From Limonium bicolor (Eukaryota > Streptophyta > Magnoliopsida > Caryophyllales > Plumbaginaceae): a DNA stretch of 64,000 nucleotides. The translations under genes were made by a program, and so were the position numbers. Positions 1 through 64,000 of the stretch are shown piece after piece. The notes under the pieces were generated by a model. It was given only the letters and a program-made list of their open reading frames with translations. It was not told where the DNA came from and did not search any database. Numbering within the stretch: the stretch's first letter is position 1; each line of letters starts with the position of its first letter. The stretch is taken from contig CM041778.1 of assembly GCA_023374045.1 (NCBI GenBank), positions 92,940,839-93,004,838 of the forward strand. Reading direction: 5' to 3'.

Positions 1-273
1 CTTCCAATCCTTATTAATCGAACAATGGGATTTTACCATCAATCCCAAGTAAGAAGCAAACTGCTGCTTCGACCCACCAGAATGTCGGAGGTACTTGTCC
101 CAGAACAAATCGATGGGAGCATTTTTCTTCTCCTTCAACCCACGGGTCGGTCCACGTCCCTTCCGAGTGTCCTGCGAAGTAGATGTAGCTGGTGGTTCTT
201 CAGTAGGGACGTCATCGTCAATATCATCCAACCCCAACAGTAAGTCCTCTTCGACTCTATCGTCAGGATCCAT
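1..273 (-). CDS. CACTA second protein, N-terminal part (Transposase_24-like), partial at edge
   Basis: An open frame starts at ATG 273-271 and stays open to the left edge, about 90 codons. The N-terminus is acidic (MDPDDRVEEDLLLGL), followed by a Ser/Thr/Pro-rich stretch and a basic GRGPTRGLKEKK segment, then a region ending in FASYLGLMVKSHCSINKDWK. The same order, with FTAYGSHLVKTYCNIN, occurs in the second gene of the CACTA at 29316-42646, so I assign it to the same TNPA/Transposase_24-type gene. In CACTA elements this product is thought to bind subterminal repeats. It lies about 120 bp downstream of the TNP2 remnant on the same strand, the usual order. No lesion is visible in this fragment. 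Confidence 0.72.
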   Translation of the reverse strand, partial: MDPDDRVEEDLLLGLDDIDDDVPTEEPPATSTSQDTRKGRGPTRGLKEKKNAPIDLFWDKYLRHSGGSKQQFASYLGLMVKSHCSINKDWK

Positions 274-395
274 AATCTGAAAAATAATCAACAATTAACA
301 AGGTTAATACGAACATCTACTGAATCAAATATTGAAACATGACAAAAATGAAATAATTAATATAATATTGTCAACCAAACTTACAAAATAACATT

Positions 396-3260
396 TCATC
401 GTTCAATCCACAATCCTTCGTTGTGGTCGGACCTTCGATATTCAAAATTAGTTACATTATCTACCTCCATCGGCAACCGAATAGGTACATCTGTTTCATC
501 TTCACAGTCGTATTCATCCTCATCAACAATATTATCAATCCCAACTATCGATCTTTTACTCTGCATTACAATAGACCATCTGGGATTAGACTGATCACGA
601 CAGTAGAATACTTGTTTTGCCTTTGATGCAACGATAAAGGGTTCATCAGTAGGAGCCGCTGTCGTTAAATCAACTAGCTTCATACCATGATCCTCCTCAC
701 GATATCCCTGTTTGTTGTCCACCCATTTGCAACGAAATACACAAGTTTCATAACTAGTGTAATTCAAGACCCAAATATCCTCAATAACACCATAATATTC
801 GTTCTTCAGTGTATTACGATTTGTTCCTGTGAAAATGTCTTGTGAAGCGATAAGATGCACACCACTGTTCTGGTTTGTCGATTTACAATCTTGACGTTCA
901 GTGTAAAACGAAAATCCATTTACATCATATCCTTCATAAGACAACACATCGAGATTTGGACCAAGTGCCAACAACTGGATCATTTCATCCACGTTCCTTG
1001 AATCTTCATACAACACCTTCTGTCTGAACCACTTAACAAATGTTGCATTCTGCTCTTTTTTTAATTTGGCATTACTCATCGTTGGGTGTTTTGTTTTGAG
1101 GTAGGCTAGGTGTGCATCGAAATACGGTTCAACAACTTCAGAATGATTCAACACAACCAGATGTGCCTTGTTCAATGTATCAAAATCAACTCTGCATAAT
1201 TTTTTCCCACAGGTACCAACCCCTTTAAGCCTGCCATCATGTCTTGCTTTCGGTAATCCAATAACATCAACACCGTGTAAGTAGTGAGTGCAGAAGTCAA
1301 CTACCTCCTCTGTTACTGTCCCTTCAATTATACTTCCCTCTGGACGCCGACGGTTTTTCATTTTCTTTTTCAGTATACCCATATATCTCTCAAACGGATA
1401 CATGTATCGAAGGTATAACGGACCACAATGTTTGATCTCTCTAACAAGATGAACAAGTAGATGCACCATAATATCAAAAAACGAAGGAGGAAAATACATT
1501 TCCAACTGACACATGGTGATCACAAGGTCATTCTGTAGTTTATCCAGCGTCTCCACATCAAGCACTTTACACGAAATTCCTTTGAAAAAAACACATAAAT
1601 TTGTAATAGTTTTCCTGACATCAGCTGGAAGGATTCCACGGAGAGCAACCGGAAGTAAGTGCTGCATCAGCACATGATAGTCGTGAGACTTCATCCCTAC
1701 CGAAGTTGTTCACCACATTCTTCAACTGATTGTAAGTCTCAGCAGCAGATAGTGGTGGTTGAGCGACTGCATGATCCGTTTTTCCATCAAACTCTTTTGT
1801 CATCTTACGATATTTGTGCCCTTTAGGAAGGAATTTCCGATGGCCCATGTACACATTTTTCCACTGTGTTTTAACCGTATACTGCAAGTTCTATCTCCAC
1901 TATAGGGCACGCTAGAGCTCCTTTAATTGTGTATCCCGAGAGGTTACCGTATGCAGGGAAATCATTGATCGTACAAACAACATAGCCCGGAGCGTGAAGT
2001 TTTCCATACCATATGAATCATACACCGTCGCACCTTCATTCCACACAACAATTTTAACTCGTCAATAAGTGGTTGCAAAACACATCAATTTTGTTTCCCG
2101 GTTGTTTTGGACCCGATATCAACAGAGAGAGGAGAATATGTCTGGGTTTCATACACAACCATGGTGGAAGATTTATGTCAATAAAACAGGCCAGTACTGT
2201 GTATACTGCTCAAAGTGCCATAAGGGTTCATCCCATCAGTGCATAAACCAAGTCTTAAGTTCCTTGGGTCTGTACCGAATTGAGGGTATATTCTGTCAAT
2301 GTTTCTCCATTGTGGTGAATCGGCTGGATGTCTCAATTTACCATCATCCTTTCTATGGGTAGCATGCCATCGGAGGTTCTCAGCATCTTTCTGAACTGCA
2401 AACAAACGTTTGAATCGGGGAATTATCGGTAGATACCACAACACCTTCGCAGGAGAGCCCACTTTAGTGCTTATGTGGTTTCTATCACCCTTTTTTACAT
2501 AGCGTGATTCCCCACATTCAGAGCAATGGTCATCCAACTCATTCTCCTTCCAATACAACATACACCCATTTGGACAAGCATGTATTTTTTATATTCCATA
2601 CCCATCGGACACATTAACTTCTTGCCTCATAAGTTGTTGTGGGTATCACATTGTCCTTTGGTAGTACATTCTTCAGCAGTTGTAAAAGATCTGTAAAACT
2701 GACATCACTCCATCCATGTCTCGCCTTCAGATTGAATAGTTTTAAGACAACGCTCAATTTGTTTTGTGTTTGCGTTTCACATCCACTGTACAACGGTTCC
2801 TTTGATGCTTCCATCAGATTTTCGAATGATTTGGGTTTGTTGGAAAATGTTGTTCAACTCTTCCATCATTGCATTAAGGTCCTCCTGATCATCTGAATCA
2901 CTACCTAGTGAATCATCTGAGTATCCCAAAATCGTGTGAAGCATCCATTTTGATTGTTCTGAAACAACGTTATCAGCACATTCAAACACTTGTACTGAAT
3001 GTTGACCAGCAGTATTGTTATGGCTTCATAATCATCTGTAAACCCTCTGTGAATCAGATGACTCCTTAATCTTGTCCACACCTCGGTATTTGAAGTCGTT
3101 CTTTGAAATCGACACAGGACATCGAATATATCCCTTATCCCTGGTTTAAGATTGTCAACAAGGACTTTGCAAAAAATTTATCGACCCCTTGTAGGTACTT
3201 GATGTCCAATCTTCACTGTACATCACTGAGCGCTCATCTCCTTTTTCAACACACCAGAGA
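396..3260 (-). pseudogene. CACTA TNP2-type transposase, decayed
   Basis: Pieces of one TNP2 protein run in order from about 3260 to 396. They are an N-terminal transposase-associated Cys region (about 3250-2980, several frames), an acidic linker (2989-2777), Transposase_21 segments (2814-2614, 2561-2178 with GLCTDGMNPYGTLSS containing the first catalytic Asp, and 1887-1700), and an intact 432-codon stretch (1694-396). That stretch holds DUF4218 (LEMYFPPSFFDIMVHL, MYPFERYMGILK) and DUF4216 (YYGVIEDIWVLNY, FRCKWVD). Compared with the second CACTA copy, about 130 codons are missing at about 1695: NNFG is joined almost directly to MKSHDYHVLM. This removes the LDIMHI region with the second catalytic acidic residue. 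Frameshifts and stops occur elsewhere. It cannot encode an active enzyme. Confidence 0.9.
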
Positions 3261-4140
3261 TGTCGTGAACTCGTTCCATTGATCCCCTCTTTTTTATTTA
3301 CAGATTTAACAACCTAAACCTATCCAATCACCTACGATCTCACCTAGGAAGTTAATAATATCAGTAGTTCATGATAATTCGGCAGCATTACCCTACAGTT
3401 CTCCTAGTGTAGATATATATACGAATCGTTTCAATTCCACATATATATATGTACCACTAGAAGAACACTCGGGTAATGCTGCTGAAATTATCACTGACTA
3501 CTGTATTATTAACTCATTCACAACCTAGATGGTGAGATCAAAGGTCATTGGACAGTCCCAACAGGGACTATCTAAGACATACTCTATGGTATATCTCAGA
3601 AGGTAATTCTATTTGAATTGATTTTCCATGTTTAATAGAAAACCACAAAAAAATTGAAACATTTTAAATACAACCTGATGAGTACTGGATGGTCAGCTAG
3701 CGCGAACAGCACAGAAGAAGGAGAAGTAGACAAATGCTCTTGCGCGCTAGTATATAACACCTATTCAATGAAATTAGAATAAGGTTTTAATTTTATAAAA
3801 ACTTGAATAATTGAACATATTAAACAAACGAACAAGCTTAAATTCTGGAAAAAATTTGGCATGACCTTTGCGTATTTTTAGACACTCCACATTTTTTAAA
3901 GGCAGAAATTAACAAACATAGCAGCAACATTAACTCTCGGCAAACCATACGAATTATTATCCAGACAGACAAGTATGCATATAGTAAATGTATATAATCT
4001 ATATATATATATATGATCAATGACCAAAACATCCCACCCATTTCAACCCCATCATCACATTTCAACCACACTATGCAAATACATATTCTAATGATTGCAG
4101 AATACAAGTAGAATTTAGTATAACGTATTTGTGACAATAT

Positions 4141-4200
4141 TATATATATTATATATATATATATATATGTACATATTATATATACATTTATATTACTATT
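4141..4200. repeat. TA-dinucleotide-rich tract
   Basis: The sequence is largely alternating TA (TATATATTATATATATATAT and continuing). It is a simple repeat inside the CACTA intron-like region, and a similar shorter tract occurs near 4000-4014. Confidence 0.85.
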
Positions 4201-4842
4201 TTTTCTAAAATTATAATCAGAAATACAAGTGATTTACCGTGGGTTCTGATCAGGGAAAACCGGTGGCAGGGTTGACAGCAGAAGATAGACAAGTAGACAA
4301 TCGACTGTGTGTAGTGAATACAATGAAATTAAAGTACAAGGTTTTAATTTGAAAAATATATGATAATTGAACAAATTAACAAACAGATATTATTTGAAAA
4401 CATAACATTTTTAAAAAACTAACCTAATGATGAATAGGATGATCAAGTCAAATGGGAAGAAGAGGGATTGTTCAACCGTAGAGAAACACCTATTCAATAA
4501 AATAAAATAAGGTTAAATTCTGGAAAAAATTTGGCATGACCTTTGGTATTTTTATATACCACATTTTTTAAGGCAGAAACAAACATAGTACCAACATCAG
4601 AAAGACTATACGAAAACCCTTTCATTTTCCCTGCATAAACAAACATTTAAGAGAACTCTAGAGAATTGTTTTCATTCTTTTTCCCCTGCATAAACATACG
4701 TCGTACGACTCTCTCCTCCCTCGATCGCAATAACAACAACAATAATAATCATAATGTGACAGAAAAATAATATCTCAACCGACACGAGAAAATCAAAACA
4801 ACTAAAACAAAGAAGACAAAAAACAATTAACACATCAGTCCA

Positions 4843-4901
4843 CCACTCTCTGCTATCAAAACCAACTCTCTGCTATCAAAACCAACTCTCTGCTATCAAA
4901 A
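4843..4901. repeat. three tandem copies of a 20-bp unit
   Basis: The unit CCAACTCTCTGCTATCAAAA appears three times head to tail, the first copy being one base shorter. It is a local slippage-type expansion in non-coding CACTA sequence. Confidence 0.9.
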
Positions 4902-4917
4902 CCATTGCATAATATAT

Positions 4918-4944
4918 AATAGATATATATAATATTATATATAT

Positions 4945-4976
<32 letters not shown>
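4918..4976. repeat. TA microsatellite
   Basis: An imperfect then perfect (TA)n run (ATATATAATAGATATATATAA, then about 30 bases of pure TA). Confidence 0.88.
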
Positions 4977-4980
<4 letters not shown>

Positions 4981-5087
4981 CCCATATCGTCAAACGTCGT
5001 TCGCTCAAACAAACTGAATTTGTGAACTTCCATAATTTAAGGAATTAGTAAATTGCATCCCTATCTAGTGAACAAAAATATACATGC

Positions 5088-5322
5088 ATGCTCGCGCCTG
5101 TATTCATTCCAAAATTTTGCAACCCGACAGAGAATTTGTAGCCTAACGTTCGAACAAGATTTTCATCTCTAATTTGCAGCCCTAACTGTCGAACAAGATT
5201 CACAAAATTTTGCAACCCTTAAATGAGAACAAGAGCAATATACAAAATGCTCGCGCCTGTATTTCTCGACGCAATCGGAGAAACTTTTTTCTCCATATAT
5301 ACAATACATGCTCGCGCCTGTA
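5088..5322. repeat. three dispersed copies of ATGCTCGCGCCTGTA
   Basis: An exact 15-mer, ATGCTCGCGCCTGTA, occurs at 5088-5102, 5246-5260 and 5308-5322 in otherwise AT-rich sequence. The phrase TTTTGCAACCC also recurs nearby (about 5116 and 5209). The cluster lies just downstream of the leader exon of the CACTA transposase gene. It could be a degenerate tandem repeat or repeated regulatory sites; the sequence does not decide. Confidence 0.75.
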
Positions 5323-5357
5323 ATATATACAACAAGAACAACCCAACTGGCAAATAC

Positions 5358-5620
5358 CTTCGGTGGTGAGCAGAGAGATGAGAAATCGGAGTTAGTTAGG
5401 CGAGCAGGGACGGCGTTGGCGCGGCTGGGAAGGGCGGGCGTTGGCGCGCTTCAGTACAGGGGGAGCTTCGAGGTGACAAGATGAGGGCGGTGGAGCGAGA
5501 CTGGAGCAGGGCGACGGCGGAAGGCAAAACGGCGAGGGGGTGGGAGTCGTCGAGGAGAGGAAGGGAGTCGGAATCGCACAGAGAGCGGGAGGAAGAAGAA
5601 GCGGAGAAGAAGAAATGAGG
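5358..5620 (-). other. probable GC-rich untranslated leader exon of the CACTA transposase gene
   Basis: This block is GC-rich, unlike its surroundings, and reads on the minus strand into a good splice donor, CCGAAG followed by GTATTTGCC, with the exon ending at 5358. It lies between the terminal hairpin array and the intron-like region. The other CACTA in the window has the same arrangement at 42046-42240, which supports a conserved promoter/leader. The CGTTGGCGCG phrase is repeated twice (about 5412-5445). No long open frame is supported. Confidence 0.5.
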
Positions 5621-5640
5621 CTCGGGTTTTAATTCAATAA

Positions 5641-5985
5641 TTTAAACGACGGTTGATAAACAAACCGTCGTTTAAAATCTAGTCACGAGGGGAATAAACG
5701 ACGGTTCGTAGATAAACCGTGGTTTTTAAGTGTTGGCTAAGACTTTAAACGACGGTTCAATAGTAACCGTGGTTTATGTTGATTATATACGACGGTTGTA
5801 ACGGAACCGTCATTTATCTTCTAAGGCGTTGAACTAAACGACGGTTTATTTTGAAACCGTCGTTTATAAAGCGAGCCAAGCAACATATATGACGGTTCTC
5901 TAAATAACCGGTTTATACACTTTAAATGACGGTTTTTCATAACCGTGGTTAAAGCCCGTCATTTAAAATCTTTTTTCTACTAGTG
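5641..5985. repeat. CACTA subterminal hairpin array and terminus
   Basis: About seven short inverted-repeat units, spaced near 50 bp, have the form TAAACGACGGTT, a spacer of about 6-15 nt, then AACCGTCGTTTA or variants. Clear ones start near 5641, 5694, 5745, 5785, 5833, 5885 and 5925. They end in the CACTA terminus at 5981-5985. Subterminal repeats of this kind are the binding sites of the CACTA DNA-binding protein and define the ends used in transposition. Confidence 0.92.
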
Positions 5986-8774
5986 AATGTTATTATAAGG
6001 TTGTTAAGAGTTTTTTGGTGGAGTTTTAAGGCCATTGGAGGTGTTAACAAGTGTGAGTTGAAATGAGGAGTAAGTAACATAAGTGGTTAAGGTTAAACAA
6101 CAATGATTAGTGGTTCTTAGTTGGAAATCATTAGTGATTAAGTAAGATAGTTAATTAAAAGTGATAACCACCCAATTCAATCAATGTTTTAGGGTTTGAG
6201 AATTTGGACCCCGGAGGATAGTAAGCAATCGAACGACCAACGGTGAACGGTACAGTCTTCTTGTGACCTGCTTGCTAACGAGGTGTCCCTCGGCTTGTGT
6301 GCTATTTGTTTTTGTGTGCTCACTAAACAAGATAAAGCATGCAAACCGGAACATTATGTATGTATTGTTGTGTGATGTTGAAAACTAACACAACTTACCG
6401 TGAAAACCTACTAACTAACGTTTAGTAAGGAATCGAGTGAGACTAAGGAACACTCCCTAATATTAGTTTGTTAAAAACCGAAAGAGGTTTAACCAACAAA
6501 CATTGTCTTGAGACTTCTACTAACTTTAACTTGGGGGGAGTGAGGAATCCGGAATGGTACCGGCACTGTGTATTGGGGGAGGTCGGCATCCTTATCAGAT
6601 ACCGATTTCCAAATATGACTTGTCTTCGGGCTCGTCGCCTAGAGTCGACATATAGGCTCGGCCTCCTCAGACTACTTGTTCTAGGAGGGAGGATGCAGAG
6701 TGGATTTATCGTGAGTGATTAGAAGAGGTGTAGTTATTAAAGAGAGAAATTAATACTCAAAATATCCGTCGGGCTGCAAATTAAAACCCGGTCGTGTAGT
6801 ATAGAAGACAGAAGCGCCGGGGTCAAACCGTGGGACTTAAAGCGAGTTAAAACAGTTCCTAAGCTTGTCACAAAAGGGGGGAAGTTAATTGACTTGTTTT
6901 AGAGAATTAAAAGAGCAGATTAAATTACTGAGTGCAGATGAATTAAATGGAACTCCGGGTTCAGGGTTTATATCTGATTAATTATGCTATCTCTACCGGT
7001 TTAATATATTAGTTTGGCAAAGTTCCTGTTATTATTCTAAGGACTAAGTCATAGACCCTTAAGAATCGTTTACCAGAAAATGCTCGGTCTAATCAAGGTT
7101 CGAGCAATACTATGTAAACGGACGTAAATTCAAGGAATTATAATTGCATCTGTAAATACTAACTTATTAAATCATAATAAGTTTTCTCCAGATTTACGGC
7201 TTAAATAACCTGTCTATTTATCACCTGGTCTGATCAAAATAGACTTAGGAAAGCATTTAATAAATTCATGTAATATTAAATAATGAGAGAAATCCTTAAG
7301 CGTAACAAATGTATTTATTAAAAACCGGTAGAAATATTGATTACATAATTAAACAAACCATAATTAAAAACCTTGCCGGAGCAAATCCTCCTTAGCCAGA
7401 CATATTAACTGGTAATAAATCTGACAGAGGTTGGACGTAATAACAGCACGGAGACGTGATTAGTGAATGAAGAAATGGAGAGGTCGAAGAGTGAAACATG
7501 TACGTAGGCTATTAAAGTGAAGTGGGTGAATTAGAGATTAATGGAGTGAAATGGTATACGGAGCGATTTACTGGAGAGAATGAGATGAGGTGAGTGTGAG
7601 TGATTTTCAGGTTTTCTCCGTGCACTCGTACAGGCTGTAGGGAATGGGTATTTATAGAAGAAATTAAGAGGTAGTCTTCCGTAGATATTTGCTTCATTGA
7701 TTGCTTCATTGATTGAAGCATTAATTGCAGGGGACAGGAGCAGAACGCGTGAGCGAAATAGTAGGCGGTGCGGAGTAGATAGATATGGCGATTAAAGTTG
7801 AAGACGACGACTGCGCGAAGAAGAAACTAGTCCGGTCGTTGATTTTAGTCTTAACCGCCTATTAAGAGGCGGTTTCTTGTTGTTGTCCGTCCGTGGTCCG
7901 CCTCGCGGTTGTGTGTGGTGTCCGCCAGTTACGGGGCGGTTGCAGCCAGTCTCGTCCGCCACTTAGTAGGCGGTTGCACCCAGTCTCGTCCGCCACTTAG
8001 TAGGCGGTTGCAGCTGTGAGACGTCCGCCACTTAATAGGCGGTTGCAGCCTGTGACCGTGGCCTATTCCTTCAAACTTTGACCGGCTCTAGATTCTTCGT
8101 TTGGACTCTGTTTTCTGAGCCGTTTGCGTCTACGCGTTCGTCTCTCCGTCTACTTCACTCCCGGCTTGGTTTTCCTCATGTTAAACCAATAATTGTGAGA
8201 TAAACAATAAAATAAACTAGAGGAAAACTAACCGAAGTGGAGAAATGAGCAAGAAAAGTGCTAATATTATACATGAAATACACCTAAATAACATGCTCAT
8301 TTAGACACTTATCAGAGGCATACTAAGATGGCGTGGGGGATCTAGCCTACATCCCCAACAATTTAAGAATGTTGTTTATTGCCGGTAAGTGCCCTACTGC
8401 TGGCTAGGGTTAACCAAGCCCTACGAAAATAAACAACGAACTAAGGGTTAACCAGTTCTAATGGGAGAACGGTTGGCATATATGAGATAAGGTTTGAGAT
8501 AAGATACAACCATTTCTATTTACAGAACGGGTTGTATTCTAAGATTGAGATAAAGATTAAGATTGAGGTAATGTAAGATTGGACTGAGATTAAGAGGGAA
8601 CATAACTTGAGGAGTTAAATAATTGACTCACTAATTAAGGGAATGCATTTAAGTCGTTCATTGTGTTTGAACTTTGATTGTTCATAATTGGTTTGTTGTT
8701 TATTGCACATTCTATTATGTTGTGCATCTAATCAACCTCCATGCTATCGACAATTAGTCGTCGTAGCCACGTTA
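5986..8774. other. non-coding repetitive sequence, possible LTR remnant
   Basis: I find no gene here. Short ORFs (6468-6722, 7512-7721) lack recognisable domains. At 8311 the plus strand ends ...GACACTTATCA; read on the minus strand this is TGATAAGTGTCTAAATGAGC, which resembles LTR starts of Athila/Ogre/Retand-type Ty3 elements. A second LTR copy is not in the window, so this is a guess. A GC-rich hairpin array at about 7850-8060 is listed separately. The right border is cut by the Ty3 LTR that begins at 8775. Confidence 0.35.
7848..8062. repeat. array of GCGG/CCGC hairpin units
   Basis: Consecutive units contain short inverted repeats of the form CCGCC-(5-9 nt)-GGCGG, for example AACCGCCTATTAAGAGGCGGTT. 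The unit GTCCGCCACTTAGTAGGCGGTTGCA occurs about three times with spacings near 47 bp (about 7950-8050). The arms are kept while the linkers vary. The array lies near the LTR-like end at 8311. Confidence 0.8.
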
Positions 8775-11700
8775 TGTAACACCCCTACCATTAATACATG
8801 CTTACCATCCAATCTCCTTACACGTCAGATACACGCAGCGGATGTTTACTTACGTACAATGGGTGATACAATGCCAATAGCCACCCACGTGGCTAACAAG
8901 GCTACTACTACTGCTTACAGCATCGGTCTGATGGACCGGAATCCCGAGTACTACCCGTCCACAACACATACTCCATTCATCAAACGAATACTACAAGGTT
9001 CCATTCAATACTTTACTCCTTCATTAACCATACAATACAAAATACATAACCGAGTTTACTAGATTCCCAATACCATTACAATGCTTCTTCCAAGTTCATA
9101 CATACTCACTAGAGGCTACTTACTACCCGTTCCTCACACGCTACTTACTCTAAAATACCAGGGTGTCCCTCCGGTCTCTTCCTTGACCATATTCGTTTCG
9201 GGTACCTGCACACTAAAAAATGTCCCCGAAGGGGTCAGCTTTCGCCGAGCATGATAACCGCATACCCCGCGTACTAGTGAGGGTACGCCGACCACTTGGT
9301 CGAATACATGCGGTTCGTTTTCATACAAACATACGCATACATGCTTATACACGATACAATAATACTCACACAACGTACACACACAATTCATCATACAAGG
9401 AATACAATATAACCAACCAATACATACTTACCTCTTTCCGGATTACACATAAACACTCATGCACAATATACAATATTGTTAACTTCATTGGTCCACCCGG
9501 GTTAATCGGGTGGAGATTACTCTTTTACTCGTTACTTCACGCATACGCATACATACTCATACATACTTACGGATCCATACGTACTTACTCTTACTCTTAC
9601 TCAAGTTAATTCATCGGGACCTCCGGCCCTGGGGACTACTCCGTCCCACCTCCGGGATTTACTGACTCACCAATCCGAGATGCTACCCATTTAAGGGATT
9701 TGGGCCCGGACCAGTTAAGAGTCAGGATTTGCAGCCAAACCTCTTGTGACTCCGCATCCTCACGCGTGGCCGAAGCTATATCGGACTTCTACTCATTCCG
9801 GTTTACTCACTTAAGTAGGAGTTAGGTAGTTAGGAATTTGCAGAAGTCAACATTCAAGCCACATAATACAATACCCATGTACACTACGTACAAATACATT
9901 ACCATATACAAGTACACTACAAATACGATACACTTCATCATCATTCATATGTTTCATGAATTATACAAACTATTGTTCAGACAAATATCAAGAACAATGT
10001 AAACAAGCACAAGTAGGTGCAATATAGTCCGATTCATGCATTTATCTTATTAGGTGATCAAATAAGCACACAAATCGGGGTAACAGATTAGGATACAGGG
10101 CATGAAGAAATCATACCTTCACCGTTGTACTTGTATCCCAACATTCCTCCGGTATTCACAATTCAAATCCTATGATATACATACAACCAAATAATTAATC
10201 TAACTATCATTAACTTAATTCGGCTACCCTTACGCTTCCTAACTCATACTTATTAGGTCCTCACATTCTTATCTTACATTTTATTTACTTACTTTTAATT
10301 ACTTAACAATGGTTTACTTACACATATATGCACGTATGTATAGGTGGGTATACATATACTAACCATAGTCTTATAGTTTTTTTTTTTGTAAGTTTTGACC
10401 CGACCGAACTTGCGACCGACCTTGCAAGTTCGGTCCGAGTCAGTAAGTTACATCGGGTGAAGATTCCAGGGTCGACCGACCTTGCAAGTCCGGTCCCAAG
10501 GTCGGTCCATTCCAGTAAGTTACTTAACGGAAAAATTTTAGCCCGACCGACCTTGCAAGTCCGGTCGCCGGTCGCAAGGTCGGTCCATTCCAGTAGCTTA
10601 CTCGATGGAAATTTTTCTGGCGACCGAACTTGCTGTCCGGTCGCAAGTCCGGTCGATTCCATTAGGTTACACGGGAGAATTTTTCTGGTTCGACGAACTT
10701 GCAAGTCCGGTCACAAGTTCGGTCCGGCCCAGTATTTGCATTTTACTTCTGTTTTCAATCCCATACTTTACCCATTGTTTCTCCAATCTTCTTACATGTA
10801 ATCTCACATGTTTAAACACTACCTAGGCCCTTCAAATTGCCTTAGTTCATCACCAAATGCTTTACTAAACCCATCAATCCACTTACACAATTTCATCACT
10901 TCCCTTCCACACTTACAACAGTTTTTCATCCTCCAATGCTACAGATTTTTGCTCCTACTTCCCCCATGCATTCTCATCTCCTAATGCCATTTCCAAAGCC
11001 TACAATGTATTATCTTACCCTCCAATTCATTCCCAGGCCACTACAATACCTATACCCAAGTTCAACACTCTTGTCACCAATTCTTCCACACTAGTTCTTC
11101 CTAACTTCTCCAATGTATCTCTATACACTTTGTTACAGATTCTGGGTTCTTATTTCCTCCATTACTTCCTCAACTAATGCTACTCCTAGTATCCCAAAAT
11201 ACATCCGTTCACTTCCTAGTTACATCCCATTAACAAATCATACCCAAATCTGTTACAAGCTACTAAACGCTCCATTATACTCTCCACATACACCTAGTCA
11301 CTACCTAGGTTGTTTTCTCATCTTGAACACTTAAGTCCTCAAATTCCTAGATAAAATTTGACATAGTCTCCCCTATATTATTAACATTCTCCACATGGTT
11401 TCTCTCACACATTAACATCATCTCACCTGTTTATACACAACATCAATATACAAGCTCCCATACACCTTTACCAATACTAAAACACTACTAAAAATTCCTG
11501 CACTCAACAACCCAATACCCAACTAAGTTTCAATGCATTTTACATGTTTTCAACGGTTTTAAGCACTTAGATTCTCCTACACTACATTACTACACATACC
11601 ATTTCCATACTCTTTCAAACTTCTAAAAATCTGTTACATCCATACATATACAGGCTACATAAGGTGGATCCTTACTTTTCGTCTCTCTTCTAGTTTCTTT

Positions 11701-12950
11701 CTCCTCTTGCTTCTTCTTTTCCTCTTCCTCCCTCTTCTCACCGGTTTATAAACCAATTCTAACACTACACCCATAGCAATACACACCATTTCAATACTAA
11801 GCTACCCTAAATTATTTAAGCTTAATGTAGGTTTTAGTGAAAATTGCAACCTCGCAAGGGTGCAAATGAAGCTTGGAGTGGTTCAAGAACAAGATTTCCA
11901 ACTCCTTCAACAAGCCAAAATCGGCTAGAGTGCAAAGAACCAAACAAGGTTTTAGCTTCATTTTCGTTTTGCCCTTGAGGCTAGAAAAACAAAGGAGTTT
12001 CAAGAAGATTTTTACCTTAAAATGACAAGGAGGAAGAGGTGGTTCTAATGGTGGTCTGAAACTCCAAATGCTCCATACCCATGGAGATGAAAGTTGTTGT
12101 TTTCGATTTTTGAAAAGATAGGAATGTAGCTCTTGATGAGAGGATTCCAATGGTGGTATTTTTATATTTTTGGAGAATGTTTGATGGAGTAACAAGGAGA
12201 GAAGTGAGGTTTTGTGTGGTTTTGTTTGTTTCACCATGGATGTCGCATGGGAAAGAAGAAAGGAAAAGAGAGAGGGAGGGAGTGTGCATACGTGAGTGAG
12301 AGGATGAAATGGAGAGAGAGATAAAGTGAGGGTGGGGGTTACTTTATTGTTTTTGTTTGTTTGTAAATAAGAAGGGAGTTAGTGAGTGTGTGAGAGGGGG
12401 AAATAAGGGGGGGCCGGCTGGCACCACTCACCCACACACAATTTTTACTTTTTATTTTAAAGTGGACACATAAGTTTGTGTTATTTATGTTTCTACCCAC
12501 AACTTCCCGTTTTTGACAATTTTTACTAATTCCTCATTTTATTGATTTTTGGCTCTAAAGCTTCACTAATATTTGTTAATGATTATTTAGTTGACCAAAA
12601 CTGTTACGAGTCTATTTGACCCGCTTAAAGACACGTTTTCCCGGTTACCTCGAAAAACGTGCTTTAAGGTTCGTTAGTGATTTTAATCCGTTTTAAGGAT
12701 CCGCTTTCTTCGGGATTTGTTCTCATATATTATTTAGGTCTTATTAAACCTTCAAAATCTATATAGTACTCTAACCGAGGTCTCATACCTCCTATGGTTA
12801 TTTAACGCTTATTTAGCGTTTTCCGCTTTTTAAGCGTTTATTTATTCTTTTGGATTTATTTTTCCTTACCAGTATTAGTTAGGTACCCTTAGGCCCTTAA
12901 ATACGTATTAGATTAATTTTAATCCCTATATTTAAGTTCGGGGTATTTCA
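8775..12950 (-). repeat. 3' LTR of the LARD-like Ty3 element (4176 bp)
   Basis: The boundaries TGTAAC...TATTTCA match the second copy at 18620-22778, and the two are alignable over their whole length. Differences are mainly one- or two-base deletions in this copy plus one extra unit in the hairpin array. ORFs such as 8688-9062 and 9220-9609 are chance frames; the same peptides recur in the other LTR. Confidence 0.92.
10398..10735. repeat. LTR hairpin tandem array, five units
   Basis: Five units of about 65-75 bp each contain a near-palindrome of the form GACCGACCTTGC, then AAGTCCGGTC, then GCAAGGTCGGTC, followed by CATTCCAGTAAGTTAC-like spacers. The arms are about 12 nt. The equivalent array in the other LTR has four units. 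Confidence 0.9.
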
Positions 12951-12963
12951 ATCTACCCCCCTT
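12951..12963 (-). promoter_or_regulatory. polypurine tract of the LARD-like element
   Basis: On the minus strand this reads AAGGGGGGTAGAT directly before the LTR start TGAAATACCCC. It is the expected priming site for plus-strand DNA synthesis. The identical 13-mer precedes the LTR of the chromovirus at 55608-55620. Confidence 0.85.
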
Positions 12964-15900
12964 AGGAACTTTGTCCTCAAAGTTGTTCGAGGTTATGGGT
13001 TTACAATGCTTACTCATTCTTACGTGTCCAATACCAAAGCCATACGTTCTTCCTCCTTACTAATCCCAAATCAGTTACTCAAGGTTTCTCCTTTCCATAC
13101 CATACCAATGTACGATAATTACTCTGATCCGCACTACTACCGACCATCCGGTTCCTCATTACCAAATTTATACATACATACAATGCAAGGCTATCCCCAA
13201 AGCGATGCAATACACATTCCAATCCCGCAGGCGCTCAGGTCCTCTAGACACGGGACTCCTCTATGTCCCGCTGCCCTTGGAATAATGCAACGTAATATAC
13301 TACTATCTTCTCCCGTACCAGCTTCCAACAAATACTTACTCTCCAGTCTAAGAAAATTCTTTTACAACTACTAATTAGAAATCTTTCTAAAGCATACAAC
13401 TCCAAATTCCAATGTGTATTCATTACTTCTATCCTATGTGTGATTCTTGTGACCACTTGAGGAGAGCTTCAAGGATCATTCGACCCTGATGTGATCAGCA
13501 TCAGTGTTGAACTATCTTTCCACCCTAATTTGTGTTCGGTTTCCCTTGATCTGATCAGGATCAAGTTCGACTTCCCACATCAGGTTCAATCAAACAAATA
13601 GTTTAATTGTTTTCATTTTCTATCTTTTTACTCTTTCTAGTCGTAATTACGAATTCATACATCTCCAAAGGATGGAATCAATCCATCAATCATCCTCACT
13701 CTACTTCCCAAATGCTTTACTCCACGGTTTAATCCTAATGCTCATTTCATCAACCTTCACTACTTCCATCCATTACTCACCATCATCTCCTATATTCTAA
13801 CTAAGGAATACTACATTTATTTTAGTTGTCTTCAATTGTTTCAAATATTTTACTTACGATTCCACTACTCATAAACTTCATTCATCTACTATCCTCATTC
13901 ATTTTGTACTACTTCTTCAAAGGTTACAATATTGTGGAGCTCCGTCCACTACTCATTACTTTTCTTTTACTAATACTCTTACATTGGTGTTACAAGATGG
14001 GTATACTCCTCCTATGGTATTTGCATGTCTAATGCCTAATTACCATAATTACAGTGTGAATGAGTACTTATGTTTGTTTAACATAATATCAATCATCAAT
14101 TTGGTTCTCATTTGTGCTATGCACATTATGGTTTATGTGTTTTATTCACAAAACTTACATTAAGCGGTTTTCGCTCTACCCCCCTTAAAAGGGATTACGC
14201 CCACGTAATCTACCATATATTTTTGTTAAACATTGGTTTAATCAGTTCGGGCAAACTGAAGCGTTTAGCTTCACTACAGTATACTATAGAATATGCTCTG
14301 GTCAAAGGGTCTTAACCATACCAACGGTTTAGTCTTTGCACCAAGAGTTCCTATATGAGTTTATTTAACTCATCATTAATTCGGTTCTAGCCTATTAGGC
14401 TTCAAGGCATTAATAGCCATTGTATTATACTCACTAGGTATATTGTCTCCTAGCTAGGGCCCACTAGCTTCTGCTGCGCGACCCTGATAGCTTGGGTTAC
14501 TTACCCTTCGTGTTATCATTAATGTGCTATACATCACCTTCTCATCCGTCTATTATGGGAATAAGGTTTACTGAACAACTGCGGTATTCTTTTACCGTGT
14601 TTGAACTCAACGAGTTAAGATTTATAACCAGCTCTCTGGTAATCTACTGCACACGCTATTTATGCTTCCACGATTATTCATTAAGCTCCTCCGACTTATT
14701 GTCGGGCGAGGTTAAGTCACTACTTAGTTGTAGTACTTCCTCTGTTGTCAATAGCTTCTGAATTATACCAGTTCTCCTGGTTCAGTACAAGTGTTCTTTA
14801 CTTGTATGACCTTGTATTGATATGCGTCGGTCCTAGTGACTTTCTTAAGTCTCCTTTCACCTTTTATTCCATTGGAATTCACATCTGTGACTGTTAGTGT
14901 GTGTTACACTCTTCGTGCTTCTTTGGCCTTAGGCCGCACGGTTTGTTGCTAAGATTGCTTAACTGGCTTATGCCGTGTTTGTGGTGAAAGGGAGGATTTA
15001 CTACGGTTTACATTCTCCGTATCCCTAACCATCTCATTAGATCATTAGCTGAACAAGTGCAATGCCAAAACACTCAGTCATACAGAGTGCAGAGGCGTAA
15101 ACGCTTGACAGTAAGTCACTTATGTGATAGGAAAGAACATTTCTGTGTGTCATCTCATACTTATACTCCGTGTTATTGCTTAACTACTTCCTCATAGCGG
15201 TCGCTTATTGCGCACCGTATTCTTACTCACTGTACAACATTGCTTTTACTGTTTCTGTTACTGTGGTAGTTCCTTTTTACTTAGTGACATTGTCCTTGGC
15301 ACTATTTCCTTATGGTGTAAATACACTAGGAGTTCCCTGTGTTTGTGTGTATGACGGTTGTCGTAGCATACGACAATCTTATTATCTTCCCAATGTGGAG
15401 ATGTCTTATTCCACTTAGGTTTTATGTGTAGGTTAACTTACCTCACATTCTATCATCATTTGTGATACAATTTACCAAGTATCTTGGTTGACCAGGATGA
15501 GATAACTCATCGGGTCATGAGCTCTCTTGAGCGTTAGTCATTCATGGTGTTCAATGTGTGTTCACATTAATTGCTTTGATAATTATTGTCTTTCAGTGCT
15601 GAGCTTTGGTTTAGGCTCTGGCTGTGTAGTTTTGCTTGTATGTATGTTACCAGGACATCCCATGAAACTTCAAGGGTTTTCTGGTCCCGTTCTCCAATTG
15701 GAGGGCATTCTATCACTGACAAGTGAAGGTTCTTGTTGAGGGGTTTGTCTCCACTCATAGGTCTAATGACAAGGTTTGCTATGTTGGTGTTTACACAATG
15801 GTTCACCACATGCTTGAGTACATATGGAGTATGCTTACTCCTTTAAGTCGTAATGGTTTGGAAATCTGATTTCCTTATTCCATCACCCCTTGGCAATATC

Positions 15901-18586
15901 TATTGCGTGGTTTATTGTTCTAGTAAGTGGAAGCCTTTTCTAAGGGTTCACATCATCACCGCATTTGTGATCTTCGGTTGACGAGGGGTACCTTCCCTTG
16001 GGTTTCTCGTAGTGTCCAAGTGTGGACTAGGCCAATGTTGGCGTTATCATGATTCTCATGCCTCTGTGCTACCATTGCTACAGAAGGCATGGCGGTAATT
16101 AAGAACTCCGTCAACTGTATACTAGGCTGATGCTCTAGTGATAGTGACATTGAGTTGGCCATTACTCCAAGCCACTCAGAATGTTGGGTTTGAATTTATG
16201 GTCCAGTTGTTGATTTCTTGTCGTATGAGGCAATATTTCTTGCAAGTCTTGTTAGTAATGGTGCGGGTTTTGCAACCGTTTAAGGTTACACCACGCATCA
16301 GGTTTATGGCCTTAGAGCCATATTGCTGCCAGCTATGCTCTTGCAAGCTGCTTATACATGTTTCCACTCCATGTATACTGTCGTGGGTTGGAGGTATTAT
16401 TGGGCTCCATGGTAAGTCGTGGCATCACGCTTCCGTTCATAGGAGACCTTATTAGGCAAATGATGTTAATAAGTGTCTCTCAGTATCTTAGGGCATTTCC
16501 TGTTAAGTGAAATCCCTTTGGGTCCTAACCGAGTGTTCGTTCTAACTTTCGTGCTTTTATCATGTCGCTGTTGTTCGACTGTTGCAACGCAGACACCCTT
16601 CAAGGATTGCTCCTGAGTGCTGTTGAAGCATGCCGTTACATCCGGCTAATGTTGATGACATGTTGTCCACTGTACCTTCTTGTGGTGTTGTACTTGAGTT
16701 TTCCCCTTTTGGGTCATGACGTCTCCTGTCCTTGGGTAGACTGTTTATGCTTGTTCCTAGTGTTTAAGACTAGGTTTGGTATTCCCTTCAATGATGGAGT
16801 ATACTTGTGGTAATCTTGGGGTTGCTCTTGGGAATTTTGTCCCGTTTGTTGAGCATCGTGGTGTTCACGTTAGGCGATTGCCTTACTGTGTTTAGGCTGG
16901 GTATACCTTCCAGTTGTCATGTATTGTTTGGATTATTTGAGACATATCCAATGTCTATACTTACTAGTATGTGCTCTTGCACTTCCTAGTTCTTATTCCT
17001 CCTCTTCAGATGGGTTCTCTGAGTTCTTTGATACTTGCTCGTCTGAGGTGTCCAGCTGTTCTGATTGAACTCACTCATGGTCCGTAGAACGGAGTTGACT
17101 ACTTCCCGTGTGTCGCACACTACATATATACATACGTGGGGTACCATGTTGATATGTTACCACTTACCCAACTATATGTCGGGCCCGCAAGCTCCTTCGG
17201 AGTGCGGTTGTCCCACATCCCGTAACGGGTATACTCGTAGTGTTCGTCACACGCCTAGGTGAAGTATTCTATTGCCAACTCCTCTTGTATCATCCTATGA
17301 TACTCACCATAATGTTGTTGGTCTGGTTTTAAAATCCAAGGTTTTTAAAAGAGGGTTGTGGTTTTGAAAAGAAAATTTTGGGTTTTAAAACAATGGTTCG
17401 GTGTTAAAAGAAATCTCCCATGGCATAGCCACGTTTGAGGTCTTGACCAAGTCTAGCCTCTCGCTGACTAGTATGTTCTAAATACAGTGGTCGGGCCGTT
17501 AGGCCTTTCCAAGGTTCCATACGTCTGGTTGTTAGGATGTGTGATCCTGTGGTTGTTTCGTTACAGTCACCGTACATTACTATGTACTTGTGACGTGTTA
17601 GTGTCCCTTTACATATCTTCGTCTTTACTGCACTTGCCGTGGCAAGTGCGTGGTACTGGTGGTTTTTGGGTAATCTTATACCAATCTTGGTAGGGTTTCC
17701 ATTTGTGTTTGTTAGTCTTGTTGGCGCTTCCCTCGATCTTATTGATCTATAATTGATATACTCGCTCCTTTAGGTAGCTTCTTGGTGGTCTAGACATGGC
17801 TGTCGTAGATCTGGGTACTCCTCCACTCCTTGGAGGTTCCCGTTCTATTTGGTTTAGCGTCGTTCCTTGTGGCTCATCCCCACACATTTGTGGTGGTTAC
17901 TGAGCCTTCCTCGTTTAGGTACTACGCTTGTAGTCCTATTGGTTTGTATCTCACGGTGGTTCTTGTAGTTGCCTGAGCTTATTGCCCAGGTACTGCAACC
18001 TTAATGGCATTATAGTTTTGGGGTTAACCGCTTCCGACTATGTCCTTAGTCGACTAGCATACCGTTGGTGGCATTATTCAAGTGTCACTATCCCGTAGAC
18101 TTGTGTCTCGGGTTCCGTTACTGCTCCCTTTTCCATTCCGTTGCACGGTGAGTGCTTCTTTCCTGCTGTTGGTTGGCTAGCTAGGTGTCGCGACTGCTAA
18201 GCATGTCACCCCATGCTGTTGTAAGTTGTAGCCTCCTCGTGGTTGGAGTGTTCATCCTACCGCTATTACGTGCGGTGCTGTGGTTCAACCGGGATCCATC
18301 TCCGGGACTTCCAGCTCTTGGAATCTACCATGTGTCGGTTCTTGTTTACCATGTAATTGCTTCACAATTGCCAGATCGGGTTTCCCCGAGTATGAGAAGA
18401 CTTTTCTTCTCTCTGGCGTCCTTTCCCAAGTTATACAGTGGAGTTTGCGGCGGGCGGGACTGGTATTGTAGGTATCCGGTACTCACCGGGAGTTCCTAAC
18501 TAGAATCTCTCTAATGCTATCACTCAGCCCATAGCCCTAAGCTTCTAATTCCTAACTCGGTATTCCTAAGCTCGGTATTTCCAGTC
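12964..18586 (-). other. non-coding interior of the LARD-like element
   Basis: No gag, protease, RT, RNase H or integrase motif could be read in any frame. A second polypurine-like stretch (TCTACCCCCCTT on plus) occurs at 14175-14186. Short palindromes with TGATCA cores are at 13486-13504 and 13545-13565. From about 14.2 to 18.5 kb, where the related chromovirus carries gag-pol, the sequence is unlike gag-pol and of unknown origin. The last 100 bases before the primer site resemble the 5' leader of the chromovirus. Confidence 0.6.
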
Positions 18587-18602
18587 ATCAGAGCGATACT
18601 TC

Positions 18603-18614
18603 GCTCTGATACCA
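18603..18614 (-). promoter_or_regulatory. primer binding site, initiator-Met type
   Basis: On the minus strand this reads TGGTATCAGAGC, the common plant LTR-retrotransposon primer site complementary to initiator methionine tRNA. It starts five bases inside the LTR end. It sits in a 24-nt palindrome at 18587-18610. Confidence 0.9.
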
Positions 18615-18619
18615 CTTTT

Positions 18620-21600
18620 TGTAACACCCCTACCATTAATACATGCTTACCATCCAATCTCCTTACACGTCAGATACACGCAGCGGATGTTTACTTACGT
18701 ACAATGGGTGATACAATGCCGATAGCCACCCACGTGGCTAACAAGGCTACTACTACTGCTTACAGCATCGATCTGATGGACCGGAATCCCGAGTACTACC
18801 CTTCCACAACACATACTCCATTCATCAAACGAATACTACAAGGTTCCATTCAATACTTTACTCCTTCATTAACCATACAATACAAAATACATAACCGAGT
18901 TTACTAGATTCCCAATACCATTACAATGTTTCTTCCAAGTTCATACATACTCACTAAGAGGCTACTTACTACCCGTTCCTCACACGCTACTTACTTCTAA
19001 ATACCAGGGTGTGCCTCCGGTCTCTTCCTTGACCATATTCGTTTCGGGTACCTGCACACTAAAAAATGTCCCCCGAAGGGGTCAGCTTTCGCCGAGCATG
19101 ATAACCGCATACCCCGCGTACTAGTGAGGGTACGCCGACCACTTGGTCGAATACATGCGGTTCGTTTTCATACAAACATACATGCATACATGCTCTTATA
19201 CACGATACAATAATACTCACACAACGTACATACATACAATTCATTTCATACAAGGAATACAATATAAACCAACCAATACATACTTACCTCTTTCCGGATT
19301 ACACATACACATCTCATGCACAATATACAATATTGTTAGCTTCATTGGTCCACCCGGGTTAATCGGGTGGAGATTACTCTTTTACTCGTTACTTCACGCA
19401 TACGCATACATACTCATACATACTTACGGATCCATACTTACTTACTCTTACTCTTACTCAAGTTAAGTCGTCGGGACCTCCGGCCCTGGGGACTACTCCG
19501 TCCCACCTCCGGGATTTACTTGACTCACCAATCCGGGATGCTACCCATTTAAGGGATTTGGGCCGCGGACCAGTTTAAGAGTCAGGATTTGCAGCCAACC
19601 TCTTGTGACTCCGCATCCTCACGCGTGGCCGAAGCTATATCGGACTTCTACTCATTCCGGTTTACTCACTTAAGTTAGGAGTTAGGTAGTTAGGAATTTG
19701 CAGAAGTCAACATTCAAGCCACAATAATACAATACCCATGTACACTTACATACAAATACATTACCATATACAAGTACACTACAAATACGATACACTTCAT
19801 CATCATTCATATGTTTCATGAATTATACAAACTATTGTTCAAGACAAATATCAAGAACAATGTAAACAAGCACAAGTAGGTGCAATATAGTCCGATTCAT
19901 GCATTTATCTTATTAGGTGATCAAATAAGCACACAAATCGGGGTAACCAGATTAGGATACAGGGCATGAAGAAATCATACCTTTCACCGTTGTACTTGTA
20001 TCCCAACGTTCCTCCGATATTCACAATTCAAATCCTATGATATACATACAACCGAATAATTAATCTAACTATCATTAACTTAATTCGGCTACCCTTACGC
20101 TTCCTAACTCATACTTACTAGGTCCTCACATTCTTATACTTACATTTTATTTACTTACTTTTAATTACTTAACAATGGTTTACTTACACATATATGCACG
20201 TATGTATAGGTGGGTATACATATACTAACCATAGTCTTATAGTTTTTTTTTTGTAAGTTTTGACCCGACCGAACTTGCGACCGACCTTGCAAGTTCGGTC
20301 CGAGTCAGTAAGTTACATCGGGTGAAGATTCCAGGGCCGACCGACCTTGCAAGTCCGGTCGCAAGGTCGGTCCATTCCAGTAGCTTACTCGACGGAAATT
20401 TTTCTGGCCGACCGAACTTGCATGTCCGGTCGCAAGTCCGATCGATTCCAGTAGGTTACAGACGGGAGAATTTTTCTGGTTCGACCGAACTTGCAAGTCC
20501 GGTCGCAAGTTCGGTCGGCCCAGTATTTGCATTTTTACTTCTGTTTTCAATCCCATACTTTACCCATTGTTTCTCCAATCTTCTTACATGTAATCTCACA
20601 TGTTTAAACACTACCTAGGCCCTTCAAATTGCCTTAGTTCATCCACCAAATGCTTTACTAAACCCATCAATCCACTTACACAATTTCATCACTTCCCTTC
20701 CACACTTACAACAGTTTTTCATCCTCCAATGCTACAGATTTTTGCTCCTACTTCCCCCATGCATATTCTCATCTCCTAATGCCATTTCCAAAGCCTACAA
20801 TGTATTATCTTACCCTCCAATTCATTCCCAGGCCACTACAATACCTATACCCAAGTTCAACACTCTTGTCACCAATTCTTCCACACTAATTCTTCCTAAC
20901 TTCTCCAATGTATCTCTATACACTTTGTTACAGATTCTGGGTTCTTATTTCCTCCATTACTTCCTCAACTAATGCTACTCCTAGTATCCCAAAATACATC
21001 CGTTCACTTCCTAGTTACATCCCATTAACAAATCATACCCAAATCTGTTACAAGCTACTAAACGCTCCCATTATACTCTCCACATACACCTAGTCACTAC
21101 CTAGGTTGTTTTCTCATCTTGAACACTTAAGTCCTCAAATTCCTAGATAAAATTTGACATAGTCTCCCCTATATTATTAACATTCTCCACATGGTTTCCC
21201 TCACACATTAACATCATCTCACCTGTTTATACACAACATCAATATACAAGCTCCCATACACCTTTACCAATACTAAAACACTACTAAAAATTCCTGCACT
21301 CAACAACCCAATACCCAACTAAGTTTCAATGCATTTTACATGTTTTTCAACGGTTTTAAGCACTTAGATTCTCCTGCACAATACATTACTACACAATACC
21401 ATTTCCATTACTCATTTCAAACTTCTAAAAATCTGTTACATCCATACATATACAAGGCTACATAAGGGTGAGTATCCTTACCTTGTTTCTCTTCTAGTTT
21501 CTTTTCTTCCTCTTGCTTCTTCTTTTCCTCTTCCTCTCCTCTTCTCACCGGTTTATAAACCAATTCTAACACTACACCCATAGCAATACACACCATTTCA

Positions 21601-22778
21601 ATACTAAAGCTACCCTAACATTATTTAAGCTTTAATGTAGGTTTTAGGGTTTAGAAAATTGCATTACCTCGCAAGGGTGCAAATGAAGCTTGGAGTGGTT
21701 CAAGAACAAGATTTCCAACTCCTTCAACAAGCCAAAATCGGCGAGTGCAAAGAACCAAACAAGGTTTTAGCTTCATTTCGTTTGCCCTTGAGGCTAGAAA
21801 AACAAAGGAGTTTCAAGAAGATTTTTTACCTTAAAATGACAAGGAGGAAGAGGTGGTTCTAATGGTGGTCTTGAAACTCCAAATGCTCCATACCCATGGA
21901 GATGAAAGTTGTTGTTTTCGATTTTTGAAAAGATAGGAATGTAGCTCTTGATGAGAGGATTCCAATGGTGGTATTTTTATAATTTTTGGAGAATGTTTGA
22001 TGGAGTAACAAGAGGAGAGAAGTGAGGTTTTGTGTGGTTTTGTTTGTTTCACCATGGATGTCGCATGGAAGAAGGAAGAAAGGAGAAAGAGAGAGGGAGG
22101 GAGTGTGCATACGTGAGTGAGAGGATGAAATGGAGGAGAGAGAGAATAAAGTGAGGGTGGGGGTTACTTTATTGTTTTTGTTTGTTTGTAAATAAGAAGG
22201 GAGTTAGTGAGTGTGTGAGAGGGGGAAATAAGGGGGGGCCGGCTGGCACCACTCACCCACACACAATTTTTACTTTTTATTTTAAAAGTGGACACATAAG
22301 TTTGTGTTATTTATGTTTCTACCCCACAACTTCCCGTTTTTGACAATTTTTACTAATTCCTCATTTTATTGATTTTATTGGCTCTAAAGCTTCACTAATA
22401 TTTATTAATGATTATTTAGTTGACCAAAACTGTTACGAGTCTATTTGACCCGCTTAAAGACACGTTTTCCCGGTTACCTCGAAAAACGTGCTTTAAGGTT
22501 CGTTAGTGATTTTAATCCGTTTTAAGGATCCGCTTTCTTCGGGATTTGTTCTCATATATTATTTAGGTCTTATTAAACCTTCAAAATCTATATAGTACTC
22601 TAACCGAGGTCTCATACCTCCTATGGTTATTTAACGCTTATTTAGCGTTTTCCGCTTTTTAAGCGTTTATTTATTCTTTGGGATTTATTTTCCTTACCAG
22701 TATTAGTTAGGTACCCTTAGGCCCTTAAATACGTATTAGATTAATTTTAATCCCTATATTTAAGTTCGGGGTATTTCA
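18620..22778 (-). repeat. 5' LTR of the LARD-like Ty3 element (4159 bp)
   Basis: The start TGTAACACCCC and end GGGGTATTTCA match the copy at 8775-12950. It carries a four-unit hairpin array. ORFs here (for example 18704-18907, 20322-20618, 22055-21831) repeat the chance frames of the other LTR and are not genes. Confidence 0.92.
20265..20522. repeat. LTR hairpin tandem array, four units
   Basis: The same unit as at 10398-10735, GACCGACCTTGC paired with GCAAGGTCGGTC, but one unit fewer. The missing unit corresponds to the second or third of the other array. Confidence 0.9.
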
Positions 22779-24360
22779 AAACCCATCCAAAAGCTTAATC
22801 TTGTTGCCACCACCACTCATTCGTCTTAACCCTGCTCAATCACTCAAGCCCTCAAACATCCTTCCTAGCGGAGTGCGATGCAACATGAATTCTATGCCCT
22901 TCTCAAGAAAGACACCTGGACACTTATTCCCTCTTCTCTGTCCCAAAATCTTGTCGGTACTAAGTGGTTCTACAGCATCAAATACTACCTGGATGGCACT
23001 GTCGACAGCCTTAAAGCCCATTTGGTAGCTAAGGGATTCACCCAACATCTCAGCTGGGATTTTTCACAAAACCTATAGTCCGGTGGTCGAACCTGTCACC
23101 GTTTCTGATCGTTCTCACCCTTGCTGTCTCCAACAGCTAGCCCCTTCTACAACTGGACATTAACAACGCCTTTCTCCATGGTTCCCTTTATGAGGAAGTC
23201 TATGTTTGTCAACCACCCATCTTTGTCGACCCAGCTAAGCCCCCATCACGTTTTCCATCTTATCAAAGCCTAGTGCGGACTTCGTCTAGTGCCCCGGGCG
23301 ACGGGCGTGGTATACTGAACTCAAAACCTTTCTCCAACAACATGGCTTCAAGCCCTCTGAATCCGAAACCTCCCTATTTATCTACCACCACAAAAACACT
23401 CTCCTCCTCTCGTTTATGTTGACGATATCATCATCACTTGCAACACACCGGCAACCGTCACCACTCTCCTCCAACAACTTCCCCAACGATTTTCTCTCAA
23501 AGATCTCAGCCCCTTGTCCTACTTCCTTGGTGTCAAGGTCGTGCCCTGCTCCAGCGGCCTTTTCCTCTCCTAAAGGAAATATATCACCAACATCCTATAG
23601 AAAATGGGCATGGACAGCTACAGCATCGCCTTCACCCGATCTTCACCTTTACCCCCCTCTTGCGCAGGACTGGCACCCTACTCGAGATCTCATCCAGGTA
23701 TCGTGGTATCATTGGCAACCTCCAATATCTCAGTCTCACTCGACCAGACATTACATTCACCATAAGTCGGTTATGCAAGCACCCACCCAACATCACTTGA
23801 CTGCCCTCAAACGGCTCCTCCACTACCTCGCCAACACCCTCACCCACGGTCTCACCATCCATCCTAACCCAGCCACCACACTCCATGCCTTCTTCAATAT
23901 TGATTGGGCCAGCTATCATGATGACTTCGTTTCACCACTGGTTACATCATCTATCTCGGTACCACGCCTGTCTCCTGGAGCTCTGAAAACAATGAGTTGT
24001 TGCCCGCTCATCCACTGAAGCGGAGTACTGTACCCTTGCTGACACCGCTTCTGAGATTCTGTGGCTCCTCTCCCTGCTCACATAACTTCACGACATGGTC
24101 CACCAGCCCGTTTTGCACTGTGTCAACATGGGCGTCACCTTCTTGTCCTCCAATCCCGTCTTTCACTCCCGCATGAAACTTATCGTCATTGCTTATCACT
24201 TCGTCTGACAAAAGGTTGAAGAGGGTGTTCTTCGTGTTCAAGATGTTTCCTCTAGCGACTAACTAGCAAATATGTTAACCAAACTGAATCTACGTCCACA
24301 ATTCCACTGCAACTTCATCAAGCTTGGCCTCTCCAACTCACCGTTCAGCTTGCGGGTAAT
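22779..24360 (+). pseudogene. Ty1/Copia RT-RNase H remnant
   Basis: Pieces of a Copia polyprotein follow one another on the plus strand in shifting frames. They include a SAMQHEFYALLKKDTWTLIP-type region (about 22875-22935), an AHLVAKGFTQ box (about 23010-23050), a FNNAFLHG-type stretch (about 23160-23185), VYVDDIIIT (about 23413-23440, the RT active site YVDD) and LSYFLGVKV (about 23515-23535). A RNase H and tail region follows, ending near 24355. Stops and frameshifts are numerous, so it is long dead. The motifs suggest an Ale/Retrofit-like lineage, but that is tentative. Gag and integrase are absent; the left side is cut exactly at the Ty3 LTR border at 22778. Confidence 0.82.
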
Positions 24361-24540
24361 ATTAAAATAATTAGCTATAACAACCTATATGATCACTCCT
24401 CCATTTCCTTAATATCCCTTAATTATATATCTCTAGTTTACATTTTATTGTTCATTGATTTGTATAAATGCTGAACTCATTCACTAAATAAAATCATCTC
24501 GGTTAATATCGGTTATAGAGCCAAACTTCTAATTCCCGTT
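24355..24540 (+). repeat. possible 3' LTR remnant of the Copia fragment
   Basis: Just after the RNase H tail is a GCGGGTAATATTA stretch that could be a worn polypurine tract and LTR start. It is followed by TTTGTATAAATGCTG (TATA-like) and ACTAAATAAAATCA (poly-A-signal-like), as in short Copia LTRs. No second copy is in the window to confirm the borders. Confidence 0.4.
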
Positions 24541-25970
24541 TTTTAAAATCAGATCTTAGCTAGGATCATTATTGACATCGATCGATCAGCAACATGTGCT
24601 AAATATATCTGTAACACACCCTACGTATGCACGACTGATTGAATGTGGAATTAATTAATTGTTATATATATATACCTAGCTATATCGTAAGAGAGGAGAA
24701 GAGCAAAATGAATTATTGTTTTTTTGTTCTGAATACACTAATGAATTATTGTATTCGTTTCTGAAAGCAGCTACACTCTATGATAGTATATGATTGATAG
24801 CTGATCTACGTCCATCTTAAATTAAACATTTTTGTATATATGATTCTCATTGACATTTGTGACTACAAAGATCTTGATTGAGATAAAAATAAACATATCT
24901 ACCAAACTGATCATATATAAATAAAATTGTACAGTAATAATTTACTATTGGGTCAAGTCTATGCCAATGTTCACGGATCCATTCCTTAATCTGCATTCAT
25001 TGATCTTCATCCGCGATTCGCGTAACATGATCTTTATATTATTCACCAAATTATTTATCTATTTTCCATCATCGTCAAATTTTACGAGTCACTTTGTCAA
25101 TTCATGAAATACTATTTAAATTATAATTCAATTATCACATACAATTAGCTTAATTGATATAGAATATAATTAGATTGTGTTTATATTGTTACTGTTAGAA
25201 ATATATAGATTAAGGTACCTGCCTCTTGAGCGCAGCGGAATATATATAGGATCGTTCTTTCTGTTCATTATCAACTGAATCGTCCTTTCCTTGTTGTCAA
25301 TTGATAAAGTCTTCACGTCTACCAGATGAGGAAGTCATAATAAATACAACAGTTAAATATTATTTAACGTTGATTGTAACTAATATTTAACAAATAAATA
25401 TTATCTTTTTATTTATTACTAAAATAAAATAACCAACACTTACTCTATCAAAAAATTTGAAATATATCTATATGAATATAGATCACAATAAATACATGTT
25501 TTTTTAGTCAGTATATATTTTATCTAGGCCTACAAGAGTTAAAAATCTAAGACGACCTTGAACACCAAGCAAAACGCAACTAATTTTTTTACTTTCTGTA
25601 TATATAAGAACCCACTAATTAAATAATAGTTTGAATTATAGTAGATTAGGTCTGATCAATGGTTAACTGGTTCTGTGGCTAACTTCCGCGGCAAATAGCA
25701 CAATGCTGATCTGATATATTTAAAAGTTTTTCTTTTTTTAAATAATTTAAATATTGAATTTTTTAAATATAAAATTTATTCTTAGTTTTGAGAAAAATCT
25801 CAAAGTTAAAAACAAATAATTCTAAAAATTTTATAATAATAAAATAATCTCAATTTTAGTGAAAAATCTTGAAGTTAAACATATGAATTAAAAACTTAAA
25901 CAACTAAATTTATATTTCTATACTTGAACATGAACTTTTAAAAGAGGACATTATGATGTGAGTTATAAAC
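24541..25970. other. AT-rich non-coding DNA
   Basis: No ORF with a recognisable domain and no RNA gene. TGTTAGAAATATATAGATTAAGG at about 25194 looks like an LTR start, but no matching end was found. Confidence 0.5.
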
Positions 25971-27130
25971 AAAGTGTGTAAGAACAACTTGTACGGTGTA
26001 TCTAAACGTAAATTTGAAAGTTTTTAAAATGGAAGTCCAATTTAAAATGGTAAATTGTACTAATATTCTTTTATTATGTAATTACCATGAACAACTAATT
26101 TAGAATTTTAATCTAAGTAAATTTTAGAAACAACATGAAATAAGTTTTTAACAAATGATTTTAAATGTTGAACAACATGTAGCGCTAATATGAACATGCA
26201 ACTAATGTTTAAAAAATGGGCAAAAAATAGAAATGGTATTATTATATTCACACTATTTTATTATAAAATTTATGATGAACTACTAGTATCAAATTTGTGA
26301 ACACTTAACAATAAATAGTTGAACATATGGTCCAAAAGATTGAACAACTAATTTTATAGTATTTCTAAACATGAAAGTTAACTTTAAAAAAGGAAGAATT
26401 TGAAGTAAGTTTTGAACGCAGTGTGCTAAAAGTTGAACAACTAGTACCGCGTATCTGAACGCAAACTTGAAAGTTTTTAAAACGGTAATCCAATTTAAAA
26501 ATGGTAAATTGTACTAATATTCTAAAAGTTGAACAACTAGTACCATGTATCTGAGCGTAAATTAACTAAAAAAAATTTAAAACGGTGATTCAATTTAAAA
26601 ATGATAAATTGTACTAATATTCTTTTATTATATAATTGTCCATGAACAACTAGTATGGGATTATAATCTAAGTAAATTTTAGAAACAACATGAAATAAAT
26701 CTTGAAAAAATAGTTTTAAATGTTGAAGCGATACAACATGTAATTGATGTTTCAAAAACGGAAAAAAAATATATAGAAATTGTATAATTATATTGACACT
26801 ATTTTATTATAATTTGAAAAAAATAGTTGAACATAGGACCCAAAAGATTGAACAACTAATTTTATATTTCTAAAGATGAACATTAACTTTTTTTAAAAAG
26901 AACAATATGAAGTAAATTTTGAATAAAGTGTGTTAAAAGTTGACATCTAAATGCACATTTGAAAGTTTTAAAATGGTAATACAATTTTGAAAAGACAATG
27001 TATTAACATTTTTTTATTAAATGATTTCCACGAACAACTACTCTCGAAATTAAACCTTTACAAAATTTAGGAAAAGTTGAAAAAAAAATTGAACAAAGGT
27101 TTAAATGTTGAACAAATAGTTTGGAAATTT
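25971..27130. repeat. diverged tandem repeat, units of about 400-450 bp
   Basis: A phrase with GTTGAACAACTAGTACC-GTATCTGAACG-AAA-TTGAAAGTTTTTAAAA-GGTAATCCAATTTAAAAATGGTAAATTGTACTAATATTC in diverged form recurs at about 25971, 26420, 26521 (shortened) and 26927. Intervening text (AACATGAAATAA, ACTATTTTATTATAA, AAAGATTGAACAACTAATTTTATA) also recurs in order. The DNA is very AT-rich and non-coding. It could be an old satellite or the interior of a non-autonomous transposon. The ORF at 26537-26755 lies inside it and is not credible. Confidence 0.7.
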
Positions 27131-28023
27131 GGATGGGGTTTGACTGTGTGGGACGTGGAAGATCTCACTGGCGTCCAATTGGTTGAAGATGAAAGTAGCG
27201 TGAGATAAGTAAATTCTAGCGTATACGGTAATAAACGAAGAGATCGATGGTTATATTATATAACTTACATGTGGTTATGGCATTGAGGAGTTTCTTTGTT
27301 CTTCGTCATTCAATTCTGTCAATTTATTTACCGATGCCAGTTGTAAAGTTTTTTTCAATTTGACTTTAAGTTGAACTGACGGAGAGTGATGGAGAAAAAA
27401 AAGAAAGAAAATAAGAATGATGATAACTGCGACAAGAACGTGTTTGTACATATTAAAAGAGATGAACCTTTTAATAGCGTAACTTGTTCTAATATTTTCT
27501 AAATTAGTGAAGAAAGTTAAAATGATTTATTTTACATAATTTAATAATATATATATGAGAACAAATACTAGCACATAATTAGAGATATCACGTCAGCGAT
27601 TAGAAGCACACTGCAGCGTGCTTCCGGATATATAGCAGAGGTAATGAACTTCAGCTACTGTTTGTGTAACTTCAATTGTACTGATCTCTGTTTTAGTTTG
27701 GATTATCTAGTTCATATCATCTTTGAGGTTGTATTACTAGATCAAAATTTATGTTCAATTAAAATTTTAAGGTCATATCTCTTTTATCATCATATGACAT
27801 AAATGAAAAGGTATAATTTGGTTCTCTCTCTCTCACACAAGTGAATGGAACACTGAGAATTATCGTGGTTCGACTGATAATCCGGCCTTCATCCACTCTT
27901 TAACAACATCCTTATTCATTTCTTTAGTATTACAACATTTGAGAGCATTCCAGTGTTTCTCTCTCCTCCTTTTTTTGTATCCCCCTACAAATGAGTCACT
28001 CTCCTCTTATTTATAGACCATCT
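27131..28023. other. non-coding DNA, possible LTR fragment at its right
   Basis: No gene seen. Around 27850-28000 the text ATCGTGGTTCGACTGATAA, CCACTCTTTAACAAC and CACTCTCCTCTTATTTATAG resembles parts of plant Copia LTRs read in reverse, but no terminal pair can be shown. Confidence 0.35.
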
Positions 28024-28133
28024 AGGACTAAATCTATCTTAAGTTCTTATACATGTGGTACTATTTTATTGGAGTCGTAGGACTAAATCTATCTTAAGTT
28101 CTTATACATGTGGTACTATTTTATTGGAGTCGT
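28024..28133. repeat. perfect 55-bp tandem duplication
   Basis: The 55-bp unit beginning AGGACTAAATCTATCTTAAG and ending TTGGAGTCGT occurs at 28024-28078 and again at 28079-28133 without a difference that I can see. It is recent, or maintained by conversion. Confidence 0.93.
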
Positions 28134-28174
28134 ATTTCTTCCCTTAATACTTTCCTCTTTTATAAAGTCTTCTA

Positions 28175-28285
28175 GTGTCGGAGCGCGGGACGCGGGGTGC
28201 GAGCACAGGGGGCTGGCGCAGGGGTCGGGCGCTGAGGCCAGGCGCTGAGGCTGGGCACTGGGGTCGGGTGTTGGGGCCTGACCGG
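28175..28285. repeat. GC-rich minisatellite
   Basis: Repeats of GGGCGCTGAGGCC/TGGGCACTGGGGTC-like units of about 15-18 bp stand out from AT-rich surroundings. The ORF at 28175-28411 is a product of this repeat and has no domain. Confidence 0.7.
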
Positions 28286-29312
28286 TTTGGCTCCTTTTTG
28301 TTACGTCATATTTTTCCCCTCTTCAATAAGGCATCACTCCCATTAAGAAGATTAAATACACTTGTCAACCCGATGTTTCATTCTTTTTCAAGCTCAGGCT
28401 TCGTTGGATGAGATATTTTTTGTGGCATTTTCACCACCTGGCATAAGTGACAGCATTGGCATTTTTGCTCCTTGATTGTTCGGTGAGAGCATTTTTCTCA
28501 GAGGTTCCATTTATGCCCGATTTTCTTCGCTACAATTCTTCGTGCCGCTTCTTCCTTATCTTTTTTTCTTCGTTCTCCCTTCTCTTTGTCGATACTCGGT
28601 TTCAATTGAAGGTTGAACATTTGTTATCACCCGCATCTGCCTGGGTTATTGTCTCCTTCTCTTTGTCGAACTTCGCTTTGTTCTTCTCTCTGTCGATTTT
28701 CGTACATGAACGATGAAACTGCACACCATGTAAGTGAAGGTTTGTGCCCTTCCTCTCTAATCTCTTCTTCCCTTATTTCTCACCTGTGGGTCATTTGCAT
28801 CACCGTTTGCTCTTCTTTGAGCTCCTTCTCCCCTCAATTATGCTCAAGCTCTGTGGATTGTCTCTTGCTCCTTTTGTCCCTATTTTTGTTAGAGCTTTGT
28901 TTTGGGCTTGGGTAAGTGTATATTGGTTTTGACTTCTTCCCGTTTCACAATTTCTAGGGTTTATTCCCAGTTTCTAGTGGATTTGAGTTCATTTCACATG
29001 TTTGGGGTGTTGTTGTCTACTGATTGAATTTTCCCTTAACTTAGCTCATTTGTTGGTAGATGCGCCACCTGTATTATCCATTCTCACAATTCTCTTGCGT
29101 TTGAACTCTTGCCAAGGTTCACACGCTTCTGTTCTGTTGCATTTTTTTTATCTTTGGCATGCATTTTTTACTATGCTCTTGTTACCTAGAACAGTCCATG
29201 GTTTTCAATGCTTGAGATTTTTGCCTCAGAACTGAATCACCTCTGTTGCTTTATCACGTGGCTTGTTTCAGTAACCAGATTTGTATATGTATCTGTTCTA
29301 AGTTTCCTGATA
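28286..29312 (+). other. sequence left of the CACTA insertion, possibly 5' part of the PIF/Harbinger element
   Basis: This pyrimidine-rich stretch (many CTTCTCCCTTCTCTTTGTCG-type runs) resembles a 5' untranslated leader and intron. No domain is readable. The CACTA at 29316 inserted after it, and the sequence resuming at 42650 leads into the PIF/Harbinger ORFs. It may therefore be that element's 5' region. No terminal inverted repeat was identified. Confidence 0.35.
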
Positions 29313-29315
29313 TCT

Positions 29316-29650
29316 CACTAATAGAAAAAGGGCATATTTCGGCGGTTCCAAGGGGCTTATTTCGGCGGTTGTAAACCGCCGAAATGAGCACCACCGAAAT
29401 AGGTATACCTATCTCGGCGGTTGTAAACAAAACCACCGAAATAGATGGGTCCCAAAATCAAAATCTACGACGTCTATCTCGGCGGTTCTTAGCTCACAAC
29501 CACCGAGATAGACTCATGGTCTCCTAGGATCGATCAATTCCAGAAGGCACCATGAGTCTATCTCGGCGGTTCTTAGCTCACAACCGCCGAGATAGGCCCT
29601 ATTTTTGTATCTACTTCAGCGGTTCTAAGCTAAGAACCGCTGAAATAGCC
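29316..29650. repeat. left (3') CACTA terminus with subterminal hairpins
   Basis: Starts with CACTA and carries units such as TATCTCGGCGGTTCTTAGC paired with AACCGCCGAGATA. Two near-identical copies of the GTCTATCTCGGCGGTTCTTAG unit lie at about 29471 and 29561, plus a variant with CTTCAGCGGTT at about 29611. The core differs from that of the first CACTA (CGACGGTT), so the two elements belong to different families. Confidence 0.92.
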
Positions 29651-29949
29651 CCCTTTTTTTGTTTTTTCCATCCCAGCATATATATTCACCACAACACACC
29701 AAATGATTCAATGAGACCTGTAATAAAGCTTCATCCACACAGGGAGCTCCAGCACATTTAAAAAGTTATAAAAGCTCCCAATTAATATCAACGACGCGCC
29801 ACAATTTGAGAGTTAACAAACCAATGCAATTACACTTAATTACACACTTTCATTACAAATAAAAAACCACATCACAATTCAAATCTACCATTACACCATC
29901 CACAAGTGTACAGAATTACAATTACATACTCGAAAAAGTTCACAAAACA

Positions 29950-32900
29950 TCTTCATGATCATCAATTCATTAAACTTGTGCAGAAACTCCGACCATTCCT
30001 CAAGATCTCAACAATTTGATCATCGACCACCTTGGAGCACTTCTTCGTAAGCCTTGAAAAAAATGAACATTAATCTAAAACGTACAAGTCTAACAACATG
30101 TAAAGAGCATAACTGAAACTTTCAAAGAATGTTACCTTGCTAACGAGTGTTCTGGTAAAAGGTTCACGCTCCTACTATGTCATCATGAATCTCATGACAT
30201 AGTATCCACATTCTGAACCCCCAGGCTGCACCGACACTATACAAACACACATATTGACAGTTATAAACAAGTTTAAACATTATCACACAAATTTATCAAT
30301 TAATAGTACCTTGACAGTTCCAAGGGATGTTACTCTTCATTGTTTTATTCATTATGAATGCAGTCTCATGGAACTATATACATCAGCAATATAGTTTTAA
30401 GCATCAGTAGCAAGTTATGAAACAGTTAATGTTAAGTAATAATTGTTGTTTAAGATAACAAACTAATTACCTCAGTATTGCGTGGCGATCTTCGGTCTCT
30501 TGACACCCACCAAGTGAGTCAAATTGCAAGATCGTGGGTACTTCATCACCAGCACAAGCAATGACCAATGTCGACTGTCCACAAATTACACAATGTGTTG
30601 AAATCATTAAACAACTAACACAAACTATATGTTTAGATAATACTAAGAGAAATAGTCAAATATCATACCCTGAATGATATGGCAGCATAATAAATGACTT
30701 GTTAGACATTCAAAGATGGCATTCGTCATATATTGCATAAGGCCTTCCATGTCACTTGTCATCTGGACTTCACAGCACATAGCAGGACACAGGAATCCGA
30801 ATCTGTGATCTTCATAGACATTGATCGCCTTATTATGCACACCTATGAGAATATCATTAGTTATTAACTTTTTATTCAAACATCTAATTCATCACCAATC
30901 AATGAATTCAAAATATAAAAGGTAGAAGTCACTCACATGACGGCTGACTTGATAATCGACACATTCAACCAATCCCTCCTGAAACACTCCTCGAAGTCGG
31001 ACATATATATCTCAAATCGATGTGTATCTCCTCTTGAACTTGATGTGAAATATCCGCTCGTGATCTTCCACGTGAGGGAATCACAATGAGGTGGTAGCAG
31101 CAACAACGATGAGTGCAGAATCTGCATATTAGTCGACAAGCCGGCCAATATTCTTTTCTCCACCAAATCAGGTCTAAGCACGAAATTTGTGGATGCCTTT
31201 GATTGAAGGTGCAGCAATTCTTTTTCCTTTTCCCTTATCAGTCTTTGGTCGGCTCATATCCTATGATATTAACTAATTAAGTATATGGATGCAAGGTGGT
31301 ACATCAATAGTTTTATAGCAACGGTTAAGAGTAAATACCTGCCCAGGGAGTTTGACCAATCGTACTGGCCACTGCACTGTCGCAGTTTGTGCGGAACGCA
31401 AGGTAGGTCTGTGGGATCGGCACCGGTAAACGACGTCACCTGCTCTGCAACAAATTCGTCCAGAAGCACTCGTGCATGGTAATCGGAGTGGTTCACCGTG
31501 CACAATATCACTTGGAACTGAAGGGAAAAGTTTTCCCCATGCCACCATGACCTCTTCTACTCCAATTTGTAAAAACAGTGCACTCAGTGGGTGCCTGAGT
31601 GTTATGTGGAACTTGTTTAGATAAAAATTGTGAATTCCTCTATGATGATATTAGTGATCAAGTGAAAAATCTTAATCGTCATGTACTCAATTGAAATGTT
31701 GTCTAACCTTTAGAGATGCATAGGGAAACGGCTCAGCCGAGTGGACACTACTTCCCACTACCGGTGCACTCTGCTGCTGAATGGGTGACTCAACTGGTGG
31801 TCGAGAAACCTCTTGGCTGCTATGCTTCTGCTGAAGCCTTGACATAGCCTGAGCGATCCTCTCGTGACGCTCTGGTAATCCTCTGCTCCATCTCAGCCAT
31901 CCTCTCAGGTGCTCCTCGTAGCTAATCATCCTTCCCTGTGCACTTCTGGACCCGGGTACGCCAAATGCCTGGCGGATACCAACGTGCCCACCAAACCCAA
32001 TGGCACGACCTGGATGATCCTTCTTACCAAGAGCGCGTGTAAGAGGATCATCATTCCTCTGTGAGGTCCAGGTGCCCTGGGTGAGCTGAGAGCTTAATTC
32101 ACCCTAATACAACACACAAATACAGTTATTAGTTTAACATAAGTTCATATACAAATGAAATGAACAGTTCGACTAAAAATGAAATGATATCACTTACCAT
32201 TTGAGCAATAACTGCTCTCGTGGCTTCATCGTATTGAGGATTTTCGGGAGTAGAGTTCTTCGGAATGTGGCTTAACTCCCACACTTTCATTCTTCTGCCA
32301 CTGGTATCCAATGAGCCATCCGTGGGCAGATATCCCTTTTGCTCCCATTCTGGTACCCTTTGAGCAATACTTTTTCCACCTAAGTGGTGAGGGTACAGAT
32401 TCTTCTTAGCATTTGCTTGTTGTTGTGCACGGAGAGCCTGCATAAATTAATATGATCATGTTTAGTGAAATTGAACACAAAAAACATAAGAAATTAAGAG
32501 TAATTTATGTATGTATGACAATAAAGTGCACCTGGAACTCCGGTGTGTGACGTGACTCAACAAATTGTACCCATTGCTCTTCGGTGATGCCCTCGTAAAC
32601 CTCCCATGGTGGTCTCTCCCGCCAACCATGATCTGGATCATCTGGATCAGGCATCTTGTAGATGAACTTGTCAGCCAACTTATTCTTGTGGTCCTGGAAC
32701 TGTTTCGACATCACTGATAGCACATCCTTTTTAAGTGCGGGATCCACGGAGAAACGAGACTACATACATGATCATTCAGTTAGTAAAGTAAACATAAATA
32801 TTCTATTATTTCACAAAAGATCATAGTAATAATGTAGAGATTTACCTGAAGACGCTCAAACATAGTATCCTTCAACGCTTGAGGCACTTGCTTCCATTGT

Positions 32901-33245
32901 GGTTTATGTTACAATATGTCTTCACCAAATGGCTACCGTAAGCGGTGAAGTCATTCTTCCAATTTCCATGAGGTTGGTTGAACTGATTGAATTGCACCGG
33001 TATTGTAGGAGGGCCCTTGTTAGCCTTCAGCCCACGTGTGGCACCTCTCTTCTTTTGCTTCTTGGCCTCTGGTGGGACAACTGACGCTCTTCGGTCTGCT
33101 GTGAAGGGCCAGCCTCAGTCTCGTGTACAGCTACTGGTCTTCTTTTCTTTCCTCCTCTTGTGACCCGCTTACTTGGTCTCTGCTGTGGCTCAGTTCTCCA
33201 GTCAAGAGAATGTCCAACGGGGTCATCCATAGGGTGATCATCCAC
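29950..33245 (-). pseudogene. CACTA second gene: Transposase_24-like protein with Ulp1-like (C48) protease domain
   Basis: A multi-exon gene reads leftward. The N-terminus (33245-33027) is a basic, Gln/Arg-rich segment. A frameshift near 33040 leads into GATRGLKANKGPPT and FTAYGSHLVKTYCNIN (about 32900-33050). Exons 32747-32532, 32437-32198 and 32103-31708 carry the Transposase_24-like region (PPWEVYEGITEEQWVQFVES, SGRRMKVWELSHIPKNS). Introns of 94 bp each, 32438-32531 and 32104-32197, have GT-AG ends and keep phase. Further exons (about 31590-31330, 31217-30933, 30879-30643, about 30590-30480) lead to QPGGSECGYYVMRFM at about 30192-30235, the Cys box of Ulp1-like SUMO proteases. Stops directly after it (30175-30177) and a worn tail down to about 29950 suggest decay. 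Ulp1-like domains are known passengers in plant CACTA and MULE elements; their role there is unsettled. Confidence 0.75.
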
Positions 33246-33501
33246 TGCAAAAAAAATAATAAAGCATTTTCATCAGATAAAGTCATTATAAATTAACATA
33301 AATACTATGAAGCATAACAATAACAGTTAAGATGACATTACAGTCTACATTCTACTAACAACATTACCTGACACGAAAACATAAATCATTTCATATTTTC
33401 TACCCAAACACCCTCATCATGGTCTGATCGTGCGTAGAGCAAATCGTTTTCGGTAACATCAATCGAATCCGGTAATCCAGTAGGAAACAAGGATGTTTCC
33501 T

Positions 33502-36500
33502 CTACCGTTTCATTTCATCGTTATCCTCATTTTCATTTTCGATTACAACCGGCCTTCTTCCTGGAAGAACAACAGACCATCTGCAGTCTTTCGGATCCTC
33601 AACATACCACACTTGTTCGCAATCCTTTCCCAGAACAAATTGATCATCCTTATAACCGGACACGTGAAAGATCAACCAAGGTAAGCCCTCCATCATTTTG
33701 GTACCCGCGTCGGTTGTCCACCCACTTGCACCGGAACAACAGAAAGGAATCAATGTCATAGTCTAGTTCCCAGATGTCCTCGATGACACCATAATACCAA
33801 CTAGAGTTACTAACTGGTTGAGATCGGTTACCGCTGTGGTACTCAGTGGCAGCAGCTTCAATTTTTACCCCACTATTCTGGTTTATCGATTTGGCATCTT
33901 GGCGTGCAGTGTATGTATACCCACTAATATCATACCCCTCAAATGATGTAATATTAGTTTCAGGTCCGATTGCCAAACATCTGATCTCTTCACTTACAGC
34001 TTCTGGATCTGATGATGCTAATGTCAACACATGATCTTTGAACCATTGGATAAAAACTCGGTTTTGTTCCTTTGTCAGCCAAATGTGGTCTTTCAAAGGA
34101 TTTTGATGCCTTAACTCAACCATATGGGTTTCAAATAAGGTTCAACAACCTCAAGATGTTGTAAGACAAACAAATGTGCTTGATGAATAAGTTGACGCGA
34201 AACTTGCACGATCTTTCTACCAATGACACCTTTACCCTTAAACCTGCCATAGTGTCGTGGTTTTGGGATACCAATGACTCTGCCTCACTCAAATAATCGG
34301 TCACAAATTCCGTGACTTCCTCAGTCACTGTTGCTTCAACAATGCTCCCCTCTGGTCGATACCTATTCTTCATTCTACTTTTCAGAATACCCATGTACCG
34401 TTCAAAAGGGTACATGTACCGTAAGTATACCGGACCACAGAACTGTATCTCTCGAACGATGTGCACAATTAGATGCACCATTATGTCAAAGAAAGATGGT
34501 GGGAAATACATCTCAAGTTGACATAATGTGACAACAATTTCACGTTGTAGATCATCTAGAGAGGTTACGTCAATTGCCTTGGAGCAAACACGTTGAAAAA
34601 GAAACATAACCGAGTTAAAGCATTTCTGACATCAGATGGCAATATCCCTCGATTGCGAGGAAGAAGATGTAACATCAGTACATGATAATCGTGAGATTTC
34701 ATGCCTAAAAGTTTTAAATCCTTCATCGATACAATGTTCTTCCAGTTTGAAGAGTACCCAGACGGTACTTTTACCGAGTGCAGACATTTGCAGAAACTAA
34801 TCTTTTCAGCCTTTGAGAGCGTGTAGCATGCAGGAGGTAGGTAGATTCGTTTCCCATTCTCTTGTGGGTGTAACTCCTTTCGTATACCCATGGTTTGCAT
34901 GTCCTTTCTGACTTTCAATCCGTCTTTTGTTTTGCCGGGTATATTGAGTAAAGTCCCACTCACTGCCTCACCAACGTTCTTCACAATGTGCATGATGTCT
35001 AAGCAGTGTCTCACAGGAAGATGACGCCAATAAGGTAGATCCCAAAAGATAGAACACTTTTTCCAAATGTTTTTCGCCGGTTTTGATGTGTTTCCAAATA
35101 CATTTGCAATGTCCTTAACCTTTTCGTACACTTCTCAGAGCTCAAGGTAGACGGGCCACACGAGTTTCGGCTTGACCATTGAACAACTTTCTCTTCGTTA
35201 CTCGATAAGGGTGATCTTCGGGGAGAAGACGTCGATGACACATATAAACATTCTTCCCACAATGTTTTAAACGGTCCGAACAAGTGTCTTCCTCGCATAT
35301 GGGACATGCAAATGTTCCTTTAACCGTGTAACCGGACAAGTTCCCATACGCAGGGAAGTCATTGACGGTACAGAACAACAAAGCCTTGAGCGTGAAATTC
35401 TCTCTTGCATAAGCATCATATACCACGGTCCCCTCATTCCACAATAGCTTCAGATCATCGATCAGAGGGGCAAGTACACATCAATGCTATTACCTGGCTG
35501 CTTGGGACCAGATATCAGGAGAGATAACATGATGTACTTTCGTTTCATACACAACCATGAGGGCAAATTGTAGATCACTAGCAGAACAGGCCATGTACTG
35601 TGTTGACTACTCAATGTGCCGTACGGGTTCATTCCATCAGTACATAACCCAAGCCTCAGATTCCTATCTTCATGTCCGAAATGTTCTTTGTACCGTCTGT
35701 TGATGTTTCTCCACTGAGGCCCATCTGCTGGATGTCTTAATTTCTCATCACTCTTTCTACCCTCCGCATGCCATCGTAAGTTCTTTGCATCTTTCGGATT
35801 CGCAAACAACCGTTTGAATCTGGGTATAATCGGCAAATACCAAAGTAGTTTGCTGGAGGGCTTTTTTTCTGAACGGAGGAGTACTCACCATCTTTATGCT
35901 TATACCGGGACAACGAACATTTCGGGCAATTGTCCAGATGTTCGTATTCACCCCTGTACAACACACAGTTGTTTGGACACGCGTGAATTTTTTTGTACTC
36001 TACTCCCATTGGACACACCCATTTCTTTGCCTCATACGTGGTGGTAGGGAGACCGTTCTCATCCGGTAGCATATCATGAATCAGCTCGAGGAATGCCGTG
36101 AAACCTTTGTCACTCAATCCATATCTTCCCTTCAGGTTGAACAAATTCAATATAGCTGTCAATTTCGTGTACTTAGTGCAAGTAGGATAACGCCGTCTTG
36201 GATGCGTCCAACAACCTTTGATACTCATCCGGCCGGTCGACAAAATTATCCTCAACGTTATCAAGCATCTCGTCATTTGCTCATCATGATAAGTCGACTC
36301 ACTGTCAACATTGACTCCGGAAGCGCGGGAACTCGTTAGTAGTATCGAATGTCTGCTCGGTTCTTGAGTTACACCGATCGTGACTGTAGGAAGCTGAAGC
36401 ATTATCTTCAACAGGTTCTCCATGAAAAGTCCATTTCTATAATGTGGCATGAAACCACGGGTCTTCAGATGGAATTGTACGACGTTGATGCTTGAATATT

Positions 36501-36666
36501 GTCTAACCACACCACAATCAATACAAGGACATGGAATTTTCTTCGCCTTTGTCCTGTCCTTGTGTTGCACTGCAGCTTTGCAAAACTCTTTCAGCATCTT
36601 GTCAAAATGTTCCCCTCTATCACCATACATCCAGTCACGCTCCATACTATATGTGCAACAGATCAC
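33502..36666 (-). pseudogene. CACTA TNP2-type transposase, frameshifted
   Basis: Nearly the full TNP2 protein is present in overlapping frames. It has a transposase-associated domain with DWMYGDRG and a CPCIDCG Cys motif (36630-36450) and Transposase_21 pieces (36180-34565) with GLCTDGMNPYGTLSS (first Asp, about 35650) and HCLDIMHIVKNVGE (second Asp, about 35010). DUF4218 follows with LEMYFPPSFFDIMVHL (about 34510-34460) and MYPFERYMGILKSRMKNRYRPEGS, then DUF4216 with YYGVIEDIWELDYDID and FRCKWVDNRRGY (about 33820-33690) and an acidic C-terminus ending at 33502. At least five frame changes occur (near 35850, 35500, 35140, 34600 and 34130), each consistent with a small indel. The enzyme would cut and join CACTA ends. 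Unlike the copy at 396-3260, it keeps the middle catalytic region. Confidence 0.93.
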
Positions 36667-36699
36667 AGGTGTGAGTTATAGCCTTGTAAACTAAATTTA

Positions 36700-37439
36700 T
36701 ATAATATGGTCTGTATTAAGTTGCACATGTTTATTTGTTAATGGAGCATGACTGAGATGATTGTCACGTAGTCTAGCCTAACTCTAAGGTTGCAAACACA
36801 AAATAAACTAGCATTTTAAATTTAACAAATTGTTGCACTTCTAAAACAGAAACCGGTGTTTAAAACAATATTACGAATACTTTTTTACAAAAAATTCGGC
36901 ATGACCTTTGCATAATTGTACACATCCTGTGTTTATTATTCAGCACTCACCAAAGTCATCACAACCACAAACATTCCAACAATGGCAGCAACCCACAATT
37001 AAAATAAATCAATTCTTTACTAGCTAATTGAAAAACAATTGCAAATTCAGATCATCAAACCAACATTTTTGAACCATGTTCTCACTAGCTAATTGACAAC
37101 AATAATCAAACCATATTTTCAATTCTCCACTGTATAAGTTCAAACCGGTTTAGAGATTAAAACAGAATCCAGAGTTAAAATACGTACTTGTTTTTTAAGG
37201 ATTTATGAAGAGGGGAGACTGGTGCCTGAGAGGTAAGCTTCTGTGCGAGAGATGCAGCAATACCACTTCTGATATGTCTCTGCAAGGGAGCAATAAAAAA
37301 AATAAATTAGAAAAGAAATGTAGCAACAAATATGGAATGAAGCTAAATTATGTACTAGCACTTATATTTAAATACATAATTGCATTTATTAAACAAAAAA
37401 TAAGGTTTAGTTACTTACTTGTGCACAGAGGAGGGAAGT
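36700..37439 (-). other. 5' intron-like region of the CACTA transposase gene
   Basis: AT-rich, without coding signal. It contains AAAATTCGGCATGACCTTTG at about 36890-36910, shared with the introns of the first CACTA (3849 and 4524). The region continues beyond the inserted LTR to about 42045. Confidence 0.55.
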
Positions 37440-37444
37440 GCAAC

Positions 37445-40400
37445 TGTAACTCCCCAACTACTAACAACACACTTAATAACGTATCGCAGCGGAAATCTCA
37501 ACTCGCAACATCACTTAACTCTTTGGTGTTACACGCCGTTAGCCACCCTCGTGGCTAACAAGGCTAACATATATACATCGTACCGGTCTGATGGACTAAA
37601 CTCCCGAGCAACTACACATTAATCCCGTTCCATGTTCAACATTCATTATACACTTACAATACAACTGTACCGAGTAATTACCAACTAACGCCGATACAAT
37701 TTCGGTCTTACTACACCTATAGCACATCCACAATTTTCATGACTACCCACATACAATCAACTACCCCGTCCTACTCTCGAACGGCCTCCAGTTCCTTGTA
37801 CCTGAAACAGGAAAGAGAAGAAAAGGGTGGCCCCCAAGGGGCTCAGCACCTTTGCTGGTATGGTAATCCCGTAGCCCGCATGCTACCGGGCCACGCACAA
37901 CTAATTGTCGTCTTAGCATGCGATTGATTATATTTAAATCATGCACAAACTACGCACACATATCATGCTTAATAAGCAAACATCCATTAGCAGGACACAA
38001 ACACCAATTTAGCACACACACATAACAACACACTTCACTTAATAACATACACACAACTTAGTTCCATTCTTCTTAGAGAATGTTCACTTTACTTAGGATG
38101 TGCCGGAGGTAATATAGTCCGCGCACCCCATACATACATTTTCTTCACTTAGGTATGGCGGCCTCATATAGGACCGATCACAACATACACAATTCCCCCT
38201 AGCTCCAATAGTGATGAGTTAGGTAAGCTTGGTTAAGCTTGTGGGTGGTTGTAATTCAAGGAGGAGAAAACAACCGTAACATAAACAAGAGGGAGTCGAA
38301 GCGAACTTAGGCATCAACACCCTACCAACATTACACATAATTTCCCTCCTAGCCCGATGTGGAGGTCGGGTAGGTAAGCTTTGGCTAAGTTAGTGGGAGG
38401 TCGAACATCCAAGAAGGATATACAACCCTAACATAACAGAATGGGAGTTAACTCACATATATACATCAACTCCCAAACAACACGCGCGACCGGAACGACC
38501 GGATTCCTCACCATACATAACATATACTTATTAATTAGAGGTTCCTTTATGGAACTTATCACATACGTACATCACATTGTGTTACTAACTCGGTTAGACG
38601 CATAAGGGAGATCGCATTCCTTTTTAACAAACATGGATAACTGTATCCGATAACAACAACACACAAAAAACAAAGTCACATACTTCACACATAGTCACAA
38701 CATACACTAACGCACGGATAGCCGTAGTTAGAACGTTCCCGTGGGTTGGGACGTTTAATCCGAATACCGATCTCTTATGTGAACCTAAGGTCGGTTAACT
38801 ATTATTTAACACATAATTAAGGTTAAACGGTATCGGAATTAATTACGCCACAATAATGACTTACTGTAAACTCATTTCATGCTTTATCTTGCAAGGTGGC
38901 AAACACACAGAAAAACACACTAGCATACAAGCCGGTGTAACCCGGTAGGACACAGGTTGCAAGAAAACCATACATGTCACCGAAGGTCCACTCCAACGTC
39001 CCATCGCATGTTTCTCGAACTCTTTGAACAACTGGTAACATTATAACTACTTCCATTAACATCGGGGTAGTATAGCTATTTAAGACTAGTGCGCCCATGG
39101 TTAACCCCGTTCAGTAGTTTTATAACTTCACATCTTAACTTGTTACTTTCACATTTCTATTACAACTCTTCACCACTCAATGGTCATTATTACTCACTTA
39201 ACATATCCTTAACAACCTTATAACATCTTTACATACCAATCCTCATCATTAGACAACTTAAAATTTTTTAAAAAAAAAAATTTTTTATAAGTGGCCGACC
39301 AACCTTACCGACCGAACTTACCCAAGGTCGGTCCATTCCAGTAACGTCCGAGTTCAAAATTTTCACTCCGACCGACCTTGCCAAGTCCGGTCCCAAGGTC
39401 GGTCCATTCCAGACGACTTCCCGTTTGAAAATTTTACCCCGACCGACCTTGCAAGTCCGGTCCTAAGGTCGGTCCATTCCAGAAAGATTTCCGCGCACAA
39501 AATTTGAGTCCGACCGACCTTGCAAGTCCGGTCCCAAGGTTGGTCGATTCCAGAAAGATTTCGACGGGTTAATCTGGGCTCGACCGACCTTGTAAGTCGG
39601 TCTAAGGTCGGTCGGCTCCAGACCCTTGTTTCTAAATGCTCATTCAACTCCAAACTTCTTCCCATTGTTGCTCCAAGGTTCCTACATGTATTTGGGAATT
39701 TTCCATCACCATTACAACCTCTTAAACTCACCTAACTCATCACCTACGCTTGTTACTCAATTCTTAACCAAATTCACCCAAATTTCTCACTCTCCTCTTA
39801 CAAGAACTAATGCTTAGTTCTATCAAGTGTTATGCTACAGATTTTTCTCACCACTCTCTAACTCCATTATTCATTCACCATTACAAGGCCAACACTCCTC
39901 TCTACTCAACATTAAACATCCCAACTGAACACCTAAACTCTCTCATCCATAAAGCCATTCTCAACACTCATTTCCCTTAAAATTTTGCCATAACCTCCCA
40001 TAAACTTGCATCTCCAATCATCAAAACACATCCTCCTCATTCCTAATCTAGCCACACCCTTTTCAAGGGTCCTATCAGCACATAACCAATCCTCAAATTC
40101 ATCAACAACAACATAATCACCATAAACTCCACAACCACAATATCAATCTCCATAACCAACTAAACACATTACAACACAGATTTTAATCCACAATTTGGGT
40201 TCATTAACTTGTTTACCCATCCCAAACACTAAACAATTTAGAACACGGTTTAAGGTGAATTCCTTACCTTAATTTCACAAGTCTTTAATTCTCCTCTTGC
40301 TCCTCATCTCTTCAAAATCGGTCAAGAGGGTATGGAGTTTCCAAACTCCATCCCAACATCCAAGAACACAAAACATACTCAATCAATTATCTAAACCCTT

Positions 40401-41551
40401 AGAAAACTCAATTAAATCAAAGGGGCTTAGAACACAAGCTAGGGTTTACCTTTTTGAAGCTTTTAAGAGGGATTCTCACCCTTGAATCAAGAAGGGGATT
40501 ACTCCACCATTGAAGGATTAATTTGGAGCTCAAGAACAAGGAAAAACAAGGTATCAATAATGGTGAAAATCGATTACACCAAGAGATGAAGAGGAAGTGA
40601 CTTTTTCTTGGAGATTTTTACCTTAGAAGAAAGAGGAGACTCCAAGCTTCACATTGGTGCCATTTTCTCTTCAAATGGGGAAAACCCATGGAGGTCAACT
40701 CATCCTTTTGGAATTTCGAAAAGAGAGGATGATAGAGGAAGATGAGAGGAAGAAGAATATGTGATTTATTTTTGATTTGGAGCTCAAAGGGAGCTTAGGC
40801 ATGAGGTTGAACATGGAGTAGCCATGGGAGGCTTCAAAAACGTTCAACCAGCAGAGAGGGAGAAGGAAACCGGTGGAGGAAGAAAGAGGAAAGAGAGGAA
40901 GAGAGAGAGAGGAAAAAGAAATAAGGAAGGAGAGAGAGTGTGGGGGTATAAGTGGTGTTTCTATTTTTTTACTTTATTAGTTAACTAGTCTTATGTGAGT
41001 GAGCTGTTTACATTAAAAACCGTCCCACCACTGTAGACACGCTGGAGCATTTTTCGTCCTTTAACAGAAAACGCTCGTTTATTTACCCGGTTTAGCACTA
41101 TTCACTAACCGGGACCGTTTTCTGGAAATTTTTCATTCCTTTAATTTTAATGGTTATTAAACTCCCATTAATGTTTAATTATGTTACATAATCAACTATT
41201 ATTTTTATGGGGTCATTTAACTGTTTAAAGTCACGTTTTCGGATTTTCTCGAAAAACGCGCTTTAAGACTCCGTTAGCGTTTTAACGCATTGTTTGGATC
41301 CGTTTTCTTCCGGAATTTTTCCCACAAGTTCTTAGTGTGTAATTAATATATAAAAATATATTTATAGCCCTAACGAAGGTTATGTACCCCCTAGAATAAT
41401 TAAATATGTGTTTTCACGTTTTGTGACTTTTACGCACTTTCTTTTTTTCTTTTTGGTTTTTATTTCTTCACCAACGATCTTAAGGACTTAATTAGCCCTA
41501 GAGAATTATAATTACAAAATTAATTAACACATTAAGGTTTGGGGTATTTCA
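37445..41551 (-). mobile_element. solo LTR of a Ty3 element, 4.1 kb
   Basis: Starts TGTAACTCCCC and ends GGGGTATTTCA on the plus strand, with a perfect 5-bp duplication GCAAC on both sides (37440-37444 and 41552-41556). No internal region, primer site or polypurine tract lies next to it, so it is a product of LTR-LTR recombination. Shared ends, a hairpin array and phrases such as CACGTTTTCGG-TTTTCTCGAAAAACGCGCTTTAA relate it to the two long-LTR elements in the window; it is a third, more distant subfamily. ORFs inside are chance frames. Confidence 0.93.
39294..39625. repeat. hairpin tandem array in the solo LTR
   Basis: Five units with GACCGACCTTGCAAGTCCGG paired with AAGGTCGGTC, each followed by CATTCCAG and a variable spacer. 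Unit spacing is about 60-65 bp. The core is the same as in the other two LTR families although the spacers differ. Confidence 0.9.
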
Positions 41552-41556
41552 GCAAC

Positions 41557-42044
41557 AGTGATGGAAGAAGGCGGGAAACAAGAGAGGTGATTCACGGACT
41601 TAAATGTAGTGAGACCTGATAAAAAAAATTAGATATTGTTATAAACATACAAAAATGGAATATGTTAATTATATATATATTAATATGTTAAATACTATAG
41701 TACAATTTACAAATATGTTAGAAATACTATAGTACAATTTACAAATATATTACCGGTTCACAAGTAGAGTGTTTTCAGCCCCGTACGACTTCAATTCAGA
41801 GCAGCAGCTTAGTGTTTACTCTCTACAAAGACACAAAAACATAAAATGATCAAAAAGAAACCAAAATTTTCATTCAAGCATTTTATCGAGCACCTTGTGT
41901 GCACATGTAATTCACTAAGTTAAAACTGCATACATACACATATCTACACACCTACACATAATCATCCACATTCACATTTACAATCTCAAAAAATGAACAA
42001 TTAACATAATAAATGCATAATCTAACCCTAAAATCATGTGTTTA
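41557..42044 (-). other. remaining 5' region of the CACTA transposase gene
   Basis: AT-rich non-coding DNA between the solo LTR and the leader exon. The phrase ATATGTTA-AATACTATAGTACAATTTACAA is duplicated at about 41683-41745. Confidence 0.5.
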
Positions 42045-42045
42045 C

Positions 42046-42240
42046 CTCGTTGAGGCGGCTGATGGTGTCGATCTGCTACTGCTGTCTGTTGCTGCTAGGG
42101 ATGGGTTTGAGCCGCGGTGGGGAAGCAGGCGGCGAAGGTGGGCGACAACGGCGGGGAAGATGCGCGCCAATGGCGGTGAAAGAGGAGGGCGGCGACAGTG
42201 AAGAAGGGGGCGGCCATCGTCGTCGTCACAACAGAGAGAG
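42046..42240 (-). other. GC-rich leader exon of the CACTA transposase gene
   Basis: GC-rich block just inside the 5' subterminal array. On the minus strand it ends in CAACGAG followed by GTAAACACATG, a good splice donor (exon end at 42046). A 41-codon open frame starts near 42216 (MAAPFFTVAALLF) and stops within the exon, so it may be an upstream ORF. The other CACTA has an equivalent block at 5358-5620. The plus-strand ORFs at 42013-42244 are antisense shadows. Confidence 0.5.
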
Positions 42241-42295
42241 TTAAGGATTTAATTCGGTGAGAATGTACAGTGAACTAGGCGTCGGGGTAGTAATA

Positions 42296-42646
42296 AAGCA
42301 CCTATTTCGGCGGTTCCTAGCTAAGAACCGCCGAAATAGGTCCTCGTAAATAATTAAAAAAATAAAAAGGGCCTATTTCGGCGGTTCCTAACTAGAAACC
42401 GCCGAAATAGGTGATCAGATAAAAAAAATAAAAATAAAAAATACTTATTTCGGCGGTTCCTAAGCAGAAACCGCCGAAATAGGCCCTTTTTATTTTTTTA
42501 ATTATTTACGAGGACCTATTTCGGCGGTTTCTGCTTAGGAACCGCCGAAATAGGTCCCTATCCTTTTCAAAACACACCCTATTTTGACGGTTGTTTAACA
42601 ACCGCCGAAATAGGGACGCCGAAACAGGCCATTTTTGTGCTAGTGT
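42296..42646. repeat. right (5') CACTA terminus with foldback and subterminal hairpins
   Basis: Several units of CCTATTTCGGCGGTT and AACCGCCGAAATAGG. Two whole blocks of about 115 bp, about 42299-42413 and 42445-42562, are inverted copies of each other, including the spacer TCCTCGTAAATAATTAAAAA and its complement. The element ends TAGTG at 42642-42646. Confidence 0.92.
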
Positions 42647-42649
42647 CTT

Positions 42650-43780
42650 CTTTGCCACCTAAGCTTGAATCAGCTTTGCCTTATGAACTAGAATTGGCTT
42701 TTAAGTAGTTGGTTTGTATGTGGTTACGATCCCCTTTGAACTTGAATCACTTTATGGTTCAATTCAAGGGTTGATTTGATGTTTAATGTCGTTGGTTCAT
42801 GTGTGTTTATTGCTCTTTGTTTGGAACTTGAATTGGTTTCTAAGCACTATTTTAATGCATTACCTTTACAACTGTATTTGTAATTTGATTCGGTCTAATT
42901 AGTCTGGACTAATACCACTTTTGTTGATTACATTGTTAGTGCTATATCAGGAACTGAATAACCCATGTTGAAATTAAAAAATTGCCCACACATTGTGGAT
43001 TAGTGTACGACGCCCTTCACCTTAAGTTTTACCCTAATGATCTTGGCCCGATTAAAAATCAAAAGATAAGAACAGAGAATGCAAATGGTACCGCTATTGT
43101 GGCTATAGCGGTAGTTATACGTTGAGTTTTGCCATAAGTTCATATGTGGTAGTTGTAAGTCTACACTAGTCCACTCAGTGACAATGAGAACAAAATAGTC
43201 CCAAAAATAACCAAACTGTGATGATAAGGGCAAACTTACTCTGAGCTAAATAGTCTCAAACAACACATTCGTGTTGCATTGATGCCTTGTGACGATCAGA
43301 TGAGGGCGAACTACATCAGAGACCTTTGGCGACCTGACGAGAGTGAACAACAATGACGAGAAGTGGTGAGTTGTCGAGAATGAGCATTGATCAATATACT
43401 GATATTCATAGTTATCAGAAGTAAAGTTACTTGTATGGATGCAACTACCCAAATGTGAATAAGTATTGAGTCTATTAAAACTTTGTATAGTGACAATTGT
43501 TGTTAAAACTTAATAACATTTAGTACATGATCTTGTTATACTAATAACACATTAATGTTTAGTACACGATTCCATACAACGTTAAACTGTTAAAGGTTAT
43601 TAAAGTGGAAACTATTTAATTTTTATTACATGACTTTGTAATTAACTTTAAAGTTGAACTAACCTTAAATGGCATCTGAGCAACGTAAAAAAAATAGCTA
43701 AGCTAGAAAGGGAAAGAAGCGGCTGAGAGTGATAACAGTCAGAGCAATATCATCTAGGACAATGAACGAACTAGTTTACT
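42650..43780 (+). other. non-coding sequence upstream of PIF/Harbinger ORF1
   Basis: No domain. Plausibly intron or leader of the PIF/Harbinger element that continues from before 29313. Short ORFs on both strands (43000-43233, 43246-43452) look random. Confidence 0.4.
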
Positions 43781-44840
43781 GATTAGGATTATGGGTACCC
43801 ACTATGTGCAATCCCTTGGGAAAGGTGGCGAGGTCGTCAACAGAACCGTAAAATGGAACAAAGGGAAGGAGGACTTCAACAAGATTTGTGGTACAAACTA
43901 CACGTATGACAATTTCAAATGCAAATGGGAGAGGCTTAGAAAGCAGTGGATGGATTGGAAAAGGATCAAGAAAGGTACTACTGGCCGTGGGTGGAATAAG
44001 GACAAATGAATCGATGATGAAGATGAGTGGTTAACAGCCAAATTAGTGGTAATGAAATAGCATTAGTTAACATTGTCAATAGTGTTTTCCTTTGAGGGTA
44101 CCTAATAATTTCAATTTTTTAAAAGGACATCTTGTTCCAGTGCTTTAGAACTTGGGGTTTCAGCCCGGAGGCACCTCCGGCTTGTGTTTGGAAACATTGA
44201 GATGAAAGGAACAAAAAAGTTTTGTTCTTTTAGTGCCCTCCCCACATCAAAGTCTAGCGATGTTGACGGTTCATTAGATGGTTATTGTCCAGCCTTCCAT
44301 AATGACAGCTAAGACGACAATCAGTCCTTCACCAATCACACTGTAGTGATCAACCTCGACGATGACTTCATCCATATGTCAGCATACGAGGAAACTGCTT
44401 CTCTTGCCCCTACTTCTACCCCTACCAAACCGTCACGCTCCTCCTGTTTATGAAAGAGATCCTCTGAGTCATACGACCCGTCCAATTGTAAGAGGAAAAA
44501 ATGGCTTAAGAAGGAGTGAGAGGCGATGCATCTAGACGCTATTGCTTAGGGAACACCAATTACCCGTGCGGGGCTTGACTGATCAAATGAGTTGCTGAAG
44601 ACAATGGCACAACAAGCATTCACTAAGAACAACTGCTAGTGGAGCGAGGATGATGCTGTGAGAGCTCTTGTAGGTATACCAGAGGTGGCGTTTGACCCTC
44701 TACTACTTATAGATGTCGCAACAATCACGAAGAACTTGATCCATAGCTTATTTAAAAGCATGTTGAAGCGAGCAGGAAACAAAGCAGCTCTAGGGCTCAT
44801 ACCTTTATTGTTCAGAGCTACCGTTGTTTTAGGACCTAGT
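43781..44840 (+). pseudogene. PIF/Harbinger ORF1, Myb/SANT-like DNA-binding protein, decayed
   Basis: The clearest part (43791-44009) contains KWNKGKEDFNKICGTNYTYD, then FKCKWERLRKQWMDWKRIKK and GTTGRGWNKDK. This is the pattern of the Myb/SANT-like domain of plant PIF/Harbinger ORF1 proteins. A TGA at 44007-44009 is followed in frame by IDDEDEWL, the usual continuation, so the stop is a mutation. A later piece (44658-44843) may be the C-terminal part (MRALVGIPEVAFDPLLLID). ORF1 proteins of this family bind element ends and help the transposase enter the nucleus. The ORF2 transposase lies downstream on the same strand. Confidence 0.75.
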
Positions 44841-44850
44841 TAATTGATTG

Positions 44851-44985
44851 TACTATCTTTTAGCTGATGGGTTGTGTGCAAGTTAGAACTAAAACTGATG
44901 TAATAGTTGTACTTTCTTTTAGTTGATGGGTTGTGTGTGAGTTAGAACTGAAACTGTTGTACTAGTTAAACTTTCTTTTGGGTGA
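44851..44985. repeat. 59-bp tandem repeat, two copies plus a partial third
   Basis: The unit TACTATCTTTTAGCTGATGG and its continuation (GTTGTGTG-AAGTTAGAACT) appears at 44851-44909 and 44910-44968 with a few differences, and a third begins AAACTTTCTTTTGGGTGAT. It lies between ORF1 and ORF2 of the PIF/Harbinger remnant. Confidence 0.8.
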
Positions 44986-45145
44986 TACACCTTATTTTGT
45001 AGATTTTTTTCTATAACTACATGTGTCTGTAGTTTCGGCGCTGACTTGTTAACGATGACTATTTTTAACTTCTATGTATGGCGTAGATTATGCATTTTTG
45101 TTTGTTATATTAATTGTTTAATGTGGAATTCATATTGTACTGATC

Positions 45146-47279
45146 ATGACCGACAAAGACTTCATTGACAGTCTAATGAACAATCGTCAAACTTTCTTGC
45201 ATTTTGTTACTACAATTAATGGAATTCAAGTTGTTGATGCTGCTATGTTACTACTAACTTCACTTCGACACAATATTCTTCAACCTATCCCTATGCACAA
45301 TAATGAATCCAATGGGAAGATGTGGGTGAAAACGCTACTTAGGAGCAACCCGGAAAGAATTCTTAACGTGTTAAGAATGGATAAGAATGTGCTCCTTCAT
45401 TTATGTGAGTAGTTGGAAATGAGGTATGGGTTAACGTGTACTCCTAACGTGAGCAATCAGGTTGACGTTGCATTATTCTTGTACATAAATTTGAACTGTT
45501 ATGTCCAATTTTTGTAAGGACAAAGACAAGAAACTTGACACCAGAATGTAGTTGTACACAACAATGTGATGTAAGCCTTTGGGCCTTGTATCTCAATCAA
45601 TAAAAGAAGTAGCCCTTTTTGTACCTCCGTTGCGACGACTCTAACTTTCTCTGTTATACACCCTTATGCTAACTTGCAGGTGTGCAGGTAGTAGAAGGGT
45701 GCGAGCTTCAATTACCCAGATGCCGAGAGCTTACAACATCAATCGAGTGTGTCCTTGGTTAATCTTACCCTCGATGTGTGGGCGGCACATCGCTAGAGCC
45801 TTTGTGTCTCGTACAAGGATGACTAGGATCAGGGTGGAGATAAATGTGTTGGCATTCGCCCGATGCCCTTACCCTCCGGTTGTTGGTGCTTGCATTGATT
45901 GTGTGGGTCAGCCTCATTGTTACCCAAACACCGGCATTACATGTACTTAGGTTGTGCACTTAGGAAGGAGTTGCAAGTGGTGCGCAGATCCCCTTTAACC
46001 TTGACGCTTAATGTTTAGATAACTGGGATGGCTGGAGAACATATCTGTTAAGGGTGGTACAAATCCACTCTCATCCTTGTGGTTATGAGTGGCGCATCCG
46101 GCATGCTGGTTGTGTGCTGCATTGTCGAGGTCCTTGGTTAAATTACCCTAAGGCTTGTCAAGTTGTGTGCTTGGCGCTATTAACGTGTGAATACTTGTTT
46201 ACTTATATACATGTGTTTAATGTCTCTGCATGCATGTGTGCTTGCTTGTTGCTTGAATGTTTCTAAGTGTTTTTTGCTGCGTGATTGTCTGAGTTTTTTT
46301 TTTCAGGAATTCATATGCTATACGAACCGACAAGATTGGACAGAGATTCATCCAAAGCTTGTTGTTAACTCTTGTTACAACCAAGAGTTTTGAAGGTATC
46401 AAATTCCTCGCTTCATTATGCAATAGGTTTTATTGTAATCTTCAATTAAATGTTATATGATGGTGTTTATTCATTATGTAGGACGCCATTGGAGCATTGG
46501 ATGGCACACACATTGACGTCGTTATCCCTAGAACAATGTAGGTTGAGTATTGTGGTAGGAACAATGCCCTAACAATGAACGCACCAGGGATGTGTGACTT
46601 CAACATGTTATTCGCGCATGTGCTTACAAGATGTGAAGAATCGATGCATGATGCATGCGTTGTTCACGATGTACAATCCCACCCCGGACTGAACTTCCCC
46701 GAGTCATCACCTGGTATAATAGTTTTAAACATAATTGAATGTATGTACATATGTCTTCAATACTTTTGTGTACTAATGACTGACAGTAACTACACATAAC
46801 AGGAAAGCAATACCTAGGTGACAACGGATGCGCAAATTGTAATGGTGTGATGGCACCATAGTTCAGTAACATATACCATTCCATACAGTTTAGGGTAGCG
46901 CCACCTACGACTCGAAAGAAATACTTCAATAGAGCACACTCGTCACTAAGGAGTTTCATTGAGAGATGTTATGGAGCGTTGAAGAAAATATGGCAAATAA
47001 TAGCTATGGTACCGTCTTACAATGTGAATGACCAGAGTTGGATTATTAGTGTATGTTTTACACTACATAACTACGTGATGTTGAAAAAAAGCTGACTCAA
47101 GCAACTCAGTCCGTCTTGATGAAGTAGAAGTTTGAGGGGGGGGAGGAGTCAGTACTACTGATGATGAATATGAGGAGTATATCCCAGAAGATGACTCGGA
47201 TGAGCTAGCAAATTCATTGAGCATGACTAATCTATGTGACCAGATTGCTGGTGTTGTTACTGCGAATATTAGAAGTTGA
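45146..47279 (+). pseudogene. PIF/Harbinger DDE transposase (ORF2), decayed
   Basis: The N-terminal piece (45146-45412) has NPERILNVLRMDKNVLLHLCE, followed by MRYGLTCTPNVSNQVDVALFLYINL to about 45500. The catalytic core resumes at about 46483 with DAIGALDGTHIDVVIPRT (first Asp). After a predicted intron (GTATAATAG...CATAACAG, about 46711-46801) come GKQYLGDNGC (second Asp, about 46802-46835), FNRAHSSLRSFIERCYGALKK (catalytic Glu, about 46925-46990) and FTLHNYVML. The C-terminus ends at TGA 47277-47279. Stops occur at about 46543, 46859 and 47093. Between about 45510 and 46480 I cannot align the protein; this may be introns or an insertion. The order and motifs fit IS5-like PIF/Harbinger transposases. 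Confidence 0.85.
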
Positions 47280-48408
47280 ATTCTAATCAAACGGTAAATT
47301 ATGTTGTATTAACTTTTATCGTGCTGTGTTTATTAATAATTGGGTATCTACGGACCTTTGATGGTAATGAATTGCTTATCTTATAACATTTGTTAGTGGT
47401 CACATTATTTAGTTTTTAATAAAATATTATTTTAAACTATAAATTAATACTTATAATTGTAGTACAGAAAATGATAAATGCACTGCACGTATCTAGCTTA
47501 ACTAACTTATGCTATAAAAATGCCACACTGCTAAACAACAGTTTCAAAACAACCACAAATATGTCAACACAAAACAGCCAGCAGATTATGCTGCAAAACA
47601 ACTAGACAAAACAGCTACCAATATATGAAACTAATAGCTAATGTCAGTTGTCAGCTGAATTTAAGAAAAGGTATATAAGAGAAAAAGTAAAAAATTGATA
47701 AAATAAGTGATATAAGTGATCTATAAAGAAAACAATTAAATGAATTTGAAAAAATCATTTCTATAAACTCATTCGGCCGCTCGTTTGACAACTCTAAAGA
47801 GTTGGGATTCATTTTCATAAATAAGCCCACTTTATGAGAAGATTAATCTCCCTCAATTTTCAAATCCCTCATAAAATATGACAAATAAGGGGCCGTTCGT
47901 TTGCTAGAGGCCCAAAACAGAGGACATTAAGTTGGGCATTAATCTCAAAACTTTTGGACCACATTAATTTGGGTTGTAATTTGGCCCGTTCATTTGTAAG
48001 ATATTTTAAAAAAAACATATGGGTTGTACAATGGACGTAAATGCCCTCATTGGGCTACACTCTTCATCACTCATCCTCTGGTTTCGTCTTCACGCTTTGC
48101 TTCTTCTCTCACGTACTAGGGCAACGAACTAGCTTCAGGTGGCGACAATGGTGGTTAGCGGTGAGCGACGATGATGGTTGAGTTTGTTAGAGATGAAGAT
48201 TGATGGAAATGGAGGTGGAATTCAACGGCGATGGTGGGAGAAGAACTAATTGACTTCGAGTTCTTCTTTTAGGTTTTACATGTTATTTAGGGAGATACCT
48301 CTAATTTTTTGGAATCTTCACAAGCTCGACCTTCTTCTTTCATTGCTGGCTAGGTAGGTGTCAATGTGGCACACGATCGACAAGCAGAGAAAGAAAGAAA
48401 ATACTCAC
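47280..48408. other. non-coding DNA with PIF-like terminal motifs
   Basis: No gene. GGCCGCTCGTTTGACAAC (about 47773) and GGGGCCGTTCGTTTGCTAG (about 47890) resemble the 5' terminal repeats of Tourist-like MITEs, but I could not find matching ends or TTA/TAA duplications. Around 48130-48260 the text GTGGCGACAATGGTGG, GAGCGACGATGATGG is a short GGTGG-rich stretch without a domain. Confidence 0.4.
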
Positions 48409-48609
48409 TGACATTCTATTGAGGAAGAAGAGTTTTACACAGAGAGAAAAGAGTAGTGTGTACTGTAATATGTAATATCTATCTATACAGAAAGAGTGCC
48501 CTACTGATATATAAGAGACTATACCAGATGTACCGTTATACCCTTATACACTAGTATATAACACGTCACAATATAATACAGAAAACCCAATATACTATAT
48601 ACTCTAACA
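48409..48609 (-). repeat. 3' LTR of the Copia element, about 201 bp
   Basis: Reads TGACATTCTATTGAGG to ATACTCTAACA on the plus strand, so on the coding strand it is TGTTAGAGTATATAG to AATGTCA. It is next to a C12 run on the plus strand (48610-48621), which is the G-rich polypurine tract. The outer border is inferred from TG...CA and size, as the partner LTR is outside the window. Confidence 0.7.
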
Positions 48610-51600
48610 CCCCCCCCCCCTCAAGTCTTAGTTTTTCCGAAAACTGAGGCTTGTGACTTGAATCTGGTAAACCCAGTTTGGGAAGGGTAACTCTGTAGAC
48701 TTTTCCGGTCAGAGGCTTGGTCAATACATCTGCCAGCTGACGCAAACTTGGAACATGTTGAACTTGGATCAACCCAGCCTGTATCTGCTCTCGTACATAA
48801 TGACAGTCCAGCTCTATGTGTTTTGTTCGCTCATGCGAAACTGGATTCTTGGCAATATGTATTGCTGCCAAATTGTCGCACTTAAGAGGAATAGGTTGTA
48901 TGCCCTTCACTTCCAGCTCATGCAACAGACGTGTTAACCAGCTCAGCTCGCTTGCAACTTGCCTCATAGCTCTGTACTCAGCTTCTGCAGAGGAAAGAGC
49001 AACAGAGACTTGCTTTTTTTGATTTCCAACTCAACGGGGATCCTCCTAAGAGAATGTAAAAACCTGAAACAGATCTTCTAGTTATGGGGCATGATGCTCA
49101 ATCAGAATCGCAGTAAGCCAATAAATCATAATTGTTGTGTTCGTTAAAACTGATACCAAAACCTAATGTTCCTTTGATATAAGACAGAACATGATAAGCT
49201 GCACTTAAATGATCATCAGTAGGTTTTTGACAAAATTGACTCAAAAACTGGACACTGTGAGCTAAATCAGGACGAGTATTGGTTAGATATATCAACTTCC
49301 CTATTAACCGCCTGTACACTGCAGGATCTTCACGAGGAATGCCCACATCTTTGTCAAATTTCTGGTTCAGCAACAGAGGAGAAACAGCACTTCTGCAGTC
49401 CTGCATATCATAATCAAGAAGCAATTGTGTAGCATATTTTCTTTGTGTCATTATGAGTTGTTTTTCTATTTCAATGAATTCCATGCCAAGGAAAAAGGAT
49501 AGTCTGCCCAGATCCTTGACTCTGAATTTTTCATGAAGGTTTTGCTTTACTTTCCTTATTTCACTTGGATCATTTCCCGTTATGAGTATGTCATTAACAT
49601 ACACACCAAGGAAAGTGCATTGATTGTTTAGTTTCTTTGAGAAGAGAGAGTAGTCATTTTTGGACTGTTTGTAACCTAGATTTTTCAGGAAACATCCAAG
49701 TTTATCATACCATTGTCTAGAGGCTTGTTTCAGCCCATATAAAGACTTGTGTAACTTACAAACTTTATTGGGACCTGAAACAGTGAGCCCTTGTGGTATT
49801 GTCATGTAAACATCTTCCTTCAAATCTCCATGAAGGAAGGCATTGTTTACATCCAATTGATCCATTTCCCATCCCCTTTTTGTGGTAACAATGATTAATG
49901 CTCTAATGGTAGTTAGTTTAACTACCGGTGAAAAGGTTTCTTCATAATCAAAACCATACCTTTGTGTGAACCCTCTAACTACAAGTCTAGCTTTAAAACG
50001 TTCTAAGTTTTCATCAGCTTTGAATTTAGTTTTGAAAACCCATTTGCAAGATATGGGTTTCTTCCCTTGTGGCAAACTCACTATAGACCATGTGTTATTT
50101 TCTTTCAAAGCTTGAAATTCTTTTTTCATGGCTTCGACCCATCTAGGATCTTTGCTGGCTTCATCATAGGTAGTGGGTTCTTTCAAAGATAGGAGCTGAT
50201 CTAAAGCTGTTCTAGAAGGATTGGTTAGGGCAAAAGAGGAGATGGTTCTGTTTGGTATGATGTTGGTAAGGCTGTCTAGAGGAAGAAGGTTATGAGAGGA
50301 AAGGGAAAAGGATTTGTCATGTAATCTCTGAGTAATGATATCTGAATAGATATCACTACTTTGGCTAGTGGTGCAAACGTAATCTAGTAGTCTGATGGGA
50401 GCTCTATGGGGTCGAGTGGATCTTCTAAGTTCCACGTTTTCTTCAAGAACATTTCTTGGAGAAAACAAATTTCCACTCTCTGTTATACTTTATGTCTGGT
50501 CAGTGGGATCACTTTGAGAAGTCTGCTCTAGTTCTGTGGGAGAGTGGCTGGAAGACTTCGAGTTGGATGTATCAGGAGGTTTGGGAGATTGGGAACAGGA
50601 TTTTTGAGGTGTTGTGTATTGAAGGTCATCTGTAATCTCATTTGATATAGGTTGAGGTGTTGTTTCTGTTTCTGTGAAGAGAACATCTTGGGTCTCTAGA
50701 ACAGAGGGAGAATCCATGGTATTGTCAGAAGAAGAAGGGAATAGATATGTTATAGTTTGTGGTGAATTTTTGACAGATTTATCATGCCATACCTCACGCC
50801 ATTCATTATCTTGTATGGGGTAGATATTTTCAAAAAAACACTACATCTTATTAACCTGAGTTTCTCCTGTTTCTATATTCATAATGAGATAACCCTTAGT
50901 GTTTTTGCTATTTCCCAAGTAAACGCATGTTGAAGATCTTGGTTCTAATTTGCTCCTATGTGGTTTAACATTGGTAGCAAAACATAAACAACCAAAATTT
51001 TTAATGCAATCATAATCAGGAACAACGCCATTCAGTTTCTCAAAAGGAGTAAGATTACTTATGGCCTTAGAGGGCAACCTATTGATGATAAATGCGGCAT
51101 GATTCAATGCAAATCCCCAAAAATCAACTCCTAGACCAGATTGGAACAAAAAGGCTCTAGTGATGTCCATTAAATGTCATTGCTTCCTTTCCACCACCCC
51201 ATTTTGTTGGGGTGTGTGTGGGCAAGTCTTTTGGTGTATGATCCCTTTATTTTTAAAATAAGTGATTCCTTCTTGTGAACTACCAAGTTCCTTAGCATTA
51301 TCGAATCTAATCACTTTTATTCTTATATAAAATTGAGTTTCAACAATCTGGACAAAATCTTTGATGGCCTGCATGGCTTCAGATTTGTATCTTAAAAGCT
51401 TGACCCATGTTCCCCTTGTATAATCGTCAACTAAGGTTAGAAAATACCTATACCCCTCTGTAGTTTTTGTTTTCATGGGACCACAAGTATCAATGTGAAT
51501 CATGTAAAAGGGAACGGTGCTTTTTATTTCAGATTTTGTAAACCTTAGCCGTTTGCCCTTGGCTTTAAAACAAACTGTACAAGGTAAAATGTCTAAAGGG

Positions 51601-51668
51601 GGAAAGATTTTTCCTATCTTCATTTTTAGAAGTTTTCTAGTGGGGTGTGGCCTAATTTGTTGTGCCAT
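48600..51668 (-). pseudogene. Copia polyprotein: integrase, reverse transcriptase, RNase H
   Basis: Integrase core (51668-50841): HIDTCGPMKTKTTEGYRYF (first Asp), VIRFDNAKELGS (second Asp), CPHTPQQNGVVERK (Glu), then an integrase C-terminal part. A Ser/Thr/Gln-rich linker follows (50717-50490). RT (50468-49098) shows GKKPISCKWVFKTKFKADEN, ARLVVRGFTQ, LDVNNAFLHGDLKEDVYM, YGLKQASRQWYDKL and VYVNDILITG, where the usual YVDD is YVND. RNase H (about 49100-48566) includes LLHELEVKGIQPIPLKCDN, HIAKNPVSHERTKHIELDCH and LADVLTKPL. Stops lie at 51177-51179, 50841-50843, 50490-50492 and just after 49100, with one frameshift near 49020. All other parts share one frame, so decay is recent. Confidence 0.93.
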
Positions 51669-51688
51669 AGAAAAAGATCCTTGGTAGC

Positions 51689-54600
51689 TGTAACACCCCT
51701 ACCGTTAATCCTATGCTTACCGTCCAATGATCATCCCAATAATCAAAGCTACTTGCAGCGGAAACTGCTACTACTACGGCGGGTGATACAACGCCGCTAA
51801 CCGCCCATACGGTTAGCAAGGCTTACACTACTTACAGTGACGGTTGATGCCTAAGTATACCGAGCTACTACATTCCATACCAAATACAAAAGATAACATA
51901 CTTACATTGCTGGATCACCGAGTGTTTTAAAGTATTTAATTACATTCCCTTCCAATCTCAAAAAAAACTATGAGTTTCTACAAGCTACTCATCTATACCA
52001 ATTCACCATCCAATCATTATCCAAAAGGGGTGTACCCTATGGTACACCGGCTAACAAAAACCTACAGCCGTGTACAACACAGTACACCTTTCACAATTCA
52101 TTGTTTACAGACAAAAAGAAATCAAGTAAGATCTTCATCATCTTCACCCTTCTGTGTACCTACGTGTAGTAAAAACATCGCCCCAAGGGGCTCTGGAAAA
52201 GCTGCGCATAAACTCCGCATATACCGCGTGCTAGCTAGGGCACGCCGACTATTTAAGGTCGAATAGGCATGCGGTTCATTTATTTCATACATACATGCTT
52301 GGCATACGACATACATTCATATACGATACATTATACAATCCAAGGCAACAGTACAATAGCACACACCATACTTACCTTCACAAGTGTTAGCCAAGTTACG
52401 CATCCGGGTTAATCGGTATGCAGTTTACTCTTTTACTCATTACACAATGCTTTCTCTTACTTACACTTACTTACTTTTCCATACTTATTACTCATTCTTA
52501 CTTACTTACTTTTACTCATGTTAAGTCGGTGTGACCTCCGGCCCGGGGACTACACTGTCCCACCACCGGGATTTACTTGACTCACTAATCCGGGATGCTA
52601 CCCATTTAAGGGGTTTGGGCCGCGGACTAGTTTAAGAGTCAGGAATCGGATCCAACCTCTTGTGTCTCCTCATCCTCACGCGTGGCCGAATCTATATCGG
52701 ACTTCTACTCATTCCAATTTAATTACCAATTTAAGTTAGATTGGTTAGCTCGTCAAGAATCAGTTAGAAGTCCAATCACAAACGCATTCGGTCATAATAC
52801 AATACATCATACTCACACACACATTCATCCATACATTTCATGAATTATACAAACTATGATTTAAGGACAATATTCAGCAAGATACAACACTACATATTCA
52901 CAAGTAAGCATAATAACTCTGATTCGTGCATTTATCTTATTTGGTGATCAATTAGCACACAACACACAAATCAGAGTAACCAAGATAGCATACGGGGCAT
53001 GAGGAATTTATACCGTTCACCGTTGTACTTGTATCCCAACTTTCCTTCGGTGCTCACAAATCAAGTCCTATAACATACATGTGATCGAGTGATTAATTAT
53101 CTACTATTAACTCAACTCGTATCCCTATTACGTTCCTCAACTCTTACTTACTATGCCTCTACAATTCTTACACTTACACATTATTTAATTACTCTTCATT
53201 ACTTTAAGTTTATTTCTTTACACAACAAGGGTGTACTTCTACATATTTTATATACGTGTGTATACATATACATGTATGTATATACATATATTTGTTTTAA
53301 TTTTTTTTTGTGACTCGACCGACCTTACCCAAGGTCGGTCCCAAGGTCGGTTGAAGTCAGTAGGGAAATACGCTGGAAAATTTCAGGGCCGACTGACCTT
53401 GCAAGTCCGGTCCCAAGGTCGGTCCATCCAGTGAGTTACCTGGAGAATTTTTAGCCCGACCGACCTTGCAAGTCCGGTCGCAAGGTCGATCCATTCCAGT
53501 AAGTTACATGACGGAAAAATTTTGAGTCGACCGACCTTGCAAGTCCGGTCGCAAGGTCGGTCCATTCCAGTAGGTTACATTACGGGAAATTCTTCTGGCC
53601 GACCGACCTTGCATGTCCGGTCCCAAGGTCGGTCCATTCCAGAAGGTTTCCGTCCTTTGTAAATCTGGGCTCGACCGACCTTGCAAGTCCGGTCCCAAGG
53701 TCGGTCCGGCCCAGTATTTGCATTTTTATTTCTGTTTTCAGTCCCTCTTCTTACCCATTACTTACCCATTGTTCCTACACTTATTCCCATATGTTCTAAC
53801 ACTAATTAAGCTCCCTAATACTCCTTAGTTCATCCATTAACCCATTACTCATCTCTACACTAATTTACACCCTCATTTTTCCTAAGTTCCATTTCAGCAC
53901 TTACACTAAATCTTCCTTAGTTGCATTTGCTACAGATTTTGACTCTAGCTCTCTCCATCTATAGCTCCCTCTTCTAATGTCATTTCTAAAACTTCTAATG
54001 CATTAGACATCTCTCCATACTTACCCACTAACTAAACCAAATCAAAATCTGTTACAAGGGTATATTTTTACCTAGTTTCTAGTCTCTTAAGTGTTCTAGT
54101 CCTAGGTAAAATTTGACATAACCTCCCCTACATTTTTACACTCTCACCACATTGTTTCACTCACATATATGATCCATACCACCTGTTTATAACCAATATC
54201 AATATACCCAACTCTCATACACAAATACCACACTAAACAACATTAAATTCCTGCACTCAAACATTTAATTCCCATCTAGTTTGTGACAGTTTTTAAATGT
54301 CTTTTAAAGGTTCAAAACATTTGTATTCTCTTACACATTACACTACCACTACATTACCATTCTACAATACTCATTCACACTACTAAAAATCTGTTACATA
54401 ACCATTTACAAAACTACACAAGGATGAGTATAATTACCTTGTTCCTCTTCTAGTTTTTCTTTTCTTCTTCTTCCTTCTTCCTCCTTCCTTTCTTTCCTCT
54501 CTCTCCATCGGTTACATCACTTCACAATCTAACACTACAGCCCATATATACACACCATTTTAATACACTAACTAACCCTTAATCATTCTTTAAAGCTTAA

Positions 54601-55607
54601 TGCATATTTTAGGGTTTAGAAATTCCATTACCTTGTAAGGGTATAAGTGAAGCTTGGTATGGCTCAAGAACAAGATTCCAACTCCTCCAAGAATGCCAAA
54701 ATCGGCTAGAGTACAAGGGAACCAACCAAGGTTTAGTCTAAATTTCATTTTGCTCACAAGGGCTAGAAAAAGGTAAGCTTTCAAGAATATTTTTACCTCA
54801 AAATGACAAGGAGAAGGAGGTGGTTCTAATGGTAGTCTTGAAGCTCCAAATGCTACACACCCATGGAGATGAAAGTTCTTGTTTTCTAATTTTGAAAAGA
54901 GGCTAGTGTTCTCCTTGAGGAGAGGAAGACAATGGTGTAATTTTTGTAATTTTTGGAGTAGGTTTAGACACCTAACAAGATGAGAGAAGTGGAGGTTTTG
55001 GTGTGGGTGCTCAAAACTCCATTGATGTCGGTTGGAGAAGGAAGGAAGAATGAGAGTGAGGGAGGGGGTCTGTACGATAGTGAAAGAATGAGGGGATATG
55101 AGAGAGAATAAGTGAGTGAGGTAGTAAAGTAATGTTTACTTTTTGCTTTTTAATGTTTTGTTGTTTTGTACATATGAAGAGAGTTAAGAGAGGGTGTGAG
55201 AGAGGGGTCAAAATCGGACCACACAGCCCACACACACACACTCTACTTTTTATTTTAATAGTGGACACATAAGTTTGAGTTATTTATGTTTCAACCCCAC
55301 AACTTCCCGTTTTTGACAGTTTTTACTAATTTCTTGTTTTATTGATTTTATTGGTTCTAAAGCTTCACTAATACTTATTAATGACTATTTAGTTGAACAA
55401 AATTGTTACGAGTCTATTTAACCCGCTTAAAGTCACGTTTTCCCGGTGTCCTCGAAAAATGCGCTTTAAGGTTCGTTAGTGTTTTTAATCCGTTTTAAGG
55501 ATTCGTTTTCTTCGGGATTTGTTCCCTCATGATTATTTAGACTTAATTTTGCTTATAAAATATTTATTAGCCTAATTAATCACTGTTTCTAATTACGGGG
55601 TATTTCA
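51689..55607 (-). repeat. 3' LTR of the chromovirus (3919 bp)
   Basis: TGTAACACCCC to GGGGTATTTCA on plus, followed by the polypurine tract at 55608. It matches the right LTR from 62137. It is recognisably related to the LTRs at 8775-12950 and 18620-22778, for example in ACCTCCGGCC, CACGCGTGGCCGAA and TCGAAAAA-GCGCTTTAA. ORFs inside are chance frames. Confidence 0.95.
53316..53712. repeat. LTR hairpin tandem array, six units
   Basis: Units of about 60-70 bp with GACCGACCTTGCAAGTCCGG paired with CAAGGTCGGTC and a CATTCCAG tail. The array starts in the right LTR at the equivalent place (63767) and runs past the window edge. Confidence 0.92.
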
Positions 55608-55620
55608 ATCTACCCCCCTT
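55608..55620 (-). promoter_or_regulatory. polypurine tract of the chromovirus
   Basis: AAGGGGGGTAGAT on the minus strand, directly next to the LTR start TGAAATACCCC. It is identical to the tract at 12951-12963. A similar stretch lies at 55992-56003, about 45 bases downstream of the pol stop. Confidence 0.85.
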
Positions 55621-56048
55621 AAGAAACTTTGCCCTCAAAGTTGCTCAAGGTTAATAGTTTATCCATTCTACTCATTAGGCAAACCAATTGCCATAATGCG
55701 TCTTACTACACCTATAAGGTGTTTACTTCCTTCCACATTGCAAGCATACACACTTCAAGCATCATACCCAATTCACATACACAATCCATCATTTTCAATT
55801 CATACCATTCCACAATACAACATTGCAACAATACACATTACACAAACATCACACATCGTACATACACATCCATACACCACACATTACACATACACACCAC
55901 ATACACTCCGCACTACATGTGCTATCAAAACCTACTACAGTACCTTCCCACTAAGCAATGCTAACCCGAAGCAATGCAAAAGCAAAAAGGCTCTACCCCC
56001 CTTAAAAGGGGTACACCCCATACCCGTATCTACAAGACACTAGACTAT
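55621..56048 (-). other. 3' untranslated region of the chromovirus
   Basis: Non-coding, CA-rich on plus (ACACAT and CACATACAC runs). It contains the second polypurine-like stretch at 55992-56003. Confidence 0.6.
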
Positions 56049-59000
56049 CTAGTCTATGAATAACTGTGGGTACTTCGCCTTCATGGCGTCTTCTAACTCC
56101 CATGTTGCTTCTTCGACATCGTGGTTAGACCATAGGACTTTCACCATTCGTATAGACTTATGGCGAGTGTCTCTGGTCTTCCTATCAAGGATTCTCACAG
56201 GGGTCTCGACATATCTCATGGTCGGCTCAATAGATAGTCTCTCAGGCTCTATGACATGAGAAGGATCAGCAATATACTTCTTGAGTTGTGACACATGAAA
56301 TACATCATGGACACGTCCCAAGTCCTCAGGTAATGCTAACCTGTAGGCTACAGCTCCAACTCTCTCGGTGATAGCATACGGCCCTACAAACTTTGGGCTC
56401 AGCTTGCCCTTCTGGCCAAATCGGAAGACACCCTTCATAGGTGAAACGCGCAAGAACACTTGGTCGCCCACGGCGAACTCAAGGTCGTGTCGTCGCACAT
56501 CCGCATAGGATTTCTGTCAATCTTGGGCTGCCTTCATATATGCTTGAATCTGCTGAACTTCAGCTTGGACTTATTCAAGATACTCCGGTCCTATGATGAC
56601 CGCTTCACTTGATTCATCCCAACACAAGGGTACGGCAAGGTCTACCATATAAAGCTTGGAAAGACGACATCTTAATCGAGGCGTGATAGCTATTATTGTA
56701 CGAAAACTCGATAAGATGAAGCTTATCTAACCAACTCCCCTGAAAGTCTAAGGCACATGCCCGAAGCATGTCCTTCAGTGTCTGGATGGTTCTTTCTGTC
56801 TGACCGTCGGTCTGAGGATGGAAGGCAGTACTCAACTTCAATTCTGTACCCAGCGCTTCCCGTGTAGCTCTCCATTATCTCAAAAGAAATCTTGTGTCGC
56901 GGTCAGATACAATTGTTTTCGGGACTCCGTGATGTCTGATAATCTCCTTGTCGAATAGCTCTGCGAGCTTCACTACCTTTTAGGTGTCCTTCAGCGGTAT
57001 GAATCTGGCCACCTTGGTGAGGCGATCGACTACAACCCAGATCATGTTGAGTCCTCCCCTGGCAGGTTGGAGTCCTACAACAAAATCCATGGAGATATCA
57101 TGAAATTTCCACTCCGGAACTAGCATCGATTGTACCATTCCGCCCGGTCTACGATGTTCAAACTTCACTTTCTGGCATGTTAAGCATCTCAATAAGTACT
57201 CTGTCACATTTGACTTCATCCCAGACCACCAGAAGTACCTCTTCATGTCTTTGTACATCTTGGAGGCTCCTGGATGGACTGACAATGTGGAACTGTGTGA
57301 CTCTCGCAGGATGCGATCCCTTAGCTCTGCATTGCTTCGGGGGACGCATAGCCTGCCATTCAGCCGAATCAGACCATCTTCATGCAACTTAAAATCATAT
57401 TTCTTCTTCTCAAATGTACCATCCGTGATCTTCTGTCTGATTTTGGTTAGGTAAGGGTCGCTCAACTGAGCGTCTCGCACCTCGTCAACCAAGCTAGAAG
57501 AAGCGAGTAGCGAATTGAGCGAGTGTGCTCGACGGCTCAGGGCGTCGGCTACCACATTTGCCTTCCCTTCCTTATATTGTAGATTGATGTCGTAATCTGA
57601 AAGAAACTCCATCGATCTTCTCTGTCTCAAATTCAATTTTTTTGCGTGAATACATACTGTAAGCTCTTATGGTCGGAGTAGATGGTGATGCTTACCCCAT
57701 AGAGATAGTGTCGTCATATCTTCAAGGCGAAGACAATGGCTCCTAGCTCTAAGTCGTCGGGTAATTCTCCTCATGCTTTTTCAGCTGGCGGGAGGCATAA
57801 GCTACAACCTTGCCATGCTGCATGAGTACGCATCCCATTCCCTTGCCTGATGCATCACAATATACCTCAAATCCCTCTGTGCCCTCTGGAAGAGTAAGGA
57901 TGGGCACTGAGTTCAATGAGTCTTTTAGGCTCTGAAATGATACTTCGCACTCGTCTGTCCATAAACGGTGCATCTTTCTTCATCAGTGTAGTCATGGGCT
58001 TAGCGACTTTCGAGAAGTCCTTTACAAATCTCTGGTAGTAACCGGCTAGACCAAGAAAGCTCCTAATGTTGGTAACAGTCTTGGGTCTAGGCCATGATCG
58101 TACAGCTTCTATCTTAGAAGGGTCAACTGAGATACCTACGCTCGAGATGACATGACCGAGGAATGATACCTGATCTAGCCAGAACTCGCATTTGGAGAAC
58201 TTCGCATACAGCTGGTTCTCACGCAGTGTCTCAAGCACTTTCCTCAAATGAATTTCATGTTCTTCTGCTGATTTGGAGTATACAAGGATGTCGTCGATGA
58301 AGACAACAAACGATGTGTCCAACTGCTCACTGAATAGTCGATTCATGAGATCCATAAATTTTGCTGGTGCGTTTGACAAACCGAATGGCATAACGGTGAA
58401 TTTGTAGTGGCCATATCTGGTACGGAATGCCGTTTTCTCTATGTCTTGCTCTTTGATAGCAATCTGATGATACCCAGAACGGAGGTCGGTCTTGGAGAAG
58501 ACTGAGGCTCCTTTCAGCTGGTCAAATAGGTCGCCGATGCGTGGCAATGGGTATTTATTCTTGACTGTGACCGCATTCAGCTCGCGGTAGTCAATACAAA
58601 GTCGGAGACTACCGTCCTTCTTCTTCACAAAGAGGACCGGTGCTCCCCAGGGTGATACGCTCGGGCGTATGAACCCTTTGTCGAGTAGGTCTTGCAACTG
58701 CTCTTTCAACTCTGTCATTTCTGCAGGTGCCATGCGGTACGGTGCCCTGGCAATGGGACCGGTACCTGGCAAGAGGTCAATCTCAAATTCTACCGCTCTC
58801 TGAGGTGGCATGCCGGGTAGCTCCTTAGGGAATACATCGGGAAATTTGGATACAATTGGTACATCATTACTGAACTCTGGATCTCTCTCCAGGTCTTGTA
58901 CGTAACACAAATATACTTCTTTACCCTTCCTGAGCTCCCGGTACATGGCCATAGCGGAGATGACTGTGGTCGAAGGCTCTCTCGGTCTCTGGCGGTAAGA

Positions 59001-59385
59001 TACAGTAACCCCAGAAGGACTCTTGAGCAGCAATCGATGCTCGGCGCAGAGGATCCGCCCCTTGTGCCGCTCCAACCAATTCATTCTGATTATCAAGTCG
59101 AATCCCAACCCATTGAACTCGATAAAGGAGATGGGAAACGTTTCGCCTTTGATTTGGATTGAGGCTGATGTGTAATATTTGGTACACTTTACTCGCTCCT
59201 TCGATGGGAGAGTAACCAGAAAATTCGGTAGCTCATCCGCATCTAGCCCCAACCTCTTCACGAAAGGTGGTGATACGAAGATGTGAGAGGCGCCGGAGTC
59301 GAATAACACTGTGGCTTTAATGCCTTTCACTGGGAAGGTTCCCGTTAAGATGGTGCCGCTTCTACGGCTTGTGCTTCGATGAGGA
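56049..59385 (-). pseudogene. Ty3 pol: protease, RT, RNase H, integrase, chromodomain
   Basis: Protease: [12 protein letters not shown] (about 59305-59270), with [12 protein letters not shown] just upstream in frame. [54 protein letters not shown] (catalytic FIDD, about 58300-58270), [11 protein letters not shown]. RNase [21 protein letters not shown] (57875-57815), entered after a frameshift near 57965, and broken again near 57740. Integrase: HH-CC zinc region with VHPGASKMYKDMKRYFWW and CLTCQ (about 57290-57170), ISMDFVVGLQPARGG (first Asp), VSDRDTRF (second Asp, about 56915), HPQTDGQTERTIQTL (Glu, about 56815). After two stops near 56575 and 56520 comes GVFRFGQKGKLSPKFVGPY and a chromodomain (MVKVLWSNHDVEEATWELED, about 56140-56080), ending at 56049. 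A stop at about 56971 splits integrase. Confidence 0.95.
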
Positions 59386-59557
59386 TACTCAGGTTACCTT
59401 CGGTACCGAGTCCACAACCTATTGAAGTCACAATTTCATAAGTATTGATGGTGGACACAAGTGGAATTAAATCAACACTGCTCTTTATTGATAAACCAAC
59501 CATCATACATACCGTGTCTCTAATACACGTTACTAATACATTACATGTACTATGAAT
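59386..59557 (-). other. junction between AlkB domain and protease
   Basis: About 170 bases between the natural-looking AlkB stop (59558-59560) and the protease frame. No domain is readable. It may be captured 3' untranslated sequence of the dioxygenase gene, or worn gag-pol linker ([12 protein letters not shown] at about 59395-59360 may be the original linker). Confidence 0.45.
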
Positions 59558-60295
59558 TTAATACTTCCTAAAGGTAAGGTTCAGGCGTCCTGGTTTCATG
59601 TGTGTGGCATTAATTATTGCCGGTGGTGCCGTATTCAACTTGATCTTGTTGATCCTGTGATACAGCATCCTAGAGTTTCCACCCATGATTAGGACATCCT
59701 GATCTCAATACCAGTTTCTGTGCGAGGTCCACACGCTTCTGCTCACTATACATAAATATGGCGTCGTCACCAATGGACCAAGACACTACGGGCACTCCTT
59801 GTTCAAGAGATTCCGCTGCCTCGTCCTTGTCTTGGTGTAACCCAAGTCGTCCTTCTTTCTCATAGAAGTTGACGATACAAAGGTCCGCTTCAAGTGCGGG
59901 GATCGGATCATATTCGCATTGTTGTGCAAGTTCTACTACTTGTGTGACAAGTGTCTGAAATTCTAGAGGTATTGTCGGTGGCGTCGCTCCGTCTTGTGTT
60001 CGTGTCTCTTGGTATGTCTTGGTATAAGGATTCCAGTCCTTTCCCAAGCACATCATCTTCAGCTTCATCTTTGCTCCACCGGGAAATTCGGGTGTATAAA
60101 ATCCTCCTTGACCCGTTTCTAGTTAGTTGCATCGTCGAATGATTGAAATTTGTGCTTCGGGTGCCAGGTATCCCCGTAATAAAATCATACCTGGTCGGAT
60201 GACCTGACACTGCTCACTGGAGTAGTGGTGATTGGTGATGTCGGTCTCTTCTTGATTTGGTTTCGAAGGTATCGGATAACAGATACTAAAGCTTC
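59558..60295 (-). pseudogene. captured AlkB-type 2-oxoglutarate/Fe(II) dioxygenase domain within the retroelement
   Basis: The family normally removes methyl groups from nucleic-acid bases using Fe(II) and 2-oxoglutarate. Visible in order are CQVIRPGMILLRGYL (about 60210-60165), GGFYTPEFPGGAKMKLKMMC (about 60105-60045), CLGKDWNPYTKTYQETR, CIVNFYEKEGRLGLHQDKDE (about 59890-59830, the HxD iron motif), PVVSWSIGDDAIFMYS, then LIMGGNSRMLYHRI (second iron His, about 59690-59650) and GRLNLTFRKY with the RX5R 2-oxoglutarate motif, and a TAA at 59558-59560. The motifs resemble the plant AlkB-homologue group with the MMCLG-W signature. A TAA at 60123-60125 and a 2-nt loss near 59699 break the frame; otherwise it is well kept and without introns. 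It lies between gag and protease on the same strand, joined to gag by a predicted phase-1 intron (60296-60449). Confidence 0.88.
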
Positions 60296-60449
60296 CTACG
60301 GTTATAAATTTCATCTACGGTGAGTACTAGTTTCAACTACTTCTTTTCGTGCTCATTACACACTTCAATTCATTTACTCATGCATTCACTCAAACAAATA
60401 CTCCAATACTTAGACATGCTTCTCAAGGATTCAAGGTTTAGATAATTAC
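60296..60449 (-). other. predicted intron between gag zinc-knuckle exon and AlkB exon
   Basis: Donor CCCAG followed by GTAATTATC (intron starts 60449); acceptor TATAACCGTAG followed by GAAGC (intron ends 60296). Length 154 bp, phase 1. Removing it joins the gag frame (ending GSKSGP) to the AlkB frame (beginning SFSICYP) through a reconstituted Gly codon. Without splicing, gag would end at the stop at 60370-60372. No transcript evidence is available. Confidence 0.55.
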
Positions 60450-60794
60450 CTGGGCCAGACTTAGAACCGGACCCGTCACGGTCAATCACGTGCAAGACAG
60501 GCTGCCTCTGGGGTGCGCCCCTCTGAGGACCCCAGGATCCTTGTCCCTGTGGTGCCTGCTGGGTCGGTGCATCGCCAAATGCAACCTCCTTGCCTTCCCT
60601 CTGTTTGTAGCTTTGGAAGTTTCCTCGGGGTTTAGCATCTTCTGGGCACATGTTGGCTCGGTGTCCGGGCTTCTGACAATTGTAGCACCGGATTTCTCTC
60701 CATTGGCAATCCTTGCCGAGATGGTCTTGATTGCACTTCCGGCACACATAAGTGCGGCCATCTGAGAAGTTCTTGGTGAAACCGGAGCCAGAAC

Positions 60795-60880
60795 CTAAGG
60801 TTTAAAAGGGTTAGCACATTTGTGCGTGGATATACTAGATATGATACTTGTACGATTACGAATTAGGAATAGAAGTTTAC
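60795..60880 (-). other. predicted 86-bp intron in gag
   Basis: Donor CCAAAGG followed by GTAAACTTC at 60880; acceptor TTAAACCTTAG at 60795 followed by GTTCTGGC. Phase 1; removal joins KG to SGSGFTKNF in frame and skips non-coding AT-rich DNA with in-frame stops. Confidence 0.6.
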
Positions 60881-61157
60881 CCTTTGGTGGGTGTGATCTC
60901 AGTGGCTTTGCAGCCATTGGTGCAGATGAACCTAGCTGAAGAATTTCAACCGGGTTGCCCTTCTCAGCATGGGCACTACTCTCACTTGGGAAGTTCTTTT
61001 GAGTTTGATTGAAGAACTTTCCCTTCTTCTTTTTCCAGCTTTTCCCTTGGTTCTGCTCCTCGGCACTAGTGTTCTTACTGTTAGCCTTGCGCTTTAGCGC
61101 GGTTTCTTCATCCCTTAGCTAGCAAGTGATCTCAACACGAGAAGCCGCGTGATAACA

Positions 61158-61255
61158 CTCTTGAAGTTTCAGGTATTAGCCGGGATTCTTATTTAAAAGG
61201 AAGATAAGGAAAAGATTAAGGAATTACAATGGTATAGGGTTTAACCGATATTTAC
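61158..61255 (-). other. predicted intron of about 98 bp in gag
   Basis: Donor CTTCAG followed by GTAAATATCGG at 61255. Candidate acceptor TTCAAGAG ending at 61158 joins FTSLQ to CYHAASRVE in phase 0; a CAAG acceptor two bases earlier is also possible but would shift the frame. The interior is AT-rich with stops in all frames. Confidence 0.5.
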
Positions 61256-61946
61256 CTGAAGAGAGGTAAACCTGGTATAGCCCATACCGTACCGCAGGCG
61301 ATGGCTCAGACCGCCATAGAAGCGATCGACCAACACCTGGCCGGTGTACCCAAGGTCGGGTAGAAGACGGAGAATGGAGGTGAAGGTGCGGTAATACTCG
61401 TCGACAGACATCTTCTCTGTCATTTTCAAGGCATCCAGCTCTAGCCTTTTCTTAGTTTTCACATGCTCCGGATAGTATTTGGATCGGAGGAGAGAGGCAA
61501 AGGACTCCCAATCGAAGGTGGGGTCGTCAACATATTCGTGCTTGACAAGCTTCCACCAATCCATAGCAGCATCCTTGAGGTAGTAAGCCGCTACTCTAAC
61601 TCAAACTCCAGCAGGATCTTCGAGGGTTTCGAACGCCGTCTCCATTTCGGAGATGTAAGCTTCAAGTTTAGCAGATCGCTCTCGCCTCTAAAGCATGGAG
61701 GTCGAGATCTGCGATAGCTTTTACCCAGTTTACTTCTCTGGGTGCAGGGGGCGGGATTGGTCCCGTTTGAGCCTGTTGGTTTTGCTGGTTTTGCTGCATA
61801 GCAGTGATTACTTGGGGTAGCATCTGTGCTACCGTGGCGGTGACGATTTCAGCTATCGTCTGCGCGCCCGGTCCGTCGTTGGCCCCTCGCGACCTGGACC
61901 TCTTCCTAACATCTGAATATTTAACATTTGCATTAGGTTGTGACAT

Positions 61947-62119
61947 ATGGCCAAAGATCTTGAATTTAAGCAAGGGTATCGTTCATAAGAATGTCAAGGG
62001 TATCCGTTGTTAAAAACGGTAGTTCCTAGTTAGGTTTCTATGTATCCGTCTTAAGACGGTTGAAATCCTAATTCGGTAATCCCTATGCTCGGTAACTATG
62101 GACATCAGAGCGTAACTAC
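61947..62119 (-). other. 5' leader of the chromovirus
   Basis: Non-coding stretch between the primer site and the gag start. Its primer-site-proximal part (about 62060-62119) resembles the matching part of the LARD-like element (about 18530-18602). Confidence 0.65.
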
Positions 62120-62131
62120 GCTCTGATACCA
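62120..62131 (-). promoter_or_regulatory. primer binding site, initiator-Met type
   Basis: TGGTATCAGAGC on the minus strand, five bases from the LTR end. It lies within a 24-nt palindrome at 62104-62127, like the site at 18603-18614. Confidence 0.92.
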
Positions 62132-62136
62132 CTTTT

Positions 62137-64000
62137 TGTAACACCCCTACCGTTAATCCTATGCTTACCGTCCAATCATCCCAATAATCAAAGCTACTCG
62201 CAGCGGAAACTGCTACTACTACGGCGGGTGATACAACGCCGCTAACCGCCCATACGGTTAGCAAGGCTTACACCACTTACAGACATGGTCTGATGCCTAA
62301 GTATACCGAGCTACTACATTCCATACCAAATACAATAGATAACATACTTACATTACTGGATCACCGAGTGTTTTAAAGTATTTAATTACATTCCCTTCCA
62401 ATCTCAAAAAAAACTATGAGTTTCTACAAGCTACTCATCTATACCAATTCACCATCCAATCATTATCCAAAAGGGGTGTACCCTATGGTACACCGGCTAA
62501 CAAAAACCTACAGCCATGTACAACACAGTACACCTTTCACAATTCATTGTTTACAGACAAAAAGAAATCAAGTAAGATCTTCATCATCTTCACCCTTCTC
62601 GTGTACCTGCGTGTAGTAAAAACATCGCCCCAAGGGGCTCAGCAAAAGCTGCGCATAAACTCCGCATATACCGCGTGCTAGCTAGGGCACGCCGACTATT
62701 TAAGGTCGAATAGGCATGCGGTTCATTTATTTCATACATACATGCTTGGCATACGACATACATTCATATATGATACATTATACAATCCAAGGCAACAGTA
62801 CAATAGCACACACCATACTTACCTTCACAAGTGTTAGCCAAGTTACGCATCCGGGTTAATCGGTATGCAGTTTACTCTTTTACTCATTACACAATGCTTT
62901 CTCTTACTTACACTTACTTACTTTTCCACACTTATTACTCATTCTTACTTACTTACTTTTACTCATGTTAAGTCGGTGTGACCTCCGGCCGGGGACTACA
63001 CCGTCCCACCACCGGGATTTACTTGACTCACTAATCCGGGATGCTACCCATTTAAGGGGTTTGGGCCGCGGACCAGTTTAAGAGTCAGGAATCGGATCCA
63101 ACCTCTTGTGTCTCCTCATCCTCACGCGTGGCCGAATCTATATCAGACTTCTACTCATTCCATTTTAATTACCAATTTAAGTTAGATTGGTTAGCTCGTT
63201 AGGAATCGGTTAGAAGTCCAATCACAAACGCATTCGGTCACAATACAATACATCATACTCACACACACATATTCATCCATACATTTCATGAATTATACAA
63301 ACTATGATTTAAGGACAATATTCAGCAAGATACAACACTACATATTCACAAGTAAGCATAATAACTCCGATTCGTGCATTTATCTTATTTGGTGATCAAT
63401 TAGCACACAACACACAAATCAGAGTAACCAAGATAGCATACGGGGCATGAGGAATTCATACCGTTCACCGTTGTACTTGTATCCCAACTTTCCTTTGGTG
63501 CTCACAAATCAAGTCCTATAACATACATGTGATCGAGTGATTAATTATCTACTATTAACTCAACTCGTATCCCTATTACGTTCCTCAACTCTTACTTACT
63601 ATGCCTCTACAATTCTTACACTTACACATTATTTAATTACTATCCATTACTTTAAGTTTATTTCTTTACACAACAAGGGTGTACTTCTACATATTTTATA
63701 TACGTGTGTATACATATACATGTATGTATATACATATATTTGTTTAAATTTTTTTTTTGTGACTCGACCGACCTTACCCAAGGTCGGTCCCAAGGTCGGT
63801 CGAAGTCAGTAGGGAAATACGCTGGAAAATTTTAGGGCCGACCGACCTTGCAAGTCCGGTCCCAAGGTCGGTCCATTCCAGTGAGTTACCTGACGGAGAA
63901 TTTTTAGCCCGACCAATCTTGCAAGTCCGGTCGCAAGGTCGGTCCATTCCAGTAAGTTACATGACGGAAAAATTTTGAGTCGACCGACCTTGCAAGTCCG
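62137..64000 (-). repeat. 5' LTR of the chromovirus, cut by window edge
   Basis: Starts TGTAACACCCCTACCGTTAA at 62137 and aligns with 51689 onward over all 1864 visible bases, with scattered substitutions and a few short indels. The hairpin array begins at about 63767 and continues past the edge. Confidence 0.94.

Follow-up and report, generated by a model that had tools for sequence, protein, structure and literature searches.

We report a lineage of Ty3 LTR retrotransposons in Limonium bicolor, probably chromoviruses, that very probably captured an intronless copy of a plant ALKBH1-type gene long ago, has kept it under purifying selection, and carries it as an alternative exon in the intron between gag and pol. 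The copy described first lies in the window, by which we mean the whole stretch of 64,000 nucleotides that was analysed. The first-pass annotation of the window had noted an AlkB-type dioxygenase domain between gag and protease. This placement was correct, with gag and its zinc knuckle upstream and protease, reverse transcriptase and integrase downstream on the same strand. The domain does not appear to be a free module at this place, however. Instead, a spliced genomic copy (L007) and further junction sites indicate that it looks like an alternative exon spliced to gag.

Structure of the element

The element in the window is on the minus strand, from position 51689 to the window end at 64000 and onwards to 66059, and was delimited by its LTRs, target-site duplication and domain matches. 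It is 14.4 kb long. The duplication GTAGC is a perfect 5 bp at both ends (51684 to 51688, with its partner directly after 66059, outside the window). The 3' LTR (51689 to 55607, minus strand, 3,919 bp) and the 5' LTR (62137 to 64000, minus strand, cut by the window end but traced in the genome sequence for another 2,059 bp to 66059) are 97.7% identical, with 70 mismatches over 3,911 ungapped columns, in agreement with the matching LTRs described earlier. If substitutions accumulate at 1.3e-8 per site per year, this divergence gives an insertion age of roughly 0.7 million years. Both LTRs contain tandem units of about 70 nt with GACCGACCTTGCAAGTCCG (53330 to 53723 and 63779 to 64000).

All internal features are on the minus strand. 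The primer-binding site TGGTATCAGAGC, which we take to be of the initiator-Met type, is at 62120 to 62131, and a polypurine tract recognized by eye adjoins the 3' LTR (55608 to 55623). The gag region comprises a capsid exon (PF03732; 61241 to 61600), a middle exon that is an open piece (60881 to 61118) and a zinc-knuckle exon (PF00098; 60450 to 60794). An open piece at 57867 to 59393 encodes protease (PF08284) and reverse transcriptase (PF00078), and is followed by a zinc-binding piece of integrase (56980 to 57666), part of a pol frame that is broken in this copy, and by the SH3-like integrase end (56049 to 56516); pol of this copy is spread over several frames. The LTRs, the duplication, the primer site and the order gag-protease-reverse transcriptase-integrase are all present, and the element is a Ty3/gypsy LTR retrotransposon. 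A chromodomain match (PF00385) lies at the expected place at the integrase end with E=4.8e-05 and 23.6 bits, which is below its cut-off of 25.1. The lineage is probably a chromovirus, and our guess for its clade is Tekay/Del. Elsewhere in the window, also on the minus strand and recognized by eye, are an open piece resembling a fragment of a CACTA-type transposase (35737 to 36675) and a Ty1/copia reverse transcriptase piece (49098 to 50489).

The AlkB exon

The AlkB exon, of the ALKBH1 type of 2OG-Fe(II) dioxygenases, occupies positions 59558 to 60295 on the minus strand. These limits, first marked as those of the domain, coincide with exon boundaries: an acceptor AG/G (the slash marks the splice boundary) lies directly before 60295, and the exon's own TAA stop is at 59560 to 59558. 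The open piece at 59670 to 60122 (minus strand) matches PF13532 with E=2.6e-24 and carries the HxD motif as HQDKD. The remainder of the domain, in another frame (59698 to 59561; 46 residues, 74% to the database protein P0001), carries by eye the second His (RMLYH) and R-x5-R (GRLNLTFR), so that all the catalytic motifs named in the first-pass annotation are present. The reported damage was also found, namely one in-frame stop (60123 to 60125) and a frameshift from a net loss of 2 nt, the exon having 737 letters versus 739 in 25 of 40 similar copies.

Splice sites and junction copies

We distinguished four subfamilies of the element, A (to which the window copy belongs), B, C and D. The gag knuckle frame of the window copy ends soon after a phase 1 donor, CCAG/GTAATT, at 60450/60449. 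Two acceptors can be reached from this donor in the same phase, one before AlkB (60296/60295) and one before the protease (59419/59418; AG/G at 59418 to 59419, with the exon starting at 59418 according to the alignment of loci). The predicted intron between the knuckle exon and the AlkB exon, C1, is a GT...AG intron of 154 nt (60296 to 60449, minus strand), and the spacer between the AlkB stop and the pol acceptor (59420 to 59557, minus strand) would be the 3' portion of the large intron that extends from gag to pol. Because AlkB has its own stop, Gag-AlkB and Gag-Pol would be mutually exclusive products.

These sites are conserved. Donor and AlkB acceptor are both present in 64 of 75 loci, with L038 using another donor, and in an alignment of 70 loci the AG of the AlkB acceptor is kept in 65 and that of the protease acceptor in 68. 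In subfamily D the letters differ (GAAG/GTTAGC, TTAG/GAGAC and TTCAG/GCTACG in L079, by eye), but the phase is 1 throughout. Furthermore, gag itself seems to hold an intron B (60795 to 60880, minus strand, GT...AG) and probably an intron A, for which a possible donor CTTCAG/GTAAAT was seen by eye at 61255.

Copy L007 of subfamily A looks like the reverse-transcribed product of such splicing. Compared with the unspliced copy L040, it lacks 85 nt corresponding to intron B and 152 nt corresponding to C1, and these are the only internal gaps of at least 8 nt on its side of the alignment (3,494 aligned bases, 92% identical). The gag reading frame of L007 continues in frame into AlkB, where it is later broken by a stop, and it retains the putative intron A. 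Loss of intron B or C1 was found in none of the other 39 A loci. The exact gag-AlkB junction has 15 matches in the genome (1 in A, 7 in B and 7 in C, the subfamily being assigned from the matched letters, here and below) versus none for the reversed control; L007 is the one copy that we examined around the junction. Three of these matches are in one row and two in another; a row of junction copies lies near C1:98.43-98.45 Mb, with a spacing of about 11 kb. The 69 other loci differ from the pattern by 2 to 6 mismatches (six loci by 2, 57 by 3 or 4, and six by 5 or 6). Since the six closest, four C-type loci and L037 and L050, are only 2 bases from the pattern while unspliced, a few of the C matches could be chance decay. 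Splicing of gag to AlkB, read here from genome copies alone, is nevertheless well supported.

Skipping of AlkB, by splicing of gag to the protease exon, is supported less surely. The exact gag-protease junction has 13 matches in the genome (6 in A, 6 in B and 1 in C) and none in the control. In the one copy examined, L084 (G000:C3:123578650-123579290), gag is joined in frame to protease with no AlkB between them. L084 keeps intron B, however, and its gag has diverged from that of subfamily A (72-80% identity). Instead of a spliced copy, it may therefore be a relative without AlkB. More generally, all gag-protease junction copies might belong to an AlkB-less sister lineage, in which case AlkB would not be skipped and pol would be reached otherwise, for instance by readthrough or reinitiation. 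Besides L084, this explanation can draw on the 24 of 100 protease sites that have no exact AlkB motif nearby, and on the idea that CCAG/GT is itself a proto-splice site, so that an element without the cassette would look alike. Yet the junction is present in A, B and C, each time with letters specific to the subfamily, and all 70 loci examined are at least 3 mismatches away from it. We therefore regard the sister lineage as unlikely, though as the most serious of the alternatives.

It is less probable still that AlkB is translated as a separate protein, from its own start or by internal initiation or reinitiation, and that the splice sites are incidental. AlkB does contain internal ATG codons and ends in a stop of its own, and the AlkB ORF2 described for orchid elements is a separate ORF (PMC9289625). 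But donor and acceptor are conserved in phase across subfamilies A to D, and the exact junction occurs in L007 and at 14 further sites.

Subfamilies and selection

AlkB proteins of the four subfamilies are 54-74% identical between representatives. Subfamily D surfaced through a pattern designed for the host gene, and the D loci examined show the order gag-AlkB-protease. Selection was estimated from 50 open AlkB frames, 43 of which retained both end motifs; the use of open frames lowers the resulting dN/dS values somewhat. Between subfamilies, dN/dS was 0.13 (A-B), 0.11 (B-C) and 0.07 (A-C, with dS near saturation), whereas shifted frames of the same alignments gave 0.98 to 1.90 for these three pairs. 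Comparisons of D with the others were not computable because dS was saturated. Within subfamilies, dN/dS was 0.27 (A), 0.16 (B), 0.16 (C) and 0.23 (D, one pair). The comparison of copies proposed in the first-pass annotation thus indicates purifying selection. Mean pairwise distances by region were set aside, because the loci had been picked by AlkB similarity and are biased in this respect.

The iron ligands H153 and D155 and the arginines R237 and R243 are invariant in all 43 open-frame rows, from A to D, while the third ligand, a His, is altered in at least one row (L039). The roles of these residues are those of the AlkB family, which PMC9289625 also states. PF13532 scores of L011, L020 and L071 are 150-170 bits (cut-off 31.2). 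On the strength of this profile, HxD...H and R-x5-R, the product predicted from intact frames is an AlkB-type 2OG-Fe(II) dioxygenase.

These results leave a very small chance that AlkB is a passenger, a captured fragment copied along unused. The broken frame in the window would fit a passenger, as would a survey of 40 subfamily A copies picked by DNA similarity, in which an open AlkB frame of at least 245 residues remains in 16 (14 by a stricter motif rule) and the other 24 have no full open frame. However, dN/dS of about 0.1 between A, B and C, and HxD and R-x5-R motifs that never vary in 43 open frames of proteins so diverged, argue against an unused sequence. Single dead AlkB copies are, of course, passengers.

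Abundance in the genome

In the genome assembly (2.92 Gb, 2,686 contigs), the AlkB motif MC[FILM]GKDWNP has 13,993 exact matches, and the reversed control has none. If most of these matches are full elements of 10-14 kb, the family would occupy 140-200 Mb, but many may be partial. The 40 candidates scored in a DNA search, out of 6,649 and with the window copy included, are all 94-100% identical over at least 735 of 738 bp. The best 150 of 38,325 candidates in a PF13532 search cover the full profile, and 149 of these 150 have no internal stop, although their ranking by profile score favours intact copies.

For 76 of the first 100 sites with the protease motif, the AlkB motif lies 684-775 bp upstream; conversely, 76 of the 97 AlkB sites in the same stretch are followed by the protease motif downstream. 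At the remaining 24 protease sites, AlkB may be absent or merely changed. The order gag-AlkB-protease and its flanks are the same across the loci examined, which include subfamilies A to D. The AlkB domain therefore belongs to the element. A lone copy would, by the first-pass annotation, have spoken against its reading; the number of motif matches, and the recurrence of this gag and this protease around AlkB in the loci examined, show that the window copy is not alone. A fragment dropped into one element by a separate gene-carrying transposon (a Helitron or Pack-MULE) has practically no chance of being the explanation, as nothing was found in its favour, and copy number and fixed boundaries rule it out together with a lone copy.

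At three places (C1:497439466-497470353, C1:7386924-7419496 and C1:4327920-4349481), three or four AlkB elements stand in a row in one orientation at a spacing of 10.0 to 10.6 kb. These rows, like the row of junction copies near C1:98.43-98.45 Mb, look like tandem arrays, perhaps grown via LTR-LTR recombination.

Enzyme type and origin

The best sequence match of the element AlkB is OsALKBH1 (PDB 5XEG/5XOI), and the same sequence search found no ALKBH5 chain at E<=1. Judged by sequence and fold, the predicted enzyme is closest to, and is of, the plant ALKBH1 type. The host genome has an ALKBH1-like gene in two copies with near-identical tblastn figures and one frame-broken copy (L075, L078 and L077, respectively; G000:C3:703728, C3:132821031 and C3:133828877 for L075, L077 and L078). 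The figures of L078 equal those of L075 except for one E-value. A pattern for the host gene matched 16 sites, and the 10 examined were seven subfamily D elements and the three host gene copies. In L075, introns follow PEQ and GRLGLHQ. The AlkB exon of the element lacks both, which points to a spliced copy as its source; it starts just before the FDIC motif of the host gene and ends at the same C-terminus.

We placed these sequences in a tree of 50 rows rooted at its midpoint; this root lies on the branch leading to the outgroup, five metagenome AlkB rows. A clade of 19 rows (support 98/90) unites 14 element rows with the five database proteins P0143, P0001, P0002, P0003 and P0008. Its sister group (97/93) consists of 25 plant genes and the host gene. 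The element-type clade is not nested within the sampled angiosperm ALKBH1 genes but lies beside all 26, so the capture looks old and single. Moreover, the five database proteins inside the clade suggest that the module probably exists in other species as well. The tree, which the first-pass annotation had suggested, decides only part of its view that the domain came from a plant gene through a spliced transcript. A spliced source stands, given the two introns that only the host gene has, whereas the present host gene is not visibly the source, and its recent transduction is rejected because the element-type sequences form a separate clade.

A viral source is rejected as well. The best fold match in a viral library has E=5e-11 and plant-virus replicases are near 1e-8, compared with 1e-27 for OsALKBH1. 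A scan of viral contigs with P0001 gave two pattern stretches and no confirmed relative. Reverse transcriptase relatives were taken as the best 120 of 7,980 matches, which come from many plants, none of them close. In 18 of these 120, knuckle and protease are in one frame, 50-114 residues apart, and none of the 18 has the AlkB motif. Hence, AlkB is an addition to the ordinary gag-protease layout.

Proposed function

The gag-AlkB RNA would be spliced, reverse-transcribed and integrated, as one copy (L007) indicates and the 15 junction sites support. In copies with an open frame, the predicted product is a Gag-knuckle-AlkB fusion that ends at the AlkB stop; the competing splice would join gag to protease-pol and skip AlkB. 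The Gag part would bring the fusion into the virus-like particle. There, the enzyme would act on the RNA in the particle, on the primer tRNA or on single-stranded cDNA and strip them of N-methyl groups (m1A, m6A or 6mA), which would aid reverse transcription or hide the element from readers of methyl marks. Such a function on element RNA or DNA is an inference. We put forward only tentatively the full model, in which a Gag-fused ALKBH1-type dioxygenase, made by alternative splicing and carried in particles, removes methyl marks or lesions from the RNA packaged there, from the tRNA primer or from cDNA as it is made. In this model, a single capture outside the clade formed by the sampled angiosperm genes gave rise to the module, which was then inherited through several subfamilies, probably in more than one plant species. 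If it holds, the element brings along an enzyme able to clear chemical modifications from its own RNA or DNA. Given roughly 14,000 copies of the motif and the naturally spliced cDNA copies in the genome, the splicing and the enzyme are both open to direct testing.

Comparison with known systems

AlkB in Ty3 elements is already published, contrary to the expectation that no LTR retrotransposon with such a module was known. Alvarado-Marchena and others (2022; PMC9289625) describe an ALKBH5-like ORF2 in giant Ogre/Tat Ty3 elements of Phalaenopsis, with m6A demethylase activity in vitro, and their screen of 121 genomes, as reported there, detected the AlkB domain in Phalaenopsis only. In the open-access literature that we searched, we met neither an ALKBH1-type domain in an LTR element nor a case from a chromovirus, and no enzyme exon inside a gag-pol intron. 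On this basis, the novelty lies in the enzyme clade, in the scale, in the apparent age and in a Gag fusion selected by splicing.

The orchid element Gypsy_Pa_2799 and the present one have much in common, as both are plant Ty3 elements of high copy number that captured an AlkB-superfamily 2OG-Fe dioxygenase and kept it through amplification. However, the orchid element is described as an Ogre/Tat element of about 25 kb with gag-pol in one ORF and the ALKBH5-like enzyme in a separate ORF2 (PMC9289625), whereas the present element is 14.4 kb long, has a weak chromodomain match, and carries an ALKBH1-type enzyme between gag and protease, apparently spliced to gag. With a different AlkB clade in a differently built element, this is an apparently separate, second AlkB capture by plant Ty3 elements. 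Hence, the chemical marking of element nucleic acids looks like a point of repeated conflict.

The plant genes ALKBH1C and ALKBH1D (OsALKBH1) share with the element enzyme the fold, the residues for iron and 2-oxoglutarate, the FDIC ahead of the domain and a similar C-terminus (LNLTFR). In contrast to the element form, which lacks these introns and forms its own clade, the host gene has two introns in this part and a longer N-terminus. The m6A-eraser role belongs to the orchid enzyme, whereas for plant ALKBH1 proteins the reported activity is 6mA demethylation, mainly on ssDNA (PMC12973404, PMC8118384). Plant RNA viruses of the families listed in PMC9289625 likewise bring a parasite-borne version of this fold into plants, but their AlkB domains lie inside replicase polyproteins and are weaker fold matches to the element AlkB.

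With regard to splicing, a 2025 review (PMC12786077), which cites the orchid AlkB report, describes plant LTR elements as generally without introns and names Ogre and EVADE as exceptions. In Ogre, a spliced intron separates the ORFs (PMC6317226), and BARE makes a spliced Gag-only RNA (PMC3735527). In both, as apparently in the present element, an intron close to the gag-pol junction is spliced from part of the RNA and determines which proteins are made. According to PMC3735527, attempts to amplify DNA copies of the spliced BARE RNA from barley failed, whereas such copies of the present element appear in the assembly. Moreover, splicing in Ogre and BARE joins or removes pol, whereas the intron described here encloses an enzyme exon that ends in a stop of its own. 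This wiring is apparently new, and through it splicing would choose between Gag-AlkB and Gag-Pol.
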